From Prochlorococcus sp. MIT 1223 (GTDB taxonomy: Bacteria; Cyanobacteriota; Cyanobacteriia; PCC-6307; Cyanobiaceae), in contig NZ_CP139303.1 of the NCBI RefSeq assembly GCF_034092465.1, positions 186,001 to 250,000 of the forward strand: DNA of 64,000 bases, in the 5' to 3' direction. Positions 1 to 64,000 of this stretch are shown one piece after another. Each line of letters begins with the position of its first letter. The stretch's first letter is position 1. The notes beneath the pieces are model-generated. The model searched no databases. It was not told the DNA's origin and saw nothing but the letters and a program-made list of their open reading frames with translations. A program made the position numbers and the translations under genes.

Positions 1-561
1 GAAAAAGCAATTCAATGGTTAAGACAAAAAGGCATAGCTAGCGCTGAAAAGAAATCTGGTAGAGTTGCCGCTGAAGGAGCAGTTGGAAGTTACATTCATA
101 CAGGCTCTAGAGTAGGAGTTTTGCTTGAGTTGAATTGTGAGACTGATTTTGTTGCTCGCGGAGAAAAATTTCAAGGTCTTTTGAAGGATCTGGCTATGCA
201 AGTAGCAGCTTGCCCTAATGTTGAATATGTAAGCGTTGATGATATACCAGATGATATAGCTGATAAAGAAAAATCAATAGAAATGGGGAGAGATGACCTG
301 TCTGGCAAGCCAGAGCAAATTAAGGAAAAGATTGTTGAGGGCAGAATTGGGAAAAGATTAAAAGAACTTGCATTATTAGAACAGCCTTTTATCCGAGATA
401 GCTCTTCAAGTGTTGGCGAACTTGTTAAAGAAGTAGCAGGTCAAATAGGAGAGAATATTAAAGTTCGTCGTTTTACTAGATATACTTTAGGAGAGGGTAT
501 TGATGTCGAAGAGGCAGACTTTGCATCAGAAGTGGCATCTATGACTGATATTAAAAATTGA
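1..561 (+). CDS. tsf: Translation elongation factor Ts, C-terminal part (5' end outside window)
   Basis: EF-Ts is the nucleotide-exchange factor that recycles EF-Tu-GDP during translation. The reading frame is open from base 1; 186 residues are visible and about the first 30 lie upstream of the window. The visible part starts in the N-terminal helical domain ([11 protein letters not shown], then GRVAAEG) and continues into the EF-Tu-contacting core with [10 protein letters not shown], which holds the conserved TDFV contact motif. The C-terminal coiled-coil and dimer regions follow. The stop codon overlaps the TTG start of the next gene. The assignment is by family recognition and is firm. Confidence 0.96.
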
Positions 562-1796
562 ATTTACCAAAAGATAATTCTTCAAAATATAAACCTGAGA
601 AGCAGCTTGAGCTTTTAAGACTGCAGTGTAAAGAACTGTCTCCAGAACTATATAAACTTAATGCTTTATATCTTAAATTAATTCGTTCAATTTTACCTAA
701 TGCGGTGCGCCAGTCAGTTTTCTTGCTTATAACTGATCAAGGTAAATATCAAATGGAATCTTCAACCTTAAACTCTAAAAATGTATATTTGAATAAAATT
801 GATACACTTATCTCAAGCAATCTATCATTATTGACAATTGAGCATTTAATGAATGTTTCAGAAGAATTAGAAAAAGAGAATGAAGAAAAAATCAAGCAAA
901 ATCAAAAGGCAATTCTATCTGAATTTGATCTAAATAATGTTTCATCTAATGCTAGCTCTAGGACCATTTCTGAATCGATAGAAATACCTTCTAACCCTCC
1001 CCTTGAATTTCCAGAAAGGATATACGAGTCATTTTTTAAAAATGATCTTCAGATAGAAGAGAATGTTTCATTTCCTAATTTAAAAAATAATACTCATAAA
1101 TTAAGTTCTGAATTAGACAGAAGAAAAGAATCTTCCAAGAATGAAGGGCAATTCAAAATTAAACGTTTAAATGATAATAATGGCCTGGCTGGTTTGAGGA
1201 GAATCTTTCAGATAGCTGGAGATACCATGCTCTTTAAAAAAAATAATGATCAAAATAATGAAAGTAGAAGAATAGAGGAAGTTAATAATGGAAATGATTC
1301 AATAACAGAATCACCAACAGCCAAAGCTGGATTTTTACCTGAAGATCCTTATGAGCTTTATAAATGGATGAATTCATTGGAGTTATCTTTGATTAGAATT
1401 CTTAGAGATTTATCAAATTCAATAAATATAGAGCTGCTATCTGGTGGGTTTATAAATAATTTAATACCTGTCAGTATTCTCGATTCAGCGGTTGCTGGGC
1501 AGATTCATTCGCAAAACGCCCCATCTAATTTATTAAGGATATATGTTCCGATTAATAGTGCTCTTTCTGATCAAGCTATAGATATTACTTGTGTTTTGAT
1601 ACGGCCTTCTGAGCTTGAATTTGACAATCACAGACTAAGAAAATGTAAGTCCTTGCTTAATCAACAAAGGCACCTTTTACTCAAAATGATAAAACAGCAT
1701 AGCCATTGGCAAAATCGCTTGCTGGCTAATGAAGTAAGTCAACAATGGTTGAAGAAACCCCTAAATTCCAACAATCCAACCACAACAAAGGGCTGA
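558..1796 (+). CDS. Conserved cyanobacterial protein of unknown function between tsf and recG
   Basis: A 412-residue protein that I do not recognise by function. It starts with TTG, overlapping the tsf stop by 4 bases (TTGA), which suggests translational coupling. The N-terminal ~110 residues and the C-terminal ~150 residues look folded. The middle (roughly residues 120-260) is rich in Asn, Ser, Glu and Lys and looks like a flexible linker. The C-terminal part has a hydrophobic stretch (about 286-340) followed by a basic helical end. There is no signal peptide or membrane segment. Its last 52 bases overlap the start of recG in another frame. Position suggests co-transcription with tsf and recG but gives no role. 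Confidence 0.8.
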
Positions 1797-4282
1797 CTGA
1801 TAAAGAGGTCGGATTATTTCAAGCATGGACTCGTCTACTTCAAAAGGCTTTGACCTTAGAGGTTGAAAATGATTTCAAAAATCTTCAAGGTAGAAATGAA
1901 TTATTCAATGCGTTTATTTCAAGGCAATTAAAAGCTTTCCCTGCATTTTTGTCAAAAGACTCTATTGCGCGATTACAAGAATTTGAAAAAGGATTCAATG
2001 GCTACCCATCTTTGCCAGAACCTCGGAAACGTAGACTAGTCATTGACTTAAGACATCAACTCCATAGGTTGTTAAAAAAATATGACTATGAGCCAAAGAC
2101 TACTTCTATTAACTTAAAAATAAGGAATCCACACTCGTTTGAAAAGAATGTAAGCAATACTCCTGAGAACGTACTAAATCTAGACAGTGAAATAATAGAT
2201 ATTCATGGAATCGGTGAGAAACGAGCACAAAAACTTTGTGCATTAGGTCTTTATCTTGTTAGAGATATTTTTCTTCATTATCCAAGGGATTATGTCGATT
2301 ATTCATCTCTTCGTAAAATTCGAGAATTAGAGGTTGGTGATACTGCAACAATCGTTGCCACTGTAAGAAAATGCAATTCTTTCGTGAGTCCACGTAATAA
2401 GAACCTCTCAATACTTGATATACAGCTTCAAGATATTTCTGGACGTATAAAAGTCACACGGTTTTTTGCAGGTCGTCGATTCAGTAATAGAAGTTATTTG
2501 AAATCTCAGGAACAGTTATATCCTGTCGGCTCTAGAGTTGCTGTAAGTGGCTTAGTAAAAGAGGGTCCCTATGGAAAAAGCTTTAATGATCCTATTATAG
2601 AGGTCTTAGAAAGTACTTCTTCTGAAATTAAATCAAAGACAATTGGACGTTTAATTCCTATCTATTCATTATCAGAAGGGATTACTTCTGAATATTTTCG
2701 TGAAATTATTTATAAGATTTTACCCTTATCCAATTCTTGGATTGATCCTGTTCCGAGTGAAATAATTAGATCAATTTCATTGCCGATTAAGTCCAAAGCA
2801 TTAATTGATATACATTGTCCTACAGATCAGGAGGCACTTGACAAAGCTAGAAGAAGACTTGTATTTGATGAATTTTTTGCTTTGCAACTTAGTTTGTTAC
2901 TTAGACGTTCAAAATTAAAAAATCGGCCGTCTCCGTATTTACCTGCAACATGTTCGAGAGACGGTTTGCCTTCCCTTTTTCTTAACTCATTGCCCTTTGC
3001 TTTAACTAAGTCTCAGCAAAGAGTTCTGGTTGATATCGAGCGAGATTTAAGTAAATTCGAACCTATGTCTCGGCTTTTGCAAGGCGATGTAGGTAGCGGT
3101 AAAACGATTGTTGCCGTAGCAGCATTATTAAGAGTTATACAGGGTGGATGTCAAGGAGCATTAATGGCTCCTACCGAAGTCCTAGCGGAACAACATTATA
3201 GAAACTTATGCAAATGGCTACCTCAATTACATGTAAATGTAGAACTCTTAACTGGATCAACTACTCGTAAACATCGCCGTCAAATATTGGATGATTTGGC
3301 AGCAGGAACTTTACAGTTACTCGTAGGTACACATGCACTGTTAGAAGACCCTGTTACGTTCGCAAGATTAGGACTTGTTGTTGTAGATGAACAACATCGC
3401 TTTGGTGTACGACAGCGCAATCTATTATTAGATAAGGGATTGCAGCCACATCTCTTAACTATGACTGCGACCCCGATACCAAGAACTTTAGCCCTTTCCC
3501 TTCATGGTGACCTTGATGTAAGTCAAATAGATGAATTACCTCCAGGTCGAACCCCTGTTGATACTCAATTATATTCGCGAGGAGAAATTGACGATGTCTA
3601 TAAGTTAATCAGAAATGAGGTAACACTTGGGCATCAGGCATATGTTGTTTTACCTTTAGTTGATGACTCTCAAAAGTTACAATTACGTTCGGCTATTAAA
3701 GTTCACGAGGAATTAGAAAAAGATATTTTCCCTGATCTTCAAGTCGGACTACTACACGGAAGAATGTCAGGTAGTGATAAGCAAGAGATTATCAGGAAAT
3801 TTATCTCTAGGGAGTTTGATATACTTGTCTCTACGACTGTTGTCGAAGTTGGTGTAGACATTCCTAATGCAACTGTAATGGTAATAGACAATGCTGATCG
3901 GTTTGGTCTATCTCAATTGCATCAATTAAGAGGACGTGTTGGTCGTGGAGCCTCAAAATCTTTTTGTTTACTTATTTATGATGGAAAACAACAGAGTTCT
4001 AAGCATAGGCTTGAAGTTCTAGTAAGTTCAAATGATGGGTTTGAAATTTCTGAAATTGATTTAAGATTAAGAGGGCCTGGTCAGGTACTAGGAACAAAGC
4101 AATCAGGGCTTCCTGATTTTGCTCTGGCGAGTTTAATTACTGATGCTGATATTCTTGAATTAGCTCGTCAGAAAGCAACGGACTTATTAGTAATAGATCC
4201 TGAATTAAGAAAGCACGCTTTTCTGAGTTCTTGGATTAAGAATCAATTTCATGTCTCAAGTATTAACTCACACTTGAATTAA
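1745..4282 (+). CDS. recG: ATP-dependent DNA helicase RecG
   Basis: RecG is a double-stranded DNA translocase that regresses stalled replication forks and processes branched DNA. The 845-residue protein has a helix-hairpin-helix-like segment (GIGEKRAQKLCALGL, about 156-170), an OB-fold wedge domain (about 190-290), then superfamily 2 motor domains: Walker A GDVGSGKT at 447-454, DEQH at 548-551, TATPIPRTLALS (motif III), and motifs V and VI in VVEVGVDIPNAT and QLRGRVGRG. The ~100-residue N-terminal extension is longer than in E. coli RecG, as is common in cyanobacteria. The ATG chosen lies inside the upstream gene; a later start would shorten only the extension. Confidence 0.96.
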   Translation: MVEETPKFQQSNHNKGLTDKEVGLFQAWTRLLQKALTLEVENDFKNLQGRNELFNAFISRQLKAFPAFLSKDSIARLQEFEKGFNGYPSLPEPRKRRLVIDLRHQLHRLLKKYDYEPKTTSINLKIRNPHSFEKNVSNTPENVLNLDSEIIDIHGIGEKRAQKLCALGLYLVRDIFLHYPRDYVDYSSLRKIRELEVGDTATIVATVRKCNSFVSPRNKNLSILDIQLQDISGRIKVTRFFAGRRFSNRSYLKSQEQLYPVGSRVAVSGLVKEGPYGKSFNDPIIEVLESTSSEIKSKTIGRLIPIYSLSEGITSEYFREIIYKILPLSNSWIDPVPSEIIRSISLPIKSKALIDIHCPTDQEALDKARRRLVFDEFFALQLSLLLRRSKLKNRPSPYLPATCSRDGLPSLFLNSLPFALTKSQQRVLVDIERDLSKFEPMSRLLQGDVGSGKTIVAVAALLRVIQGGCQGALMAPTEVLAEQHYRNLCKWLPQLHVNVELLTGSTTRKHRRQILDDLAAGTLQLLVGTHALLEDPVTFARLGLVVVDEQHRFGVRQRNLLLDKGLQPHLLTMTATPIPRTLALSLHGDLDVSQIDELPPGRTPVDTQLYSRGEIDDVYKLIRNEVTLGHQAYVVLPLVDDSQKLQLRSAIKVHEELEKDIFPDLQVGLLHGRMSGSDKQEIIRKFISREFDILVSTTVVEVGVDIPNATVMVIDNADRFGLSQLHQLRGRVGRGASKSFCLLIYDGKQQSSKHRLEVLVSSNDGFEISEIDLRLRGPGQVLGTKQSGLPDFALASLITDADILELARQKATDLLVIDPELRKHAFLSSWIKNQFHVSSINSHLN

Positions 4283-4303
4283 GAATGATTCCTTAACACT
4301 CTT

Positions 4304-5032
4304 ATGAGACCTTGGCACAAAAAGAGGATTCTAGAAAGCAAGGAACGGTTGATTCCCTTGCCTTCAAAAATTCATAAAATCAAACCGCATCCTTATATGT
4401 CTCTTGGCGCCCCTTATGGTAATGGTATAGACCCTTGGCGTTTAAGAGTTGAAGTAATTAGAAGATTGCTCTTAGCTGAAGAATATCTACGGTTAGAACA
4501 TTCACAGCTAAGAGTTGCGGTATTTGATGCATGGAGGCCAATATCAGTTCAAGAATTTATGATTGATTATTCTATTAATGAACAATGCAGATTACGAGGA
4601 GTGAATCCTCATAAGAGTTTAGATAACTCAGACTACCAACAGATTGTTAAAGATGTGAGTAAATTTTGGGCACCACCAAGCTTAGATCTCAACATGCCTC
4701 CTCCTCACAGTACCGGTGGTGCTGTTGATTTAACCCTTATTGATCTTGAGGGAAAACTTTTAGATATGGGGGGAGATATTGACGAAATTGGACCTGTTTC
4801 CTCACCTGAATATTATGGTAAAAACGTAATTCCGTATAAAACTAATGACTCTTCACTTTTTCATCAGAGAAGAAGCCTTCTTTCACATGTTATGAAGCAA
4901 GCTGGCTTCGTTCAACATCCAAATGAATGGTGGCATTTCAGTTATGGAGATCAATTGTGGGCTTGGACCAAAAATTTCCCTAATGCTATTTATGGTGTTT
5001 GCTCTGGAGAGAGTAAATCTTTTATGGCTTGA
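4304..5032 (+). CDS. D-alanyl-D-alanine dipeptidase, VanX/DdpX-like (peptidase M15D)
   Basis: A zinc dipeptidase expected to split D-Ala-D-Ala, used in peptidoglycan turnover rather than vancomycin resistance here. In the 242-residue protein the M15D residues are all present: Arg78 in DAWRP, zinc ligands His135 and Asp142 in HSTGGAVDL, catalytic Glu208 and ligand His211 in NEWWH. The spacing matches VanX (H-x6-D and E-x2-H). No signal peptide is seen, so a cytoplasmic site is likely. Its last 43 bases overlap the end of sir on the opposite strand. A second M15-family enzyme (VanY-like) lies about 5.5 kb downstream. Confidence 0.88.
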   Translation: MRPWHKKRILESKERLIPLPSKIHKIKPHPYMSLGAPYGNGIDPWRLRVEVIRRLLLAEEYLRLEHSQLRVAVFDAWRPISVQEFMIDYSINEQCRLRGVNPHKSLDNSDYQQIVKDVSKFWAPPSLDLNMPPPHSTGGAVDLTLIDLEGKLLDMGGDIDEIGPVSSPEYYGKNVIPYKTNDSSLFHQRRSLLSHVMKQAGFVQHPNEWWHFSYGDQLWAWTKNFPNAIYGVCSGESKSFMA

Positions 5033-6771
5033 TCATCTAAATTGTCTATATGGTCACCAAAACTTATATACCTCGACCTAGTTTTCCAGCTTAAGAATAA
5101 TGGTTCTAGAACCTTCTCCAGATTATCTATGTGCACACGTTGTATAAATGGTTTAGCGAGTCTTTGTAGATTTCTACTCCCTCCAAGCCATAGTTGATAT
5201 TGATCCTTTCCACTACCAACAAGGGCCAGTTCGGCCATGTAAGGACGAGCACATCCATTGGGACATCCAGTCATCCTTATTAGAATTGGTTTTGATATGG
5301 ATAGAGCTTGTAGCTGCAAATAAATTCTATTTAGTATCTCAGGAAATGTCCTTTCAGCCTCAGTTAGAGCTAGACCACATAAGGGAAGAGCTGGACAAGC
5401 TAATCCATGTCTTTGAAGTGGATTTGGATCTGAGGGTGTTCCAAATCCAATCTGTGTTAATTGATTCTTAACACTAGCTTTTTGATGACTGCCAATATTA
5501 CATAGGAGAATATCCTGATTTGGAGTGAGTCGGATCTCAAGTTTATATCTATCAACTATTGCCCTTAATCCATCCTTAATAGCCCCTGATAATCTTCCTG
5601 ACAGGAGAGGGAGGCCTACGAACCATAAGCCTTTGGATTGCTGATGCCAACCAAGGTAATCTTCTAGTTTCATCTTAGGCTCAAGCTTTAAAGGCTCAAT
5701 TGGCTTGGAAAAATATTTGGTTTTAAGTTCATTCACAAACCATTCTAGTCCCATGTCGTTAAGTACATATTTCATACGGGCTAGTCTCCTTGTCTTACGA
5801 TTTCCATAATCACGTTGGAGAGCAAGAATTGCTTGTACTAAATCAAAAATATCTTCGCCTTTAACGTATCCAAGAGGATCGGCGATACGCGCAAATGTTT
5901 CATCAAGGTTATGAGTTCTTCCCATACCTCCCCCTACGTAGACATTGCATCCTTTCAATTTGCCGTTTGCCTTGGTAAAAACAACTAATCCAATGTCATG
6001 AGTAAGAAGATCTACAGAATTGTCACCAGGAGCTGTAACTGCACATTTAAATTTTCTAGGTAAATATGTTTTCCCATAAAGAGGTTCATTTTTATCCCCA
6101 CTAAAAAGACCATTTATACGCTGTCTTCCCCTTGCCTTCTGAACATCTTTAGATGGCTTAATCATGTAGCTAAGATCGCCATCCACCCATAGGTCAAGAT
6201 ATGTCCCCTCTGCGGTGACTGGGCTTAGTAAGTCTGCAATATCATTTGCTAAAGACCTAACTGCAGGGTATGAGCCATTCTCAAATGGCGCAGCTGGTGC
6301 CATTACATTTCTATTGATATCCCCACAAGCGGCTAAGGTTGAGCCCATTGATTTAATTATTGTTCCAATAACTTCTTTTAAATTTTCTTTGCGAATGCCA
6401 TGCATTTGAAATGCTTGTCTTGTTGTCGCTCTGAGTGTTCCATTGCCTAATTCATTAGACAGATTATCTAAAGCAACAAATAAGTCTGGATGAATTTTGC
6501 CCCCTGGACTCCTTAATCTCAACATCAGCTGCCAATCTTTCCCCTTGGTTTCCCTATTATCTTGTTGATAGCTTCCGTGAAACTTTAATAATTGAACTGC
6601 ATCATTTGTGAAATGATCTGCATCATTTTTAAGTTCTTTTAATAGTGGGTGTTCCAAATATTTACTTTCAGCCTTAAAATCTTCAAATTTAATTTTCTCA
6701 GCACCATTAGCTATGCATGGCACATCTCTTTTAGATTCTTTTTTGATCGACCTATGCGCTTCTTCTGTCAC
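4990..6771 (-). CDS. sir: Sulfite reductase, ferredoxin-dependent
   Basis: Reduces sulfite to sulfide with six electrons from ferredoxin, the final reduction step of assimilatory sulfate use. The 593-residue protein has the tandem sulfite/nitrite reductase layout. The four cysteines holding the coupled [4Fe-4S]-siroheme are Cys459 and Cys465 (C-x5-C) and Cys503 and Cys507 (C-x3-C, in TGCPNGCARP). TRQAFQMHGI near residue 117 is a typical ferredoxin-SiR motif, which favours SiR over nitrite reductase. The start is GTG. The 3' end overlaps the dipeptidase gene tail to tail; the 5' end faces glyS across a 95-base divergent gap. Confidence 0.95.
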   Translation of the reverse strand: MTEEAHRSIKKESKRDVPCIANGAEKIKFEDFKAESKYLEHPLLKELKNDADHFTNDAVQLLKFHGSYQQDNRETKGKDWQLMLRLRSPGGKIHPDLFVALDNLSNELGNGTLRATTRQAFQMHGIRKENLKEVIGTIIKSMGSTLAACGDINRNVMAPAAPFENGSYPAVRSLANDIADLLSPVTAEGTYLDLWVDGDLSYMIKPSKDVQKARGRQRINGLFSGDKNEPLYGKTYLPRKFKCAVTAPGDNSVDLLTHDIGLVVFTKANGKLKGCNVYVGGGMGRTHNLDETFARIADPLGYVKGEDIFDLVQAILALQRDYGNRKTRRLARMKYVLNDMGLEWFVNELKTKYFSKPIEPLKLEPKMKLEDYLGWHQQSKGLWFVGLPLLSGRLSGAIKDGLRAIVDRYKLEIRLTPNQDILLCNIGSHQKASVKNQLTQIGFGTPSDPNPLQRHGLACPALPLCGLALTEAERTFPEILNRIYLQLQALSISKPILIRMTGCPNGCARPYMAELALVGSGKDQYQLWLGGSRNLQRLAKPFIQRVHIDNLEKVLEPLFLSWKTRSRYISFGDHIDNLDDQAIKDLLSPEQTP

Positions 6772-6866
6772 GGTGTCATATTTTTCCTAACTTACCGTAG
6801 CGAAAAGTACAGTGATTAATTAGGTTGTAAATCAATAAAGTGTGATCTTGCTAATTAATTATTGTT

Positions 6867-9035
6867 GTGCCTAGTTTTCTTCTAGAAATTGGTATTGAAG
6901 AATTACCTGCGGATTTCTCTAGACAGGTGATTCCCCAGTTATCAGAGATGGTAACCATCGATCTTGATAAATTTCGAATAAGCCATGGTCAAGTTCATTG
7001 CACGAGTACACCAAGACGAATTGTATTACTCATAGAAGAAATTTCTAAGTTTGCAAATGACTTTATAGAGGAGAGAAAGGGACCTCCCTTAAGTCAGGCT
7101 TTTCTTAATGGTTCACCCACTCAATCAGCTATAGGTTTTGCTAGAAGCTGTGAGGTTGAAATAGAAGATCTAGAGGTTAGAACTACTAAGAAAGGAGATT
7201 TTGTATTTGCAAAAAAAATAGAGAAAGGAAGACTTATAAATGATTTGTTAATTGAGCTGATACCAAATTGGATTAGCAATATTCAAGGAAGGCGTTTTAT
7301 GAGATGGGGAAGTGGAGAACGAAGGTTTTCTCGTCCTATTCGATGGATTGTTTCATTGCTAGACGATGAACTGATTCCGATCCATCTTGATTCCGCTGAC
7401 CCTGAAGTACATTCAAGTCGTATTACTAGGCCACATAGGCTTGATCAATCTTCATTATCGATTAAATCGGCTAGTGAATATTTTCTTTCTCTTCAAAATG
7501 TTGGCGTAGAAGTTAACCGAGATGAAAGGAAAGCGAAGATTAATCATTTAGTTAGCCAAGCCTCTAAGAAATATAAGGCCTTCCCAGAATTATCGTCCTC
7601 TTTACTGGATGAATTGACAGATCTAGTTGAAACACCATCTCTTATTTGTGGAACGTTTGATAGTTCCTTTTTAACTTTACCGCCTGAAGTTTTAATAACT
7701 GTTATGAGAGTTCATCAAAGGTATATTCCTTTATGTCTTGCCAACACACTTAATGAAAATCCTTTAGCATTACAATCAGAAAATATTTTATTGACTAAAT
7801 TTCTTTGTATTAGTAATGGTTTGTTATCTGCAAAGGATAATATTAAGAAAGGGAACGAAAGAGTTTTAAGGGCTAGGCTTGCTGATGCTAAATTCTTTGT
7901 TGAATCAGATTTTAAAGTAAAAAGTATACAAAGAAATGAGCTTTTGAAGAATGTTTCATTCTCTCAAGGTCTTGGTTCAGTATTTGATCGTGTAGAAAGA
8001 ATACATTGGCTAGTTACTGTATTAGTAGAAGAAGTGATTGGTCCAAAACTAAATATATTTAATATAAAAAGGGCTGCAATGCTTTGTAAACATGACTTGG
8101 TAAGTCAAATGGTTGGTGAGTTCCCAGAATTAGAAGGGATTATTGGTGGTAAATATTTATTGAATGAAGGAGAGTCAAAAGAAGTAGCTTTGGCTGTACT
8201 TGAACATTATTCACCAAGATTTGCTGGAGATGTTGTCCCCAAATCAGACGCTGGATCTATACTTGCTCTTGCAGAAAGATTTGAACTATTATTTAGTATT
8301 TTTTCACAAGGGAAAAGGCCTACTGGATCGTCTGATCCATATGCACTTAGGAGAGCTGGTAATGGAATTATTCAAATATTATTTTCTAGAAATTGGAAAT
8401 TTGATATCAATAAATTCTTGTCAAAATCTATTAATCATTGGATTGCTCTTTTCCCTAAATTCAATATTAATAAAGAACATATCATTAAAGACTTATCAGA
8501 GTTCTTGCGGCAAAGGATCATTAGTCAATTAGAAGATGAAGAACATGATATAGACCTAATACAATCTGTGGTCGGTACGCACCTTGATCTAGAAAGGTTA
8601 CTTTCAGATTTAATTGATACTCGAAGACGAGTTGAATTATTATCAGAAATGAGAAAAGAGGGATCTCTTTCATCTCTGCAGTCTGTTGTTGCAAGAGCTT
8701 CTAGGCTGGCATCTAATAGTAGATTATCCCCTCAAGTATTGAGTCCATTAGATATTATTGATTCCTCTCTATTTGAGAAGACTAGTGAAATGAAAATACT
8801 AGAATTAATAAAAACCTTAGAACCTTTTACTAAAACTCCATCCATCGACTCTTACTCTGATTTAGCTAAAGGATTGGTACAAGGTTCAAAAGCATTAGCT
8901 GAATTTTTTGACGGAGATAATAGTGTTTTAGTTATGTCTGATGATCTTAAAATTAGAGAAAATAGATTGAACCTTCTCGCAATCCTAAAAAATCAAGCAG
9001 CTATTCTTGCGGATTTCAATGAGATAGTCGGCTGA
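6867..9035 (+). CDS. glyS: Glycyl-tRNA synthetase beta subunit
   Basis: Beta chain of the tetrameric bacterial glycyl-tRNA synthetase; it recognises tRNA-Gly and carries the anticodon-binding region, while the alpha chain (glyQ, not in this window) makes glycyl-adenylate. At 722 residues it has the usual length. It begins PSFLLEIGIEELPA, the signature start of this family, and contains RFMRWGSGERRFSRPIRWIV and the HD-type region GEFPELEGIIGGKYL. The C-terminal region has the DALRP-type anticodon fold. The start is GTG. It is transcribed divergently from sir and converges on chlP, with 20 bases between the stops. Confidence 0.97.
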   Translation: MPSFLLEIGIEELPADFSRQVIPQLSEMVTIDLDKFRISHGQVHCTSTPRRIVLLIEEISKFANDFIEERKGPPLSQAFLNGSPTQSAIGFARSCEVEIEDLEVRTTKKGDFVFAKKIEKGRLINDLLIELIPNWISNIQGRRFMRWGSGERRFSRPIRWIVSLLDDELIPIHLDSADPEVHSSRITRPHRLDQSSLSIKSASEYFLSLQNVGVEVNRDERKAKINHLVSQASKKYKAFPELSSSLLDELTDLVETPSLICGTFDSSFLTLPPEVLITVMRVHQRYIPLCLANTLNENPLALQSENILLTKFLCISNGLLSAKDNIKKGNERVLRARLADAKFFVESDFKVKSIQRNELLKNVSFSQGLGSVFDRVERIHWLVTVLVEEVIGPKLNIFNIKRAAMLCKHDLVSQMVGEFPELEGIIGGKYLLNEGESKEVALAVLEHYSPRFAGDVVPKSDAGSILALAERFELLFSIFSQGKRPTGSSDPYALRRAGNGIIQILFSRNWKFDINKFLSKSINHWIALFPKFNINKEHIIKDLSEFLRQRIISQLEDEEHDIDLIQSVVGTHLDLERLLSDLIDTRRRVELLSEMRKEGSLSSLQSVVARASRLASNSRLSPQVLSPLDIIDSSLFEKTSEMKILELIKTLEPFTKTPSIDSYSDLAKGLVQGSKALAEFFDGDNSVLVMSDDLKIRENRLNLLAILKNQAAILADFNEIVG

Positions 9036-9055
9036 AAACAGGAATTCTCTTTTCT

Positions 9056-10408
9056 TTAAACTTTCTCTGATGTTTTTTCTTTTTTTGATTCGCTCCCACT
9101 TTTTAATGAGCTGGAAGCAAGCATTGCATTTACCTCTTTTTCATCCCTCACAGCACTTGGTACAGGCTTATAAGTTTTAGGGGCCAACGCTCCGCCTCTT
9201 AAGACTGAGCCTATTGTTAGGAACGTTAGTTTCAATTGCTGTAATGGTTTCATGGCAACAACAGTTTTATATAAATAACTATCGAATGTCATCCTTTGAA
9301 CGTCCATGTCATCACACATTTCTACAAAGGCTTCTCTAGCAGAATCACTTGTATAAAAAATTCTTTGAAGAATATCAAGCACCTTATAGGTTGCACCATA
9401 TTTTTTATCCCATTTACTTAGATACTTTTTAAGGTCTTTTTCTGTTGGAATAACTTTTCCACCTTGACTGGCTTCAACAATTTCCTCAGCACACATTCTT
9501 CCACTTTTGGCTGCAAAGTAAATTCCTTCTCCAGAACTCTTTGTTACATATCCAGCAGCATCTCCAACTAATGCCATTCGTCCTACAACTCGTCTTGGGC
9601 GAGGATGTTCAGGAATTGGATGGGCCTCTATTTTTATTACTTCTCCATTTACAAGCCTTTTCTTTGCCCTTTCTCTTACTCCTGCTTGAAGGCTTTTGAT
9701 CAATGAGCCATTATCTTTCATTGTTCCAGTTCCTGCCGCAACATGATCATATTTTGGGAAAACCCACCCATAGAAATCGGGGGAAACATCAGTTCCTACA
9801 TACATTTCTGCCCTGTCTTCATAATATTTCATTTCTTCAGGTGGAAGCTTTATTCTTTCTTGTATAGCAACTGCATAGTTGTAATCACCTGCATCCATTA
9901 CTTTTGCAACTCTGCTTGTCGCCCCATCAGCACCAACTATTAAGTCAACTTCAAGTTTCTTTGACTCGCCATTGGTGTTTTCTTTTGTGTATTCAGTGTA
10001 AGTAAGTGTATAGGGACCAAGTTTGTTCTTCCCTGTATCTATATGACTAACAAGTCCATTTACTAAGTTTGCGCCTAAATCTGATGCTCTGTTTCTCATA
10101 AATGCATCCATTACCTCTCTTCTACACATCCCTATGTATTCCTTTTCACTGTCCTCGTAAATCTTGTCTAATCTAATATCCACTTCTCTATTTGATGGGG
10201 AAATCATTCTCATATTTCTAACCTTCCTATCAATTATTGATTCGGGAAGGTCAAATTCAGAGACCATGCATAGAGGAATTGCTCCTCCACATGGTTTTGC
10301 ATTGTCTAGTTTCCTTTCAAACAACCATGTTTGAATGCCTGCCTTTGCAAGAATTTCAGCTGCACAGGAACCACTTGGCCCACCACCGATAACTGCTACA
10401 CGCAACAT
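9056..10408 (-). CDS. chlP: Geranylgeranyl reductase ChlP
   Basis: Reduces geranylgeranyl diphosphate, or the geranylgeranyl tail of chlorophyll, to phytyl using NADPH, so it serves chlorophyll, tocopherol and phylloquinone synthesis at the thylakoid. The 450-residue protein starts with an FAD-binding Rossmann motif (VIGGGPSGSCAAEILAKAGI, residues 7-26), then has the PCGGAIP segment, a second flavin motif VGADGATSRVA and the GD motif RMALVGDAAGYVTKSSGEGI typical of ChlP. The last 25 residues are a charged tail. The 112-base gap upstream is a divergent promoter region shared with the VanY-like gene. Confidence 0.97.
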   Translation of the reverse strand: MLRVAVIGGGPSGSCAAEILAKAGIQTWLFERKLDNAKPCGGAIPLCMVSEFDLPESIIDRKVRNMRMISPSNREVDIRLDKIYEDSEKEYIGMCRREVMDAFMRNRASDLGANLVNGLVSHIDTGKNKLGPYTLTYTEYTKENTNGESKKLEVDLIVGADGATSRVAKVMDAGDYNYAVAIQERIKLPPEEMKYYEDRAEMYVGTDVSPDFYGWVFPKYDHVAAGTGTMKDNGSLIKSLQAGVRERAKKRLVNGEVIKIEAHPIPEHPRPRRVVGRMALVGDAAGYVTKSSGEGIYFAAKSGRMCAEEIVEASQGGKVIPTEKDLKKYLSKWDKKYGATYKVLDILQRIFYTSDSAREAFVEMCDDMDVQRMTFDSYLYKTVVAMKPLQQLKLTFLTIGSVLRGGALAPKTYKPVPSAVRDEKEVNAMLASSSLKSGSESKKEKTSEKV

Positions 10409-10520
10409 CTTTAATGACTTAAGTAGATATTCTCTCTTTAAAATTTACATCGCCAAGAGTATAACTTCGCTATGACTTGCATAGGTCGTTACGATCGAAA
10501 CATGTATTTCATTTAATTTT

Positions 10521-11261
10521 GTGCGTCGAGCAGAGGGAGCTCGAAGAGATCAGAATACTGACATTCCTGTGGCTCACAGGATTAATCCTATTCGTAGGTT
10601 TAGTTCGAAGAGGCTTGGCCAGTTAGCTATTTCTTCAGTATTTATTAGTATTTCAGCTACTGTTTTTCTCTTCTATTTTATTTATAAACCATCTTTGATA
10701 GAAAAAGCAGCTTTAAATGACGCAAATTCTATTAGGAAAGAAAGCTTATTAGGTCATTACCCTTATCCAGAGGTTTCTGCTGATGAGTTGGTTATGCTTT
10801 ATCCAGGATTCAAAGTCCATAAGGATACTCTTGTTGCTTTGAAAAGGATGCAAGCAGATGCTTACCAAGATGGAGTTGAGTTAGTTTTTTTAAGTGGATT
10901 CCGATCTATTGATTTGCAAAGAGAGATTTTTTATGAAAATAAATCAATAAGAAATCAAATAGCTGTAGAAAGATCAAAAGTATCTGCTCCGCCTGGGTAT
11001 TCTGAGCACAGTACTGGTTATGCAGTTGATATAGGAGATCGGAATATGCGAGAGACTGATTTTGAGGTCTCCTTTGAATTAACACCCGCTTTTAAATGGT
11101 TGGAGAAAAATGCAGCAAAGTACCATTTTGTTCTTTCTTTCCCAAAAGGGAATGTCCAAAAGATAAGCTATGAACCCTGGCATTGGAGGTATGAGGGAAC
11201 GGTAAAAGCTTTGAAGCAATTTGAACCAGCTAATAGATCAGTAATTAATCATTCAAGGTAG
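10521..11261 (+). CDS. D-alanyl-D-alanine carboxypeptidase, VanY-like (peptidase M15B), membrane-anchored
   Basis: A zinc carboxypeptidase expected to trim the terminal D-Ala from peptidoglycan stem peptides. In 246 residues: a basic N-terminus, one membrane segment (about 33-56) that should anchor it with the enzyme outside, then the M15B domain. Key residues are SGFRS (Arg at about 128), His163 and Asp170 in SEHSTGYAVDIGD, and Glu218 and His221 in YEPWHWRYEG. The start is GTG. A 153-base gap separates it from typA, so the two need not be co-transcribed. Confidence 0.9.
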   Translation: MRRAEGARRDQNTDIPVAHRINPIRRFSSKRLGQLAISSVFISISATVFLFYFIYKPSLIEKAALNDANSIRKESLLGHYPYPEVSADELVMLYPGFKVHKDTLVALKRMQADAYQDGVELVFLSGFRSIDLQREIFYENKSIRNQIAVERSKVSAPPGYSEHSTGYAVDIGDRNMRETDFEVSFELTPAFKWLEKNAAKYHFVLSFPKGNVQKISYEPWHWRYEGTVKALKQFEPANRSVINHSR

Positions 11262-11375
11262 ACTCTGTAATTAATAAGTCTTTATTTTCTTTGAATCATA
11301 TTCTTAATAGAAAAGAGAACTTTTGTAGCTATAAAATGATGAAAATGAGCTCATCTTGAGATAGCCTTCCAAACT

Positions 11376-11389
11376 ACGTCTTTCGACGT
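11376..11389 (+). other. Short perfect hairpin upstream of typA
   Basis: ACGTC and GACGT arms are separated by TTTC, ending 25 bases before the typA ATG. The hairpin is short and not followed by a T run, so it is more likely part of the 5' leader or an operator than a terminator. It may be chance. Confidence 0.3.
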
Positions 11390-11414
11390 TGAATTCTTCT
11401 TTATTTAATAACCA

Positions 11415-13217
11415 ATGAGTTCGCAAACTCAATCGATCCGAAATATTGCAATAGTTGCTCATGTCGATCATGGTAAAACTACTTTGGTTGATGCCCTCTT
11501 AACTCAGTCCGGAATTTTCCGGGATAATGAAGCTGTTCCTACTTGTGTATTGGATTCAAATGATCTTGAAAGGGAAAGAGGTATAACTATTCTTTCCAAA
11601 AACACAGCAGTTACTTATAAGGACACAAGAGTAAATATTGTTGATACCCCTGGCCATGCAGACTTCGGAGGAGAAGTTGAAAGAGTTTTGGGAATGGTAG
11701 ATGGATGTCTGTTAATTGTTGATGCGAATGAAGGACCTATGCCTCAAACTCGTTTTGTTCTTAAAAAGGCTCTTGAACAGGGTTTGCGTCCTATTGTTTT
11801 TGTCAACAAGATAGATAGAGCCAGAGTTGATCCGGAAACAGCAGTTGATAAGGTTTTAGATCTTTTCCTAGAACTTGGTGCAGATGATGATCAATGTGAT
11901 TTTCCTTATCTTTTTGGAAGTGGTTTAGGAGGTTTTGCTAAGTCAGACATGGCTTCTGAAAGTGAAAACATGAAGCCTTTATTTGACGCAATAATTAGAC
12001 ATGTACCTCCTCCTGTTGGAGATCAAAATAAACCTCTTCAACTGCAAGTTACAACTTTAGATTATTCAGATTTTCTTGGCAGAATAGTAATTGGAAGAGT
12101 ACATAATGGAATTATAAAAAATGGGCAAAATGCATGTTTAATAAAAGATAATGGAGCTATTAAAAAGGGAAGGATTAAGAAATTACTAGGATTTGAAGGT
12201 TTGCAGAGAATAGAAGTTGAGAAGGCAATAGCAGGTGAATTGGTTGCTGTTACAGGATTTGATGATGTTAATATAGGTGAAACTATTGCATGCCCAGAAG
12301 AACCAACTGCTCTTCCTCTTATTAAAGTTGATGAGCCAACTTTGCAAATGACATTTGTTGTAAATGACTCACCATTTGCTGGGAAAGAGGGCAAATTTGT
12401 AACTAGTCGTCAATTAAGAGATCGCTTATTCAAAGAATTACTTACTAATGTTGCTTTAAGAGTAGAAGAAACAGATTCACCAGATAGGTTCTCTGTATGT
12501 GGTAGAGGAGAGTTACATTTAGGAATTCTTATAGAAACAATGAGAAGGGAGGGATTTGAATTTCAAGTATCTCAACCTCAAGTAATTTTTAGGACTATTG
12601 ATGATATTCAATGCGAACCTGTAGAAACTCTTGTTATTGATGCACCCCCAGAATCTGTGGGGGCCTGCATAGAAAAATTAGGTATAAGAAGAGGAGAAAT
12701 GCAAAATATGGAAACAGCTAGTGATGGTAGAACTCAATTAGAGTTTCTTATTCCATCAAGAGGACTTATTGGTTTCCGAGGAGAGTTCATTCGTGCCACT
12801 AGGGGACAGGGGATAATGAGCCATTCTTTCTTTGAATATCGCAAGACTTCAGGAGATTTTGAAGCTAGAAGAAACGGTGTTTTAATATCTTTTGAGGAAG
12901 GTGTTGCCACTCATTATTCATTGAAAAATGCTGAAGATCGAGGACAATTTTTTATAAAGCCCGGAGTTAAAGTTTATAAAGGAATGATTATTGGTGAAAA
13001 CAATCGCACACAGGATCTTGAGATTAATATCTGTAAAACCAAACAACTAACTAATATGCGTTCTGCAGGCGCAGAGGAATTAGATACTCTTCAATCTCCT
13101 ATTGATATGACATTAGAGAGAGCACTTGAATATATTGGATCTGATGAAATGCTTGAAGTCACCCCTGAATCAATTCGTTTAAGAAAGATACCTGGTAAGA
13201 AAGTTACAAAGAAATGA
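11415..13217 (+). CDS. typA: Ribosome-associated GTPase TypA/BipA
   Basis: A translational GTPase related to EF-G that helps ribosome assembly and stress adaptation. The 600-residue protein has the G1 motif [10 protein letters not shown] (15-24), the switch region with RERGITI, G3 DTPGHADF, and G4 NKID. Domain 2 follows, then EF-G-like domains III and V, and the BipA-specific C-terminal domain with GLIGFRGEF and the [12 protein letters not shown] segment. The length is standard. The stop overlaps the next start by 4 bases (ATGA), implying coupled translation with the DUF309 gene. Confidence 0.97.
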
Positions 13218-13603
13218 GCAATCTGCCAGAAAGGAAAGAGGGATTAGAGATTACTAATGATGAACGTTTTATCAAGGGGCTGAAGCTTTTTAATTCGGCT
13301 GATTGGTATAAAGCTCATGATTTATTTGAAGATCTTTGGCATGAAACTTATGGCCCGGAAAGATCAACTATTCAAGGTATTCTTCAGATTGCTGTTGCTC
13401 AAGTTCACTTAGAGAGTGGCAATACTAATGGAGCAAAAATACTTTATGGGGAGGGTTTGGGTAGATTAAAAGGGTCTGGGATACCAGATCTGGGATTGAA
13501 TATTGAAGGTTTATGCAAAATAGTGGAATTACGCTTAAATGTATTACATCAAGATATTGACTTAACTAATTATGAGCTTCCATTTTTAACTGGAAAGTTA
13601 TGA
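13214..13603 (+). CDS. DUF309 family protein
   Basis: A 129-residue protein of the DUF309 family, widespread in cyanobacteria and chloroplast-bearing lineages; its function is unknown. The family signature AHDLFEDLWH (residues 34-43) is present, with a conserved His, Glu and Trp that may bind a ligand or metal. It is followed by LQIAVAQVHLESGNTNGAK. It is predicted to be all-helical and soluble. It overlaps typA by 4 bases and lies 38 bases before lptB, so it is probably in the same transcript. Confidence 0.88.
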   Translation: MSNLPERKEGLEITNDERFIKGLKLFNSADWYKAHDLFEDLWHETYGPERSTIQGILQIAVAQVHLESGNTNGAKILYGEGLGRLKGSGIPDLGLNIEGLCKIVELRLNVLHQDIDLTNYELPFLTGKL

Positions 13604-13641
13604 TTAGGTTGAAATAACTTTGATTAAACCCTTTATTTACT

Positions 13642-14370
13642 ATGAGACTTAAACTAAAAAATGTCTCATTACAATTAGGTGGTCTATCTATAATTAAGGA
13701 TATTTCTTTGTCTGTAGATCAAGGGGAGGTTGTTGGATTACTTGGTCCTAATGGTGCTGGCAAAACCTCAAGTTTTAATCTTTTAATTGGTCTCCTTCGT
13801 CCTGACTTCGGAAATGTTTTATTAGATTCCCAACCAATTCAGGAATATTCTATGCCTAGAAGAGCAAGGATGGGTATTGGTTATTTGCCTCAGGAGCCAA
13901 GTGTTTTTAGACATTTAACAGTGAGTCAAAATTTAGAATTAGCTCTCAATCAGAGCTTTCTATCTAGACCTTTGTCGCGGTTACGAAAGGAAGAATTGAT
14001 CGAGGACTTTAACCTTGGTAGATTTATAAATAGATATGGTTATCAATTGTCTGGAGGAGAGCGGCGAAGATGTGAAATTGCCCGAGCTTTAGCTGTTGGA
14101 TCAAAGGGGCCACAATTCTTACTTCTTGACGAGCCTTTTGCAGGTGTAGATCCTATGGCAGTAGCTGATCTTCAAAATTTAATCCATAGACTAAGAAATA
14201 AGGGAATGGGAATTCTAATTACAGATCATAATGTTAGGGAAACGCTAGCTATCACAGATAACTCTTACATTCTTAGTGAAGGAAAGATCCTTGCTTCTGG
14301 ACTTTCTAGTGAGGTAGCGAGTGATTCTCTTGTACGTAGGAATTATTTAGGAGAGGGTTTTCAGCTTTGA
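13642..14370 (+). CDS. lptB: LPS export ABC transporter ATP-binding protein LptB
   Basis: ATPase of the LptB2FG complex, which extracts lipopolysaccharide from the inner membrane and drives it across the periplasm. In 242 residues: Walker A GPNGAGKT at 35-42, Q-loop YLPQEPSVFR, signature LSGGE at 136-140, Walker B LLLDEP at 160-165, and the switch His in LITDHNVRET. The YLPQE and DHNVRET segments are characteristic of LptB within ABC ATPases. Its stop overlaps the TTG start of the permease gene, so both subunits should be made together. Confidence 0.94.
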   Translation: MRLKLKNVSLQLGGLSIIKDISLSVDQGEVVGLLGPNGAGKTSSFNLLIGLLRPDFGNVLLDSQPIQEYSMPRRARMGIGYLPQEPSVFRHLTVSQNLELALNQSFLSRPLSRLRKEELIEDFNLGRFINRYGYQLSGGERRRCEIARALAVGSKGPQFLLLDEPFAGVDPMAVADLQNLIHRLRNKGMGILITDHNVRETLAITDNSYILSEGKILASGLSSEVASDSLVRRNYLGEGFQL

Positions 14371-15572
14371 GAAAATACATGTCAAATACTTATATAACCA
14401 GAAATATATCTAAAATTAATAACTTTCTTTCTTCCAATCTGAAAGAAATACCTTTATTAGATAGATGGTTGATTTTAGAATTAATTCCACCCTTAATTTT
14501 TGCCATTGCTGCTTTGTCAACAGTTTCACTTTCTCTTGGAGTGATGCTTGACTTAGTTAGAAAAATTGTTGAGTCTGGTCTACCTTTTCAATCTGCTTTC
14601 AAAGTTTTAATACTTAGGTTGCCCGGGTTTCTTGTGATCTCTTTTCCTATGGCGATGTTGATGTCTTCATTACTTGCCTATAGTAAATTGTCCTCAAATA
14701 GTGAAATTAAAGCTTTAAGAAGCCTTGGTGTCCTTTCAAGAAGAATGGTTGCTTCGGCCTTGGTACTAGGTTTTTTTATGACCAGCTTGACATTCTTTTT
14801 TAATGACTTTGTAGTTCCTAAATCCAATAGATTAGCAGAAGCAACTCTAAGAAAAGGCCTCAAAGTTGCTATGCATTCTGATTATGGTACAGATATAATG
14901 TATTCACGTTTCGGTAAGATAATTAACCCTTTAGATAGATCAACTAGAGATGGATTAACTCATCTATTTTATGCAGTTGAGTTCCAGAATAAAGTTATGA
15001 AGGACGTTACAGTATTGGATTTTACCAGGCTTGGTTATACACAAATGCTTGTAGCAAAAAGGGCTATATGGAAGGATGCCGATGCTCAATGGTTGTTTGA
15101 GAATGGAAAGATTTTGACCCTTGCACCTAATAATACTTCTACTTCTGTTGATTTTGATAGTTATATTTATCCATTAGATTCTGGCCCTAGGCAAATTGCA
15201 GAATTGCCAAAAGACGCAAATAATATGACAATTTACCAAGCAAGAAAAGCAGAGCAATTATATAAGCAAACTGGAAATATAAAAGAGGAAAGAAGGATGA
15301 AAGTCAGAATTCAAGAGAAATTCACTTTGCCAATTGCGTGTATAGTTTTTGCCTTAATTGGAAGTAGTCTGGGTTTAAAATCAAATATAAGAAAAAGTCA
15401 AAGTCAAGGGTTTGGCTTAAGTATTGTTTTAATCCTTGTTTACTATGTCTTAAGCTTTAGCTTTAGCTCATTGGGTATCACAGGTTCTCTTGATCCTTTA
15501 TTGGCAGCTTGGTCCCCAGTGCTGATATCTCTTTCTGGTGGTGGCTTCTTACTTAGCCAGGCAGATAAATGA
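14367..15572 (+). CDS. LptF/LptG family permease (YjgP/YjgQ)
   Basis: Membrane partner of LptB in lipopolysaccharide export. The 401-residue protein has the family layout: membrane helices at about 28-55, 70-95 and 118-140, a long periplasmic beta-jellyroll region (about 150-300), and three helices near the C-terminus (about 318-340, 350-370 and 378-397). Cyanobacteria usually have a single LptF/G-type gene, so LptF and LptG cannot be told apart. The TTG start is preceded by a good ribosome site, AGGAGAGGG, 9 bases upstream; an in-frame ATG lies 4 codons later. It overlaps lptB by 4 bases. Confidence 0.9.
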   Translation: MRKYMSNTYITRNISKINNFLSSNLKEIPLLDRWLILELIPPLIFAIAALSTVSLSLGVMLDLVRKIVESGLPFQSAFKVLILRLPGFLVISFPMAMLMSSLLAYSKLSSNSEIKALRSLGVLSRRMVASALVLGFFMTSLTFFFNDFVVPKSNRLAEATLRKGLKVAMHSDYGTDIMYSRFGKIINPLDRSTRDGLTHLFYAVEFQNKVMKDVTVLDFTRLGYTQMLVAKRAIWKDADAQWLFENGKILTLAPNNTSTSVDFDSYIYPLDSGPRQIAELPKDANNMTIYQARKAEQLYKQTGNIKEERRMKVRIQEKFTLPIACIVFALIGSSLGLKSNIRKSQSQGFGLSIVLILVYYVLSFSFSSLGITGSLDPLLAAWSPVLISLSGGGFLLSQADK

Positions 15573-15585
15573 AATTTAAACCTTA

Positions 15586-16533
15586 ATGAATATGAATCTA
15601 ATTGATATTAATAGTTATATAGGAGATCCAGTTCTTCTTTTTGGATTTTTAGCTTTTTTATTTCTCTTAATTTCCTTACCTTTTTCTTTTTGGGCGGCTG
15701 GCGGCTCACAAGTTTCTGTTGTGGTAAAGCTAATGGTTGCTATTGCAAATTTATTTTTAGCAACCCAATTGATCCTTCGATGGTGGCAATCTGGTCATTT
15801 CCCAATCAGTAATTTATATGAATCTCTTTGTTTCTTAACCTGGGCTTGCACAATCGTCCAACTTCTAGTTGAGAGATCATGGAACTCTCCTTTTATTGCA
15901 GCTTTTTCTATACCTATATCTTTACTAACTATCTCTTTTGCAAGTTTTGCACTTCCTGATCAATTAAGGCTTGCTGCGCCATTAGTTCCTGCACTAAGGT
16001 CGAGTTGGTTGGTTATGCATGTAAGTGTAATAATGTGCAGTTATGCAGCTTTGATTGTGGGCTCTTTATTATCTTTTGCAGTATTATTTATAGATAGATC
16101 GGGTGATCTCCAAATCAGAAGTAGTTCAATTGGTGTAGGAGGATTTAGAGCTTCATCTTCAGACGATTCTGGAGATATTTCATACACTTCAATTCAACCT
16201 GTTATCTTTAACCAGATTGAGCAACTAGATTCTCTTAGTTATAGAACTATTACTGTTGGTTTTCTTCTCCTGACTGTCGGTCTTATTAGTGGTGCAGTAT
16301 GGGCAAATGAAGCATGGGGAAGTTGGTGGAGTTGGGATCCAAAGGAAACTTGGGCATTAATTTGTTGGTTAGTATATGCTGCTTATTTGCATGTTCGCCT
16401 AGTAAAAGGCTGGCAAGGTAAAAAGCCTGCATTGATAGCTATTTCAGGGCTTATAGTTATCTCTATTTGTTATATAGGAGTAAATCTACTTGGTATTGGA
16501 TTACATAGTTACGGCTGGTTTTTTGACACTTAG
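15586..16533 (+). CDS. ccsA: Cytochrome c biogenesis protein CcsA (system II heme handling)
   Basis: Membrane protein that, with Ccs1/ResB, moves heme across the thylakoid membrane and attaches it to c-type cytochromes such as cytochrome f and c6. The 315-residue protein has about eight hydrophobic segments. The WWD heme-binding motif is WGSWWSWDP at about residues 245-253, followed by [17 protein letters not shown]. Conserved His residues occur in the SWLVMHVSV segment and near the end (LHSYGWF). It lies 14 bases after the permease gene and converges on rpe. Confidence 0.94.
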
Positions 16534-16551
16534 GTTAAACTATTCCAGTAG

Positions 16552-17283
16552 TCAAGGCTTACTTAAAACCTTTCCATTTTGTGCGTCTTGGGCGATTTTT
16601 CTCAGCTCATCACAGCCTTCTTTTAAGGTTGGATATGCAAACATTCCACTTCCAGCTATAAAGCAATTAGCCCCAGCTGCGCAGCATTGAGAGAGTGTCC
16701 AGTCAGCTTTTATTCCGCCATCGACTTCAATATCTATCTCAAAGTTATTTTCTAAAATAAATGATCTTAAATCTCTAATTTTCTCGAGCATTGTTGGTAT
16801 GTATGCCTGACCTCCAAAACCAGGGTTAACTGTCATAACAAGTACATGGTCAACCATGTCTAAAACATTTTTTACCATTTCCATCGGAGTATGGGGATTC
16901 ATTGCAACTGACGGAGATCCTCCTAATTGTCTAATTTTTCCAAGTATTCGATGTAAGTGAACATTTGCTTCTACGTGAGCTATTACAACGCCTGGTTCCC
17001 CATTTGGCCCTTTTGTCGCTTCAACGTACGAATCAAGCATTGTTTCACAATTATATTGACTGACCATCAATTGGGTTTCAAAGGGAACTTTGCAATAATT
17101 TCTGCAAGCAGAGATCATTTCTGGGCCAAAAGTGAGGTTGGGTACAAAGTTTCCGTCCATTACATCAAATTGAATTCTGTCTACCCCTGCGTCTTCAAGG
17201 TCTTTAACGCATTTCCCCATATTGGCCCAATCCGCTGGTAGTACTGATGGAATTATTTGGATTGGACGGTTTTGGGTGCTCAT
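16552..17283 (-). CDS. rpe: Ribulose-phosphate 3-epimerase
   Basis: Interconverts ribulose 5-phosphate and xylulose 5-phosphate in the Calvin cycle and pentose phosphate pathway. The 243-residue TIM barrel has the family landmarks: IIPSVLPADWANMG, the metal and substrate region DRIQFDVMDGNFVPN, HVEANVHLHRI, MTVNPGFGGQ, EVDGGIK and the phosphate-binding AGANCFIAGSGMF. It is divergent from glpX, another Calvin-cycle gene, across a 202-base gap that probably holds both promoters. Confidence 0.97.
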   Translation of the reverse strand: MSTQNRPIQIIPSVLPADWANMGKCVKDLEDAGVDRIQFDVMDGNFVPNLTFGPEMISACRNYCKVPFETQLMVSQYNCETMLDSYVEATKGPNGEPGVVIAHVEANVHLHRILGKIRQLGGSPSVAMNPHTPMEMVKNVLDMVDHVLVMTVNPGFGGQAYIPTMLEKIRDLRSFILENNFEIDIEVDGGIKADWTLSQCCAAGANCFIAGSGMFAYPTLKEGCDELRKIAQDAQNGKVLSKP

Positions 17284-17359
17284 ACAAAAAACAAGAAATT
17301 TACAATGATTCTATATATCTGAAGTACCTTCTTTTTTCTGAGAGGCTGCACTGATAAAG

Positions 17360-17369
17360 TTGACCCCGC
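17360..17369 (+). promoter_or_regulatory. TTGACCCCGC element upstream of glpX
   Basis: The 10-mer TTGACCCCGC occurs here and again on the same strand before glgC at 19926-19935. Here TTGACC can serve as a -35 box, with TATTGC 18 bases later as a poor -10 box. In this AT-rich sequence a shared GC-rich 10-mer before two carbon-metabolism genes is notable but could be chance. Confidence 0.35.
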
Positions 17370-17406
17370 TCGATGCATTGATCTATTGCGATTCGCGTAA
17401 ATCGAA

Positions 17407-17428
17407 TTGATGAAAAACTTTTCATCAA
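17407..17428 (+). promoter_or_regulatory. Perfect 10-bp inverted repeat upstream of glpX
   Basis: TTGATGAAAA and TTTTCATCAA are separated by only AC, ending 57 bases before the glpX start. The two-base centre makes a DNA-bound dimer site more likely than an RNA hairpin. No T run follows, so it is not a terminator for either flanking gene. It could be an operator for glpX, rpe or both; the binding protein is unknown. Confidence 0.5.
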
Positions 17429-17485
17429 AAAGTCGTAATTAGTTCATTCGTTAAGGGCTGTTCTTTATCTAAACCTCTTCAAACA

Positions 17486-18490
17486 GTGGATCGCACTCTT
17501 ATTCAGGAAATTCTCGAGGTCGTAGAACAAGCAGCAATTGCTTCAGCTCATCTAACAGGTTTAGGTAAGAAGGATGAAGCAGATGCTGCTGCTGTTGAGG
17601 CCATGCGTAAGCGAATGGGTCAAATACAGATGCAGGGACGAATAGTTATTGGAGAAGGAGAAAGGGATGAAGCTCCGATGCTCTATATCGGAGAAGAAGT
17701 TGGCACTGGCAGTGGTCCGGGAGTTGACTTTGCTGTAGATCCATGCGAGGGAACAAACCTTTGTGCAAACAATCAGCGTGGCTCTATGGCTGTTTTAGCC
17801 GCTTCAGATACAGGTGGATTATTTAATGCCCCTGATTTTTATATGAACAAGCTTGCGGCGCCTCCTTCCGCAAAAGGAAAAGTTGATATAAGAAAATCTG
17901 CGACTGAAAATATAAAAATCCTTAGCGATTGCTTAGGAATGTCAGTTAGTGAATTGACAATTGTGGTAATGGATAGGGCTAGGCATAAAAATTTAATTTC
18001 AGAGATTAGATCTACTGGTGCACGTGTTCAGCCAATTTCTGATGGAGATGTACAGGCAGCGATAGCATGCGGATTCGCTGGGACAGGAACTCATTGCTTA
18101 ATGGGTATTGGTGCAGCTCCTGAAGGTGTTATTAGCGCTGCTGCAATGAGGGCATTGGGAGGCCATTTTCAGGGCCAATTAGTTTATGACCCTGCGGTTG
18201 CGCAAACTCAAGAATGGGCAGACTATACAAAGGAGGGAAATATCGCTCGATTAAATGAAATGGGAATCACTGATGTTGATAAAATTTATGAAGCTAATCA
18301 ATTGGCTTCAGGCGAGAATGTTGTTTTTGCCGGTAGTGGAATAACTGATGGACTTCTTTTTAACGGAGTTAAGTTTGAATCTGATTGCACTAGAACTAGT
18401 AGTCTCGTGATTAGTACTCTTGATAATTCTGCTCGCTTTACAAATACAGTTCACATAAAAGAAGGAGCTAAGACCATAGGTTTAAATTGA
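17486..18490 (+). CDS. glpX: Class II fructose-1,6-bisphosphatase / sedoheptulose-1,7-bisphosphatase
   Basis: The cyanobacterial dual-function phosphatase of the Calvin cycle, acting on fructose 1,6-bisphosphate and sedoheptulose 1,7-bisphosphate. The 334-residue GlpX-type protein has [18 protein letters not shown] (metal-binding acidic cluster, about 51-68), [10 protein letters not shown], and the sugar-phosphate loop [18 protein letters not shown]. The start is GTG, supported by the family N-terminus [16 protein letters not shown]. It is divergent from rpe; hemA follows after 31 bases, possibly on the same transcript. Confidence 0.96.
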
Positions 18491-18521
18491 ACATACAGAC
18501 CAAAAGGAGCAAAGAAGATTT

Positions 18522-19811
18522 ATGCACATTGCTGTCGTCGGTCTAAGCCATCGGACGGCACCAGTTGAAGTCCGAGAAAAGCTCAGTATTTCTGAGTTGC
18601 AAATAGGGGATTCTTTTAATTCTCTTAAAGAAAAGGAGCAAGTAATAGAGGTTTCTATTCTTAGTACATGCAATCGCTTGGAAATATATTCGTTAGTGAA
18701 AGAGCCTGATACTGGCGTATCTGAGATTAGAGAATTTCTGAAAGATCATTCTGGTCTTTCAGAAGAGGTTTTATTTCCCCATCTATTTAGCTTTATACAG
18801 GAAGAAGCTGTAGCTCATTTGATGAGAGTTTCATCTGGTCTAGACAGTTTGGTCTTAGGAGAAGGTCAAATTCTATCTCAAGTGAAAAAGATGGTCAGAC
18901 TTGGCCAAGAAAATAAAGCTACTGGACCCATCCTTAATAGACTTCTTACTCAAGCAGTAAGTACAGGAAAACGTGTAAGAAGTGAAACAAATTTAGGAAG
19001 TGGAGCTGTTTCAATAAGTTCTGCAGCCGTAGAGTTGGCACAGTTGAAGTTAGGACAATCTTTAGGAAAGGATCAGCTGGTGACACTAGAAAGTGAGAGA
19101 GTTGCAGTAGTAGGAGCTGGTCGAATGAGTAGGTTGTTGATCCAGCATCTTCAAGCAAAAGGATGTTCAACTTTGACTTTGGTTAATAGATCTCTTGACA
19201 GGGCACAATCCCTTGCTTCTGATTTTTCCACCGTTCAGATTAATTGCTTACTACTCGATAGCCTTGATAGTTGTTTATTAAACTCTTCACTAGTTTTTAC
19301 TAGTACAGCTGCTGAGAACCCCATCATTGATGCTGAGCGTTTAAAAAAAATATCACTACAAAACTCTTTAAGGTTGATTGATATAGGAGTGCCTAGAAAT
19401 ATTTCTGCAGATGTAAAACATCTGAAAAATGTTCAGTCTCACGACGTTGATGATTTGCAGGAAGTTGTATCTCGCAATCAAGAAGCAAGACAGAAACTTG
19501 CTCTTCAGGCAGAGGAATTAATTAAAGAAGAAGGGCGCCTCTTTCTAGAGTGGTGGGAAAGTTTAGAAGCTGTGCCAACCATAAATTCACTTAGATCATC
19601 TATGGAAGGGATTAGAAAAGAAGAATTGCAGAAGGCTTTAAGTAGAATGGGTCCAGATTTCTCTGCTAGAGAAAGAAAAGTTGTAGAGGCATTGAGTAAG
19701 GGAATTATTAATAAGATATTGCATACACCTGTAACAAAATTAAGAGCTCCACAAGCACGTACTGATCGGATTGACTCATTAAGGAAGATCGAAAACCTTT
19801 TTGATTTGTAG
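18522..19811 (+). CDS. hemA: Glutamyl-tRNA reductase
   Basis: Reduces glutamyl-tRNA to glutamate-1-semialdehyde with NADPH, the committed step toward heme, chlorophyll and bilins. The 429-residue protein has the catalytic cysteine at Cys50 in LSTCNRLEIY, the GLSHRTAPVEVRE start, LVLGEGQILSQVK, the NADPH Rossmann motif VAVVGAGRMS, the VSRNQEAR helix and a C-terminal dimerisation helix bundle. Its start lies 31 bases after glpX, preceded by an AAAGGAG run about 14 bases away. Feedback regulation cannot be judged from sequence. Confidence 0.97.
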   Translation: MHIAVVGLSHRTAPVEVREKLSISELQIGDSFNSLKEKEQVIEVSILSTCNRLEIYSLVKEPDTGVSEIREFLKDHSGLSEEVLFPHLFSFIQEEAVAHLMRVSSGLDSLVLGEGQILSQVKKMVRLGQENKATGPILNRLLTQAVSTGKRVRSETNLGSGAVSISSAAVELAQLKLGQSLGKDQLVTLESERVAVVGAGRMSRLLIQHLQAKGCSTLTLVNRSLDRAQSLASDFSTVQINCLLLDSLDSCLLNSSLVFTSTAAENPIIDAERLKKISLQNSLRLIDIGVPRNISADVKHLKNVQSHDVDDLQEVVSRNQEARQKLALQAEELIKEEGRLFLEWWESLEAVPTINSLRSSMEGIRKEELQKALSRMGPDFSARERKVVEALSKGIINKILHTPVTKLRAPQARTDRIDSLRKIENLFDL

Positions 19812-19925
19812 ATTTATGTAATTAACCGTAAGCCATTGATAACATTAGCTTTCTCGTGTTGATTCCCATAAGTCTTAATAAGTATTGGTTCTTTATGCTC
19901 TTTATTGACACATCTTCCAGTAAGT

Positions 19926-19935
19926 TTGACCCCGC
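19926..19935 (+). promoter_or_regulatory. TTGACCCCGC element just before glgC
   Basis: Second copy of the 10-mer seen upstream of glpX, 21 bases before the glgC ATG. Here it is too near the start codon to act as a -35 box for an ordinary leader, so if it is functional it is more likely a protein-binding site or part of the leader. Confidence 0.3.
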
Positions 19936-19956
19936 ATAGTGGATTAAAAGGGGCGG

Positions 19957-21252
19957 ATGAAGCGTGTCTTAGCGATCATTCTTGGAGGTGGTAAAGGTTC
20001 ACGTCTATATCCCCTTACTAAAATGAGGGCAAAACCAGCTGTGCCGTTAGCTGGCAAATACCGATTAATAGATATACCTATTAGTAATTGCATTAATTCA
20101 GACATCAATAAGATGTATGTCTTAACTCAATTTAATAGTGCTTCTCTTAATAGGCATATTGGACAAACTTATAATTTAAGTGCTCCTTTTGGGCAAGGTT
20201 TTGTAGAGGTTTTAGCTGCTCAGCAAACCCCGGAAAGCCCATCATGGTTTGAAGGTACAGCAGATGCAGTTAGAAAATATCAATGGCTTTTTCAAGAATG
20301 GGATGTCGATGAATATTTAATACTTTCGGGTGATCAGCTATATCGAATGGATTACAGCCTTTTTGTTGAACATCATCGGTCTCAAGGAGCCGATTTAACA
20401 GTTGCTGCTTTGCCTGTAGATGCTAGTCAAGCAGAGGGTTTTGGTTTAATGAGAACTGATGATAATGGAAATATAAAAGAATTTAGGGAAAAACCTACTG
20501 GAGATTCTTTAAAGGCAATGGCTGTTGATACCTCGCGTTTTGGCTTACCTAAAGAGTCCGCCATCCAAAAGCCTTATTTGGCGTCCATGGGTATATATGT
20601 TTTCAGTCGTGATACTTTGTTTGATCTTTTGAATAAGCATCCATCACATACTGATTTTGGGAAAGAAGTTATACCAGAAGCTTTAAATAGAGGAGATAAG
20701 CTTAAAAGCTATGTTTTCAATGATTATTGGGAAGATATTGGAACTATAGGGGCTTTCTTTGAATCTAATTTGGCATTAACTCAACAGCCAACTCCTCCTT
20801 TTAGCTTTTATGATGAGAAATTCCCTATTTATACTCGTCAAAGATATTTACCGCCTTCAAAACTTGTTGACGCACAAATTACGAACTCAATAGTCTGTGA
20901 AGGTTCAATATTGAAATCCTGCAGTATTCACCATTGTGTTTTAGGGGTTAGGAGCAGAATTGAGAGCGAAGTGGTTTTGGAAGACTGTCTTGTCATGGGG
21001 TCTGACTTTTTTGAGTCTTCTGATGAGAGAATTGCCCTAAGAAAAGGAGGTGGAATTCCTCTTGGGGTGGGAGTAGGTACCACCGTCAAGAGAGCTATTC
21101 TTGATAAAAACACTCGTGTAGGAGATAACGTAAAGATATTAAATAAGGAAAGAATTGAAGAAGCTGATAGAGCAGATCAGGGTTTTTATATTCGAAATGG
21201 AATTGTCGTTGTCGTGAAGAATGCAACTATTCCAGACGGTACAATTATTTAA
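19957..21252 (+). CDS. glgC: Glucose-1-phosphate adenylyltransferase (ADP-glucose pyrophosphorylase)
   Basis: Makes ADP-glucose from glucose 1-phosphate and ATP, the controlling step of glycogen synthesis. The 431-residue protein starts with the nucleotidyltransferase motif [16 protein letters not shown], then has the [19 protein letters not shown] segment, [14 protein letters not shown], the sugar-phosphate region [10 protein letters not shown] and a C-terminal left-handed beta-helix. The length and C-terminal Lys-containing region ([18 protein letters not shown]) fit the 3-phosphoglycerate-activated cyanobacterial type. A 145-base gap separates it from hemA. Confidence 0.97.
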
Positions 21253-21298
21253 AAAAGATACCCTTTGAATTCCTAGGAATTTACTAATTTTTCAAGAT

Positions 21299-21317
21299 AA
21301 ATTCTAAAAAAGAATTT
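21299..21317 (+). terminator. Possible weak terminator after glgC
   Basis: AAATTCT and AGAATTT arms enclose an AAAAA loop, followed by a short TTC. It lies 47 bases after the glgC stop. The stem is almost all A-T pairs and the T tract is broken, so support is weak. Confidence 0.3.
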
Positions 21318-21401
21318 TTCAATGCTGACATTGGGTACTTATTAGGAGCGTAATTAATATTCAATCGTCACACTGACTCATGTAAAAGCTTTTAAGAATC
21401 C

Positions 21402-22820
21402 ATGTCCAAGGCACATTTTGGTTTGATAGGTCTTGGGGTGATGGGAGAGAACCTTGTTCTTAATGCAGAAAGAAATGGTTTTTCAAGTGTTGTCTATAAC
21501 CGTACATACTCAAAAACAGAAGCTTTTCTCTCAGAGAGAGCTTTAGGTAAGTCAATAGAAGGAGCAAAGGATCTTAGGGATTTTGTTTCCAAGTTAGAAA
21601 GACCTCGCAGAATATTGATGATGGTAAAAGCAGGTCCAGCGACTGATGCTGTCATTCAACAAATTTCTCCTTATTTGCAGGAAGGTGACTTGCTGATCGA
21701 TGGAGGGAACTCTCAATTCGCAGATACAGAAAGAAGGGTTTTAGAACTTGAGAGCAAGAGCTTTGGTTATATAGGGATGGGTGTTTCTGGAGGCTCAAAG
21801 GGGGCTTTAGAGGGGCCGAGCATGATGCCAGGAGGGACTAAATCGTCTTACAAAGCCATAGAGGATTTATTGAACAAAATGGCTGCTCAAGTGGATGATG
21901 GCCCATGTGTTACCTATATAGGTCCACGAGGTTCAGGTCATTTTGTAAAGACAGTTCATAATGGAATTGAATATGGAATTGAGCAGATTCTTGCTGAATC
22001 TTATGACTTGATGAAACGTGTCTCAGGTATGGATGGAGAACAAATGGCTGATATTTTCTCTTTTTGGAATCAAACAGAAGAACTTTCATCATATTTAGTT
22101 GAAATAACTGAAGCTTGCTTGAGAACAAAAGATCCATCTGACGGATCGGATTTAGTAGAGAAAATTACTGACAAGGCTGGTCAAAAAGGAACTGGTTTGT
22201 GGACAGTTGTTAGTGCTCTTGAATTAGGAGCCTCTGTGCCAACAATTTACGCATCATTAAATGGCCGTGTAATGAGTTCTATGAAAAGTCAGAGAGAATA
22301 TGCAGAATCAATTATTTCAGGCCCGAGTGTTGTTGATTTCGATTTAGGTAATCCAACGAATGGAATGTCCCCTCTTATGGATGCTGTCGTTTTGTCAACA
22401 ATTTCCTCATATGCCCAAGGTATGGAGATCTTAAGGCTTGCTTCTATTGAATATAATTATGAGCTAAATCTTCCTTCAATTGCACAAATCTGGAAAGGTG
22501 GTTGCATTATTAGATCAAGCTTATTAACTAGAATACAAAATGCTTTTACTGATAATGATGGGCTCTCTAATTTGTTTCTTGATCCTTGGTTCGCTAAGCA
22601 AGTTAATGATCGTTTACCTGGATTAACTAGTGTTGTTTCAGGAGCAGTTAAATCAGGAATTCCAGTTCCTTGCTTTAGCAGTAGCTTGGATTATATAAAT
22701 AGTTATAGGACATCTAGATTGCCGCAAAACTTGGTGCAGGCTATGAGAGATTGCTTTGGTTCTCATACCTATGAAAGAGTTGATATGCCAGGCAGTTTTC
22801 ATACTGAATGGATTAAGTGA
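21402..22820 (+). CDS. gnd: 6-phosphogluconate dehydrogenase (decarboxylating)
   Basis: Oxidises and decarboxylates 6-phosphogluconate to ribulose 5-phosphate with NADP, giving NADPH in the dark. In 472 residues: the Rossmann motif GLGVMGENLVLNAERNGF (about 9-26), the NADP-site VYNRT, IDGGNSQFADTERR, MGVSGGSKGALEGPSMMPGG (substrate loop) and the catalytic Lys/Asn/Glu region SGHFVKTVHNGIEYG. The C-terminal end has RTSRLPQNLVQAMRDCFGSHTYERVD. It is followed after 9 bases by pgl, the enzyme one step earlier in the same pathway. Confidence 0.97.
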   Translation: MSKAHFGLIGLGVMGENLVLNAERNGFSSVVYNRTYSKTEAFLSERALGKSIEGAKDLRDFVSKLERPRRILMMVKAGPATDAVIQQISPYLQEGDLLIDGGNSQFADTERRVLELESKSFGYIGMGVSGGSKGALEGPSMMPGGTKSSYKAIEDLLNKMAAQVDDGPCVTYIGPRGSGHFVKTVHNGIEYGIEQILAESYDLMKRVSGMDGEQMADIFSFWNQTEELSSYLVEITEACLRTKDPSDGSDLVEKITDKAGQKGTGLWTVVSALELGASVPTIYASLNGRVMSSMKSQREYAESIISGPSVVDFDLGNPTNGMSPLMDAVVLSTISSYAQGMEILRLASIEYNYELNLPSIAQIWKGGCIIRSSLLTRIQNAFTDNDGLSNLFLDPWFAKQVNDRLPGLTSVVSGAVKSGIPVPCFSSSLDYINSYRTSRLPQNLVQAMRDCFGSHTYERVDMPGSFHTEWIK

Positions 22821-22829
22821 TTTTAAATT

Positions 22830-23543
22830 ATGTCTAATTACAGAATAATTAAAGTAGGAGACAAGATAGAACTAGCAAATAAAGCTACAGATTTAATTGT
22901 AGAGAATATTCAATCAAATCTTCAAGAGAAGCGGAGGGTTCAGATCTCCCTTTCGGGAGGATCTACTCCTTTATCTATTTATAAATTGCTTTCAAAGAAA
23001 TTAGTCCCTTGGGAAAGAATTGATGTTTTTCTGGGCGACGAGAGATGGGTTCCGGAAAATCACGAATTAAGCAATGCTTTGATGGTGAAGAATTCATTGC
23101 TTTCAAGTTATCCAGGTGAAAAAGCATCTTTTTATTCTGTTCCCACAACTGAATTAAAAAATCCACAAGCCAGTGCTGAATTCTATGAAAAGCTTTTGAT
23201 GGAGAAATGTTCAGGTGATCCCCCTATTTTTGATCTTATGTTGCTTGGTCTAGGAGAAGACGGACATACTGCTTCTTTATTCCCTTATACGGATTCATTA
23301 GAAGTAAATAACAGATGGACAACTGTTTCAACTGGTAATAATCAGGAGCGCATAACTCTTACTCATCCTGTAATTAGTGCATCTAAAAAAGTGATATTTC
23401 TTGTAAGTGGTTCTTCGAAGCAAATTGCATTAAAAAGATTAATAGACCCTCTTGAAGATCCAAATAGAACTCCTTCTAAATTAATTAAACCTTTAAGTTG
23501 TATAGATATAATCGCAGATCAATCTTCAGCAATGTTGATTTAG
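22830..23543 (+). CDS. pgl: 6-phosphogluconolactonase
   Basis: Hydrolyses 6-phosphogluconolactone to 6-phosphogluconate, the step between glucose-6-phosphate dehydrogenase and Gnd. The 237-residue DevB/SOL-type protein has LSGGSTPLSIYKLLS (about 43-57), FLGDERWVP, and the catalytic signature GLGEDGHTASLFP (conserved Asp and His). Starting 9 bases after gnd and 9 before the CIA30-like gene, it is probably part of a gnd-pgl operon. Confidence 0.95.
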   Translation: MSNYRIIKVGDKIELANKATDLIVENIQSNLQEKRRVQISLSGGSTPLSIYKLLSKKLVPWERIDVFLGDERWVPENHELSNALMVKNSLLSSYPGEKASFYSVPTTELKNPQASAEFYEKLLMEKCSGDPPIFDLMLLGLGEDGHTASLFPYTDSLEVNNRWTTVSTGNNQERITLTHPVISASKKVIFLVSGSSKQIALKRLIDPLEDPNRTPSKLIKPLSCIDIIADQSSAMLI

Positions 23544-23552
23544 TCATTATTT

Positions 23553-24122
23553 ATGTCTTATTCAATTCCCAAAAGTTCGAATAATTTCTTGATAGTAAGT
23601 AAGGATGACTTTAGAGATTGGAAGACAATTAATGACACGATAATGGGAGGTAAAAGTCAGGCGACTTGCAAAGTGACATCAGATGGTCTTTTGTTAAAAG
23701 GTGAAATAGTAGAAGAAGGAGGTGGTTTTATTAGTTCTCGCTCCCCATTGTTTACGCCTTCTCTAAACCTTTCTTCTTTTCAAGGCATAAAGCTTGAAAT
23801 TGATGGTGGAGGAAGAACCTTGAAGTTTGGTATTTCCTTTAATGCAACTTTTGGCATGTCAAGACTTGTCTCTGGAGCTCTTAAATGGGTGATGACATTT
23901 CCTACAAATGATAAGGGTTTCTCAAGTGTAAATATTCCTTTTAATTCATTAGAACCTACTGTTAGAGCTAAGCGAGTTTTCTTTCCAGTAAGATTTGATT
24001 CATCATGCATTAATCAATTCCAAATTTTATATTCTAAATTTGGTCAACCTGGAGAATTAAATTCTGAATTTAAGCCTGGTCCTATTTCCATTGCGATTCG
24101 CTCAATAAATGCCTACATATAA
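23553..24122 (+). CDS. CIA30-like protein (complex I intermediate-associated protein 30 family)
   Basis: A 189-residue protein resembling the CIA30 domain, a galactose-binding-like beta sandwich. Family hallmarks are WKTINDTIMGGKSQA near residue 20, then GGGFISSRSP and LEIDGGGRTLKFGI. Mitochondrial CIA30 helps assemble complex I. In cyanobacteria a role in NDH-1 or photosystem assembly has been considered, but nothing here fixes the function. There is no signal peptide. It follows pgl by 9 bases, and its end overlaps the next start by 14 bases. Confidence 0.75.
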   Translation: MSYSIPKSSNNFLIVSKDDFRDWKTINDTIMGGKSQATCKVTSDGLLLKGEIVEEGGGFISSRSPLFTPSLNLSSFQGIKLEIDGGGRTLKFGISFNATFGMSRLVSGALKWVMTFPTNDKGFSSVNIPFNSLEPTVRAKRVFFPVRFDSSCINQFQILYSKFGQPGELNSEFKPGPISIAIRSINAYI

Positions 24123-24516
24123 TTCGCTTAATGATCTTTTGTCTTTAGTTGCTAAGTCAGCAGATTTGTGTATGAAACCCTGGAAATATTCAGTTCTTTT
24201 AAAAGAAGATAATGAGATGTTAAATCAAAAGGAGTTTACAGAATTATTGTTAAAGATTGAATGTAGAGATGAAAAAGGGAACAGGTATATTGATAATGAT
24301 CTAGAACTTGAGATTTACCGTAGTGGTAAGGACTTAAACATTACTTTGTCTTGGTCTGAGCTACCGCTCAGGCCAATACTTTGGCAAGGAAAGCATTCAT
24401 TGTGGATGGATGCACATACTGGTGAGCGTTCAATTTCTCCAGTTGAAGGAGAAAAACTTGAAGCATTAGCTAGACGCTTGAGATCAGCTTTTGCTTCACA
24501 GATAATTAACTTCTAG
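24109..24516 (+). CDS. Small conserved cyanobacterial protein, unknown function
   Basis: A 135-residue soluble protein that I cannot assign with confidence. Middle residues alternate charged and hydrophobic ([20 protein letters not shown]), consistent with a beta-rich fold. The segment [17 protein letters not shown] is the most distinctive part. It overlaps the CIA30-like gene by 14 bases at its start and ilvD by 4 bases tail to tail at its end. Context suggests co-transcription with gnd, pgl and the CIA30-like gene. Confidence 0.7.
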
Positions 24517-26183
24517 CCCTGATCTGTGACGGCTCCTTTGCTTGAGCTACTAACTAAGCGTGCATATTTACCTAGGATGCCAGTTGAGTATCTAGGCTTA
24601 GGTTTAACCCATTTTTTCCTTCTCTGCTCCAATTCCGCTTCATCTACATTAAGTTGTATAAGTTTTTGATTAGCATCAACAGTAATGCTGTCTCCTTCTT
24701 GTACAAGTCCTATATTTCCTCCAACAGCGGCTTCGGGAGCCACATGTCCTACAACAAGTCCATAAGAACCTCCACTAAATCTCCCGTCTGTAATCAGAGC
24801 AACTTTTTCTCCAAGTCCTTGACCAACTATTGCTGAAGTTGGTGAAAGCATTTCCCTCATTCCAGGACCACCTACTGGTCCTTCATAGCGAACAACTACA
24901 ACATCTCCTGCCTTGACTTCATTTTTTAGTATCGAGGAAAGGCATTCTTCTTCACTTTCAAATACTCTTGCTGGACCTGTTATTACCGGAGTCTTTACAC
25001 CACTTATTTTCGCAACACTTCCTTCTATTGCGAGGTTACCTTTTAAAATAGCAAGATGTCCTTTCTTATAAATAGGATTGGATATTGTGCGAATAACGTC
25101 TTGATTATTTGGAGGTATAGACGGTACATCTTTCAAAACTTGATTAATTGTTTTGCCCTGAATTGTTAAACAATTTCCGTGCAATAACCCTGCATCGAGT
25201 AATAGTTTCATCACCTGGGGAATTCCCCCAGCTTTGTGTAAGTCTACAGTTACATATTTTCCACTTGGCTTTAGATCACAGATAACAGGAACCTTTTGCC
25301 TTATCCGTTCAAAATCATCTATTGCAAGATCTATTCCTGCAGTCTTTGCTATTGCTAGAAGATGTAATACCGAATTAGTTGATCCACCAACTGCCATTAC
25401 TACACTTATCGCATTTTCAAAAGCTTCTTTGGTAAGTATGTCTAAGGGTTTTATGTTTTTTTTAATTGCTTCGACAAGTACTGCTGCACTTTGAGCCGCA
25501 CTTTCTGATTTCTCATTGTCTTCTGCAGCCATAGTTGAGCTATATGGAAGACTTAGACCCATTGTTTCAATTGCTGCTGACATTGTGTTTGCTGTAAACA
25601 TTCCTCCGCAACTTCCCGCTCCAGGAATCGCATTCTTTTCAACTGCTAATAATCTTTCCTCGTCGATTTTCCCACTTGTAAGTTGACCAACTGCTTCAAA
25701 AGCACTTACTACAGTTAAGTCACTTCCATCTAGTTTGCCTGGTTTTATTGTTCCTCCATAGACAAATATTGATGGAATATTCATCCTTGCAATAGATATC
25801 ATTGCACCAGGCATATTCTTATCACAGCCGCCTATTGCGAGCATCCCATCCATACTCTGAGCATTGCAGGCGGTCTCTATAGAGTCTGCTATTACCTCTC
25901 TTGATACAAGGGAATATTTCATACCCTCGGTCCCCATTGAGATCCCATCGCTAACGGTGATGGTGCCGAAGATTTGCGGCATAGCACCGGCTACTCTTAC
26001 TGCTTGCTCTGAACGGCGAGCAAGCTCCATTAGTCCCATATTGCAGGGAGTTATTGTGCTGTAACCATTGGCTATTCCGACAATTGGTTTATTGAAGTCA
26101 TCGTCACCAAACCCTACGGCTCTAAGCATTGCCCTATTTGGCGATCTTTGTAGTCCTTTTGTTATTGCGCTAGATCTAAGCAT
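24513..26183 (-). CDS. ilvD: Dihydroxy-acid dehydratase
   Basis: Iron-sulfur dehydratase making the 2-keto acids for valine, leucine and isoleucine. The three cluster cysteines are visible: the one in [12 protein letters not shown], that in GGCDKNMPG, and that in [27 protein letters not shown] and [12 protein letters not shown] near the end are also diagnostic. I chose ATG at 26183 (start [10 protein letters not shown]) because relatives begin there; an in-frame TTG 30 bases further upstream would add ten residues. The expected product is 556 residues. Confidence 0.96.
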
Positions 26184-26218
26184 TTCTTGATTTAGTAAAT
26201 AAATTTTGTTCAATATTT

Positions 26219-26518
26219 TTAAACTTTTTCACCAAGATCTTCTAGTTGCTTCCTTACATCAGCTATTGCTGAATTTAATTGTTCAACTCTATGCTCTAAA
26301 TTCTCGCTTGTTTTTTTCTCTATTACTGAATTTGACGAATCGATAGCTTCAGAACCATCTTGGATGCGAGGTGCATAAAGCATTGCTCTCTGTTTCCTGC
26401 TCTCTTGACGTCTCTCGGCTTCTGCAAATAACCACCAAGCAAGTCCTGCGGCTCCTAAGATTGCTCCACTTAGCAGAGAGCCAAGACTGCTTGATGAAGA
26501 TTCTCTGTACTGTCCCAT
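26219..26518 (-). CDS. Small membrane-anchored coiled-coil protein, unknown function
   Basis: A 99-residue protein with a Ser-rich start, one hydrophobic segment (about 12-30, containing [17 protein letters not shown]), a basic stretch (RRQESRKQR) that favours an N-out or N-in anchor with a cytoplasmic tail, and a C-terminal amphipathic coiled coil (about 72-97). It resembles small conserved cyanobacterial proteins without known role. It lies between upp-like and ilvD on the same strand with short gaps, so all three may be co-transcribed. Confidence 0.75.
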
Positions 26519-26548
26519 AAATTTAATTATTACATTTAAATCCTAGTT

Positions 26549-27160
26549 CTATCTTGTGATTATGGTGTTAATTCGTTTCTCTGGGTTTCCTATGCCTGGA
26601 TAAAGACTTCCATCATCTTTCAATTCTGGATCTATACAGGCTGCATAAATTGTTAAATCTGAAAAGGATTCTCCGAGTAGTTTTAGGCCTTCGCTACTGG
26701 CGATTGCGCAAATGATTCTTATTCTTTTCCCTTCTATATGTTGTTTGTTCAGATCTTTTATTGTCTTCAAAAGTATTTCCCCAGTAGAAATCTGGTCAAG
26801 ATATATAACTATTCCTGAATTAGGTTCAATCTTTTTAGGAACTCCACTTAGGCATAAAACTGCATTTGGCAAAAGATCTCTTCCCCCCTGCCAAAGCATT
26901 AAACCCCCTGGTAAGTTTGGTATCGCTAACAAAGGTACTCTTGATTCAATAACAAATCCTTCTGTTTTGCCGTGTGTGGTTTTGATTTCTTCTTTTCTGT
27001 TTGGAAGCCATTCTCTTATGGCTTCATACGTAAGCCATTTTCCTAGTTGTTCCAACCCTGTTGAGTAAATCGCACTTGGGGTGGTTTCATTTCTCAACAT
27101 ACTTAACCAATGAGCTATTACTGGGTGAGGTGGAACAATTATTTTTAATGTCATTGGCAT
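26549..27160 (-). CDS. Uracil phosphoribosyltransferase-like protein, divergent
   Basis: The family makes UMP from uracil and PRPP. The 203-residue protein aligns along its length with UPRTases: the start around HPVIAHWLSMLRNETTP, and the C-terminal IYAACIDPELKDDGSLYPGIGNPEKR, which keeps the PGxGxxxxR uracil-binding pattern. However, the PRPP loop, normally DPMLATGGS, is LDQISTGEIL here, one residue shorter and without the usual small residues. The usual PILRAGLGM segment is NLPGGLMLW, lacking the Arg. Activity is therefore doubtful; it could be a regulator or a variant enzyme. Confidence 0.78.
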   Translation of the reverse strand: MPMTLKIIVPPHPVIAHWLSMLRNETTPSAIYSTGLEQLGKWLTYEAIREWLPNRKEEIKTTHGKTEGFVIESRVPLLAIPNLPGGLMLWQGGRDLLPNAVLCLSGVPKKIEPNSGIVIYLDQISTGEILLKTIKDLNKQHIEGKRIRIICAIASSEGLKLLGESFSDLTIYAACIDPELKDDGSLYPGIGNPEKRINTIITR

Positions 27161-27233
27161 AAGGCTTCCATGGGCAGTTATTTGCCATAACGTGAATATA
27201 TAAATTACTGGCTTGAAGCCTTTTTGCTTACCA

Positions 27234-27749
27234 ATGACTAAAAGTCTTTCAATCTTTGTTCGAGTTCAGAAACTTTTGATTGCTTCATCTGTTTTCTGCC
27301 TTTTGACATTCTTTATCTCTTCAGAAGCTTTTGCTAAAAGACCTCCAGAAATTAGGAATCAGGAGGAATTACAAATCAAGCAAGATATGTCTGGCTTGGA
27401 TTTAAGCGGAAATGAGTTTGTTAAGTTTGATCTTAGTGGTATTAATTTTAGTCAATCAAATCTTGCAGGAGCCGTTTTTAATAACAGTAAATTAGTAGGA
27501 GCAGATTTAAATGGCGCAGATTTAAGTGATGCTCTTGCTTATGCAAGTGACTTTGATAAAGCTGATCTTAGAGATGTTAATTTCAATGGAGCTCTTTTAA
27601 TGGAAAGTAATTTCCAGAATTCTGATATAGAAGGAGCTGATTTTACTGATGCAGTTATTAGCCGCATTCAACAAAAGCAACTTTGTTCAATAGCTGATGG
27701 TACTAATCCCTCAACTGGCGTAGAGACTAAATATAGTCTTGGATGTTAA
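27234..27749 (+). CDS. Secreted pentapeptide-repeat protein
   Basis: A signal peptide (about residues 1-30 from this ATG, ending near SEAFA) suggests export to the thylakoid lumen or periplasm. The body carries about 8-10 consecutive A(D/N)LXX-type pentapeptides, for example LDLSG, FDLSG, INFSQ, SNLAG, ADLNG, ADLSD, ADLRD, VNFNG, ADFTD, which fold as a right-handed square beta-helix. The C-terminal tail has two cysteines (QLCSIADG and YSLGC) that could form a disulfide. A TTG 21 bases upstream is in frame, but the ATG gives the better signal peptide. Lumenal proteins of this type are common in cyanobacteria; the role is unknown. Confidence 0.85.
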   Translation: MTKSLSIFVRVQKLLIASSVFCLLTFFISSEAFAKRPPEIRNQEELQIKQDMSGLDLSGNEFVKFDLSGINFSQSNLAGAVFNNSKLVGADLNGADLSDALAYASDFDKADLRDVNFNGALLMESNFQNSDIEGADFTDAVISRIQQKQLCSIADGTNPSTGVETKYSLGC

Positions 27750-27767
27750 CTTTTAGATTAATTATAA

Positions 27768-28802
27768 ATGTCTTTTCCTAACCGTATTCCTGTAACGATA
27801 ATTACCGGCTTTCTTGGTTCAGGTAAAACTACACTTCTCAGAAAGCTATTAATTAATAGTCAAGAAAAATTGGGTGTAATGGTTAATGAGTTTGGAAGCG
27901 TTGGAATAGATGGGGATTTATTTAAAAGCTGTGGATTTTGCTCTGGTGAAGAATTGGATGGGCGGTTAGTTGAATTAAACAATGGATGTATTTGTTGCAC
28001 TGTTCAAGATGATTTTCTTCCAGCCTTAAATAACTTATTGTTACCTACAAGAAGATTGGCTGGAATAGTTATTGAAACAAGTGGTCTTGCCTTGCCAAAG
28101 CCATTAATTCAGGCCCTATCATGGCCTTCTATAAAAGCAAAAGTTTACTTGAATGGTGTTGTTACAGTTGTTGATGGAGAAGCTTTAAGTAAAGGAAGTC
28201 CCATTGGGGACTTGAGTGCATTTGATAATCAAAGAAGTGAAGATAAAAGTATTGATCACTTAACACCTTTAGATGAATTATTTAATAATCAACTAGATGC
28301 TGCAGATGTAATCTTAATAAGCCGTGCTGATTTACTAGGAAAGGCTTTAATTAAATCTATTAAATTAAATATCGAATCAAAGGTTAAATCAACTATACCA
28401 ATATTTCCAATATCTTGTGGAGAAATAGATTCTTCTATAGTCTTAGGAATAAATCGATCTAGTGAGGAATATGAATCTAAAGATAAAGAACATAAGCATG
28501 ACCATCATCATCTGGAAGTTATAAATAATTCAATTCGTCATGAATGTAAAATAGAGCAAAATAACTTGAGAGAATTATTAACCTCTATAGCAGTTGATTT
28601 TCAGATTATTAGACTAAAAGGTCGATTTTGGCTGGCTGGAAAAGATTTGCCATTGCAGGTTCAGATGGTTGGCCAGAGATTTGACTGTTGGTTTGAGAAA
28701 GTTCCTCCATCAAGCTGGAAGCCGAGAATCAGCGGACTAGACCTTGTCGTTATAAGTTTTAGAGATGGAGTAGTTGAAGAGATTCAAAATACTTTTAAAT
28801 AG
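27768..28802 (+). CDS. CobW/COG0523-family metal-trafficking GTPase
   Basis: A G3E-family GTPase expected to insert or deliver a metal, most often zinc. In 344 residues: Walker A in GFLGSGKTTLL (14-24), the metal-binding CxCC motif Cys74, Cys76 and Cys77 in NNGCICCTV, the ETSGLA switch and the base motif region ISRAD. A histidine-rich insert with HKHDHHH at about 243-249 is typical of metal chaperones. The C-terminal CobW domain (RLKGRFWLAGKD) follows. The specific target (zinc, cobalt or iron enzyme) cannot be told. It lies 18 bases after the pentapeptide gene. Confidence 0.9.
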   Translation: MSFPNRIPVTIITGFLGSGKTTLLRKLLINSQEKLGVMVNEFGSVGIDGDLFKSCGFCSGEELDGRLVELNNGCICCTVQDDFLPALNNLLLPTRRLAGIVIETSGLALPKPLIQALSWPSIKAKVYLNGVVTVVDGEALSKGSPIGDLSAFDNQRSEDKSIDHLTPLDELFNNQLDAADVILISRADLLGKALIKSIKLNIESKVKSTIPIFPISCGEIDSSIVLGINRSSEEYESKDKEHKHDHHHLEVINNSIRHECKIEQNNLRELLTSIAVDFQIIRLKGRFWLAGKDLPLQVQMVGQRFDCWFEKVPPSSWKPRISGLDLVVISFRDGVVEEIQNTFK

Positions 28803-28957
28803 CCGACTCTTATTAAAATCAATGAATATCAATGATATTTCTATTTAGTATTTATATTAACTTTGGGTTGTTTTCTTCAGAGGTTCTAGCGAATCTGTTT
28901 ATGTCTTGAGGAATTCCTAACAAATTTCTCCTCTTTTTTCCTAATTACTTTGCTTTA

Positions 28958-29134
28958 GTGAGCTCATTACTTCGTCAAAATATTTGTGATACACCTCTGG
29001 ATGCCTTTGTAGAGTCGTCTGTTTGCAATAGATGTGGAGGTAATGGTTATACCAAATCCTCTCCTGATTGCTATAAGACTTGTCTAGAGTGCTTGGGAAA
29101 GGGTTTATTAGATCCTGAGAATAAATTCTCTTAA
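28958..29134 (+). CDS. Tiny DnaJ-type zinc-finger protein (58 residues)
   Basis: In the 414-base gap between the CobW gene and purS there is a GTG-started frame of 58 codons plus stop. The protein has CNRCGGNGY (Cys23, Cys26) and CLECLGKG (Cys42, Cys45), two CxxCxGxG-like repeats as in the zinc-binding region of DnaJ, with an extra Cys38. The frame stays open back to 28910 but contains no ATG, so the start is uncertain. Cysteine-rich small chaperone-like proteins of this kind assist photosystem and protein assembly in plants and cyanobacteria; the role here is inferred only from that. The remainder of the gap holds nothing I recognise. Confidence 0.72.
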   Translation: MSSLLRQNICDTPLDAFVESSVCNRCGGNGYTKSSPDCYKTCLECLGKGLLDPENKFS

Positions 29135-29216
29135 AGTCTTTTGTTGTTCAATCACTTTCTTAAATCAGAGATTTGTTTGATAATCAATGTTAATCCTTCT
29201 TTATTGATTAAAAATA

Positions 29217-29486
29217 ATGTCTCTTTATCGATCAAGAGTTCTAGTCCGCTTAAGACCTTCAGTCCTTGACCCAGCCGGTGAAGCAACACGAGCAGCAGCA
29301 AATAAATTAGGAATTGATGGAATCTCTAGATTACGAATAGGAAAAGTTATAGAAATTGAAATTGAAGCATCAAATGAAACTGAAGCAAAGTCAAAATTAG
29401 AAGTTATTAGTGACAGACTCTTAGCTAATCCTGTTATCGAAGACTGGAGCTTGGAGATGGCAGTCGAAACCCCTCTTCAGAAATAG
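29217..29486 (+). CDS. purS: Phosphoribosylformylglycinamidine synthase subunit PurS
   Basis: Small subunit bridging PurQ and PurL in the fourth step of purine synthesis (FGAM formation). At 89 residues it has the family size and ferredoxin-like pattern: [16 protein letters not shown] at the start, [14 protein letters not shown], and a C-terminal NPVIEDW segment. It is 2 bases from purQ. PurL is not in the window. Confidence 0.94.
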
Positions 29487-29488
29487 AT

Positions 29489-30142
29489 ATGACAATTGGA
29501 ATTGTTGTTTTTCCTGGTTCAAATTGTGACAGAGATGTCAATTGGGCGCTTGAGGGCTGCTTGGGAATACCTACTCGTTATTTGTGGCATGAAACGACCG
29601 ATTTGAAAGGCATAGATGCAATTGTTTTACCAGGTGGATTTAGTTATGGCGATTATTTGCGCTGTGGGGCAATTGCTAGGTTTGCTCCTGTTCTCCAGTC
29701 AGTATGTGACTTCGCCAAAAGAGGAGGGAAAGTACTTGGAATCTGCAATGGTTTTCAAATTCTTACTGAATTAGGTTTATTGCCAGGTGCTCTAACTAGA
29801 AATAGAGACCTTCATTTTATTTGTAAATCAGTTTCACTTTCCATTGCAAACAATAATACTGATTGGTTTAAGAACATAAGAAATCAAGACACTATTGCAT
29901 TACCGATAGCTCATGGAGAGGGAAGATATCAATGTAGTAAAAGTACTTTTAATGAACTAGAAGATAATGGTTTAATTGCACTTAAATATATAAATAATCC
30001 AAATGGCTCTTTATACGATATAGCAGGTCTTACTAACGTAAAAGGAAATGTTTTTGGATTAATGCCTCATCCAGAAAGAGCATGTGACCCACTATTAGGT
30101 TCACTTGATGGGCAAGAAATATTAAAGTCTTTAATTTCCTGA
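29489..30142 (+). CDS. purQ: Phosphoribosylformylglycinamidine synthase subunit PurQ (glutaminase)
   Basis: Class I glutamine amidotransferase chain that supplies ammonia to PurL. In 217 residues: [12 protein letters not shown] near the start, [15 protein letters not shown], the nucleophile elbow GICNGFQIL with the catalytic cysteine at about residue 87, IAHGEGRY, and the His-Glu pair in MPHPERA. It follows purS directly and ends at a bidirectional terminator. Confidence 0.97.
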
Positions 30143-30163
30143 AAATCTTTTGAACAAAAAAAA

Positions 30164-30192
30164 CTGGGTTGCAATATGAAAGAGCAACCCAG
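30164..30192 (+). terminator. Bidirectional terminator between purQ and aldolase
   Basis: CTGGGTTGC (30164-30172) and GCAACCCAG (30184-30192) form a perfect 9-bp stem with an 11-base loop. A run of eight A precedes it (T run on the minus strand) and a T-rich stretch follows, so it can stop the convergent purQ and aldolase transcripts from both sides. Confidence 0.9.
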
Positions 30193-30208
30193 ACTTTAAT
30201 TTTATTTA

Positions 30209-31276
30209 TTAGTACGTGTAGCCAGCAACGAAAAGAGCTTCGTCTGAAGAAGGTTGAGAACCAGTAACGTAGCTTCCTGTTGAAGCTTCCGAATTGGCCT
30301 GAGCTCTAGCTATAAGAGCCTTTTGTCCAGCTTCTGTATTGGATCCACCCCATGCTTTTAAGCAAGAATGTTGTAAAGCGCGTCCATATGAGAATGAAAC
30401 GTTCCATTTCGCTTTACGGTCAATTTTGTTCATTAAGTTTAGATAAACAGAAGCTGCTTCTTCACTTAGTCCTCCTGATAGGAATACGATTCCAGGCACG
30501 CTTGCTGGTACCGAACGTTCCATTGTTCTTATTGTCAATTCAGCTACCTTTTGAGGATCTGCCTTTGTTGCAAAGTCTGCACCAGGAACCGTCATAGAAG
30601 GCTTAAGCAATGTTCCTTCTAAGAGAACTCCATTCTCTTGGCAGGCTTTATAAACCGTTTTGATTACTTGCTCTTGAACAGCTGCAGTTTTATTAATGTC
30701 GTGAGCTCCGTCCATCAATATCTCTGGTTCAATAATTGGTACAAGGCCCGATTCTTGAACAGATCTTGCATAACGAGCTAATCCCCATGCATTTTCCTGG
30801 ATTGAAAGATTAGTAGGACATCCGTCATCTGTTATTTGAAGTACTGCACGCCATTTAGCAAAACGAGCACCCTGTTCGTAATAATCAGCGGCTCTCTCAA
30901 CTAATCCGTCTAGACCAGAACAAAATGTTTCCACATCATTTCCTCCAGCCAAAGGACGTAGTCCTTTGTCTACTTTTATTCCTGGAATTATTCCAAGCTT
31001 TTCAAGCTTTTTCACCATAGGCTCACCGTCTTGGTGATTTTGAAAGAGAGTTTCTTCAAAAAGAATTGCTCCACTTATAAAGTTTCCTAGGCCTTCTGTA
31101 GTGAAGAGCATTCCTCGGTAGGCTTTCCGATTGTCTTCGCTATTTTCAACACCAATAGATGCAAGCCTTTTGCCGACTGTCTTAGTTGACTCATCAACAG
31201 CAAGAATTCCTTTGCCTGGGCGAGCTATAGAGGAGGCTGTTTTCTTAAGCTCTTCTGCGTAGTAACTAAGGGCCAT
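30209..31276 (-). CDS. Fructose-bisphosphate aldolase, class I
   Basis: Schiff-base aldolase that joins dihydroxyacetone phosphate with glyceraldehyde 3-phosphate (or erythrose 4-phosphate). Recognised by GKGILAVDESTKTVGKRLASIG, EETLFQ, GIKVDKGLRPLAG, AKWRAVLQI, VPIIEPEILMDGAH, LEGTLLKPSMT (with the Schiff-base lysine) and VFLSGGLSEEAAS. I chose ATG at 31276 (MALSYYAEEL), the usual cyanobacterial start; an in-frame GTG at 31312 would add 12 residues. Many cyanobacteria have a class II enzyme as well, not in this window. A palindrome lies just upstream. Confidence 0.95.
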   Translation of the reverse strand: MALSYYAEELKKTASSIARPGKGILAVDESTKTVGKRLASIGVENSEDNRKAYRGMLFTTEGLGNFISGAILFEETLFQNHQDGEPMVKKLEKLGIIPGIKVDKGLRPLAGGNDVETFCSGLDGLVERAADYYEQGARFAKWRAVLQITDDGCPTNLSIQENAWGLARYARSVQESGLVPIIEPEILMDGAHDINKTAAVQEQVIKTVYKACQENGVLLEGTLLKPSMTVPGADFATKADPQKVAELTIRTMERSVPASVPGIVFLSGGLSEEAASVYLNLMNKIDRKAKWNVSFSYGRALQHSCLKAWGGSNTEAGQKALIARAQANSEASTGSYVTGSQPSSDEALFVAGYTY

Positions 31277-31326
31277 TTCTGCCAGAAAAATTTCCTTAAG
31301 ATTTTTCCACACAACGTGTATAAATC

Positions 31327-31344
31327 ATGTATAAATTTATACAT
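31327..31344 (-). promoter_or_regulatory. Perfect 18-bp palindrome upstream of the aldolase gene
   Basis: ATGTATAAATTTATACAT is a perfect palindrome 50 bases before the aldolase ATG. A partial direct repeat, TGTATAAAT, lies immediately beside it at 31317-31325. TATACAT or TATAAAT within it could also serve as a -10 box. It may be an operator overlapping the aldolase promoter. Confidence 0.45.
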
Positions 31345-31435
31345 CGTATTGTTCTTTATTGTCTATTTGCTCTTAAGAGGTTTTTTATTTTTAAATTTTT
31401 GATAATAAAAAACCGTTTTTTAAAAAATCTTATGT

Positions 31436-32542
31436 TCATTCAAAATTAACTTTTAATCCTGCTTGAGCAGAAACATTGACCTTGTCACATACTTTTTGGC
31501 TTAAGGCTGCCTCTGCTAATCCAGGAATCATTGGTGTATTTTCAGTAATGCTTTTAGCCCACCAATTTTGAATTCTGGCGACGGGTGCGATACGTCCATC
31601 TTTCCATGTCTTAGCAAAGGTTAGATCTTGATCAGCAGTTATGTTTTTGAGCGGTCCATCATTTTGAGAAAGCCAAAGACCAAAGCCATGTACATAGTCT
31701 TTCTGATTGTCGCTACCTAATATCAAAGTGCCTTTGCTTCCATATATTTCAATCCAGCAGCCTCTACCATTTCTTGTTACTGAGGACAGATTTATTTGAG
31801 CAATGATGTTCTCATCGCTTCCATTTATATTGTCAAGAATTTCAGCTTGACTTATACAAGTATCTTCACTTGTTACTAATTTGGATTTATTGGTTTGGCT
31901 GCAATCTCTATTCTTTATAGATGTTGATATAAGAGATGAAATAGAAACAGTTGGGCCAAAAAACCAATGCAAAATATCAAATGCGTGAGTCCCAAGTGCA
32001 CCAATAACTCCTCCTCCCTCTTCTTTATTTGAGTACCAATTCCATGGCCTTGATTGATTGGCTCTACTACTCATAAGCCAATCTAGTTTAATAAGCCAAA
32101 CTTTTCCTAATTTGCCCTCATTAATTATTCTTTTAGCCTGCATAAATAAAGGAACTGCTCTATATTCAAAGTCAACAGCTACTATTAGGTTTCTTCTTAT
32201 TGATAGTCTCTGGAGTTCTTGTACTTCTTCTTCATTCAATCCTACTGGCTTTTCTAGAAGTAGATGTTTGCCAGCTTCAAGTGCTTCTTTTGCAAGTTGG
32301 TATCTAACACTTGGTGGTGTAGCTATAATTATACCTTTAATATTTTTATCTTTTATAAGGGATGTCCATTCTTTAAATCCAATTAATCCATTATTTTTGC
32401 AGGATTCATTTAATCTGTTTTCTCTTGGGTGCCAAATTGCAAAAGGTTTTAGGATCTTGCTAGATTTTAAGGCTGGTAGATGAACAGATTCTCCAAAACC
32501 TAGTCCTGCTATAGCAATTGGCAGTCTCTTCTCTTCGTTCAT
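31436..32542 (-). CDS. Gfo/Idh/MocA-family NAD(P)-dependent oxidoreductase
   Basis: A 368-residue dehydrogenase, probably acting on a sugar or cyclic pigment-like substrate. The N-terminal Rossmann fold has GLGFGESVHLPAL, the family motif ATPPSVRYQLAKEALEAGKHLLLEKPVG holding the EKP segment, and the C-terminal alpha/beta domain follows with GGGVIGALGTHAFDILHWFFG (conserved His). The substrate cannot be predicted; relatives include biliverdin reductase and inositol dehydrogenase. It starts immediately after the stop of the signal-peptide gene upstream. Confidence 0.88.
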   Translation of the reverse strand: MNEEKRLPIAIAGLGFGESVHLPALKSSKILKPFAIWHPRENRLNESCKNNGLIGFKEWTSLIKDKNIKGIIIATPPSVRYQLAKEALEAGKHLLLEKPVGLNEEEVQELQRLSIRRNLIVAVDFEYRAVPLFMQAKRIINEGKLGKVWLIKLDWLMSSRANQSRPWNWYSNKEEGGGVIGALGTHAFDILHWFFGPTVSISSLISTSIKNRDCSQTNKSKLVTSEDTCISQAEILDNINGSDENIIAQINLSSVTRNGRGCWIEIYGSKGTLILGSDNQKDYVHGFGLWLSQNDGPLKNITADQDLTFAKTWKDGRIAPVARIQNWWAKSITENTPMIPGLAEAALSQKVCDKVNVSAQAGLKVNFE

Positions 32543-32923
32543 TTACTTGATTTCTGATGTACAGACTTGATTAATTAAGCCTTCTATCAGTTTATCTTGA
32601 TTAGATCCTAGCCATTCGGCTCCTAATTCTTTAATGCCATTTATTGAAATATCTTTGTAAAGATTTTTTGAACAATCAATGTCTGTTTCATAAATAAATT
32701 CCTTTTTTTCTGCAGTCTTAAATGGGATAAACTTTGTTGTAACTCTTACGATTTTATCCTGGATATATTTGATAGTTAATTTATCCCAGTATTGCCTTCC
32801 ATATTCACTTGAGGGTACTTCCACCCATTCATTTGAATAGGCATTCGCAAAGTTAGGAGATGTTATAAGAATTATAATAATTACTAATTTTATTAAGCTT
32901 ATTAATATTATTTTTTGCTTCAT
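32543..32923 (-). CDS. Small exported protein, unknown function
   Basis: From the ATG at 32923, a 126-residue protein beginning MKQKIILISLIKL, with a long hydrophobic signal peptide ending near NFANA, then a mature domain of about 95 residues with two cysteines (DIDCSKN and NQVCTSEIK), possibly a disulfide. An in-frame ATG at 32977 would extend it by 18 residues into the accD end, but the shorter form gives a more normal signal peptide. The mature part, with YGRQYWDKLTIKYI and VRVTTKFIPF, looks beta-rich and resembles small lumenal or periplasmic cyanobacterial proteins. The role is unknown. Confidence 0.72.
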   Translation of the reverse strand: MKQKIILISLIKLVIIIILITSPNFANAYSNEWVEVPSSEYGRQYWDKLTIKYIQDKIVRVTTKFIPFKTAEKKEFIYETDIDCSKNLYKDISINGIKELGAEWLGSNQDKLIEGLINQVCTSEIK

Positions 32924-32954
32924 TAAAGATATATTTATTGAGCGAATATATTTA

Positions 32955-33824
32955 CTAATAAATTGGATTATTGCCATGAAGTTTTAATATCTTACTAAGA
33001 GTTTTTCTTAATTGTGTCCTTGGTACAATTGTATCTACAAATCCATGTTCCTGTAAATATTCTGCCGTTTGGAAATTATCAGGTAGCTTTTCGCGAAGTG
33101 TTTGCTCAATTACTCTTCTTCCTGCAAAGCCGATCAGAGCTTTTGGTTCGGCTAGGATTAAATCTCCTAACATTGCGAAACTTGCTGTAACTCCTCCTGT
33201 GGTTGGATGAGTAAGTAGTGGCATATATAGAAGTTCTTTTTCTCTATGCCTTTCTAGTGCTCCAGATATCTTTGCCATTTGCATGAGGCTAAGCATTCCC
33301 TCTTGCATCCTTGCCCCTCCAGAGGCACATACAATTAAAAGAGGAAGTTTGTCTGCTGTAGCTTTTTCAATTAAACGTGTGATTTTTTCGCCAACCACTG
33401 AGCCCATAGACCCTCCCATAAACCTAAAATCCATTACTGCTAAAGCAATTGGGATATTTTCTACTTTGCATAGGCCAGTCCTTACGCCATCTTTCATGCC
33501 TGTACTTGTTTGGCTTTCTCTTAGTCGATCGGCATAAGCTCTTCTATCTTTAAAGCCAAGCGGATCTATAGGACTTAGATCTTTATTAATTGGCTGAAAA
33601 GTTTGAGGATCAGCAATTATATTTATTCTTTCCTGACTATCAATTCTGTTGTGATGACCGCAGTTATTGCAAACGTTTGCGTTCTCTAAGAGATCTTTTC
33701 TGTATACCACTTGTCCACATTCTGGGCACTTCCCCCAAAGTCCGTCTCCTTCATCTGTCTCTTGAATAACCTTTCCTACAAATTGTCCTTTGCGTCGATC
33801 AGCAAACCAGTCGAATAGAGACAC
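32955..33824 (-). CDS. accD: Acetyl-CoA carboxylase carboxyltransferase subunit beta
   Basis: Beta half of the carboxyltransferase that makes malonyl-CoA for fatty acid synthesis. The 289-residue protein has the N-terminal four-cysteine zinc finger (CPEC at about 34-37 and CNNC at about 53-56), then the crotonase-like carboxyltransferase domain: [38 protein letters not shown] and [14 protein letters not shown]. The start is GTG. The partner accA is not in this window. Confidence 0.97.
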
Positions 33825-34027
33825 GATTAAAAAACTTTCTATTCCTATTTAAAGCGTAAACATGCTCATTCCCAAAATGATCTATCAATATTTATTTAAT
33901 TTTCATCGATTTATAATTAATTCAATGAGAGTTTTAGGATGAAAAGCTCCATCGGCCAGGCTAATTAATTAATTAAATAAATTGGAATGATGAGAAAATT
34001 AAAATAATTTACTTTAAATAATTTTCT

Positions 34028-34930
34028 TTAGGATAGCTTTTTCTTGTCTTCAATCATTTTGTGGATTATAGGAGTAAGAATTAACTCCATCGCAAATCCC
34101 ATTTTTCCTCCATTTACAACAATGCTAGTAGGACTAGACATGAAGGAATCATGAATCATTCCTAATAAATGTTGGAATTCAATGCCCCATTTTTCTCTTG
34201 CTCCTTTCCTAAAGTGAATAATTACAAAACTTTCGTCTGGTGTCGGGATATTTCTACATATAAATGGATTTGATGTATCAATAGTTGGAACTCTTTGGAA
34301 ATTAATATCTGTTCTACTAAATTGAGGACAAATATGATTTATGTAATCAGGCATTCTTCTTAAAATTGTATCAACAATTGCTTCTGCCGAATAACCTCTT
34401 TCTGCATTATCTCTATGAATTTTTTGTATCCATTCAAGGTTTGTTATTGGCACAACACCAACTAATAAGTCTGCTAATGAAGCAACGTCATAATTTTCAC
34501 CTACAACGCCACCATGTAAGCCTTCGTAAAACAGAACATCAGTTCCAGAAGGAATATCTTCCCAAGGAGTAAATTGCCCAGCTTCAAGTGATGTTCCTAG
34601 TCTGGAATTATGTTCTTGAGCTTCTTCTTGGCTGTGAAGGTAATAGCGTTTTTGCCCTCTACCCGTCTCTCCATAGCTCCTAAACAGTTCCTCAAGTTTG
34701 TCAAATAAATTTGCTTCAGGACCGAAATGAGAAAAGTTTTCGCCTTTTGATAAGGCATCAGCCATAGCTTTTTTCATAGGCATTCTTTCGAAGCGGTGAT
34801 AACTGTCACCTTCAACAACAGCAGGAACAATTTCTTCTCGAGCGAATATGTGCTCGAAGGCTCTTTTGACTGTACTGGTGCCAGCTCCTGATGAACCAGT
34901 TACTGCAACAACGGGATGAGTCTTCGACAT
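34028..34930 (-). CDS. prk: Phosphoribulokinase
   Basis: Phosphorylates ribulose 5-phosphate to ribulose 1,5-bisphosphate, the CO2 acceptor of RuBisCO. The 300-residue protein has the P-loop GSSGAGTST (12-20) and VEGDSYHRF. The segment RYYLHSQEEA, the long internal insert and DVLFYEGLHGG with the catalytic Asp/Glu region are those of the class I enzyme (proteobacterial form, also used by marine picocyanobacteria of the alpha type). RKGAREKWGIEFQ follows near the end. That class lacks the redox-regulated cysteine pair of beta-cyanobacterial PRK, and none is visible here. The 203-base stretch downstream holds nothing I recognise. Confidence 0.93.
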   Translation of the reverse strand: MSKTHPVVAVTGSSGAGTSTVKRAFEHIFAREEIVPAVVEGDSYHRFERMPMKKAMADALSKGENFSHFGPEANLFDKLEELFRSYGETGRGQKRYYLHSQEEAQEHNSRLGTSLEAGQFTPWEDIPSGTDVLFYEGLHGGVVGENYDVASLADLLVGVVPITNLEWIQKIHRDNAERGYSAEAIVDTILRRMPDYINHICPQFSRTDINFQRVPTIDTSNPFICRNIPTPDESFVIIHFRKGAREKWGIEFQHLLGMIHDSFMSSPTSIVVNGGKMGFAMELILTPIIHKMIEDKKKLS

Positions 34931-35021
34931 TTATTTTTTGAATCAAACTATGAGATTTTCGCAGGTCAACAGGCCAAATAATCAAAACATGTGGACAGAT
35001 ATTTTTATTTGTGAATGAATT

Positions 35022-36104
35022 TTAGGAATTAAGTGCATTTTTTATTTTTTCACCCATCTCTTTACAACCTAATTCTGTTTTTGTTTGGTCCATTAAGTCA
35101 GCTGTTCTGAAGCCTTCATAAAGAACGGCCTCTACTGCCTTTTCTAGTTCTGCAGCAGCTTCTGATTCTTTTAACGCAATCCTTAACATCATTGCGGCTG
35201 AAAGAATCATTGCTATCGGATTTGCTTTGTTTTTGTTTGCTATGTCAGGGGCAGATCCGTGAACAGGTTCGAATAGCCCTGGCCCATCTATGTTTAAAGA
35301 TGCAGAGGGAAGCATTCCAATAGAGCCTGTTAACATTGCCGCTTCATCGCTAATTATGTCTCCAAAGAGATTCCCCGTAAGAATTACATCAAATTGAGCA
35401 GGGTCTTTTACTAATTGCATTGCAGCATTATCTACATACAAATGAGTTAATTCAATGTCTGGATTTCTTTTTGCCTGTAAGTTCACTCTTTCTCTCCAAA
35501 GTTGACTTACATCAAGAACATTAGCTTTATCAACAGAGCAAATCTTTTTCCTTCTAGTCCTTGCTAATTCAAAAGCTATGTCGCTAATTTGATCTATTTC
35601 ACCTGAGGTATAACTCATAGTATTAAAGGCTTTTACTCCCCCTCCTTCTATACTTATTCTTCCTTTAGGCTCTCCAAAATATATTCCACCAGTTAATTCT
35701 CTAACGACAATTAGGTCGACATTTCTTATTATTTCTGGCCTTAAACTACTTGAATCAATTAGTGAAGGCCAAATCTTTACAGGCCTAATATTTGCAAATA
35801 ACTCTAGCCCAGATCTTAGTTGAAGTAATCCAGTCTCAGGCCTTTTCTCTCGCGGTAAATTGTCATATTTTGGGTCACCAATTGCTGCCATTAAAATCGC
35901 ATCTGATTCTTTACATGCTTTTAATGTACGTTCCGGTAATGGATTACTCGTTTTTTCTATCGCAGAGCCACCAATTAGTTGTTCTTCAAAATTTAATTCA
36001 AACGAAAATTTCTTACTAATGTTTTCTAATAATATTTTAGTTACTTTTGTTATCTCAGGACCAATTCCATCCCCAGGGAGTAAGACGATTTTGTATTTAT
36101 TCAT
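35022..36104 (-). CDS. leuB: 3-isopropylmalate dehydrogenase
   Basis: Oxidatively decarboxylates 3-isopropylmalate, the third step of leucine synthesis. In 360 residues: LLPGDGIGPEITK at the start, the substrate-contact arginines in LRSGLELFANIRP, VVRELTGGIYFGEPKG, the Lys-Ala-Asn segment in VDKANVLDVSQLWR and the metal-binding GNLFGDIISDEAAMLTGSIG. FEPVHGSAPDIA is the adenine-binding loop. The order with prk and lpxD is common in marine picocyanobacteria. Confidence 0.97.
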   Translation of the reverse strand: MNKYKIVLLPGDGIGPEITKVTKILLENISKKFSFELNFEEQLIGGSAIEKTSNPLPERTLKACKESDAILMAAIGDPKYDNLPREKRPETGLLQLRSGLELFANIRPVKIWPSLIDSSSLRPEIIRNVDLIVVRELTGGIYFGEPKGRISIEGGGVKAFNTMSYTSGEIDQISDIAFELARTRRKKICSVDKANVLDVSQLWRERVNLQAKRNPDIELTHLYVDNAAMQLVKDPAQFDVILTGNLFGDIISDEAAMLTGSIGMLPSASLNIDGPGLFEPVHGSAPDIANKNKANPIAMILSAAMMLRIALKESEAAAELEKAVEAVLYEGFRTADLMDQTKTELGCKEMGEKIKNALNS

Positions 36105-36140
36105 GTGAAGGTGTTAGTTGAATTGAGGTTTTGAATTTTA

Positions 36141-37181
36141 TTAGAGTTCTTTAATCTTGAACTTACGGAAAGTTTTTGCAATTTCTGGAAGTTTTTTAAA
36201 AATTGCAGAACATCTTAACCATAACTTGTTAGGCATTGCTGGGAAACCACTTATAACTTGTCCTGGCTCTATATCTCTTATGATTCCACATTTAGAAGTT
36301 GCTACAACACCGTCACCAACCTTTACTCGATTCGACACTCCTACTTGGCCAGCAAGTATTACTCCATTCCCAAGAATTGCTCCGCCGGCTATTCCAACTT
36401 GTGCCGCTAAAGCACAATTTTGCCCAATAATTACACCATGACCTATTTGAACCAGATTATCTATTTTAGTTCCTGCACCTATGAAGGTCTTGCCTACTGA
36501 TGGTCTATCAATATTCGAGTTACAACCTATTTCGACATCATTATCAATCATTACTATTCCTGTTTGGGGCATCTTTCTCCAACCTTTTTTTGTTGGAATA
36601 AATCCAAAACCTTCGGATCCAATAACTGCATTTGAATGAATTATGCAATTATTTCCTAGTATTGATTTGCGATGAATAACACAGTTGGAATGAAGGTAAT
36701 TAGATTGGCCAATTTTTACTCCTTCGTAGATGACTACACCGGCCCTAATTATTGTGTTCTCTCCAATAATTGAATTGTCAGCAATACATACATTAGCTCC
36801 AATTGAGATACCTTTTCCAAGTTTGACTCCTTTACCTATAACGGCAGTTTTATGAATACCTAATAAAGGATCAATGCTAGAATTAAGTATATCTAGGCTT
36901 TCGGCAAAAGCTAATTTTGGATTTTCAAAGATTGCCCATGAAAGCCTTCGTTCTTTTGCAATATTTATTAATTCCTCATCATTTGGAAGAATCGCTAGAG
37001 AAGCATTGGTTGTAGAAAGATGAACTGTTAGATAACTGTTTTTTTCTAAAAAAGTTAGTTGATTCTCCTGGGCATTTTCAATTGAAGCTCCTTTCTTGAT
37101 TTCTGTGTCTTGGCTAATTGCAAAGTCAATTAGTTCCGCATCGCCTTTTTTTAATGAGTTAATTAATTGGCTTAAAAGCAT
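36141..37181 (-). CDS. lpxD: UDP-3-O-(3-hydroxymyristoyl)glucosamine N-acyltransferase
   Basis: Adds the second acyl chain in lipid A synthesis using acyl-ACP. The 346-residue protein has an N-terminal uridine-binding domain (about 1-100) and a left-handed beta-helix of hexapeptide repeats (about 105-320), such as [20 protein letters not shown], with the catalytic His in [18 protein letters not shown] and the LpxD loop GSEGFGFIP. Together with lptB and the permease it shows outer-membrane LPS building. It is 42 bases from proB. Confidence 0.94.
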
Positions 37182-37222
37182 CTCTAGGATAATTTTGGAA
37201 AGATCTGAATGATTAGATTTAA

Positions 37223-38317
37223 TTATTCAAACATGCCAGTAGTTAAAACAAGTACATCTCTATGAATAACAATAGGTGATTTTGTTGAGGATAGTTTATT
37301 TCGTATATTACTTCTAATATCTTCACTGCTTAAAGAACATATACCTCTTCCAATTTCTTCACCAGCTTGACTTTCGATTGTTACAGCTTGATTTTTAGTG
37401 AAAGATCCATTTACATTTTTAATACCTACTAATAATAGAGATGCTCCTTGTTTCTTTATGGCATAACAAGCGCCATTATCTATTTGAATAGAGCCAGCAG
37501 GTTTTAAGGCATAGGCTAACCAACTTTTCTTGTTTCCTATAGGGTTTGGTTGAGGATGAAATATCGTCCCAAGTTTTAAACCTTTAAATAATTCTTTGAG
37601 AGTACTTGGTTCTCTTCCATCTGCCAAATGAACAGTGATTCCTCTTTCTGTGGCAATTTTGGCAGCAGCTAGTTTAGTTTTTATTCCACCAGTACCCCAT
37701 GTGCCAACTTTGAATGATTTATCTTGAATATCTTTTAATTCACTTGGATGGTAAATTTCGTTTATAGGGTGAGCCTCTTTATTCGTTTTTGGATCACTTG
37801 AGTAAAGTTTATCAATATCTGTTAATAATATTAGTTTATCTGCAGAAATAGCCCCTGCGACTAGGGCAGAGAGTGTGTCATTGTCACCATACTTTAGTTC
37901 ATCAATAGCGATAGTATCATTTTCATTTACGATTGGAATGACATTCCAATCAAGAAGCTTCTGCAAAGTCATTGAAGCATTTACGTAAGATAATCTCGAT
38001 CCAAGTTCAGATCGAGTCAAAAGTATTTGAGCTACTTTATATCCATATTTATTCATTGATTTTTCATAAAGACTCATGAGATGACCTTGTCCTACTGCTG
38101 CAACTGCTTGTAAGGCGACTATTTCTTCAGGTCTATCCTTTATTTCTAGCCGGTCGCAACCAAGCCCAACAGAACCACTCGATACAATAATTACCTTATT
38201 TCCTTCTTTAAGGTATTTTGCAATGCACTCACAATAATTATCAATTACCTGCGCTGTAGATTGTCTTTTACTACCTCTTAATAGACTTGTTCCTATTTTA
38301 ATTACCAATAAACTCAT
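37223..38317 (-). CDS. proB: Glutamate 5-kinase
   Basis: Phosphorylates glutamate to gamma-glutamyl phosphate, the first step of proline synthesis. In 364 residues there is an amino acid kinase domain (VIKIGTSLL at the start, [49 protein letters not shown] and [15 protein letters not shown]) followed by a PUA domain (about 275-355). The feedback proline site is in the kinase domain. It is one base from the YqeG-like gene and probably co-transcribed with it. Confidence 0.97.
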
Positions 38318-38318
38318 A

Positions 38319-38822
38319 TTATTTCCCCCCTAGATTTCTAGCTAAATATCTTTCTATTCTTTGCGTATAGTTTCTACCTGAAACCAAACCATTTTGCTGT
38401 ACTGGTTTAACTAGTATTGTATATATTCCTAGTCTATTACCAATTAGTATATCAGTGAATATTCTGTCTCCGATTATTGCTATATTGGAAGCAGGATAGT
38501 TGAATTTTTTAATTACTTTTATAGTCTTTCCTCTTCTAGGCTTTGAAGCGCTATAAGTGTAACTTAGACTTAATTCATTGGCTATACACTTTATTCTTTT
38601 TTTGGAAGGATTATTACTTAGCAAGTGAATATGCAATTGCTCTTTAGCTTCAAGAATCCATTCCTTAATTGATTGCGGTAAATTAATCTTTTGTCTTGGA
38701 AGTAGAGTTCCATCAACATCAAGTAAAAGTAATTTTATTTCTTGGCTTAGTAATTCATTTATGGAGAGATTCTGAATACTTAGATTAGTATCCCAATCTG
38801 GCTTAAGCCAATTTTTAGTCAT
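38319..38822 (-). CDS. HAD phosphatase, YqeG/GEP4 family
   Basis: A 167-residue HAD-superfamily hydrolase. Motif I is [11 protein letters not shown] (the two catalytic Asp at about 35 and 37), motif [12 protein letters not shown], a lysine region ([10 protein letters not shown]) and motif [11 protein letters not shown]. This fits YqeG, related to the phosphatidylglycerophosphate phosphatase GEP4; in cyanobacteria such proteins may serve phosphatidylglycerol synthesis, complementing pgsA at 46.3-46.9 kb. Activity on PGP is inferred. The start overlaps the stop of the DUF3727 gene by one base. Confidence 0.85.
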
Positions 38823-39370
38823 TACTCTGAGAAACCTCTTTCTTCAAGTTCCTTTTCAATTTGGGCCTGAATCCTGTCAAATTCTTCCCCTTCTATAAGG
38901 CTTGCTTCATTGTCATGTATTTTTCCAACGATGAAAAATGGATCAAGTGGAATGTAGAGACCATATTCTTCTTCTTTTACCTTAAAACTGACAAGTAATT
39001 CATATGTTTCTGATTCATCGTCTATGTCGTCTTCGTCCTCTTCAAGTTCTTCAGGGTCTGGCTCATCTAATTCCCCTGAGACAGTAAGGGTTAAAGCAGA
39101 TCTTATTAAATTAAGATCATATTCTTGCAGGACTACATCAGCTACTTCCAGAATTGGCTCACTTTTTTCTATTGTTTCTACAAGCTCTGGATCATCTCCA
39201 TCAATAAGCTTGAATAATGAGACAGGAGTATCGACAGGAGTTAATAGAGCATATTCACAGTCTTCTATAGGCACAATTTGTTCAAGGAAGCACAGTAGAT
39301 CACTACCTTTACTATCTTTGACAAGAATCGTTGGTACTTGTCCGTTATTACTTGATTCAGAATTAGCCAT
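38822..39370 (-). CDS. Acidic DUF3727 (DUF1292-type) protein
   Basis: A 182-residue strongly acidic protein conserved in cyanobacteria and plastids; its function is unknown. Two repeats resembling DUF1292 are seen: about residues 17-70 (LCFLEQIVPIEDCEYALLTP) and about 125-165 (YELLVSFKVKEEEYGLYIPL). They are joined by an acidic linker of about 15 residues rich in Glu and Asp (about 100-122). No membrane segment. It is tightly coupled to the YqeG-like gene. Confidence 0.82.
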   Translation of the reverse strand: MANSESSNNGQVPTILVKDSKGSDLLCFLEQIVPIEDCEYALLTPVDTPVSLFKLIDGDDPELVETIEKSEPILEVADVVLQEYDLNLIRSALTLTVSGELDEPDPEELEEDEDDIDDESETYELLVSFKVKEEEYGLYIPLDPFFIVGKIHDNEASLIEGEEFDRIQAQIEKELEERGFSE

Positions 39371-39439
39371 TGATTAGATAAATTTCAATGTGAGAGTTGG
39401 CAATCGGTTTTACTCAAGTTAAGGCTCGATGTGAACCTT

Positions 39440-39874
39440 TCATTTGCTTAGGCTTAACTCTGGTCCTTCAATTAGCCATTGTTCTAAAAGAAGGCCAGCA
39501 GCTTCACTATCTATTTTGCCTGATCGATCGCTATGAAGCTTTAAATTTGCTTTTGCTTGCCATGTACTGGAATGTTCGTTTACCCAAGCTATTGGCAAAT
39601 TAAGAGCATTGGCAATCCTTAGGCCATATTCCATGCAAAACTTTCCTTGGATTGTTTTTTCTCCAGATTTGCCAAATGGTAGTCCTATTACAAGCCCCTC
39701 TACCTTTCTATTTTTACAAAGCTGATTGATTACATTTAGATCACTTTCAAAATCTTTTCTAATTAATGGTTTTAATCTCGTAACGGTTATCCCGAGAGGA
39801 TCACAACCGGCTAAACCAATTCTCTTTTTCCCGACATCTAAGCTTAGAACTGATTTTGCTTTTGGTCTCTTCAT
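39440..39874 (-). CDS. ruvX: Putative pre-16S rRNA nuclease / Holliday junction resolvase-like RuvX (YqgF)
   Basis: YqgF-type RNase H-like protein, implicated in maturing the 5' end of 16S rRNA. In 144 residues: the catalytic Asp in LSLDVGKKRIGLAGCDP (about 11-25), the Glu in VEGLVIGLPFG and the Asp/Ser region in NEHSSTWQA and KIDSEAAGLLLEQWL. Its start overlaps the upstream gene's stop by 4 bases, so translation is likely coupled. Confidence 0.9.
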   Translation of the reverse strand: MKRPKAKSVLSLDVGKKRIGLAGCDPLGITVTRLKPLIRKDFESDLNVINQLCKNRKVEGLVIGLPFGKSGEKTIQGKFCMEYGLRIANALNLPIAWVNEHSSTWQAKANLKLHSDRSGKIDSEAAGLLLEQWLIEGPELSLSK

Positions 39875-40920
39875 TTAATTTTACTAAATAAGAAGGGAGA
39901 GGGCAAAGGAGGTTGATTTGGCTTAAGTCCACCAAATATTGCTTCTAAAGTATTTCCTTTTAAAACTAAGTTTTTATTAGCTTTTCTTTTCCATAAAGTT
40001 CTTCCTAAAATTACTGATTCTCCTTTTTCTTTCCAATTAAGTTCTTCGAGTATATTATTTGTATGTATATCTGAAGCCAATGTTTCAATAGATATCTTAG
40101 GCCAACTAACTATTAATTTATTTAGCAAATAAGGAATAGATTTAATCAGTCTGGAATCCCAAGCTATATCTCGAATTATTTCCAGAGATAATAATTCTTC
40201 AGAACAAATAGGTGTGATTAATCCAAGTAGTGCTATATATTCATCTTGATTCTTAGTTAAAAGAATTAAATTTTCTGGTTCATTTCGATCTATTAGATCC
40301 ATCCATTGATTGTCGACTATGTCTCTATATTGAGGAGATTCAGCTCTGTTTTTCAACCTCCATAGCACTTGACCATTTGATCGTGATAAAGGTTGGCAAG
40401 AGACATTTAATGGCAATTTATTAGATTCTAGGCAGTCTGGATCTGGGTGTTCTCCGCATTCCCAGCTTTTCATTATTTTTAAGGGCTGGAAACCAATTTC
40501 TCTTGATAATGAAAGTTGATCAGTTTCAGAACTTGGTAATCTTATTAACCAGTTTTGAGTGACATTTTTTTGGGTCTGTATAGCTGCTTGTAGAAGTGAT
40601 TTACTTGCTTCTAATTTTGTTGATTGTTTCGGATCTTTTATAAACTCTGGGAAGGAAAGTGACCAGCATGAACCTCTTCTATTATTAGGTTGAAGAACAA
40701 CAATAGCTATTAGATCACCACCCTCAAGTGCTACAAGGCATTTTGGTTGCCGTTTTGGAATTAGACCTTTTAATTTACCCTCTGCTTCGGATAACCATGT
40801 TTTTATAAGCATTATTTGCATCCAGCCAATTCTTCGCGTTTGCTCACTTGAGGCAAGCATGGGAAGGTGCTTAGCTTGCAGTGCCTCAATTTTTAAATTT
40901 TCGCTTTTAGTATTAGACAA
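39871..40920 (-). CDS. Conserved cyanobacterial protein, GNAT-like
   Basis: A 349-residue protein of unknown function. The N-terminal half (about 10-160) has features of a GNAT acyltransferase: IEALQAKHLPML, CLVALEGGDLIAIVVLQP, a helix around LLQAAIQTQKN and the REIGFQPLKIMKSWE turn. The second half repeats a similar pattern (LLTKNQDEYIALLGLITPI and ILEELNWKEKGESVILGRTL), so it may be a double GNAT fold. No catalytic residues can be fixed. It is 42 bases from the CofE-like gene and overlaps ruvX. Confidence 0.7.
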   Translation of the reverse strand: MSNTKSENLKIEALQAKHLPMLASSEQTRRIGWMQIMLIKTWLSEAEGKLKGLIPKRQPKCLVALEGGDLIAIVVLQPNNRRGSCWSLSFPEFIKDPKQSTKLEASKSLLQAAIQTQKNVTQNWLIRLPSSETDQLSLSREIGFQPLKIMKSWECGEHPDPDCLESNKLPLNVSCQPLSRSNGQVLWRLKNRAESPQYRDIVDNQWMDLIDRNEPENLILLTKNQDEYIALLGLITPICSEELLSLEIIRDIAWDSRLIKSIPYLLNKLIVSWPKISIETLASDIHTNNILEELNWKEKGESVILGRTLWKRKANKNLVLKGNTLEAIFGGLKPNQPPLPSPFLFSKIK

Positions 40921-40962
40921 ATCTCCTTTAAAATTTACCTTATATATATAGTAATAATAATA

Positions 40963-42138
40963 TTATTTTTTAAAAGGTCTTATCAAAACTATTGGAGTCT
41001 GTTGATTTCCATTGCCTGCAGGATTAGTTGAAAGGACATGCTTAAGAAATTTTACATTAGATTGATCTGTAGTCTCTAATACTTTGACTTTGCCAAGGTC
41101 ATTTACATCAACTATGGCAATATCAATACCTAAATTCTTTGAGGCTTCATAACAAAAGATATTTTCTTTTATTGGTCCTAAAACAATAGTCTGATCATAT
41201 GGAGGTGTCGTACCTGTGATGTCGTCTATTAGGCGAGCTTGTTTTCCCGCTAGACGATAAAAAATTCCTTTAATTCCTATTAGTTTGAAAATAGATCCAA
41301 AGAACAATGATGTTATTGCTCTAGTGGGGCCAATTATATTTATAAGCGATTGCATCCCACATGCTGTAGCTAAACTACTGGTTGGATGAAATGGTAGACA
41401 GAGTATCCTTGAGATGAATGAAGTTTTAATAAAAGTTGGAGAAATATATCTCCCTTGCATTATTGCTAAAGGAGTTTCGCCTATTGTTAATATGTCCCCA
41501 GGTTTAATTATTTTTGAACAGTATTCATTAATTACATCGTATGGATTATCTAGCTTTCCAAGAATATGAGTCTTTATAGGTAGCAACATTGAGCCATTTG
41601 AAGATTTTATCCAGTTATCATTTTGTGTATTTCTAAATGGTTTAGAAATTGGCAAAACAAAGCCTTCTTTATTTTTGATTATTCCAAAAGGTCCATAATT
41701 CTCCCAAATAACATCAATCCATATTGTTTCCGATAGAATATTTATATCATTAATGCATGGTTCTTCTTCTAAGATAATCTCTACCTTTATTTTAGTATCT
41801 TTATTACTTTTAACAATATATGCTTGCCAGTAATTATCTTTTCTATTCTCTTCATCAGGATGTTCAGTAATTATCCTTACTTTAGACTTTATATGTCCAA
41901 TTTCTCTTTTGCTTAATACTTTGGGCTTGATTTTTAAACTAGGAATCATAACCTCAATTCTTTTATGTGTATTTTTAATATGAAGCCAACCTGTGATTAT
42001 TATTTTATTATTGCTTACATTTATAAGCCAGTCAATTGGACTAAGTTTTAATGGAGATTGCTTCCTCAGTGAATGAGATAATTCAATCGTAAATAATAAA
42101 ACAAAGAGTATAATTATGAATGTTGTAATTAGGTTCAT
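40963..42138 (-). CDS. CofE-like protein (F420-0:gamma-glutamyl ligase homologue) with membrane anchor
   Basis: A 391-residue protein starting with a membrane segment (about 3-23, ITTFIIILFVLLFTIEL). Residues about 30-170 form a beta-rich region of unknown type. The C-terminal half (about 195-391) resembles the CofE fold: IIKPGDILTIGETPLAIMQG matches the family's start, and residues near DDITGTTPPYDQTIVLGP and IAIVDVNDLGKVKVL also fit. Genuine CofE adds glutamate to coenzyme F420, a cofactor not known to be made by Prochlorococcus, so a different substrate is likely. I base this on fold resemblance only. Confidence 0.65.
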   Translation of the reverse strand: MNLITTFIIILFVLLFTIELSHSLRKQSPLKLSPIDWLINVSNNKIIITGWLHIKNTHKRIEVMIPSLKIKPKVLSKREIGHIKSKVRIITEHPDEENRKDNYWQAYIVKSNKDTKIKVEIILEEEPCINDINILSETIWIDVIWENYGPFGIIKNKEGFVLPISKPFRNTQNDNWIKSSNGSMLLPIKTHILGKLDNPYDVINEYCSKIIKPGDILTIGETPLAIMQGRYISPTFIKTSFISRILCLPFHPTSSLATACGMQSLINIIGPTRAITSLFFGSIFKLIGIKGIFYRLAGKQARLIDDITGTTPPYDQTIVLGPIKENIFCYEASKNLGIDIAIVDVNDLGKVKVLETTDQSNVKFLKHVLSTNPAGNGNQQTPIVLIRPFKK

Positions 42139-42229
42139 TTCTCCTAGATAACGTTTATAGAGAATACATTATTAAATGTATATTGGTGACTTATTATAAT
42201 AATGTACATGCTTTATTGTTATTAAATAA

Positions 42230-42787
42230 TTAACGGGGATCTGCATATCCGTCTTTTGCAGCTTCACTATTATATTCATTAAAGCTCTTTATACTTACAG
42301 TGAAATCAGGTGTTTTTAATCCAGTTGATTTACTTATCGCATTATTTATATCTTCTATAGGAACTTGTCCTTCTGCATCAAGAATAATTTCACCTTCTCC
42401 ATTTATAACAACCACTTGAGGGATATTGCCATGCCAGTAATACGATGGATCACTTTTGTTTCTTGAATTTTTATTCTGAAGCTCATCAGTAGTTAAAGGA
42501 ATTAGATCAATTTCAGAAGGCCATAATAACTTTATACCTGAAACTACAGGAGCAAATACTTTGCTTGTCTTACTATCATCTAAGTAGAAAACCAAAACAG
42601 ATGTCCTATGATTTTTTAATGACTCTGAAAGAGTTGTTGATGGAGGGACTAGGGCACCGTTGCCAGTAACAATTGTAAAAATATTGCCTTCATAACTATC
42701 GTTATCAAGAGATGCATGAGCACTTGGAATAAAGCAAAAGATAATTGCCAATATACATATGAACTTTTTTATTTTGTTATTCATCAA
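42230..42787 (-). CDS. Exported thioredoxin-fold protein without CxxC
   Basis: A 185-residue protein with a signal peptide (about 1-25, ending near AHA), so probably lumenal or periplasmic. The mature domain looks like a thioredoxin fold: TSVLVFYLDDSKTSKVFAP at the site where WCxxC normally sits, then YWHGNIPQVVVINGEGEIIL with the cis-Pro region. The catalytic cysteines are absent (DSKTSK), so it is unlikely to be a redox enzyme. Similar proteins in cyanobacteria are thylakoid-associated. The role is unknown. Confidence 0.72.
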   Translation of the reverse strand: MMNNKIKKFICILAIIFCFIPSAHASLDNDSYEGNIFTIVTGNGALVPPSTTLSESLKNHRTSVLVFYLDDSKTSKVFAPVVSGIKLLWPSEIDLIPLTTDELQNKNSRNKSDPSYYWHGNIPQVVVINGEGEIILDAEGQVPIEDINNAISKSTGLKTPDFTVSIKSFNEYNSEAAKDGYADPR

Positions 42788-42830
42788 AAAAGATTAAAGA
42801 GTTGATTGATTCATCTATACAAATAATAAG

Positions 42831-44459
42831 TCAACCTCTTGAGAAGGTCCTTCCCATTCCTTGTGCGATGCCTTTACCAACTAATCCTATTGCCCTACCT
42901 ATTACTTTTGTTAATAAAACAACCATTAAGTCACCAATATATTTTATTAAAGATTGTAGCTGTGGCGAAATGGCATCTCTTGCTTCAATTAACAAAGCGA
43001 CTTGTTGCTGCAACCAACCCAGACTCTGAAGTTCATCGTCTCTAGCTTCTACGAAGAAGATGGTCTCGATTTCGTTCTTGTTGAATTTATATAACTGTCT
43101 CTTGCTCTCATAAAGTCTGATTGGTCTTTTTATTAGATTTTGTATTTGGCTTTGACTGTTAAGTTGGTTTCTAAGTCTGTCGAGTTCACGCGTAGGAACA
43201 AGATTTTGGTTTAGTAGAAAATGCCTTAGATCAGACCATTCAGAACATACATTAATTAGCTCTGAACTCAGAACTTCTGCAGTTCTAATTAACCAATTAC
43301 TAATAAGTATTTCTACATGTATCAATGCTCTTGGGTCGTCAATTGGCAGTAACTTGCCTTCTAAAAGTAAGGACTTACTGTGTATTAAAGGATGCAAAAA
43401 TAATGTTGGATTAGGAAGTTCTTCATCTAGCTCTGTTAAATCAATTCGATTTATCAACTCTTCTTCTACGATCACTTGTTCACCGTTAAGTTGCAACCTT
43501 AAATAACTACCGATTAGTGATCTAATAGATTCCTTCCTAAGAGTTATCTGGAGATCGTTCCATAATAATAAAGTTTTAGACTCATCAGTCTTAGAATCAT
43601 TTATCTTAATTATAACTCTATCTAGTTGCTTTAGTAGCGAGTGGAAAAGTTCTTTTTGATAAATTGGCTTTATTGCATCTATTGCTAGAAGACAACCCGA
43701 GGAATTAATTATGTCTACATTAATAGTATCTGCCAATCGGGCGAAGATCTCTTTCCATACTGTTGATGAATCTTTTTTAGTTAAAGTAATATTTGTTTTG
43801 TATTCGTTAGTATCTTGATTACTTAGACTGTTATCTTGATTTATCTTCTTGATTGATTTCTCTGGTAACCCCCAAAGGTAATGCAAAATATATTTTGCTT
43901 GGTTCAACTCTCTTTTACGTCCTTGTAAAACTAATTCAATAATTGGATTTTTTTTAGAAGTATTAAGTAACTTTTCTATGGAATCAAGATCTGAATCTAT
44001 TTGGTGCACCCCACTTATTAATAGCCATTGACCTAATCCTAAAATAGGTATATTTAATTTATTCTTTACTGAAACATTCTCTTTTAGTTTAACAACTCTT
44101 CCACCTTCAAGAACAGTTTTAATTGAGTTTTTGAGAACTTCAGAATTTGGATCTTGAATTAGTCCTGCACAATTCAAATTAAGTAACTCTTGGGTATTTA
44201 GAGAAAGTCTTCTAGGTAATACAATTAGTAAGGGTGATGGATGCCAGCGATCCTTTAGCCTTATTAGTTCTATTTCTAGACTTGCAGGCAGTTCAATACT
44301 TTCTATAAAAAATACAACTAGGCTTGGATGTCGTGTCAGTTTTTCTTTAGATAATGCTATCTCAAGGGGGACTTTTGAGTCTGACAATTGAATTGCTAAG
44401 GACTCGCCAATTAAATCAGGAGCAATTATTAGTATCTGTTTGGGCTTTCCCTCGTTCAA
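42831..44459 (-). CDS. DUF3685 protein with N-terminal pseudo-receiver domain
   Basis: A 542-residue protein of the DUF3685 family, found in cyanobacteria and plastids; function unknown. The first ~125 residues look like a response-regulator receiver: ILIIAPDLIGESLAIQL, a central strand LVVFFIES where the phosphorylatable Asp should be but is not obvious, and a terminal VLKNSIKTVLEGGRVV. The long C-terminal part is helical, with a hydrophobic tail (IGDLMVVLLTKVIGRAIGLVGKGIA, about 508-532) that could sit at a membrane. No HTH is seen, so it is not a classical response regulator. Confidence 0.78.
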   Translation of the reverse strand: MNEGKPKQILIIAPDLIGESLAIQLSDSKVPLEIALSKEKLTRHPSLVVFFIESIELPASLEIELIRLKDRWHPSPLLIVLPRRLSLNTQELLNLNCAGLIQDPNSEVLKNSIKTVLEGGRVVKLKENVSVKNKLNIPILGLGQWLLISGVHQIDSDLDSIEKLLNTSKKNPIIELVLQGRKRELNQAKYILHYLWGLPEKSIKKINQDNSLSNQDTNEYKTNITLTKKDSSTVWKEIFARLADTINVDIINSSGCLLAIDAIKPIYQKELFHSLLKQLDRVIIKINDSKTDESKTLLLWNDLQITLRKESIRSLIGSYLRLQLNGEQVIVEEELINRIDLTELDEELPNPTLFLHPLIHSKSLLLEGKLLPIDDPRALIHVEILISNWLIRTAEVLSSELINVCSEWSDLRHFLLNQNLVPTRELDRLRNQLNSQSQIQNLIKRPIRLYESKRQLYKFNKNEIETIFFVEARDDELQSLGWLQQQVALLIEARDAISPQLQSLIKYIGDLMVVLLTKVIGRAIGLVGKGIAQGMGRTFSRG

Positions 44460-44573
44460 TTAATTCACCAAAAAGTCGTATATCTGAAATGTAACGAATA
44501 CTTTTCAAATGATCCATAGACAAACAGAAATATATTCGCGAAATTGATTATGCTCCTATCTTTATCTTGATTT

Positions 44574-45341
44574 TCATGCGAAATAACTATTAGTTTTTGT
44601 GAAGTCCTGAAGCCTTGGGCTTGATAAAGCTTTTTGAGCATTTTTTAAATCAAATTTCTTGTCGTAGAGTGCTCTCCCGACAATTACTCCTTTAACCCCT
44701 TGCTCTTCTAGGGGTATGAGAGATAGAAGGTCAGCTATAGATCCGATCCCACCTGATGCGATTACAGGCACTTTACTCACTTCAGCTATTGATCTAAGTG
44801 ATTCAATGTTTGGTCCTTCAAGCGTTCCGTCAGTTGATATGTCAGTACTTATTATTGCCGCTATGTCTTGATTCGAAATTTCCCTAGCCAGATCTGTTGC
44901 ATTTATTTCGCTTTGAGTTATCCAACCTCTAGTTGCAACTTTTCCATCCTTAGCATCTATCCCTATAATTATCCTGCCGGGATACATGTTGGTCAATTTG
45001 ATTACCAGATCAGGTTGTTCAATAGCAATAGTTCCAAGAATTACTTTTTCAATTCCATAATTTAAAAGTTGTTTCGCTCTTTCAATGCTTCTTATCCCGC
45101 CTCCAATCTGAATTGGGATTTGCAATGATTTAGATATTTCTAAAATTGGTTCATCATTACTAATATTTCCGGTCTTGGCGCCATTAAGATCCACTAGATG
45201 TAATCTTTTAGCTCCATTCTTTTGCCAGTAAATGGCTTGAGACTTTGGGTTACTACTGAATTGAGTTACTTTGTGGTAATCGCCTTGATTTAGTCTCACA
45301 CAATTCCCATCAAGAAGATCTATTGCAGGAATTACTTCCAT
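44574..45341 (-). CDS. hisA: Phosphoribosylformimino-5-aminoimidazole carboxamide ribotide isomerase
   Basis: Isomerises ProFAR to PRFAR in histidine synthesis. The 255-residue TIM barrel has the internal two-fold repeat: MEVIPAIDLLDGNCVRLNQG (catalytic Asp8), LHLVDLNGAK, QIGGGIRS in the first half and IIGIDAKDGKVATRGW, STDISTDGTLEGPN and VIASGGIGS in the second. The length is standard. It is transcribed away from the CSP41-like gene, with a 99-base divergent gap. Confidence 0.97.
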   Translation of the reverse strand: MEVIPAIDLLDGNCVRLNQGDYHKVTQFSSNPKSQAIYWQKNGAKRLHLVDLNGAKTGNISNDEPILEISKSLQIPIQIGGGIRSIERAKQLLNYGIEKVILGTIAIEQPDLVIKLTNMYPGRIIIGIDAKDGKVATRGWITQSEINATDLAREISNQDIAAIISTDISTDGTLEGPNIESLRSIAEVSKVPVIASGGIGSIADLLSLIPLEEQGVKGVIVGRALYDKKFDLKNAQKALSSPRLQDFTKTNSYFA

Positions 45342-45440
45342 TTTTATTAAAAGCAGTTACTTAATACATATTGCATCGCAACCATTTGTTTTGGCAGCTA
45401 TTTACGCGCTTCAATAGAAGAGTTGTCATTTTGAAGACCC

Positions 45441-46361
45441 TTGAAAATTCTCATTATTGGTGGGACCAGGTTTATTGGAAAATCTCTTGTAAGGAAATTA
45501 GCAAGTAAAGGTTACGAAATAACCTTGTTTACAAGAGGCCTTAACCCTGTACCTGATTTTGTTGAGCATATAAAGGGAGATCGACATGTCCAGGATGATC
45601 TTCAATCTCTAGCTGGTAGGAATTTTGATGTAATTACAGATTCTTCTGGAAGAACCTTAGAAGACAGTAAAAGGATAATTGAGATAACAGGACATCCTAA
45701 TTTGAGGTTTATTTATATAAGTTCGGCTGGTGTTTATCAAAAATCGGAAGTACTTCCTCTAAATGAGGAATGCTTAATAGATGAAAATAGTAGACATATC
45801 GGTAAGTACTTAACAGAAATTTGGTTGAAGGAGGAAAAGATTCCATATACAAGTTTCAGGCCTACATATATATATGGCCCAGGAAATTATAATCCAATTG
45901 AGAAATGGTTCTTTGATAGATTATTGAACAAAAGGCCTATACCTATTCCTGACAATGGTCATACGATAACTCAATTAGGCCATGTTGAGGATTTAACTAG
46001 TGCAATAGCAAAATCTCTTGAATCTGATAAAACGCTTAATCAAATATATAATTGTTCTAGCAAACAAGCCGTTACCTTCAAAGGCTTAGTTTATATAGCA
46101 GCAAAAGCGTGTGGTGTTATTAAATCTGATATAAATCTAACATCATTTAATTCTTCAATGCTAGATAGTAAATCTCGAAAGGCTTTCCCATTAAGGCTTG
46201 AGCATTTTTATACTGATATATCCAAGTTAGAAAAAGACATTGATTGGACGCCAGAATATGACATAAATCAAGGATTTATTGATAGTTATAATAATGATTA
46301 TCTTCTTAATAGAAATAATGAAATAGATTTTACTTCTGATGAGAAATTGATTGACTCCTAA
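45441..46361 (+). CDS. NAD(P)-binding protein of the CSP41 type (atypical SDR)
   Basis: An extended SDR of 306 residues related to chloroplast stem-loop-binding proteins (CSP41), which bind and protect plastid RNAs; cyanobacterial relatives are also thought to bind RNA. The Rossmann motif is IIGGTRFIGKSLVRKL (about 4-19). The YxxxK catalytic pair of true epimerases is replaced by SRHIGKYLTE (about 117-126), matching the CSP41 branch, which has lost it. FRPTYIYGPGNYNPIEKWF is also characteristic. The start is TTG. Its end overlaps pgsA tail to tail by 32 bases. Confidence 0.88.
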   Translation: MKILIIGGTRFIGKSLVRKLASKGYEITLFTRGLNPVPDFVEHIKGDRHVQDDLQSLAGRNFDVITDSSGRTLEDSKRIIEITGHPNLRFIYISSAGVYQKSEVLPLNEECLIDENSRHIGKYLTEIWLKEEKIPYTSFRPTYIYGPGNYNPIEKWFFDRLLNKRPIPIPDNGHTITQLGHVEDLTSAIAKSLESDKTLNQIYNCSSKQAVTFKGLVYIAAKACGVIKSDINLTSFNSSMLDSKSRKAFPLRLEHFYTDISKLEKDIDWTPEYDINQGFIDSYNNDYLLNRNNEIDFTSDEKLIDS

Positions 46362-46899
46362 TATATCCTAGGGCTGAAGTAAGAGCTAGTAGTAATGATG
46401 GCCAGAATATATACCAACCTATCAAATTTAACTTTAGTTTTATATATATACCTCCAAGTTCTGCTGGCCATAAAAGAAGGATAATGCTAAAAAACTGTAA
46501 GAAAGTTTTCACTTTAGCTCCAACAGAGGCTGGCCCACCACTTGGTATATCTGATCTCCATGTAGAAACAACTATTTCTCTAGTTAATAATATCCATACT
46601 GACCATAATGGAAGTAAATTAATTTTACATAGCCATATTATCGGAGCTAATAATAGTAATTTATCTGCGAGAGGATCAAGTTTAGAGCCGAAGGAACTTA
46701 CTGTTCCTGAGAGTCTTGCAATCTTTCCATCTAATATATCTGTTAATCCTCCTATTAATATTAAAGCCCAAGCTAATAACAACTTATTGTAAGTTAGCAA
46801 AATAATAATTGGTAGGCCAATAAGACATCTAAATATGGTAAGGAAATTAGCTAATGCACGATACTTACGATTTCTTAATAATAAGTTATTTTCTTTCAT
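46330..46899 (-). CDS. pgsA: CDP-diacylglycerol-glycerol-3-phosphate 3-phosphatidyltransferase
   Basis: Makes phosphatidylglycerophosphate, precursor of phosphatidylglycerol, which photosystem II requires. The 189-residue membrane protein has the CDP-alcohol phosphotransferase motif, with DGKIAR followed by the acidic residues in GSKLDPLADK. Four to five hydrophobic segments follow, as in the family. The ends overlap CSP41 for 32 bases. The YqeG-like phosphatase at 38.3 kb could act in the next step. Confidence 0.93.
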   Translation of the reverse strand: MKENNLLLRNRKYRALANFLTIFRCLIGLPIIILLTYNKLLLAWALILIGGLTDILDGKIARLSGTVSSFGSKLDPLADKLLLLAPIIWLCKINLLPLWSVWILLTREIVVSTWRSDIPSGGPASVGAKVKTFLQFFSIILLLWPAELGGIYIKLKLNLIGWYIFWPSLLLALTSALGYIRSQSISHQK

Positions 46900-46967
46900 A
46901 TGGTTAATTGTTTAAATTTAGATGGTAATCTTCATAAGAAATAATATATATATATTTTACAGGAAGG

Positions 46968-46990
46968 CATATTTCCCCATAGGAAATGTG
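46968..46990 (+). other. Hairpin with near-perfect arms in the pgsA to PCC-Grx gap
   Basis: CATATTTCC and GGAAATGTG pair over 9 positions with one G-T wobble and a 5-base loop. Two direct copies of ATGACCTAT follow at 47017-47025 and 47062-47070. The 259-base gap otherwise holds only an ATG-started frame of 16 codons. The elements may belong to an unannotated RNA or operators, but there is no T run and no clear promoter. Confidence 0.3.
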
Positions 46991-47158
46991 ATAATAAAGA
47001 AATAAATCAATGAAGAATGACCTATTTTTTACTTTTTGTGCTCCTAGCGTCGTTGGTTAGTATGACCTATATTGTTGGTAGGTTAAATAGTAATTAAATT
47101 TATTGAAAATGCTCTTTATTGCTTAATTATATTGTAAAATTTAAAAAAAATATTTTCT

Positions 47159-47770
47159 ATGAGATTAAAAAACATAAGACTTACTAAGTCAACAGATTTA
47201 CTAATTAGTCTAGAAGAATTATCTAAGAAGGAAAAGTTAGAAGGTTATGTATTAAGTATTGTAGGTGACTTATCAACTGCAACTTTTAAGTGCCCTAACC
47301 ACGAAGAAATAAAAAAATTATCAGGTCACTTTGAGATAATATCTTTAGGAGGAACAATATCTCCTCATAACACACATCTCCATTTGAGCGTATCAGATGA
47401 TAAATGTCAGTTATTTGGCGGTCATTTAGAAAAAGGTTCACTAGTATTAAAGGCAGTTGATATATTGGTTGGCTTTTTAGATCTAGATAATGAACACCAA
47501 AACAGTCAGTTACCAATTAGTCTAATAAATAGAGTAGAAGTCTATATTTTAGAGGGATGTCCTTGGTCTAAGAGAGCAGTTCGGCTTTTAAAAATGTTAG
47601 ATATTCCACATAACATTATTACTCTAAAAGATGACGACGAGTTTGAAAAATTAAACAAAAGATCCCATTCTACAACTTTTCCTCAGATCTTTATTGATGG
47701 ATCTTTTGTTGGTGGATACGACGAACTAGTTAGGTTGAGTAACGAAGGACATTTATCTAATCTAAAATGA
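47159..47770 (+). CDS. PCC/DUF296 domain fused to a monothiol-type glutaredoxin
   Basis: A 203-residue two-domain protein. Residues about 5-118 are a PCC (DUF296) domain: LEGYVLSIVGDLSTATFK, FEIISLGGTISPHNTHLHLS, FGGHLEKG, the last His-rich strand resembling the family's metal or ligand site. Residues about 122-200 are a glutaredoxin: VEVYILEGCPWSKRAVRLLK with CPWS, a single active cysteine; TTFPQIFIDGSFVGGYDEL has the TFP and GGYDEL motifs. The function is unknown. It is 4 bases overlapped by the next small gene. Confidence 0.85.
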   Translation: MRLKNIRLTKSTDLLISLEELSKKEKLEGYVLSIVGDLSTATFKCPNHEEIKKLSGHFEIISLGGTISPHNTHLHLSVSDDKCQLFGGHLEKGSLVLKAVDILVGFLDLDNEHQNSQLPISLINRVEVYILEGCPWSKRAVRLLKMLDIPHNIITLKDDDEFEKLNKRSHSTTFPQIFIDGSFVGGYDELVRLSNEGHLSNLK

Positions 47771-47979
47771 ATCTAGATAGCTTTACAAAGTCATTTAACG
47801 ATTATTGGAATAGTAAGCCATTCTGGTGTCAGCCTTGGTCGATAATCCTTTCAGGAATAACCTTAATTGGTTTTACTTGGTTTGTCTTTTCTAGTTATTT
47901 CTTCTCAATAATAATTACATTAATTGTCTTAACTTGGTGGATATTATTCTTAATCATAGCCCCTAAGGCTTCTACTTAA
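47767..47979 (+). CDS. Small two-helix membrane protein
   Basis: A 70-residue protein with an N-terminal soluble stretch including WNSKPFWCQPWSI and two hydrophobic segments (about 25-45 and 48-65). Similar short proteins (DUF6737-like) occur widely in cyanobacteria without known role. Its ATG overlaps the stop of the fusion gene (ATGA), pointing to one transcript. Confidence 0.72.
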   Translation: MNLDSFTKSFNDYWNSKPFWCQPWSIILSGITLIGFTWFVFSSYFFSIIITLIVLTWWILFLIIAPKAST

Positions 47980-48027
47980 TAGCGATAAAGTAAACTTATT
48001 TATTTTATCTAACCTCTTCTAATTAAA

Positions 48028-48921
48028 TTGATGATAAATTCTTTTAGTATAAGAAATCTTCAATTTGAAGATATACCAATTATTACTAACTGGGCAAAAA
48101 TAGAAGGATTTGCTCCTGGAGTAGGAGATGTTTTGATTTATAGAAATACAGATCAACAAGGCATCTGGACTGCTTGCCTTGAGGGTAAGCCTATAGGTTG
48201 TATTGCAGGGGTAAAGTATAATCCTAACTATGGATTTATAGGCTTATTTATAGTCTTAGAGCAATACCGTGGAAACGGTTTTGGAATTCAACTATGGAAA
48301 CATGCTATAAATTATCTTAAAGATGTCCCCTTAATTGGTTTAGAGGCAGCTCCTAACAGAATCAACGATTATAAAAAATGGGGATTTGAAATATGTTCTA
48401 CTACTACAAGGTGGCAATGTGAATGTATTGACGAGCTTGTGGGCCCGAATTTATATACTGATTACGAATTGGAAGGATTTGTTATTCAGCAAGCAAATGA
48501 TCTTCCTTCAAGTGGGGTTCAAATTTATGATGCAAGTAGAGAAACAACTCCAAGACCTCATTTTTTGTCAGATTGGCTTGACCGTAAAGAAGGAAGCGTT
48601 TCAGTTCTATTAGACAAAAATCATATCTGCCATGGATTCGGGAGAATTAGACCTTGTTTGTTAAAGGCTGGAAAAGGTTGGAGAATAGGTCCCTTGCTAG
48701 CAGATACTCCTCCTCTTGCAGAAATGCTCCTTCGCAGGTTGATCTCAAGTCATTCTGGAACAATTCTGATTGATACACCGGGATTAAACCCTTATTCAAA
48801 ATATTTATTAGAAAGCTTAGGCTTTAGTGAAGTTTCTCGTACTTTCAGAATGTACAAGGGTATTCATCCACCAGTATCTAATAACCAGGTATATGGATTG
48901 GCTTGCCTTGAACTTGGTTAG
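48028..48921 (+). CDS. GNAT-family N-acetyltransferase with second GNAT-like half
   Basis: A 297-residue protein. The first half (about 5-140) is a clear GNAT domain: IRNLQFEDIPIITNWAK, CIAGVKYNPNYGFIGLFIV, the acetyl-CoA loop EQYRGNGFGIQLWKHAI (R/Q-x-x-G-x-G/A) and NDYKKWGFEI. The second half (about 160-290) repeats a GNAT-like pattern, with WRIGPLLADTPPLAEMLLRRL and SKYLLESLGFSEVSRTFRMY, as in bipartite GNAT/DUF1248-like proteins. The acceptor is unknown. It converges on the 60-residue gene at 48,944. Confidence 0.82.
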   Translation: MMINSFSIRNLQFEDIPIITNWAKIEGFAPGVGDVLIYRNTDQQGIWTACLEGKPIGCIAGVKYNPNYGFIGLFIVLEQYRGNGFGIQLWKHAINYLKDVPLIGLEAAPNRINDYKKWGFEICSTTTRWQCECIDELVGPNLYTDYELEGFVIQQANDLPSSGVQIYDASRETTPRPHFLSDWLDRKEGSVSVLLDKNHICHGFGRIRPCLLKAGKGWRIGPLLADTPPLAEMLLRRLISSHSGTILIDTPGLNPYSKYLLESLGFSEVSRTFRMYKGIHPPVSNNQVYGLACLELG

Positions 48922-48943
48922 AACTTTGTTTTAATAAGTTGTA

Positions 48944-49126
48944 TTAACGTATTTGCTTTTTTTGCTTCTTTAATTCTAACTCAAGTTGTTCTATTAAATT
49001 TGTTACTAATGACTGAAACTCTGGTTGGCATCCCCTAAAGGCAGCCTTATGTCTTACTGTTTCATTCCGTGTTCTTAGATCAGTAAGCATTAACTGCAGA
49101 GCATCTATTTTTGCATTGGTTTTCAT
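48944..49126 (-). CDS. Small conserved helical protein, unknown function
   Basis: A 60-residue protein, highly charged and helical, with one cysteine in FRGCQPEFQSL and a basic end (ELKKQKKQ). It has no membrane segment. The coding call rests on codon-like composition and the absence of any other gene in the stretch. It follows the SDR gene on the same strand. Confidence 0.55.
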   Translation of the reverse strand: MKTNAKIDALQLMLTDLRTRNETVRHKAAFRGCQPEFQSLVTNLIEQLELELKKQKKQIR

Positions 49127-49158
49127 ATTTATATAAATTAATTTTTAAAATCATACAT

Positions 49159-49812
49159 CTATATAGCCTTACCTAGAGCTAATTTCTTTTGTTGTGAACT
49201 ACTTGTTATTTCAATGATCCTTCCAATAGATTTTTTTTCTTTTAAACAGTCTATACAACATCTTGCGACAAGACGTCTAGGAATTGAACCATCCTCTTGA
49301 TTGTCTTTCTCTGAATAAATAATTCCTTCATTTTGTATATCCTCCTCTCTATCATTAAGTCCTCCTGGTCTTATTATAGTCCAGTTTATATTGCTATTCT
49401 CCAGGGCTTTCTCTCCTATCCTTTTCCAAACAAGTATTAATCCAAATAAATTTAAAGGGTGTAACCAACGTCCAGCACAAAGTGAACTAACAAGGATAAT
49501 TCTTTTAACACCTACCCTTTTGCAACTTTCAACTTGATTAATAACAGCAATTGAATCAATCTTAGCTGGTCCTGTTAGGTCAATGGAAGGTCTAGCCCCA
49601 GTTGCAATAAATAATGCTTCAATATCATTTAATGAATCATCTAATTCTTGTTTATTGAATAATGATATATTTAAACGACGGCAACCTTCGAGTGATTTTG
49701 GTAAGATTGAGTTAGGTCTAACAATTAAAGTTACTTCATGACCTTTAGCTATAGCTTCTTCTGCAATTCTGTATCCAGTTTTGCCAGATGCCCCACTAAT
49801 TGCTACCTTCAT
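49159..49812 (-). CDS. NAD(P)-binding atypical SDR (NmrA/Tic62-like)
   Basis: A 217-residue protein with a Rossmann motif GASGKTGYRIAEEAIAKGH (about 7-25), then LFIATGARPSIDLTG and IILVSSLCAGRW. The segment NINWTIIRPGGLND and a C-terminal RLVARCCIDCL match the SDR_a5 group that includes chloroplast Tic62 and Ycf39-like proteins. These bind NADP and usually act as sensors or assembly factors rather than classical dehydrogenases. The catalytic Tyr is not obvious. Confidence 0.82.
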   Translation of the reverse strand: MKVAISGASGKTGYRIAEEAIAKGHEVTLIVRPNSILPKSLEGCRRLNISLFNKQELDDSLNDIEALFIATGARPSIDLTGPAKIDSIAVINQVESCKRVGVKRIILVSSLCAGRWLHPLNLFGLILVWKRIGEKALENSNINWTIIRPGGLNDREEDIQNEGIIYSEKDNQEDGSIPRRLVARCCIDCLKEKKSIGRIIEITSSSQQKKLALGKAI

Positions 49813-49892
49813 AATTTCTTAAATAGTATTCATTCTATACCTTGATCATTAAATTAGGCTAGTTAGGATGCAATTTTTTTTCTGGCTATTCT

Positions 49893-50546
49893 CTAAGCTT
49901 TTTTATGTAAAAAAGGTTTACTCCTATTGGGGTAAAGCTCTACACATAGATTACATAAAGTTCCGTCACATCCTTTGGCCGTACAGTATTCACGTCCATA
50001 AAATATTATCTGAAGATGTAATTTGTTCCATTTGTCTTTTGGAAAGATTCTCTTTAAATCTTTTTCTGTTTGTTTAACATTAATACCATTCGACATTCCC
50101 CATCTTTGTGCAAGTCTATGAATATGTGTGTCAATGGGAAATGTAGGTATACCGAATGATTGTGCCAGTACAACACTAGCTGTTTTATGACCTACGCCAG
50201 GTAGCGATTCTAAATCCTTAAAGTTATTAGGTACTTTACTATTAAAATCTTCCTTTAATTTATTAGATAAATTAAACACATTTTTTGCTTTTGTCTTGGA
50301 CAAACCTAATTGTCGTATAAATTCGTAAATTTTCTTTTCTCCTATCTCAATCATTGCTTCTGGATCAGATGCAATTCTAAATAATGGTTTAGTTAATTCA
50401 TTTACTTTTTTGTCTGTTGATTGTGCACTTAAGACAACAGCTATTAGTAATGTAAAACTATTCTTATGGTCAAGGGGTATTGGGACCGTCGGATATAGCT
50501 CTTCTAGTCTTTTCATAATAACTTCGCTACGTTCTTTTCTGTTCAT
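49893..50546 (-). CDS. nth: Endonuclease III (DNA glycosylase/AP lyase)
   Basis: Removes oxidised pyrimidines from DNA and cuts the abasic site. In 217 residues the helix-hairpin-helix LESLPGVGHKTASVVL holds the catalytic Lys121; catalytic Asp139 is in FPIDTHIHRLAQRW. The [4Fe-4S] cysteine loop is unusual: Cys188, Cys193, Cys198 and Cys201, giving spacing C-x4-C-x4-C-x2-C instead of the common C-x6-C-x2-C-x5-C. The cluster may be altered or lost, while the glycosylase residues are intact. Confidence 0.93.
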   Translation of the reverse strand: MNRKERSEVIMKRLEELYPTVPIPLDHKNSFTLLIAVVLSAQSTDKKVNELTKPLFRIASDPEAMIEIGEKKIYEFIRQLGLSKTKAKNVFNLSNKLKEDFNSKVPNNFKDLESLPGVGHKTASVVLAQSFGIPTFPIDTHIHRLAQRWGMSNGINVKQTEKDLKRIFPKDKWNKLHLQIIFYGREYCTAKGCDGTLCNLCVELYPNRSKPFLHKKA

Positions 50547-50720
50547 AAATTAAAACTTGATTAAATATTCTATAGATCTACCTTCTAGTTTTAAAAAGCT
50601 TTGTTTGATTATATTAGTATAATTGGTTACACGGTTAATTCTTTTTATCTTGTATTTACACTTTTAAATCAATTTCGTGCCTTTAAAGATAAAATGCTAT
50701 GACGAGGAGTTTTCAACAAG

Positions 50721-51779
50721 GTGAAAGAAATTCATTTAGAAATAATTGATTTATGGCATCGACATGTCTCTTCTGATTCAAAAAGTCCCACTTTAAAATC
50801 GATTAGTTTAAATATAAACAAAGGTGAACTTATTGGCCTTGTAGGTCCTTCTGGTTGCGGCAAAACTACTCTACTTAGATTAATTGCAGGCTTTGAATCA
50901 CCTATTAAAGGCAGAATACTGCTTTCTGGGAAGGAAATTTCTAGTAATTCAAGATTAGTACCTCCAGAAAAAAGAGGAATAGGTATGGTTTTCCAAGACT
51001 ATGCACTATTCCCTCATTTATCTGTATGGAAGAATGTATGTTTTGGCTTAAATAGGAGATCTGATTCAAAAAGAGCAAAATGGCTCCTTGACTTACTTGG
51101 CTTGTCAGAACTTATTGATCGCTATCCTCATCAGTTGTCTGGTGGTCAAAAGCAGAGATTGGCTTTGGCTAGAGCACTAGCTCCTGGTACCTCAATAGTT
51201 TTACTTGATGAGCCTTTCAATAGTCTTGATCTTCAGGTAAGAATAAGACTGAGAAACGAGTTATCAGATGTTTTGAAAACATGTTCTGCAACAGGTATTT
51301 TCGTCACTCATGATTCTCAAGAAGCCCTTGCTATTTGTGATCGAGTAGCAGTAATGAAAGATGGAGAGCTTCACCAATGTGATTCTTCTAAACAATTAAG
51401 AAATAATCCACGAACTTCATTTGTTGGAGAATTTGTTTTTCAAAAAAACACAATTCCTATTAAATTTAACGATAATAAATTTTCGACTCCTTTAGGAAAA
51501 GTCAGTTTAAATGAATCTAACATTACTAATCCAGATATCCTAATGTTTGATCCAGAAGCCTTGATAATTGATTCCTCTGAAAAGTCAAATTGTATAATTA
51601 AATCAATCGAATATTATAATACTTACTCTATAATCACAGTTAAACTATTAAATATCCTTCTGAGAGTTAAAAGTACAGATCTAAATGAATATTCTATTGG
51701 CCAGGAATGTTATATAAGGTTTAAGAACAAGCAGCCAGTATTACTTTATCCAGGATCTCATAAATCAGAAATAAATTAA
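50721..51779 (+). CDS. ABC transporter ATP-binding protein, FutC/FbpC-like (ferric iron uptake)
   Basis: ATPase of a periplasmic-binding-protein importer. In 352 residues: Walker A GPSGCGKT, Q-loop VFQDYALFPHL, signature LSGGQKQRLALARAL, Walker B IVLLDEPF, H-loop VTHD, then a TOBE-type C-terminal domain (about 240-345). The type fits iron (FutC/FbpC), sulfate or spermidine importers; ferritin next door favours iron but does not prove it. No permease or binding protein is in the window. The GTG start has a GAGGAG ribosome site 11 bases upstream; a 16-codon frame (50,699-50,749) overlaps the start. Confidence 0.85.
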   Translation: MKEIHLEIIDLWHRHVSSDSKSPTLKSISLNINKGELIGLVGPSGCGKTTLLRLIAGFESPIKGRILLSGKEISSNSRLVPPEKRGIGMVFQDYALFPHLSVWKNVCFGLNRRSDSKRAKWLLDLLGLSELIDRYPHQLSGGQKQRLALARALAPGTSIVLLDEPFNSLDLQVRIRLRNELSDVLKTCSATGIFVTHDSQEALAICDRVAVMKDGELHQCDSSKQLRNNPRTSFVGEFVFQKNTIPIKFNDNKFSTPLGKVSLNESNITNPDILMFDPEALIIDSSEKSNCIIKSIEYYNTYSIITVKLLNILLRVKSTDLNEYSIGQECYIRFKNKQPVLLYPGSHKSEIN

Positions 51780-51787
51780 TTATATTT

Positions 51788-51806
51788 ATTGAGATTCAAT
51801 CTCAAT
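51788..51806 (+). promoter_or_regulatory. Candidate Fur box upstream of ferritin
   Basis: ATTGAGATT C AATCTCAAT is a perfect 9-1-9 inverted repeat, 92 bases before the ferritin ATG and 8 bases after the futC-like stop. Its core TGAGATT-n-AATCTCA has the 7-1-7 form of Fur-type operators. TTGAGA within it could be a -35 box, with CATATT 17 bases downstream as the -10 box. No T run follows, so it is not a terminator. Confidence 0.55.
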
Positions 51807-51898
51807 CGATACATATTTAACTTTGGCTCGCATATTGATCGATGCCATGTATCATTTATTACAAGCTTCAATTGAATTGCTTCTAGCTTTTAAAATCG

Positions 51899-52453
51899 AT
51901 GGATCAAATTACTCGGAAAGCAATTGAATTAAATAAAGGTCCTGCTGGAAGAGCAATTGCTCAACCTATGGAGGAATCCCTGATTCATGCTCTATACGAA
52001 CACATAACGCTAGAAAGGTCGGCAAGCGCACAATATCTAGCATTATCACTATGGTTTGCTGAAAGAGAATTAAGAGGATTTGCAAAATTCTTTGAAAAAG
52101 AATCTCGTGAGGAGATGGAACACGCTTCTTCCTTCTGCAAATACGTTGTAGCTAGGGGACAAACTGTAGTGCTTGATCAATTAGAAAAGCCTAATCAAGA
52201 TTATGTTTCTATCCAGGACATTATTAGTGAAACATTTCAAATGGAGGTAGACGTAACTACTTCCCTTCAGCAAATATATTCAATGGCTGAAAGATCTAAT
52301 GATGCCAGAACTACAGTTTTCTTGGATCCAGTTATCGAAGATCAAATTAAGTCTGAGGATTATTTCGCATATTTGATAGGTAAGGTTAAATTCGCAAATG
52401 AAAATTCATCTTCTATTTTAATAATAGACAATGAACTAAGTAGTATTAATTAG
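51899..52453 (+). CDS. Ferritin
   Basis: Iron-storage ferritin that oxidises Fe(II) and holds it as a mineral core. In 184 residues the first ~170 form the four-helix bundle with ferroxidase ligands: Glu in EHITLERSASAQYLAL, the ExxH pair in SREEMEHAS, and Glu in SETFQMEVDVTT, together with VIEDQIKSEDYF. The pattern resembles the marine Synechococcus ferritin rather than bacterioferritin (no heme Met). It is the only open frame following the Fur-like palindrome and converges on the small gene at 52,471. Confidence 0.93.
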   Translation: MDQITRKAIELNKGPAGRAIAQPMEESLIHALYEHITLERSASAQYLALSLWFAERELRGFAKFFEKESREEMEHASSFCKYVVARGQTVVLDQLEKPNQDYVSIQDIISETFQMEVDVTTSLQQIYSMAERSNDARTTVFLDPVIEDQIKSEDYFAYLIGKVKFANENSSSILIIDNELSSIN

Positions 52454-52470
52454 AGCTACCGAATAAAAAA

Positions 52471-52743
52471 TTAAATCTTGATTAAAGTTCTTCCTATTAT
52501 TTCATTTAGCAAATCAATAGAAAGACTGTTTCTCATACATTGAGTTTCTAAGATAGTTGCCATTTCTTTAATTGAAACTTTCCTTTTGTTTAAATGAGAT
52601 AGTTCGTTATTAAGACGTCTAATAAGAGATTGATTCTTGCAATACGTCAAAGAAATCATTATAGATTGTGATCTTAACTTTATATACTCAATCTCTCTAC
52701 ATAAGCCTGAAATTATAGAGTCTGAGTTTGTTATAGGTTTCAT
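52471..52743 (-). CDS. Small protein co-transcribed with the Crp-family regulator
   Basis: A 90-residue, basic, helical protein with three cysteines (GLCREIEYIKL, MISLTYCKN and ETQCMRN). No known domain is visible; it looks like a small coiled-coil protein. It starts 5 bases after the regulator's stop and is on the same strand, so the two probably share a transcript and perhaps function. Its end faces ferritin. Confidence 0.6.
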   Translation of the reverse strand: MKPITNSDSIISGLCREIEYIKLRSQSIMISLTYCKNQSLIRRLNNELSHLNKRKVSIKEMATILETQCMRNSLSIDLLNEIIGRTLIKI

Positions 52744-52748
52744 TGTAT

Positions 52749-53342
52749 TTACGCTGTCAATGGAGAGGATTCTATAAAGGTTGGAGCCAGGCTTAGTGTT
52801 TGCTCACCAGCAGGAGCTATAAGTAAATTCGCAGATCTAAGTCTTGAAATTAATCGAGTCGAAGTTACTCGCGTTGAGCCTATTAACTCTCCTATTCGTT
52901 CATGTGTAAGTCTAAATGGAAGTTGACACCAGTTTCCGCATCTTCTGCCAAGCCTATTTACTAATAGGGCAAATAAAGCTTGCAGTCTTTGCTCCGCATT
53001 GCCTAAATGTCTTATTCGTAGTAACTGCAAAGTCCATTCGTTTACCGCGTCAAATCCACTAGTTTCATTGATCTCAGCATCACTCCTGAAGCAAAGGGAA
53101 GTTAGAGCTTCTACGCATACTCCTTCACTACATAATCTATCGGTTCTTAGTTGATCTCCAGCTTGAAGGAAAGCAAGAGTCATCCCTTCTGTCTCCTCAC
53201 AGGGGCAATAAACTCTTGCTATGCCTTCAATAACCTCTAGACAAGCATTGCCTGATCGAGCAGAAGGGTCAATCAGTACCGATTGACCAGTTGCCATTCG
53301 TACAGCAGAGATTGATGTATCTGGCAGAAAGCGGAAGCTCAT
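52749..53342 (-). CDS. Crp/Fnr-family transcriptional regulator, cysteine-rich
   Basis: A 197-residue regulator. The C-terminal winged helix (about 142-186, FRLTHERIGELIGSTRVTST) is a Crp-type HTH. The N-terminal part is a short cupin-like fold but lacks a clear cyclic-nucleotide pocket motif. It carries eight cysteines (34, 46, 48, 71, 76, 84, 135, 139), far more than NtcA or Crp, which suggests a metal, iron-sulfur or redox sensor. It is read from its own promoter behind the Pcb terminator, and precedes a small gene. Ferritin and Pcb as neighbours suggest iron or redox control. The targets are unknown. Confidence 0.85.
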   Translation of the reverse strand: MSFRFLPDTSISAVRMATGQSVLIDPSARSGNACLEVIEGIARVYCPCEETEGMTLAFLQAGDQLRTDRLCSEGVCVEALTSLCFRSDAEINETSGFDAVNEWTLQLLRIRHLGNAEQRLQALFALLVNRLGRRCGNWCQLPFRLTHERIGELIGSTRVTSTRLISRLRSANLLIAPAGEQTLSLAPTFIESSPLTA

Positions 53343-53400
53343 TTTTTTATCTACAGAGCCTGTTTACTCAAATCAATTTACACATCAAGCAGGCCTTTTT

Positions 53401-53435
53401 GCAACCGATTCTCAATAACAATAAGGTTGTTGAGA
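53401..53435 (-). promoter_or_regulatory. Fur-like sequence and hairpin upstream of the Crp-family gene
   Basis: On the minus strand 53,401-53,419 reads GTTATTGAGAATCGGTTGC, which matches the classical 19-base Fur box at about 12 of 19 positions, including the TGAGAATC core. The overlapping stretch 53,410-53,435 forms an inverted repeat (CTCAATAAC and GTTGTTGAG, one wobble, 6-base loop). It lies 60-90 bases before the regulator's ATG. It is weaker than the ferritin site. Confidence 0.4.
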
Positions 53436-53579
53436 GTTTTAATCTGAAAAGCACATCGAGATGTAAAAAAAAGTACTTTATGAGGTCATATGCATAAGCT
53501 TTTCAAGACTTTATTGATCTGTTCCCTATGCTTTCAATGCTCTTTATGATATTAAAAAATTTAGTTAAGCAATAAAAAA

Positions 53580-53599
53580 AGCCCCACTAAAGTGGGGCT
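53580..53599 (-). terminator. Strong terminator after the Pcb gene
   Basis: AGCCCCAC and GTGGGGCT pair perfectly around a 4-base TTTA/TAAA loop. On the minus strand a run of T follows (the A run at 53574-53580), as expected for intrinsic termination. It lies 34 bases after the Pcb stop and separates it from the regulator gene. Confidence 0.92.
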
Positions 53600-53633
53600 T
53601 TTTATTAGCTAAGAAGTAAATACCTTTAAGTAT

Positions 53634-54692
53634 TTAGTTTCCAGTGATTTTTGCGTTTTCCATATTGTCAAACGCTTTACCAACACGCTTAAAGTCAAAT
53701 CCCATAGCTCTTAAGGCATGCCAGAGGTGTCCCTGAATGAAGAAGAAGCCAAGATAGAAGTGAACGTTCGCTAGCCAAGCGCGTGCTGTATGAGCATCTG
53801 CAGCTAGTGAAGAATCAGTGTCAATAAAATAAGGAGCAAAATCGAACTGAAGCTTTAGAACGTCTCCAAAGAATTCAGTTGGATAAACAGTTGTGTTTGT
53901 TGAACTCCAGAAAGCAGCAACGATAGCCATATAGCCAACACCTGCAAGAGAGTAAGAAAGTACCGCTTCTGCAGAAAGTAGGCCTTTACCTTTGAATTCG
54001 GTGTACTCACCAAATTGCTTAGTAACTATGTGGAATACGCCACCAATGATTTGGAAAAATGCTAGGAAAGCGTGACCACCCATTACATCTTCCAAATTAG
54101 ATATTTGAAGAAAATCTGCTTGGTGGTTCCAAACCATTCCTAAGTCTAGGTTGTACGAAACTGTACGAGTAGCTCCTAGAGCAGAATCCCAAATTCCATG
54201 ATATTGAGCCCATTCAACGAATTGAATGTTTGCAAGACCAAGGAAAATAAGGTGATGACCAAGGATAAAGGTCAATCTGTCTGGATCGTCCCACTCAAAG
54301 TCGAATTTCTTAGGGCGACTTCCAGCTGGATAGTTACCTAGATCTCCGTCATATCTTGTGGAGTGAAGGATTCCACCGGCACCTAAGACGCCAGAGAAAA
54401 TTAAGTGTAATACGGCAATAACTGTGCAGCCATAAGGCTCTGTAATTACACCGTTTTCAATTCCACCTATTCCTAATGTTGCGAGGTGAGGCAAGCAAAT
54501 CAGGTTCTGATTCCCCATAGGGACAGAAGCGTCGTAACGAGCTAGCTCAAAAAGTGTGAACGCACCTGCCCAGAACATCATCAAGCCAGCATGGGCAGCA
54601 TGCGCGGCGATAAATTTCCCTGAGCGGTTGGTCGTTCCTGAATTACCCGCGTACCAGTCATAGGTAACGTTGGGGTTCCCGTAGGTCTGCAC
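53634..54692 (-). CDS. Pcb chlorophyll a2/b2-binding light-harvesting protein (CP43/IsiA family)
   Basis: Six-helix antenna protein of the CP43/IsiA family that binds divinyl chlorophylls in Prochlorococcus. In 352 residues: the N-terminal MQTYGNPNVTYDWYAGNSGT, HAAHAGLMMFWAGAFTLFELAR (helix I, chlorophyll His), VIAVLHLIFSGVLGAGGILH, ILGHHLIFLGLANIQFVEW, GGHAFLAFFQIIGGVFHI and a final WLANVHFYLGFFFIQGHLWHALRAMGFDF. It lacks the long lumenal loop of CP43. This sequence type resembles the PSI-associated, iron-stress-responsive Pcb of low-light strains (called PcbC or PcbB), so I leave the symbol blank. It is followed by its own terminator. Confidence 0.95.
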   Translation of the reverse strand: MQTYGNPNVTYDWYAGNSGTTNRSGKFIAAHAAHAGLMMFWAGAFTLFELARYDASVPMGNQNLICLPHLATLGIGGIENGVITEPYGCTVIAVLHLIFSGVLGAGGILHSTRYDGDLGNYPAGSRPKKFDFEWDDPDRLTFILGHHLIFLGLANIQFVEWAQYHGIWDSALGATRTVSYNLDLGMVWNHQADFLQISNLEDVMGGHAFLAFFQIIGGVFHIVTKQFGEYTEFKGKGLLSAEAVLSYSLAGVGYMAIVAAFWSSTNTTVYPTEFFGDVLKLQFDFAPYFIDTDSSLAADAHTARAWLANVHFYLGFFFIQGHLWHALRAMGFDFKRVGKAFDNMENAKITGN

Positions 54693-54736
54693 GAGATAAG
54701 AACGTAAAAGGACCCAAAGAGCTTATTTCATAGTTG

Positions 54737-54758
54737 GTGAAGTGCGAGATACCTTCAC
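54737..54758 (-). promoter_or_regulatory. 22-bp inverted repeat upstream of the Pcb gene
   Basis: GTGAAG-N10-CTTCAC is centred about 55 bases before the Pcb ATG. Crp-family sites are also 22-bp dyads with TGTGA-type half-sites, although their spacing differs. It could be an operator or a leader stem-loop; no protein can be assigned. Confidence 0.35.
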
Positions 54759-54949
54759 ATTGCTTATTAAATTTGTAGGTTTTGTACACATTTGAAGGAA
54801 CATACGATACCTGTAAATCTGTAACAATCGAGACTCTTAAGGGTTTTTGCTGTTTTATGAAGTGTCTCTTGATTCTGAAGATCTCTTTTTTGGTAAATGC
54901 TTTGAATTTAATATTGACTAATATTTTTGGCTAAAACATAAAACTTACA

Positions 54950-55681
54950 ATGGATTATTCAAGAATTATAAACAAATATTTACCAGATATAGAGCTTTTT
55001 CAAGCTAATAAACCGACGCTATTGATAATTCTTGGCTCTTTTGGAGATTTTGATAGTTTCGAGTATGGACAATTAATTTCTAGGAAACTTGAGGTTCTAC
55101 AAGAGTTGAATATAAATTTAGTTGCGATTGGGATTGGTAGTCAAGAATCGAAAATCAAATTTTCTAATTTCACGAGATTGCCACATTCATTCCTGTTTAA
55201 TGTAGAAAATAACTATCTTCACAATGATCTGGGCCTTGAAGATGGATATAAATATGACCTTGGCCCATTCTTTAACTTGATTTTAATGTGTACAGGGTTT
55301 AATTCTCCTGGAACTTTGAGAGAGGTACTTAGAGGCTATACAGGCGACAAGTCTTCTGAAGCAATTTTTTTAAAGGAAGAAACCATATCTTTACTACCAT
55401 TCTTTTCTATAGAGACATCGTTGTTTAATAGATTAAGAAATAACAAATCTCTTCGTCCATTTGAACTAGCATCTCAGCGCCTAATAAATATGGTAGAAGT
55501 ATTATCGAATTGGAATAAATATGTTCCCATCAATAAGTTTATAGTCCAAAGAGGAGCAACATTACTCTTTAATGAAACCGAGCAACTAGTTTATTCATAT
55601 ATGCCTAAGTCACTCCTCTGTTTTTCTGAGACTATGGATAAACCATTGGAATTTATAGATAGTAACCTTAGAAATAAATAA
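54950..55681 (+). CDS. Peroxiredoxin-like (AhpC/TSA-related) protein without visible catalytic cysteine
   Basis: A 243-residue protein resembling the AhpC/TSA-related PRX-like group: PTLLIILGSFGDFDSFEYGQ occupies the usual active-site region, followed by LVAIGIGSQESKIKF and the GLEDGYKYDLGP segment. In enzymatic relatives this site contains a Cys (as in FxCPxC), which is absent here. Activity as a peroxidase is doubtful. It is divergent from the Pcb gene across 257 bases, and followed 4 bases later by a small zinc-ribbon gene, suggesting a pair. Confidence 0.7.
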   Translation: MDYSRIINKYLPDIELFQANKPTLLIILGSFGDFDSFEYGQLISRKLEVLQELNINLVAIGIGSQESKIKFSNFTRLPHSFLFNVENNYLHNDLGLEDGYKYDLGPFFNLILMCTGFNSPGTLREVLRGYTGDKSSEAIFLKEETISLLPFFSIETSLFNRLRNNKSLRPFELASQRLINMVEVLSNWNKYVPINKFIVQRGATLLFNETEQLVYSYMPKSLLCFSETMDKPLEFIDSNLRNK

Positions 55682-55685
55682 TAAA

Positions 55686-55895
55686 ATGAATTATAAGCAA
55701 TGCAATTATTGTGCAAGTAAAAATATAAGAGCAGATAGAGCTCTTGGAGGACGTTTTGTTTGTATGGCCTGTGGTAAAATAATTAGTTCAAGATCTGTTA
55801 ATTATAATTTGAGCACAAAATATTCTGGAAATAATCGAATTATAAAATTTGTTTTAATAGCTTTAGTTATTTTTATATTTATCATAGTGATTTAA
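55686..55895 (+). CDS. Small zinc-ribbon membrane protein
   Basis: A 69-residue protein with two CxxC pairs (Cys6 and Cys9 in CNYC; Cys26 and Cys29 in CMAC), forming a zinc ribbon, followed by a basic linker and one C-terminal hydrophobic helix (about 50-69). It looks like a tail-anchored metal-binding protein. The function is unknown. It lies 4 bases after the peroxiredoxin-like gene. Confidence 0.72.
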   Translation: MNYKQCNYCASKNIRADRALGGRFVCMACGKIISSRSVNYNLSTKYSGNNRIIKFVLIALVIFIFIIVI

Positions 55896-55900
55896 TAATT

Positions 55901-56698
55901 TTAATTCGGCATTGATCTCCAGTAACCATTATGTTTAAATAATTTGATATTGGTATCAAATAATTTATTTATTTTATCTGTTGTTAATATACTATTTGAA
56001 TCACCTTGGTCAATAAGCCTACCTTGTTTAAATAACATAATTCTAGTTGTATCTTTTATTATAGTTTCTAAATTATTTGTAACGACAACTAAGGTTATTC
56101 CCTTTTTAATTAATTGTTCAACAATATTAAATAGTCTCAGAACTTCTTTAATATCTAGATTTATTGTAGGTTCGTCTAAAATAAGTATTTTAGGTTTATT
56201 GACAACTGCTCTAGCAAGCAAAACTACTCTTTTTTGTCCATCAGATAAATTACTATAATTAGCTGATATAAATTCCTCAGTAAACTCAAATATGTCTGAT
56301 ATATGCTTAATAGCTTTCTCCACGTTTTTGTTTCTATAATGATTTATATTAAATCCAATCGTCCCATAAAGAGCGGAGCATATAACTTCTTCTACTGACA
56401 TATTGCGATTTATTCTTTTATCTAGTTCTATATTTAAGAAACTAATCTTGCTTCTTAACTCCCATATATTTATATTCTTTTTGCCAAATATTTCTATGGT
56501 CGAATAATCATTGAATACTGGATATATCTCTCGACTGATTAACTTTATAAATGTTGATTTCCCAGATCCATTAGGACCTAATATCGTAATAACTTCTTCT
56601 TCTTTGAGTTCAATATTTATTTTTGAAAGAATAAGTTTATTATCTTTTACTACGTCTATATTCTTTAGTTTTAGCCAAGTATTATTTGTTACTAGCAT
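55901..56698 (-). CDS. ABC transporter ATP-binding protein, orphan
   Basis: A 265-residue ATPase: Walker A GPNGSGKST, signature NLSDGQKRVVLLARAV (with SDGQK in place of SGGQ), Walker B ILILDEPT and VVTNNLETI where the switch His (normally VTHD) is replaced by Asn. The pattern resembles the ModF/YlmA-type stand-alone ATPases. No permease lies nearby. It is read with the Rieske oxygenase gene, 28 bases downstream of that gene's stop, so the pair may act together, or the ATPase may energise an unlinked permease. Confidence 0.82.
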   Translation of the reverse strand: MLVTNNTWLKLKNIDVVKDNKLILSKINIELKEEEVITILGPNGSGKSTFIKLISREIYPVFNDYSTIEIFGKKNINIWELRSKISFLNIELDKRINRNMSVEEVICSALYGTIGFNINHYRNKNVEKAIKHISDIFEFTEEFISANYSNLSDGQKRVVLLARAVVNKPKILILDEPTINLDIKEVLRLFNIVEQLIKKGITLVVVTNNLETIIKDTTRIMLFKQGRLIDQGDSNSILTTDKINKLFDTNIKLFKHNGYWRSMPN

Positions 56699-56726
56699 TT
56701 TATGCCCTCTGGGGATGGCTTTTTAT

Positions 56727-58085
56727 TTAAATTAGCAGGATTATAAAACCAATAGGAATTAAGGCTCTAATCAGTGTATTCATTCTTATGGATCTCATAT
56801 TTTTTATGGCTAATGATGGATTCTCTGGTGGATACAGCATCCCCATATCTTCATGTATTGAGTTTGTATTTTTAGTTGTTGGGTGAAGTTCCCATGGCTT
56901 ATCTCTTATAAATGCATTTTGCAACCAGTCCCAGTAATATTGAACCATTTTATCTTCTCCTAATAACTTAACGTTATCTTTTTCTATATAACCCATTTGA
57001 TGATTGAAGGTTTGTGTTCTTAATATTAGATAATCCTCTTTAAATACTTGGTAAAATAATTTATGTTGTAATTGTCTAAACATAATAATTCTATTCAATA
57101 ATTTATTCTTTAAGAATTTCCTATAATGTCTAACAATTACCCTCGCTCTATTTTGTGCTAGTGGAATATGGTCTAGCACTTGAACATATCTGGAGGTTTC
57201 AGGCGCACCTTTATAAATCATTACCCTTCCAGGAGGTATGAATTTAATTGTTATAAACTCCCCTTTATCTTTATCTTTATGATTGTATTTACTTTGTATC
57301 TGGTATTTATCTCTAATTATTTCTTGATCAAAACTAGTTATAACATTTTTACTTACGTCTTTATCAGGTATTGTCTCTCCATGTACCCAGAATATGTGAA
57401 GTATATCTAGATGGTTTTCAATTATTCTTACCCAGTCCGCTTTAAAATCTACAGTGACTTCTTCATGTTCATATTCAGAAATATTAAAACCATACGTATC
57501 AGGTATAGTTTGTTCAAGCTTTGATTCTATATTGAATTCGTTTATATCTGTTTTAGCTTTACCAGTATAATATATATATATATAACCATCCCTTTCTATA
57601 CATGGATATTGATATAGATGAATCTTCTTTGCATAGTTATCGTAGTTTGTATCTACAATATGATTACAAGTGATTCTATCAATATTGGTGCAATTACCTT
57701 TAGAGGAAAATCTAGCTCCATGATACGGGCAAACAAGCTCACCATCCTTTATTTCGCCTCCAATGAAAGATGAACCTCTATGTGGACATAGATCTTTAAT
57801 ACATTTTATATTTGAATCATTATCTCTATATATAATCAATGGTTCATTAAACATAGAAAAAGAATATAATTTATTTTCATTCAGTGAATAACTGCTTAAA
57901 ACTGAATACCACCCAAGTAGTGATCCTTCCAGTTGGTTAGAAGGACGAGGTGATGCCTCTTTTTTAACCTTGACTTCGTTATTTTTTTTCAGTTCCGTAT
58001 TTAAAGTAGCTTTATTAGCAAACTTAAGCTCTTTTATTTTTTTTAAGCCTTCATTGCTCATAGAAAAAGCTTGCTTTAGGAGCAA
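56727..58085 (-). CDS. Rieske non-heme iron oxygenase, PaO/CAO type
   Basis: A 452-residue oxygenase. The Rieske [2Fe-2S] ligands are Cys100 and His102 (CPHRGSS) and Cys119 and His122 (CPYHGARFS). The mononuclear iron site is E223-x3-D227-x2-H230-x4-H235 (ENHLDILHIFWVH). A C-terminal helix (about 434-452) anchors it to the membrane. The family includes pheophorbide a oxygenase, Tic55, PTC52 and chlorophyllide a oxygenase. In Prochlorococcus the chlorophyll b-forming oxygenase belongs to this group, so that is one possibility; another is a chlorophyll-degradation or unrelated ring oxygenase. The N-terminal ~50 residues are a basic linker. Probably transcribed ahead of the orphan ATPase. Confidence 0.88.
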   Translation of the reverse strand: MLLKQAFSMSNEGLKKIKELKFANKATLNTELKKNNEVKVKKEASPRPSNQLEGSLLGWYSVLSSYSLNENKLYSFSMFNEPLIIYRDNDSNIKCIKDLCPHRGSSFIGGEIKDGELVCPYHGARFSSKGNCTNIDRITCNHIVDTNYDNYAKKIHLYQYPCIERDGYIYIYYTGKAKTDINEFNIESKLEQTIPDTYGFNISEYEHEEVTVDFKADWVRIIENHLDILHIFWVHGETIPDKDVSKNVITSFDQEIIRDKYQIQSKYNHKDKDKGEFITIKFIPPGRVMIYKGAPETSRYVQVLDHIPLAQNRARVIVRHYRKFLKNKLLNRIIMFRQLQHKLFYQVFKEDYLILRTQTFNHQMGYIEKDNVKLLGEDKMVQYYWDWLQNAFIRDKPWELHPTTKNTNSIHEDMGMLYPPENPSLAIKNMRSIRMNTLIRALIPIGFIILLI

Positions 58086-58284
58086 AGTGTTTTAGATTTG
58101 TCAGTCATTCAAACCAACTGGGTATAAATCATAATATTTCCTTCTCCTATAGCTATCTAGCATTACCTGGTTTTTTTATACAAGCCCTTTTATCACAACG
58201 TTACCAATGGTATTACAATATGTATTGAACTTGAAGTAATTATATTAAATAGGGGTGACACGGTGTAGAGAATTATTCTTCAAA

Positions 58285-58464
58285 TTAATGCCTTTCTTTG
58301 CTTTTTACGTAGTTAGTAGCCTCGTCAATATCATTGCAGAATTTACAGGAGCCCATATAGCACCCAAGGTATCTAAGAAAATCACGTTTACCCCCAGATA
58401 AGCTGTACTTATGAATTGTTCCACCTTGTGGCGTAGAAAGAATCAGTTCAGGTAATGGGCTCAT
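58285..58464 (-). CDS. Small cysteine-motif protein (59 residues)
   Basis: An ATG-started frame of 59 codons, below the usual length cut-offs. The protein begins MSPLPELILSTPQGGTIHKY and contains GGKRDFLRYLGCYMGSCKFC, with three cysteines in a C-x4-C-x2-C arrangement, and a final EATNYVKSK. The pattern suggests a real small metal-binding protein. The function is unknown. It sits alone between the Rieske gene and the MaoC operon in a strongly AT-rich stretch. Confidence 0.62.
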   Translation of the reverse strand: MSPLPELILSTPQGGTIHKYSLSGGKRDFLRYLGCYMGSCKFCNDIDEATNYVKSKERH

Positions 58465-58922
58465 TTGGTTTCTTATTTTTCTTTAAAATGCATCTTGGGT
58501 TACATGAAGGCAATAGGTAGAATTACTATTTGCTCTATTGCTTTTATTCAATTTTGTTTTTATTCCTTAAGGACATAATTTTCATATGATTTTTAGCTGA
58601 CGCTGAAGCTGCTTATCATGTTGAAAAATTGTAGGTATCTGCTCGTTGTGAATAGATGAACAAAGGTTAAGCAAATTCATTCTTTAGTGAAAGAAAATGA
58701 TTGTTTTTTATTTTGAGTTCGATACTTAGGGCAATTTATTAAATAAAAGTAAATTGTCAAATCTTCCTTCAAAAAAACAAAGTAGTATATAAGTGTATAA
58801 TTTTATTATTGTTTTTCACTTTATGCTTTCATTCTCTAATGTTGTAAGCCCTTCCTGTTTAACTTATACTATGTTTTAGTATATTATTAATTATTATTTT
58901 ACTTTATCTAAAATTACTCTTA
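58465..58922. other. AT-rich gap of 458 bases before the MaoC operon
   Basis: No recognisable gene is seen. It holds a 24-residue hydrophobic frame on the plus strand (58,504-58,578) that could encode a tiny membrane peptide but lacks a clear ribosome site, and a short frame reading ADAEAAYHVEKL (near 58,597) without a start codon that looks like a gene remnant. The MaoC promoter should lie within the last 100 bases. The length is unusual for this compact chromosome. Confidence 0.5.
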
Positions 58923-59342
58923 ATGTTTTATATTAATGACTTTAATGTTGGCCACACACTTAAACACCATATTGAGATAACAGAAGAGCTTCATAATTCA
59001 TTTGGTTTAATGTCCGGAGATAATAGTCCTATTCATAATGATTCTGATTTCTCAAAATCTTCTATTTATAAAAAGCCAATTGGTTATGCCTTTTTAATAA
59101 CAGCTCTTTTATCAAGGATTTATGGCACTGTCTTCCCAGGTGGATCAGAGTTATGTCTTAGCCAGACTTGTAGTTTTAAAAAGGAATATTATGTTGGAGA
59201 TACCCTAGAGTTTGTACTAAAGGTAATTCATAAGAATGACAGTATGAGAATAGCTACAATTGATAATTTAGTTTTGAATCAAGACCAAGAAATTATTTTT
59301 TCTGGTCAAGCCATAATGCAATTAATCCTAGGATGTAAATGA
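58923..59342 (+). CDS. MaoC-like hot-dog dehydratase
   Basis: A 139-residue hot-dog protein related to R-specific enoyl-CoA hydratases. The catalytic motif SGDNSPIHND (Asp33, His38) matches the S/GDxNPxHxD signature of MaoC, followed by the usual KPIGYAFLITALLS helix. Expected activity is hydration or dehydration of a 3-hydroxyacyl thioester, on CoA or ACP; in this cluster the carrier protein may be the substrate. Its stop overlaps the next start by 4 bases (ATGA). Confidence 0.85.
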   Translation: MFYINDFNVGHTLKHHIEITEELHNSFGLMSGDNSPIHNDSDFSKSSIYKKPIGYAFLITALLSRIYGTVFPGGSELCLSQTCSFKKEYYVGDTLEFVLKVIHKNDSMRIATIDNLVLNQDQEIIFSGQAIMQLILGCK

Positions 59343-60151
59343 AAATTTTTCTTGATGATGATGATAAATATATTGATATCGATTCGTTCGTGTCATCTCT
59401 TCAGCGCTATATAAATCCAGGGGATTTTATATATGTAGAGATGGATCTTATGAGTTTTGGCAGACTATATAATCCTGAAATCTCTAGAGATGAGTTTTTG
59501 GAGGCATTTTTTCAAATATTCTATGAATTAATTGGTCCGAAAGGTCATATGAGCTTTCCTTCTTTTTCTTATAGCTGGGGTTGTGATAAAGATTCTAAGA
59601 TTTTTGATAAGCTAAGTACCCCTGGGAAGGTTGGTGTTTTCCCAGAGTTTATAAGAAACAGATTAAACTCTTTTCGTACCAATGATCCAATGTTTTCTGT
59701 TGTTGTTCATGGACCAAAGGCTGAAGAAATTAGTTGTATAACTCCCTCATCATTTGGTCAAGGCTCGTTCTTTCATAAATTACATGGTTTCAACGCTAAG
59801 TTAATAAGTTTTGGACTTAATCAATATGATCCTACCTTTGTGCATTACGCAGAACAGTTTTTTGATGAGAATATACGTAAGATTAATTATCGTAAATCTA
59901 TTAATTTTTCTGGAATCCTTATAGAGAATAATATTTCTAAAGAAGCTGAGCATGAAGCCTTTATGAGGGATCTAAATTCAGGACTAATGTTTAACGATAA
60001 AAATCTTAAAAGAGATCTTATGAGCAAAAATAAGTTAAATTCTTTAAAGATAGGTGTAGGTGATATATATATTTCAGATAGCAAGGATGTTTTTGATACT
60101 TGCATAGAAGGAATGACTATGGAACCTTATTATTTATGTAAATCAATTTAA
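59339..60151 (+). CDS. AAC(3)-family acyltransferase
   Basis: A 270-residue protein of the aminoglycoside N3-acetyltransferase fold. Family motifs: VEMDLMSFGRLYN near the start, then RTNDPMFSVVVHG (the usual R-x-x-HP is RTNDP here), SSFGQGSFFHKLHGFNAKLI and the catalytic pair His169 and Glu172 in TFVHYAEQ. These enzymes transfer an acyl group to an amino group; many are in polysaccharide or natural-product clusters and not resistance genes. Here the likely donor is the carrier protein two genes on. Strong coupling to MaoC and the adenylation gene. Confidence 0.85.
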   Translation: MKIFLDDDDKYIDIDSFVSSLQRYINPGDFIYVEMDLMSFGRLYNPEISRDEFLEAFFQIFYELIGPKGHMSFPSFSYSWGCDKDSKIFDKLSTPGKVGVFPEFIRNRLNSFRTNDPMFSVVVHGPKAEEISCITPSSFGQGSFFHKLHGFNAKLISFGLNQYDPTFVHYAEQFFDENIRKINYRKSINFSGILIENNISKEAEHEAFMRDLNSGLMFNDKNLKRDLMSKNKLNSLKIGVGDIYISDSKDVFDTCIEGMTMEPYYLCKSI

Positions 60152-60153
60152 AA

Positions 60154-61689
60154 ATGTGGAACTATAACCTTGCTAGTCGGTTTGAATCTGTCGTTAGCGA
60201 TTACTCTAAAAACAAAGCTATTGTTATTGATAGTATAGACTATACATATGAAGAATTAGATTTACTTAGTAATAAAATAGCAGGATATTTAACTTCTTTG
60301 GGAATCTCAAGAGGTAATGTAATTTGCCTTGGTGGAGAGAAGTCATTTAATTTATACTCTATTGTTATTGCTTGCTGGAAGACAGGCACTACCTATTTCT
60401 TTGTTGATACAGATTCTCCAATATCAAGAATTAAATTAATGATAGATAGGTGTAATCCAACCTTAATGATGGGTAATGATAACTTTATTAATTTGGTCAA
60501 AAATCATTATAAGGAAATAAGGTGCTTGTCTATAAAGAAAAATTATGACGAAATAATCAAATTCTCCAATAATTTTAAGGTGAAGAATATCCCTGGAGAT
60601 ACTATCTCTTATATTATGTTTACTTCTGGTTCGACAGGAGAACCTAATGGAGTAGCCGTCGCTCATAGTAGTATATTGCTTTTTTCAGATTGGGCTAAGA
60701 ATGAATATTTAATATCTTCAAAAGATATTATCTCTGGTCTTAATCAACTATTTTTTGATAACTCAGTTTTTGACATTTATGTGGCACTACTTAATGGAGC
60801 AACGCTAATCCCCGTTAAAAAGTCTTTATTAAATAATCCAAATAAGGTGGTAAAGTTACTAAATGATAGTCGAATAACGATTTGGTTTTCAGTCCCATCA
60901 TTGATTGTCTTCTATCTTAAATTTGGCTCTATAAAAAAAGACTCCCTTAAGAACCTCAGGTATATTATATTTGGAGGAGAAGGCTTTCCAAAGAGTAAAC
61001 TATTAGAATTATTTAATATTATTGGTGACAGAGTAATTCTAAGTAATGTTTATGGACCTACAGAAGCAACATGTATCTGTTCAAGCTATTCAATAAATTC
61101 AAGTGATTTCGATGATATTGAAATGAATAGGTTGGCTCCTATTGGCACCATAAACTCAAATTTTCGTTATAATATATTAGATAAGGATAAAAATCAGGTA
61201 CAGGTAGGTCAGGTTGGAGAACTTGTATTATCAGGCCCCCACCTTAGTAAGGGATACTTCAATAATACTTCTAAAACAAATCAACGATTTATACAGAATC
61301 CAAATAATAAAAATTATATAGAAATCATGTATTTTACAGGTGATTTAGTTAAATTAGATTCTAAGAATAAATTAATGTATTTTTGTGGAAGAATAGACAA
61401 TCAAATTAAGTTTATGGGATACCGAATAGAATTAGGAGAAATTGAATCTTGTTTAAATAAAGAGGAAAATATAAATGAGTGTTGCGTTCTTTTTGGAAGA
61501 AAGAATAACTTAGAGCAAATTACTAGTTTTATATCTACTGATCTTTCCAGAAATGATGTGCTTCAAATACTTTTAGCTCAGCTTCCAACTTATATGATAC
61601 CTAGAGATATCTTAACTTTCAAAAATCTGCCGAAAAATCAAAATGGTAAAATTGATAGAATTAAACTAGCAGAAGATTATTATGACTAA
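60154..61689 (+). CDS. Stand-alone amino-acid adenylation enzyme (DltA/NRPS-type)
   Basis: A 511-residue adenylation protein. Core motifs: A3 TSGSTGEPNG (157-166), A4 FDNSVFDIY with Asp202 (the residue that pairs with the alpha-amino group in NRPS A domains), A5 NVYGPTEAT (298-306), A7 YFTGDL, A8 GRIDNQIKFMGYRIELGEIE and A10 PKNQNGKIDR with the catalytic Lys499. The size and presence next to a separate carrier protein recall DltA/DltC. Hand alignment with GrsA gives a pocket of D, N, F, F, I, G, V, C, I, K, with no assigned substrate. It follows AAC(3) by 2 bases. Confidence 0.9.
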   Translation: MWNYNLASRFESVVSDYSKNKAIVIDSIDYTYEELDLLSNKIAGYLTSLGISRGNVICLGGEKSFNLYSIVIACWKTGTTYFFVDTDSPISRIKLMIDRCNPTLMMGNDNFINLVKNHYKEIRCLSIKKNYDEIIKFSNNFKVKNIPGDTISYIMFTSGSTGEPNGVAVAHSSILLFSDWAKNEYLISSKDIISGLNQLFFDNSVFDIYVALLNGATLIPVKKSLLNNPNKVVKLLNDSRITIWFSVPSLIVFYLKFGSIKKDSLKNLRYIIFGGEGFPKSKLLELFNIIGDRVILSNVYGPTEATCICSSYSINSSDFDDIEMNRLAPIGTINSNFRYNILDKDKNQVQVGQVGELVLSGPHLSKGYFNNTSKTNQRFIQNPNNKNYIEIMYFTGDLVKLDSKNKLMYFCGRIDNQIKFMGYRIELGEIESCLNKEENINECCVLFGRKNNLEQITSFISTDLSRNDVLQILLAQLPTYMIPRDILTFKNLPKNQNGKIDRIKLAEDYYD

Positions 61690-61915
61690 AGGCGAAATAA
61701 ACGAAATCATTTGTTCGGTAGCTAGAATAGAAAAAATTGAGAATGATCAACCATTAATTTCTTCTAGTATACTTGATTCTTTCTCTATATTAATTTTGAT
61801 ATCCAAGTTGGAATTAAAATTTAATATCACAATAGCCTTAGAAGATATAGATATTAGCAATATAGATACAGTAGATAAAATATACGATTTATTAACCTCT
61901 ATGAATACTGTATAA
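61682..61915 (+). CDS. Acyl (peptidyl) carrier protein
   Basis: A 77-residue carrier protein. The phosphopantetheine attachment serine is Ser33 in ISSSILDSFSILILI, matching the D-S-L/F motif. Helix 3 follows with the EDIDISNIDTVDKI region typical of ACPs. Its start overlaps the adenylation gene by 8 bases, so the pair should be made together as DltA and DltC are. It presumably receives the adenylated substrate as a thioester. A 4'-phosphopantetheinyl transferase is not in the window. Confidence 0.88.
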   Translation: MTKGEINEIICSVARIEKIENDQPLISSSILDSFSILILISKLELKFNITIALEDIDISNIDTVDKIYDLLTSMNTV

Positions 61916-61944
61916 TTATTTCACAATCTTTAAATATTAAAACT

Positions 61945-62523
61945 TTGAATTCAAAAGAATGGGAGGACAGTTATTCAAGTAACTCGTTTTCAAATAAGAA
62001 TGAATATCCTTCTGAAGAAATTGTTTCATTTATTATGAGGAGATTTTCAGATGTAAAGGATTTTTCGAATATAGAATGTTTAGACTTGGGATGTGGTTGG
62101 GGCAATAATCTTAGGTTTCTGAAAGACAAAGGATTTTCTTATTCAGGTGTTGATTTTTCAAAAACGGCAATTAATCACTGCAAGCTAAATCATAAGAATG
62201 TATATTGCAATTCAGTTGAGGATATGCCGTTCCCTAATGAATCTTTTGATGTTGCGTTTGATCGTATGTGTATACAGCATAATGAATTAAGTAAAATACC
62301 AAAAATTTTTAGTGAGGTCCACAGAGTATTAAAAAGTTCTGGGGTCTTTTTTTCTATTTTAGTAGAGAAAGCAAATTATAACTATACTACAAGTTACTTA
62401 AGTCGAGATCAAATAGAAGAAATAAGCTCCATTTTTTCCTCTATTAATCTAGATTATATAGAGAGATCTTATGAAGGAGGGCATCATATTGTTAGGGCGA
62501 ATATATTAACAGCCATTAAATAA
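61945..62523 (+). CDS. SAM-dependent methyltransferase
   Basis: A 192-residue class I methyltransferase of the Methyltransf_11/25 type. SAM motif I is LDLGCGWGNN (46-55), motif II FSYSGVDFS, the next is VEDMPFPNESFDVAFDRM, then LSEVHRVLKSSG-like FSEVHRVLKSSG. The start is TTG, chosen because WEDSYSSN at the N-terminus is the usual W-x-x-x-Y beginning. Its acceptor is unknown; it could methylate the amino acid or sugar handled by the preceding genes. A gap of 29 bases follows the carrier protein gene. Confidence 0.82.
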   Translation: MNSKEWEDSYSSNSFSNKNEYPSEEIVSFIMRRFSDVKDFSNIECLDLGCGWGNNLRFLKDKGFSYSGVDFSKTAINHCKLNHKNVYCNSVEDMPFPNESFDVAFDRMCIQHNELSKIPKIFSEVHRVLKSSGVFFSILVEKANYNYTTSYLSRDQIEEISSIFSSINLDYIERSYEGGHHIVRANILTAIK

Positions 62524-62790
62524 TAATCTCATTATTTAATTTTAGAAGTAAGAAATCAGTTTGCATAAAATAGACTTTATTTATATAAATATTTATGAGA
62601 GTGATTTTAATGGAATAGTCTTTTTAATTTGGATGTCGGGTTCTGAGTCCTAAATGAATTAGGGACCCAGGTTGCATCGCAAAAATAGATAGGACAATTA
62701 AATAAGAACAAATTCGATCAAGCTATAACTTGAATCATTAGGTTTTTGCTCTTTATATAATTTCCGCGTCTATCTACTAAGGTTCGCATT
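62524..62790. other. 267-base gap between methyltransferase and terminator
   Basis: No coding frame is recognised. A segment near 62,638-62,672 can fold as a hairpin (GGGT with ACCC and TCCTAA with TTAGG), not clearly followed by a T tract. A small RNA is possible but unsupported. Confidence 0.3.
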
Positions 62791-62819
62791 AAAAAAGCCT
62801 GTCATAGACAGGCTTTTTT
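62791..62819 (-). terminator. Bidirectional terminator between methyltransferase region and tRNA-fMet
   Basis: GCCTGTC and GACAGGC form a 7-bp G-C-rich stem extended by six A-T pairs, around an ATA loop. It is symmetric, with A and T runs on both sides, so it can end transcription on both strands, for example the tRNA gene and the preceding operon. Confidence 0.92.
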
Positions 62820-62822
62820 AAT

Positions 62823-62899
<77 letters not shown>

Positions 62900-62942
62900 T
62901 CGATATAACAAGCATACATGTTAGAGAATCAATCTTGTTTTT

Positions 62943-63926
62943 TTAGAGAAAGTTTTCTTGAAATCTCAACTCACCATCAACTTCAATTTGAAATTGTTGA
63001 TTTTGGGGCAAGACAATTTTCTCAACTTCTTCAATTCCTGTTGGAGTTATCCATTCAAGTTGTTTTAGTAAATGCAATGCTACGGCATGTTTAGCCCTTC
63101 TAGAGCCGTCTTCAACCTTGATGGCAAGTCCAATTCCCTCTCCTAGTCTTCCCAGGCATTGAATGCCTTCTGAACCTCCTTTGCTTATCACCTGTAAATG
63201 CGATCTTTTCATTAATTCATCATCAAATCCTCCTTCTCCAGAAATTAAATTGGTGTTCCTCATAATGGCTCTTGTTATTTGCTCAAATTCAGGTTGAGTT
63301 GAACCACACAAATTCGCATAAAGCATAGCCATTTGATTAATTCCTAAGAAGAGTGTTGGTGCTCCACAATTATCATTTGCGCTTATTAATTCATCTGGTG
63401 GAATCAATAACATTTCAGCAACTCTTCTTCTTATTTCTAATTGAATTGGGTGACTTTCATCTAGATAATTATCTTGTGGCCAATCCATTTTTTTGCATGT
63501 AGCAAGAAATGCTGCATGTTTACCTGAACAATTATGTTCAAGTCTGCTTCTCTTTTGAATAGGAATTGGACATTTTAAAGAGGATACTTTTATATCTGCG
63601 TTCCATAGGAGTTTAAAAGCTTCTCTTGCTTGTTCTGGTGTTCCTTTGTGAGATCCACAGGCTATTGCTATTCCTTTTTCACCAGTCTTAAGACTTTCGG
63701 ATGTCCCGCTTGTAATGAATGGAATTACTTGAAAAGGTTTTAATGCAGACCTTATAAATGTTTCGTATTTGAAATCACCCGCGGACATTAATAGCCTTCC
63801 TTTAGAGTCGCATACAGCTGCATGTGCCTTGTGAAATGATTCCTTCATTCCTCCCCTTTTGAGTAAAACTTTAATTGCTGATTTTTTTGAACTAATTTTA
63901 TTTAGTAGATTATTTTTATCCTTCAT
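62943..63926 (-). CDS. Asparaginase II family protein
   Basis: A 327-residue protein of the L-asparaginase II family (the Rhizobium AnsA type, unrelated to E. coli AnsB), thought to hydrolyse asparagine. Characteristic segments are LKRGGMKESFHKAHAAVCDS, SGKHAAFLATCKKM, DNCGAPTLFL and the NCSG motif before it. Whether Prochlorococcus uses it for asparagine or another amide is unknown. It is transcribed toward the tRNA-fMet gene. The 74 bases before the window end hold nothing I recognise. Confidence 0.88.
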   Translation of the reverse strand: MKDKNNLLNKISSKKSAIKVLLKRGGMKESFHKAHAAVCDSKGRLLMSAGDFKYETFIRSALKPFQVIPFITSGTSESLKTGEKGIAIACGSHKGTPEQAREAFKLLWNADIKVSSLKCPIPIQKRSRLEHNCSGKHAAFLATCKKMDWPQDNYLDESHPIQLEIRRRVAEMLLIPPDELISANDNCGAPTLFLGINQMAMLYANLCGSTQPEFEQITRAIMRNTNLISGEGGFDDELMKRSHLQVISKGGSEGIQCLGRLGEGIGLAIKVEDGSRRAKHAVALHLLKQLEWITPTGIEEVEKIVLPQNQQFQIEVDGELRFQENFL

Positions 63927-64000
63927 TTATATTAAATTTGATGAAAAGAAATTGTTAAGTTTAAGGCTAAACCTATAAAAAATATTGTAAAAATAACTAA

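Follow-up and report, generated by a model that had tools for sequence, protein, structure and literature searches.

A private operon at a tRNA-Met slot of Prochlorococcus sp. MIT 1223 and its putative role in carrier-dependent N-acylation of surface amino sugars

What might an acyltransferase of the AAC(3) fold be doing in a bacterial operon whose other products are a MaoC-like protein, an amino acid adenylation enzyme, a discrete carrier protein and a methyltransferase? The operon in question lies at positions 58923-62523 of the window, i.e. the whole stretch of 64,000 nucleotides of the Prochlorococcus sp. MIT 1223 genome that was analyzed here. Its five open reading frames, all on the plus strand, proved to be intact and tightly packed exactly where the first-pass annotation had placed them, with overlaps of 4 bases (59339/59342) and 8 bases (61682/61689) and gaps of 2 and 29 bases, and the five family names proposed for them held as well, each Pfam match lying above its curated cut-off. 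Promoter and terminator scans of the operon gave scores not above those of shuffled sequences.

The three central genes encode the parts on which our reading of the locus is built. The AAC(3)-fold N-acyltransferase (59339-60151, plus strand) matches PF02522 (Antibiotic_NAT; 1.5e-21, 77.5 bits against a cut-off of 25) and retains, as T166-F-V-H169-Y-A-E172 (59834-59854, plus strand), the TxxHxAE catalytic motif of that family (PMC8956665), with His169 shared by all 17 proteins aligned. Its AF2 model is of middling confidence (pLDDT 65, pTM 0.70) and superimposes on AAC(3) structures (VIA) with Z-scores of 17.5-20.1 over 230-246 residues at 3.0-3.6 A; these structural matches are consistent with the sequence analysis and were kept out of any claim about substrates. 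The stand-alone adenylation domain (511 aa; 60154-61689, plus strand) matches PF00501 (AMP-binding; 3e-61, above the curated cut-off) and, barely above the cut-off, the NCBIfam amino acid adenylation model AA-adenyl-dom TIGR01733 (319 bits versus 317.4); its A-domain core motifs are present and, when its residues are placed by alignment to the structures of DltA and an L-Pro-carrier ligase, Asp202 falls on the alpha-amino-binding position, aligned with Asp197 of DltA. The carrier protein (77 aa; 61682-61915, plus strand) matches PF00550 (PP-binding; 4.4e-5, 24.1 bits against a cut-off of 20.8), its phosphopantetheine site being Ser33 (codon 61778-61780), and the pair D32-S33 does not vary between the carriers that are linked to AAC(3) proteins.

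Relatives of these genes indicate that the association is not accidental. Among approximately 85,000 genomes there is no close relative of the operon, which is hence private to MIT 1223 within the genomes searched; close AAC(3) relatives were found in neither genome contigs nor viral contigs, phages gave no AAC(3) match, and viral contigs held no close relatives of the adenylation enzyme. A degenerate scan, for which the seven aligned AAC(3) proteins lacked enough conserved stretches, led from three sequences to four loci. At the level of distant homologues, 15 of the 22 inspected loci with an AAC(3) gene also have a carrier protein nearby; a profile search showed it in 14 and in one, L006, it was recognized by sight. 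This count is descriptive rather than a blind test because some of the same loci had served to build the carrier profile. An adenylation enzyme is also present in nine of those 15. Adenylation enzymes adjoin such pairs in three other picocyanobacteria as well as in Bacillota; in addition, a plasmid-encoded protein of Sinorhizobium medicae (912 aa) fuses adenylation domain, carrier and AAC(3) in a single chain. With independent loci pairing these partners and one protein holding all three, there is strong support for the proposal, already made in the first-pass annotation, that the three would act as one acyl-to-amine system. The expectation that homologues would keep both the AAC(3) and the MaoC neighbours was borne out for the AAC(3)-carrier pair, which recurs; MaoC is found in only some of the relatives' loci, and there the loader is FkbH, whereas in the window it is the adenylation enzyme.

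As for the acceptor, many relatives reside in clusters for pseudaminic acid or other sugars, as do most AAC(3)-carrier relatives of the same cyanobacterial family, and for this reason the earlier suggestion of a surface amino sugar remains plausible. Within that family the AAC(3) gene is accompanied by pseC, a PPTase, a carrier and an adenylation enzyme in G328, by a carrier, an AMP ligase, a PPTase and DUF4910 in G751, by MaoC-SDR, FkbH and a carrier in G752, and by DUF4910, a carrier and an AMP ligase in G085. A fusion of AAC(3) to DUF4910 occurs in G257. The four family cassettes and those of the Bacillota (Phascolarctobacterium, Paenibacillus cellulosilyticus), all with adenylation enzyme or FkbH neighbours, share about 25-31% AAC(3) identity with the window; among them all, only the window has MaoC together with an adenylation enzyme and a methyltransferase as the last gene. 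Since the cassette members do not form one clade in the AAC(3) and adenylation trees, where branches are long, functions may differ between loci.

These relatives, together with the flagellin-glycan locus of Campylobacter jejuni and its similar parts, are precedents for a layout of which the first-pass annotation knew no described Prochlorococcus pathway; in the latter locus we take Cj1295 to be of the DUF2172/DUF4910 kind, Cj1296/7 to be AAC(3)-like and Cj1307 to be an amino acid activating enzyme. The aminopeptidase-like Cj1295 is required for 5-(2,3-di-O-methylglyceroyl)amino-pseudaminate and Cj1296/7 is listed as an N-acetyltransferase (PMC3068675), while Cj1299 and Cj1308 are listed as acyl carrier proteins (PMC3749442, PMC6338021). 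A Cj1295-type protein would have its counterpart in the DUF4910 to which AAC(3) is joined, or beside which it lies, in relatives of the window; in C. jejuni, however, the parts lie inside the pse locus, whereas the window cassette sits alone at a tRNA-Met, with MaoC and with no adjoining DUF4910 or FkbH. The group II flagellar glycosylation islands of Aeromonas also hold a carrier protein and an AMP-dependent synthetase with pse genes and, in the accessible part of their description, no AAC(3) is named (PMC7874193). A literature search, for the most part outside subscription journals, did not find the five-gene layout in Prochlorococcus; the individual parts are known from the sugar-coat gene clusters of other bacteria, and what is new is how they are arranged.

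The genome of MIT 1223 itself has a pseudaminic-type locus at 642-665 kb, approximately 400 kb from the operon, with PseB (505 bits, cut-off 408), PseI (381 bits, cut-off 340), FkbH, DUF4910, a second carrier protein and the only PF01648 PPTase detected in the genome, so that the operon need not be the "minimal" stand-alone system it was first taken for. No second AAC(3) was found in the genome and the pse locus is without one; this locus does have a GNAT acetyltransferase and may therefore not need an AAC(3). The operon shares with nonulosonate N-acylation cassettes the AAC(3) gene adjoining a carrier gene, but it is neither inside nor beside pse or NeuB genes. From the pattern of genes, we consider it somewhat probable that the operon is a carrier-dependent cassette for N-acyl, and probably aminoacyl, transfer whose acceptor would be a surface amino sugar, nonulosonate-type or other.

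The most serious competitor to this reading retains the same chemistry and replaces the sugar with a soluble amine; surface glycans would then play no part, and the product would be a small acyl-amide, secreted or kept inside the cell, with a siderophore-like, signalling or protective role. The absence of sugar, glycosyltransferase and pse genes next to the operon speaks for such a product; the Sinorhizobium fusion gene is clustered with genes for PhzF, ATP-grasp, glutamate kinase and MFS proteins and therefore probably serves a small molecule and not a glycan; and the Vibrio plasmid gene that is closest to the adenylation enzyme in the tree set has ATP-grasp and MFS genes for neighbours. The operon, however, includes neither a transporter nor a further amide-forming gene, and sugar clusters house most AAC(3)-carrier relatives of the same cyanobacterial family, leaving the small molecule as a minority possibility, though one to be reckoned with.

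On the favoured reading, the cassette would operate as follows. A PPTase, probably that of the pseudaminic-type glycan locus, would arm Ser33 of the carrier; the stand-alone adenylation enzyme would activate a carboxylic acid and load it onto the carrier, an amino acid being the most likely substrate; the MaoC protein might hydrate or dehydrate the thioester at a beta position, the methyltransferase might methylate the acyl group, or both; and the AAC(3)-fold enzyme, by means of its His-Glu dyad, would transfer the acyl group of the loaded carrier onto a free amine, giving an amide. The acceptor would most likely be the amine of a nonulosonate-type or other surface amino sugar, with the nucleotide-sugar pathway encoded elsewhere in the genome. 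The two flanking enzymes of the operon are well placed in their families: the MaoC-like hotdog protein, of the R-specific enoyl-thioester hydratase type (58923-59342, plus strand; PF01575, MaoC_dehydratas, 2.8e-10, 40.3 bits against a cut-off of 27), finds (R)-specific enoyl-CoA hydratases with phmmer (5cpg, 6.1e-13; 1iq6, 1.4e-12) and keeps intact a dyad, D33-x4-H38, that aligns with the D-x4-H of hydratase structures including 1iq6. The SAM-dependent methyltransferase (192 aa; 61945-62523, plus strand; PF08241, Methyltransf_11, 9.9e-19, above the curated cut-off) begins with TTG, 29 bases after the carrier gene, a stop being reached upstream in frame before any other start. PADLOC yielded nothing beyond a generic methyltransferase match, to mad2, and we therefore claim no defence system.

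The retained hydratase dyad also leaves some room for a different acyl group, in which a hydroxy or enoyl acid would be loaded, MaoC would set an (R)-3-hydroxyacyl group and the AAC(3) enzyme would make an N-(3-hydroxyacyl) sugar. Amides of 3-hydroxyacyl groups are common on bacterial amino sugars, and the MaoC-bearing relatives carry FkbH, a loader of glyceryl units. Against this variant stand the TIGR01733 score above its cut-off and the alignment of Asp202 with the alpha-amino-binding Asp197 of DltA, and we regard it as rather unlikely, more so than the soluble acceptor.

The setting of the operon bears on whether it functions at all. Synteny of the window with four relatives delimits a variable slot (58086-62822) between a conserved Rieske gene and a tRNA-Met (CAT) gene at 62823-62899 on the minus strand, its 3' end toward the operon (ARAGORN; Rfam RF00005, 65 bits), in accordance with the tRNA-fMet first noted near the operon's end. 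The slot is empty in G078 and filled with different cargo in G011, G040 and G057, the same tRNA-Met borders it in the relatives, and in one relative, G086, this tRNA is duplicated, so that the operon is probably mobile cargo, privately inserted at the tRNA-Met. Synteny thus upholds the accessory character first ascribed to this stretch; its AT-richness, by contrast, is rejected as a mark of foreign origin because the conserved genes directly upstream (54950-58085) are equally AT-rich (29.4% GC versus 30.0% in the operon). At the end of the slot that lies away from the tRNA, neither direct repeats nor an incomplete copy of the tRNA were found. The tRNA-Met at the border is one of the seven tRNAs used by tycheposons, the integrative elements of Prochlorococcus (PMC10872708), but no tyrosine recombinase is encoded among the open reading frames between 58086 and 62822 and the element is therefore not filed as a tycheposon. 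An operon present in one genome only, at an insertion slot, might be decaying cargo functionless in its host; five open frames, intact catalytic motifs and overlapping junctions make this improbable.

Still less credible is a DltA/DltC-type system for D-alanylation of the envelope, in which a stand-alone adenylation enzyme likewise serves a discrete carrier. The adenylation enzyme has models of DltA among its better NCBIfam matches, and the best, if weak, matches of the carrier are D-alanyl carriers. Yet the former reaches 291.1 bits against TIGR01734, about half the DltA cut-off of 559.85, the latter misses the DltC cut-offs (28.1 versus 68; 20.4 versus 52.35), the selectivity residue Cys269 of the DltA substrate pocket (B. 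cereus numbering) is replaced by Gly274, and the operon has neither DltB nor DltD; DltA membership is accordingly rejected and the label "DltA-like" does not extend to function. Finally, that the AAC(3) gene is an aminoglycoside resistance gene with unrelated neighbours can be dismissed as the least probable reading. The protein does have the fold and the intact TxxHxAE motif of FrbF and the clinical AAC(3) enzymes, which use acetyl-CoA in place of the discrete carrier proposed as donor here, and AAC(3) structures are its nearest folds; but its score against the NCBIfam AAC_3 equivalog model lies far under the cut-off (34.2 bits versus 270), its gene overlaps that of MaoC by 4 bases and its carrier neighbours recur in relatives.

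These findings bear on how picocyanobacteria may vary their coats, as surface sugars decide their recognition by phages and grazers, and a mobile cassette altering a single N-acyl group would offer an inexpensive means of coat change. Tentatively, AAC(3)-fold enzymes that work with a discrete carrier protein might constitute a general, as yet unnamed class of carrier-dependent N-aminoacyl or N-acyl transferases for amino sugars, of which the mobile version of MIT 1223, with its new combination of MaoC and adenylation enzyme, could remodel the N-acyl group of a surface sugar in trans as strain-specific cargo. The locus further suggests that many environmental genes annotated as "aminoglycoside acetyltransferase" may encode carrier-dependent biosynthetic acyltransferases instead, which bears on surveys of resistance genes.

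The five plus-strand genes that the first-pass annotation had read as an operon are borne out, each being an open reading frame whose product scores above the Pfam cut-off of its own family. The MaoC gene (58923-59342) overlaps by 4 bases the gene for AAC(3), an Antibiotic_NAT-fold N-acyltransferase (59339-60151); 2 bases separate the latter from the adenylation enzyme gene (60154-61689), whose last 8 bases are shared with the carrier gene (61682-61915), and the methyltransferase gene (61945-62523, with a TTG start) follows after 29 bases. Catalytic motifs are intact: Asp33-x4-His38 in MaoC when aligned to 1iq6, the Asp-Ser site in the carrier, the A-domain motifs in the adenylation enzyme, and T-F-V-H-Y-A-E in AAC(3), whose family carries the motif TxxHxAE with a His/Glu dyad (PMC8956665). 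When 60154-61689 was compared with PHROGs, the adenylation enzyme matched phrog_28622, a phage-assigned family that is 5652 positions long and presumably NRPS-like.

The same annotation proposed that these proteins form an acyl-amide system, an idea that gains support from an independent fusion and from gene neighbourhoods, though only in part for its details. On the Sinorhizobium medicae plasmid pMl2 (L006, 6910-9648), a single protein of 912 amino acids unites an adenylation domain, a carrier-like stretch, recognised by eye through an IDSL site separating the two enzymes, and an AAC(3); the fusion gene adjoins PhzF, ATP-grasp, glutamate kinase and MFS genes, in what looks like an undescribed small-molecule cluster. 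Across 22 surveyed loci with an AAC(3) of the broad group, the window included, a carrier lies nearby in 15 (14 by profile and the Sinorhizobium fusion by eye), a fraction that is descriptive rather than a blind count given that the profile was made from some of these loci; nine of the 15 additionally hold an adenylation or AMP-ligase enzyme. In G328, a genome of the same cyanobacterial family, consecutive genes encode a PPTase, a formyltransferase, AAC(3), a VOC protein, a carrier, an adenylation enzyme and a hotdog protein, and pseC lies at a distance of about 6 kb. The relative G752 has AAC(3), MaoC-SDR, FkbH and carrier genes, and on Maritalea and Erwinia plasmids the MaoC-SDR-carrier genes come after a gene for fused AAC(3)-FkbH; MaoC is therefore a recurring partner of AAC(3), though the loader there is FkbH. 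A common cluster of the form carrier-SDR-AAC(3)-adenylation-(GNAT or formyltransferase)-carrier-KASIII-metallo-hydrolase is found in the distant Bacillota Paenibacillus cellulosilyticus (L009/L032) and Phascolarctobacterium (L031). Trees do not unite the cassette members, which could reflect repeated assembly of the parts or a signal that is too old. Neither the collection of 84,980 genomes nor the viral one contains a close relative of the window AAC(3); any AAC(3) passing E 1e-4 occurs in just seven other genomes out of 400 from the same family (26-31% identity), and among 386 genomes sampled from the phylum just eight others have one.

Most likely, a PPTase would arm the carrier, the adenylation enzyme would load it, MaoC and/or the methyltransferase would tailor the thioester or the product, and the AAC(3)-fold enzyme would move the acyl group onto a sugar amine. 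An amino acid is the favoured load, because TIGR01733 scores just above its cut-off and, by alignment, Asp202 occupies the alpha-amino-binding position. Where DltA has Cys269, which selects D-alanine, the window enzyme aligns Gly274; the aligned pocket positions, together with published A-domain codes, weakly predict a possible larger aliphatic side chain. A plain amino acid is nevertheless hard to reconcile with MaoC, since the thioester on which MaoC acts must be of the enoyl or beta-hydroxy type. This leaves three readings: an acid hydroxylated at its beta position, a loaded unit other than an alpha-amino acid, or a different role for MaoC.

As for the acceptor, many other AAC(3) loci are flanked by DUF4910, pseB, pseC or NeuB genes, and in the relative G257 (L021, 894-3008) AAC(3) is fused to DUF4910/DUF2172, which suggests that one sugar is the substrate of both the acyltransferase and the aminopeptidase-like protein, the latter perhaps deacylating and the former reacylating it. 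C. jejuni needs the aminopeptidase-like Cj1295 to decorate pseudaminic acid at N5 with a di-O-methylglyceroyl group; Cj1296/7 is entered next to it as an N-acetyltransferase (PMC3068675). The genome itself carries a pseudaminic-type locus 400 kb from the operon (G000:C1, ~642-666 kb; L050, L051, L101), with PseB (505 bits, cut-off 408), PseI (381, cut-off 340), FkbH above its cut-off, DUF4910, a class III aminotransferase, a second carrier, a MaoC-SDR protein and the sole PF01648 PPTase detected in the genome. PseC and a PseG-like protein are also included in this locus of a small cyanobacterial genome. The locus has no AAC(3), and none besides the window's turned up elsewhere in the genome; because it includes a GNAT enzyme, it may not need the operon to be complete.

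The window covers positions 186001-250000 in a genome that consists of one contig of 1,795,922 bases; the pcb-type antenna gene, gene order and genome size are consistent with Prochlorococcus. It shares with four relatives the order ferritin, Crp-type regulator, pcb, AhpC/TSA2, ABC ATPase, Rieske protein, a variable slot, tRNA-Met and asparaginase. The slot is empty in G078, filled by a second pcb antenna gene in G011 and G040 (L096, 9662-10720; L098, 2561-3619; 65% identity to the window pcb), by a nucleotide-sugar epimerase in G057, and here by the operon's five genes. The upstream Rieske and ABC genes are backbone, outside the operon, and equal it in AT-richness. In G086, beside asparaginase, two identical full-length tRNA-Met copies (L093, 9109-9185 and 10939-11015) flank a gene for a 562-amino-acid glycosyltransferase, the footprint expected from insertion at a tRNA. 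Prochlorococcus tycheposons use seven tRNA genes, tRNA-Met among them (PMC10872708). Neither a recombinase among the ORFs of the window slot nor a partial tRNA copy within it was found; we therefore class the operon as cargo at a mobile slot rather than as a tycheposon. Systems of this kind are already present in bacterial surface-sugar loci, and what is new within our survey is the mobile, in-trans form and the pairing of MaoC with an adenylation enzyme.
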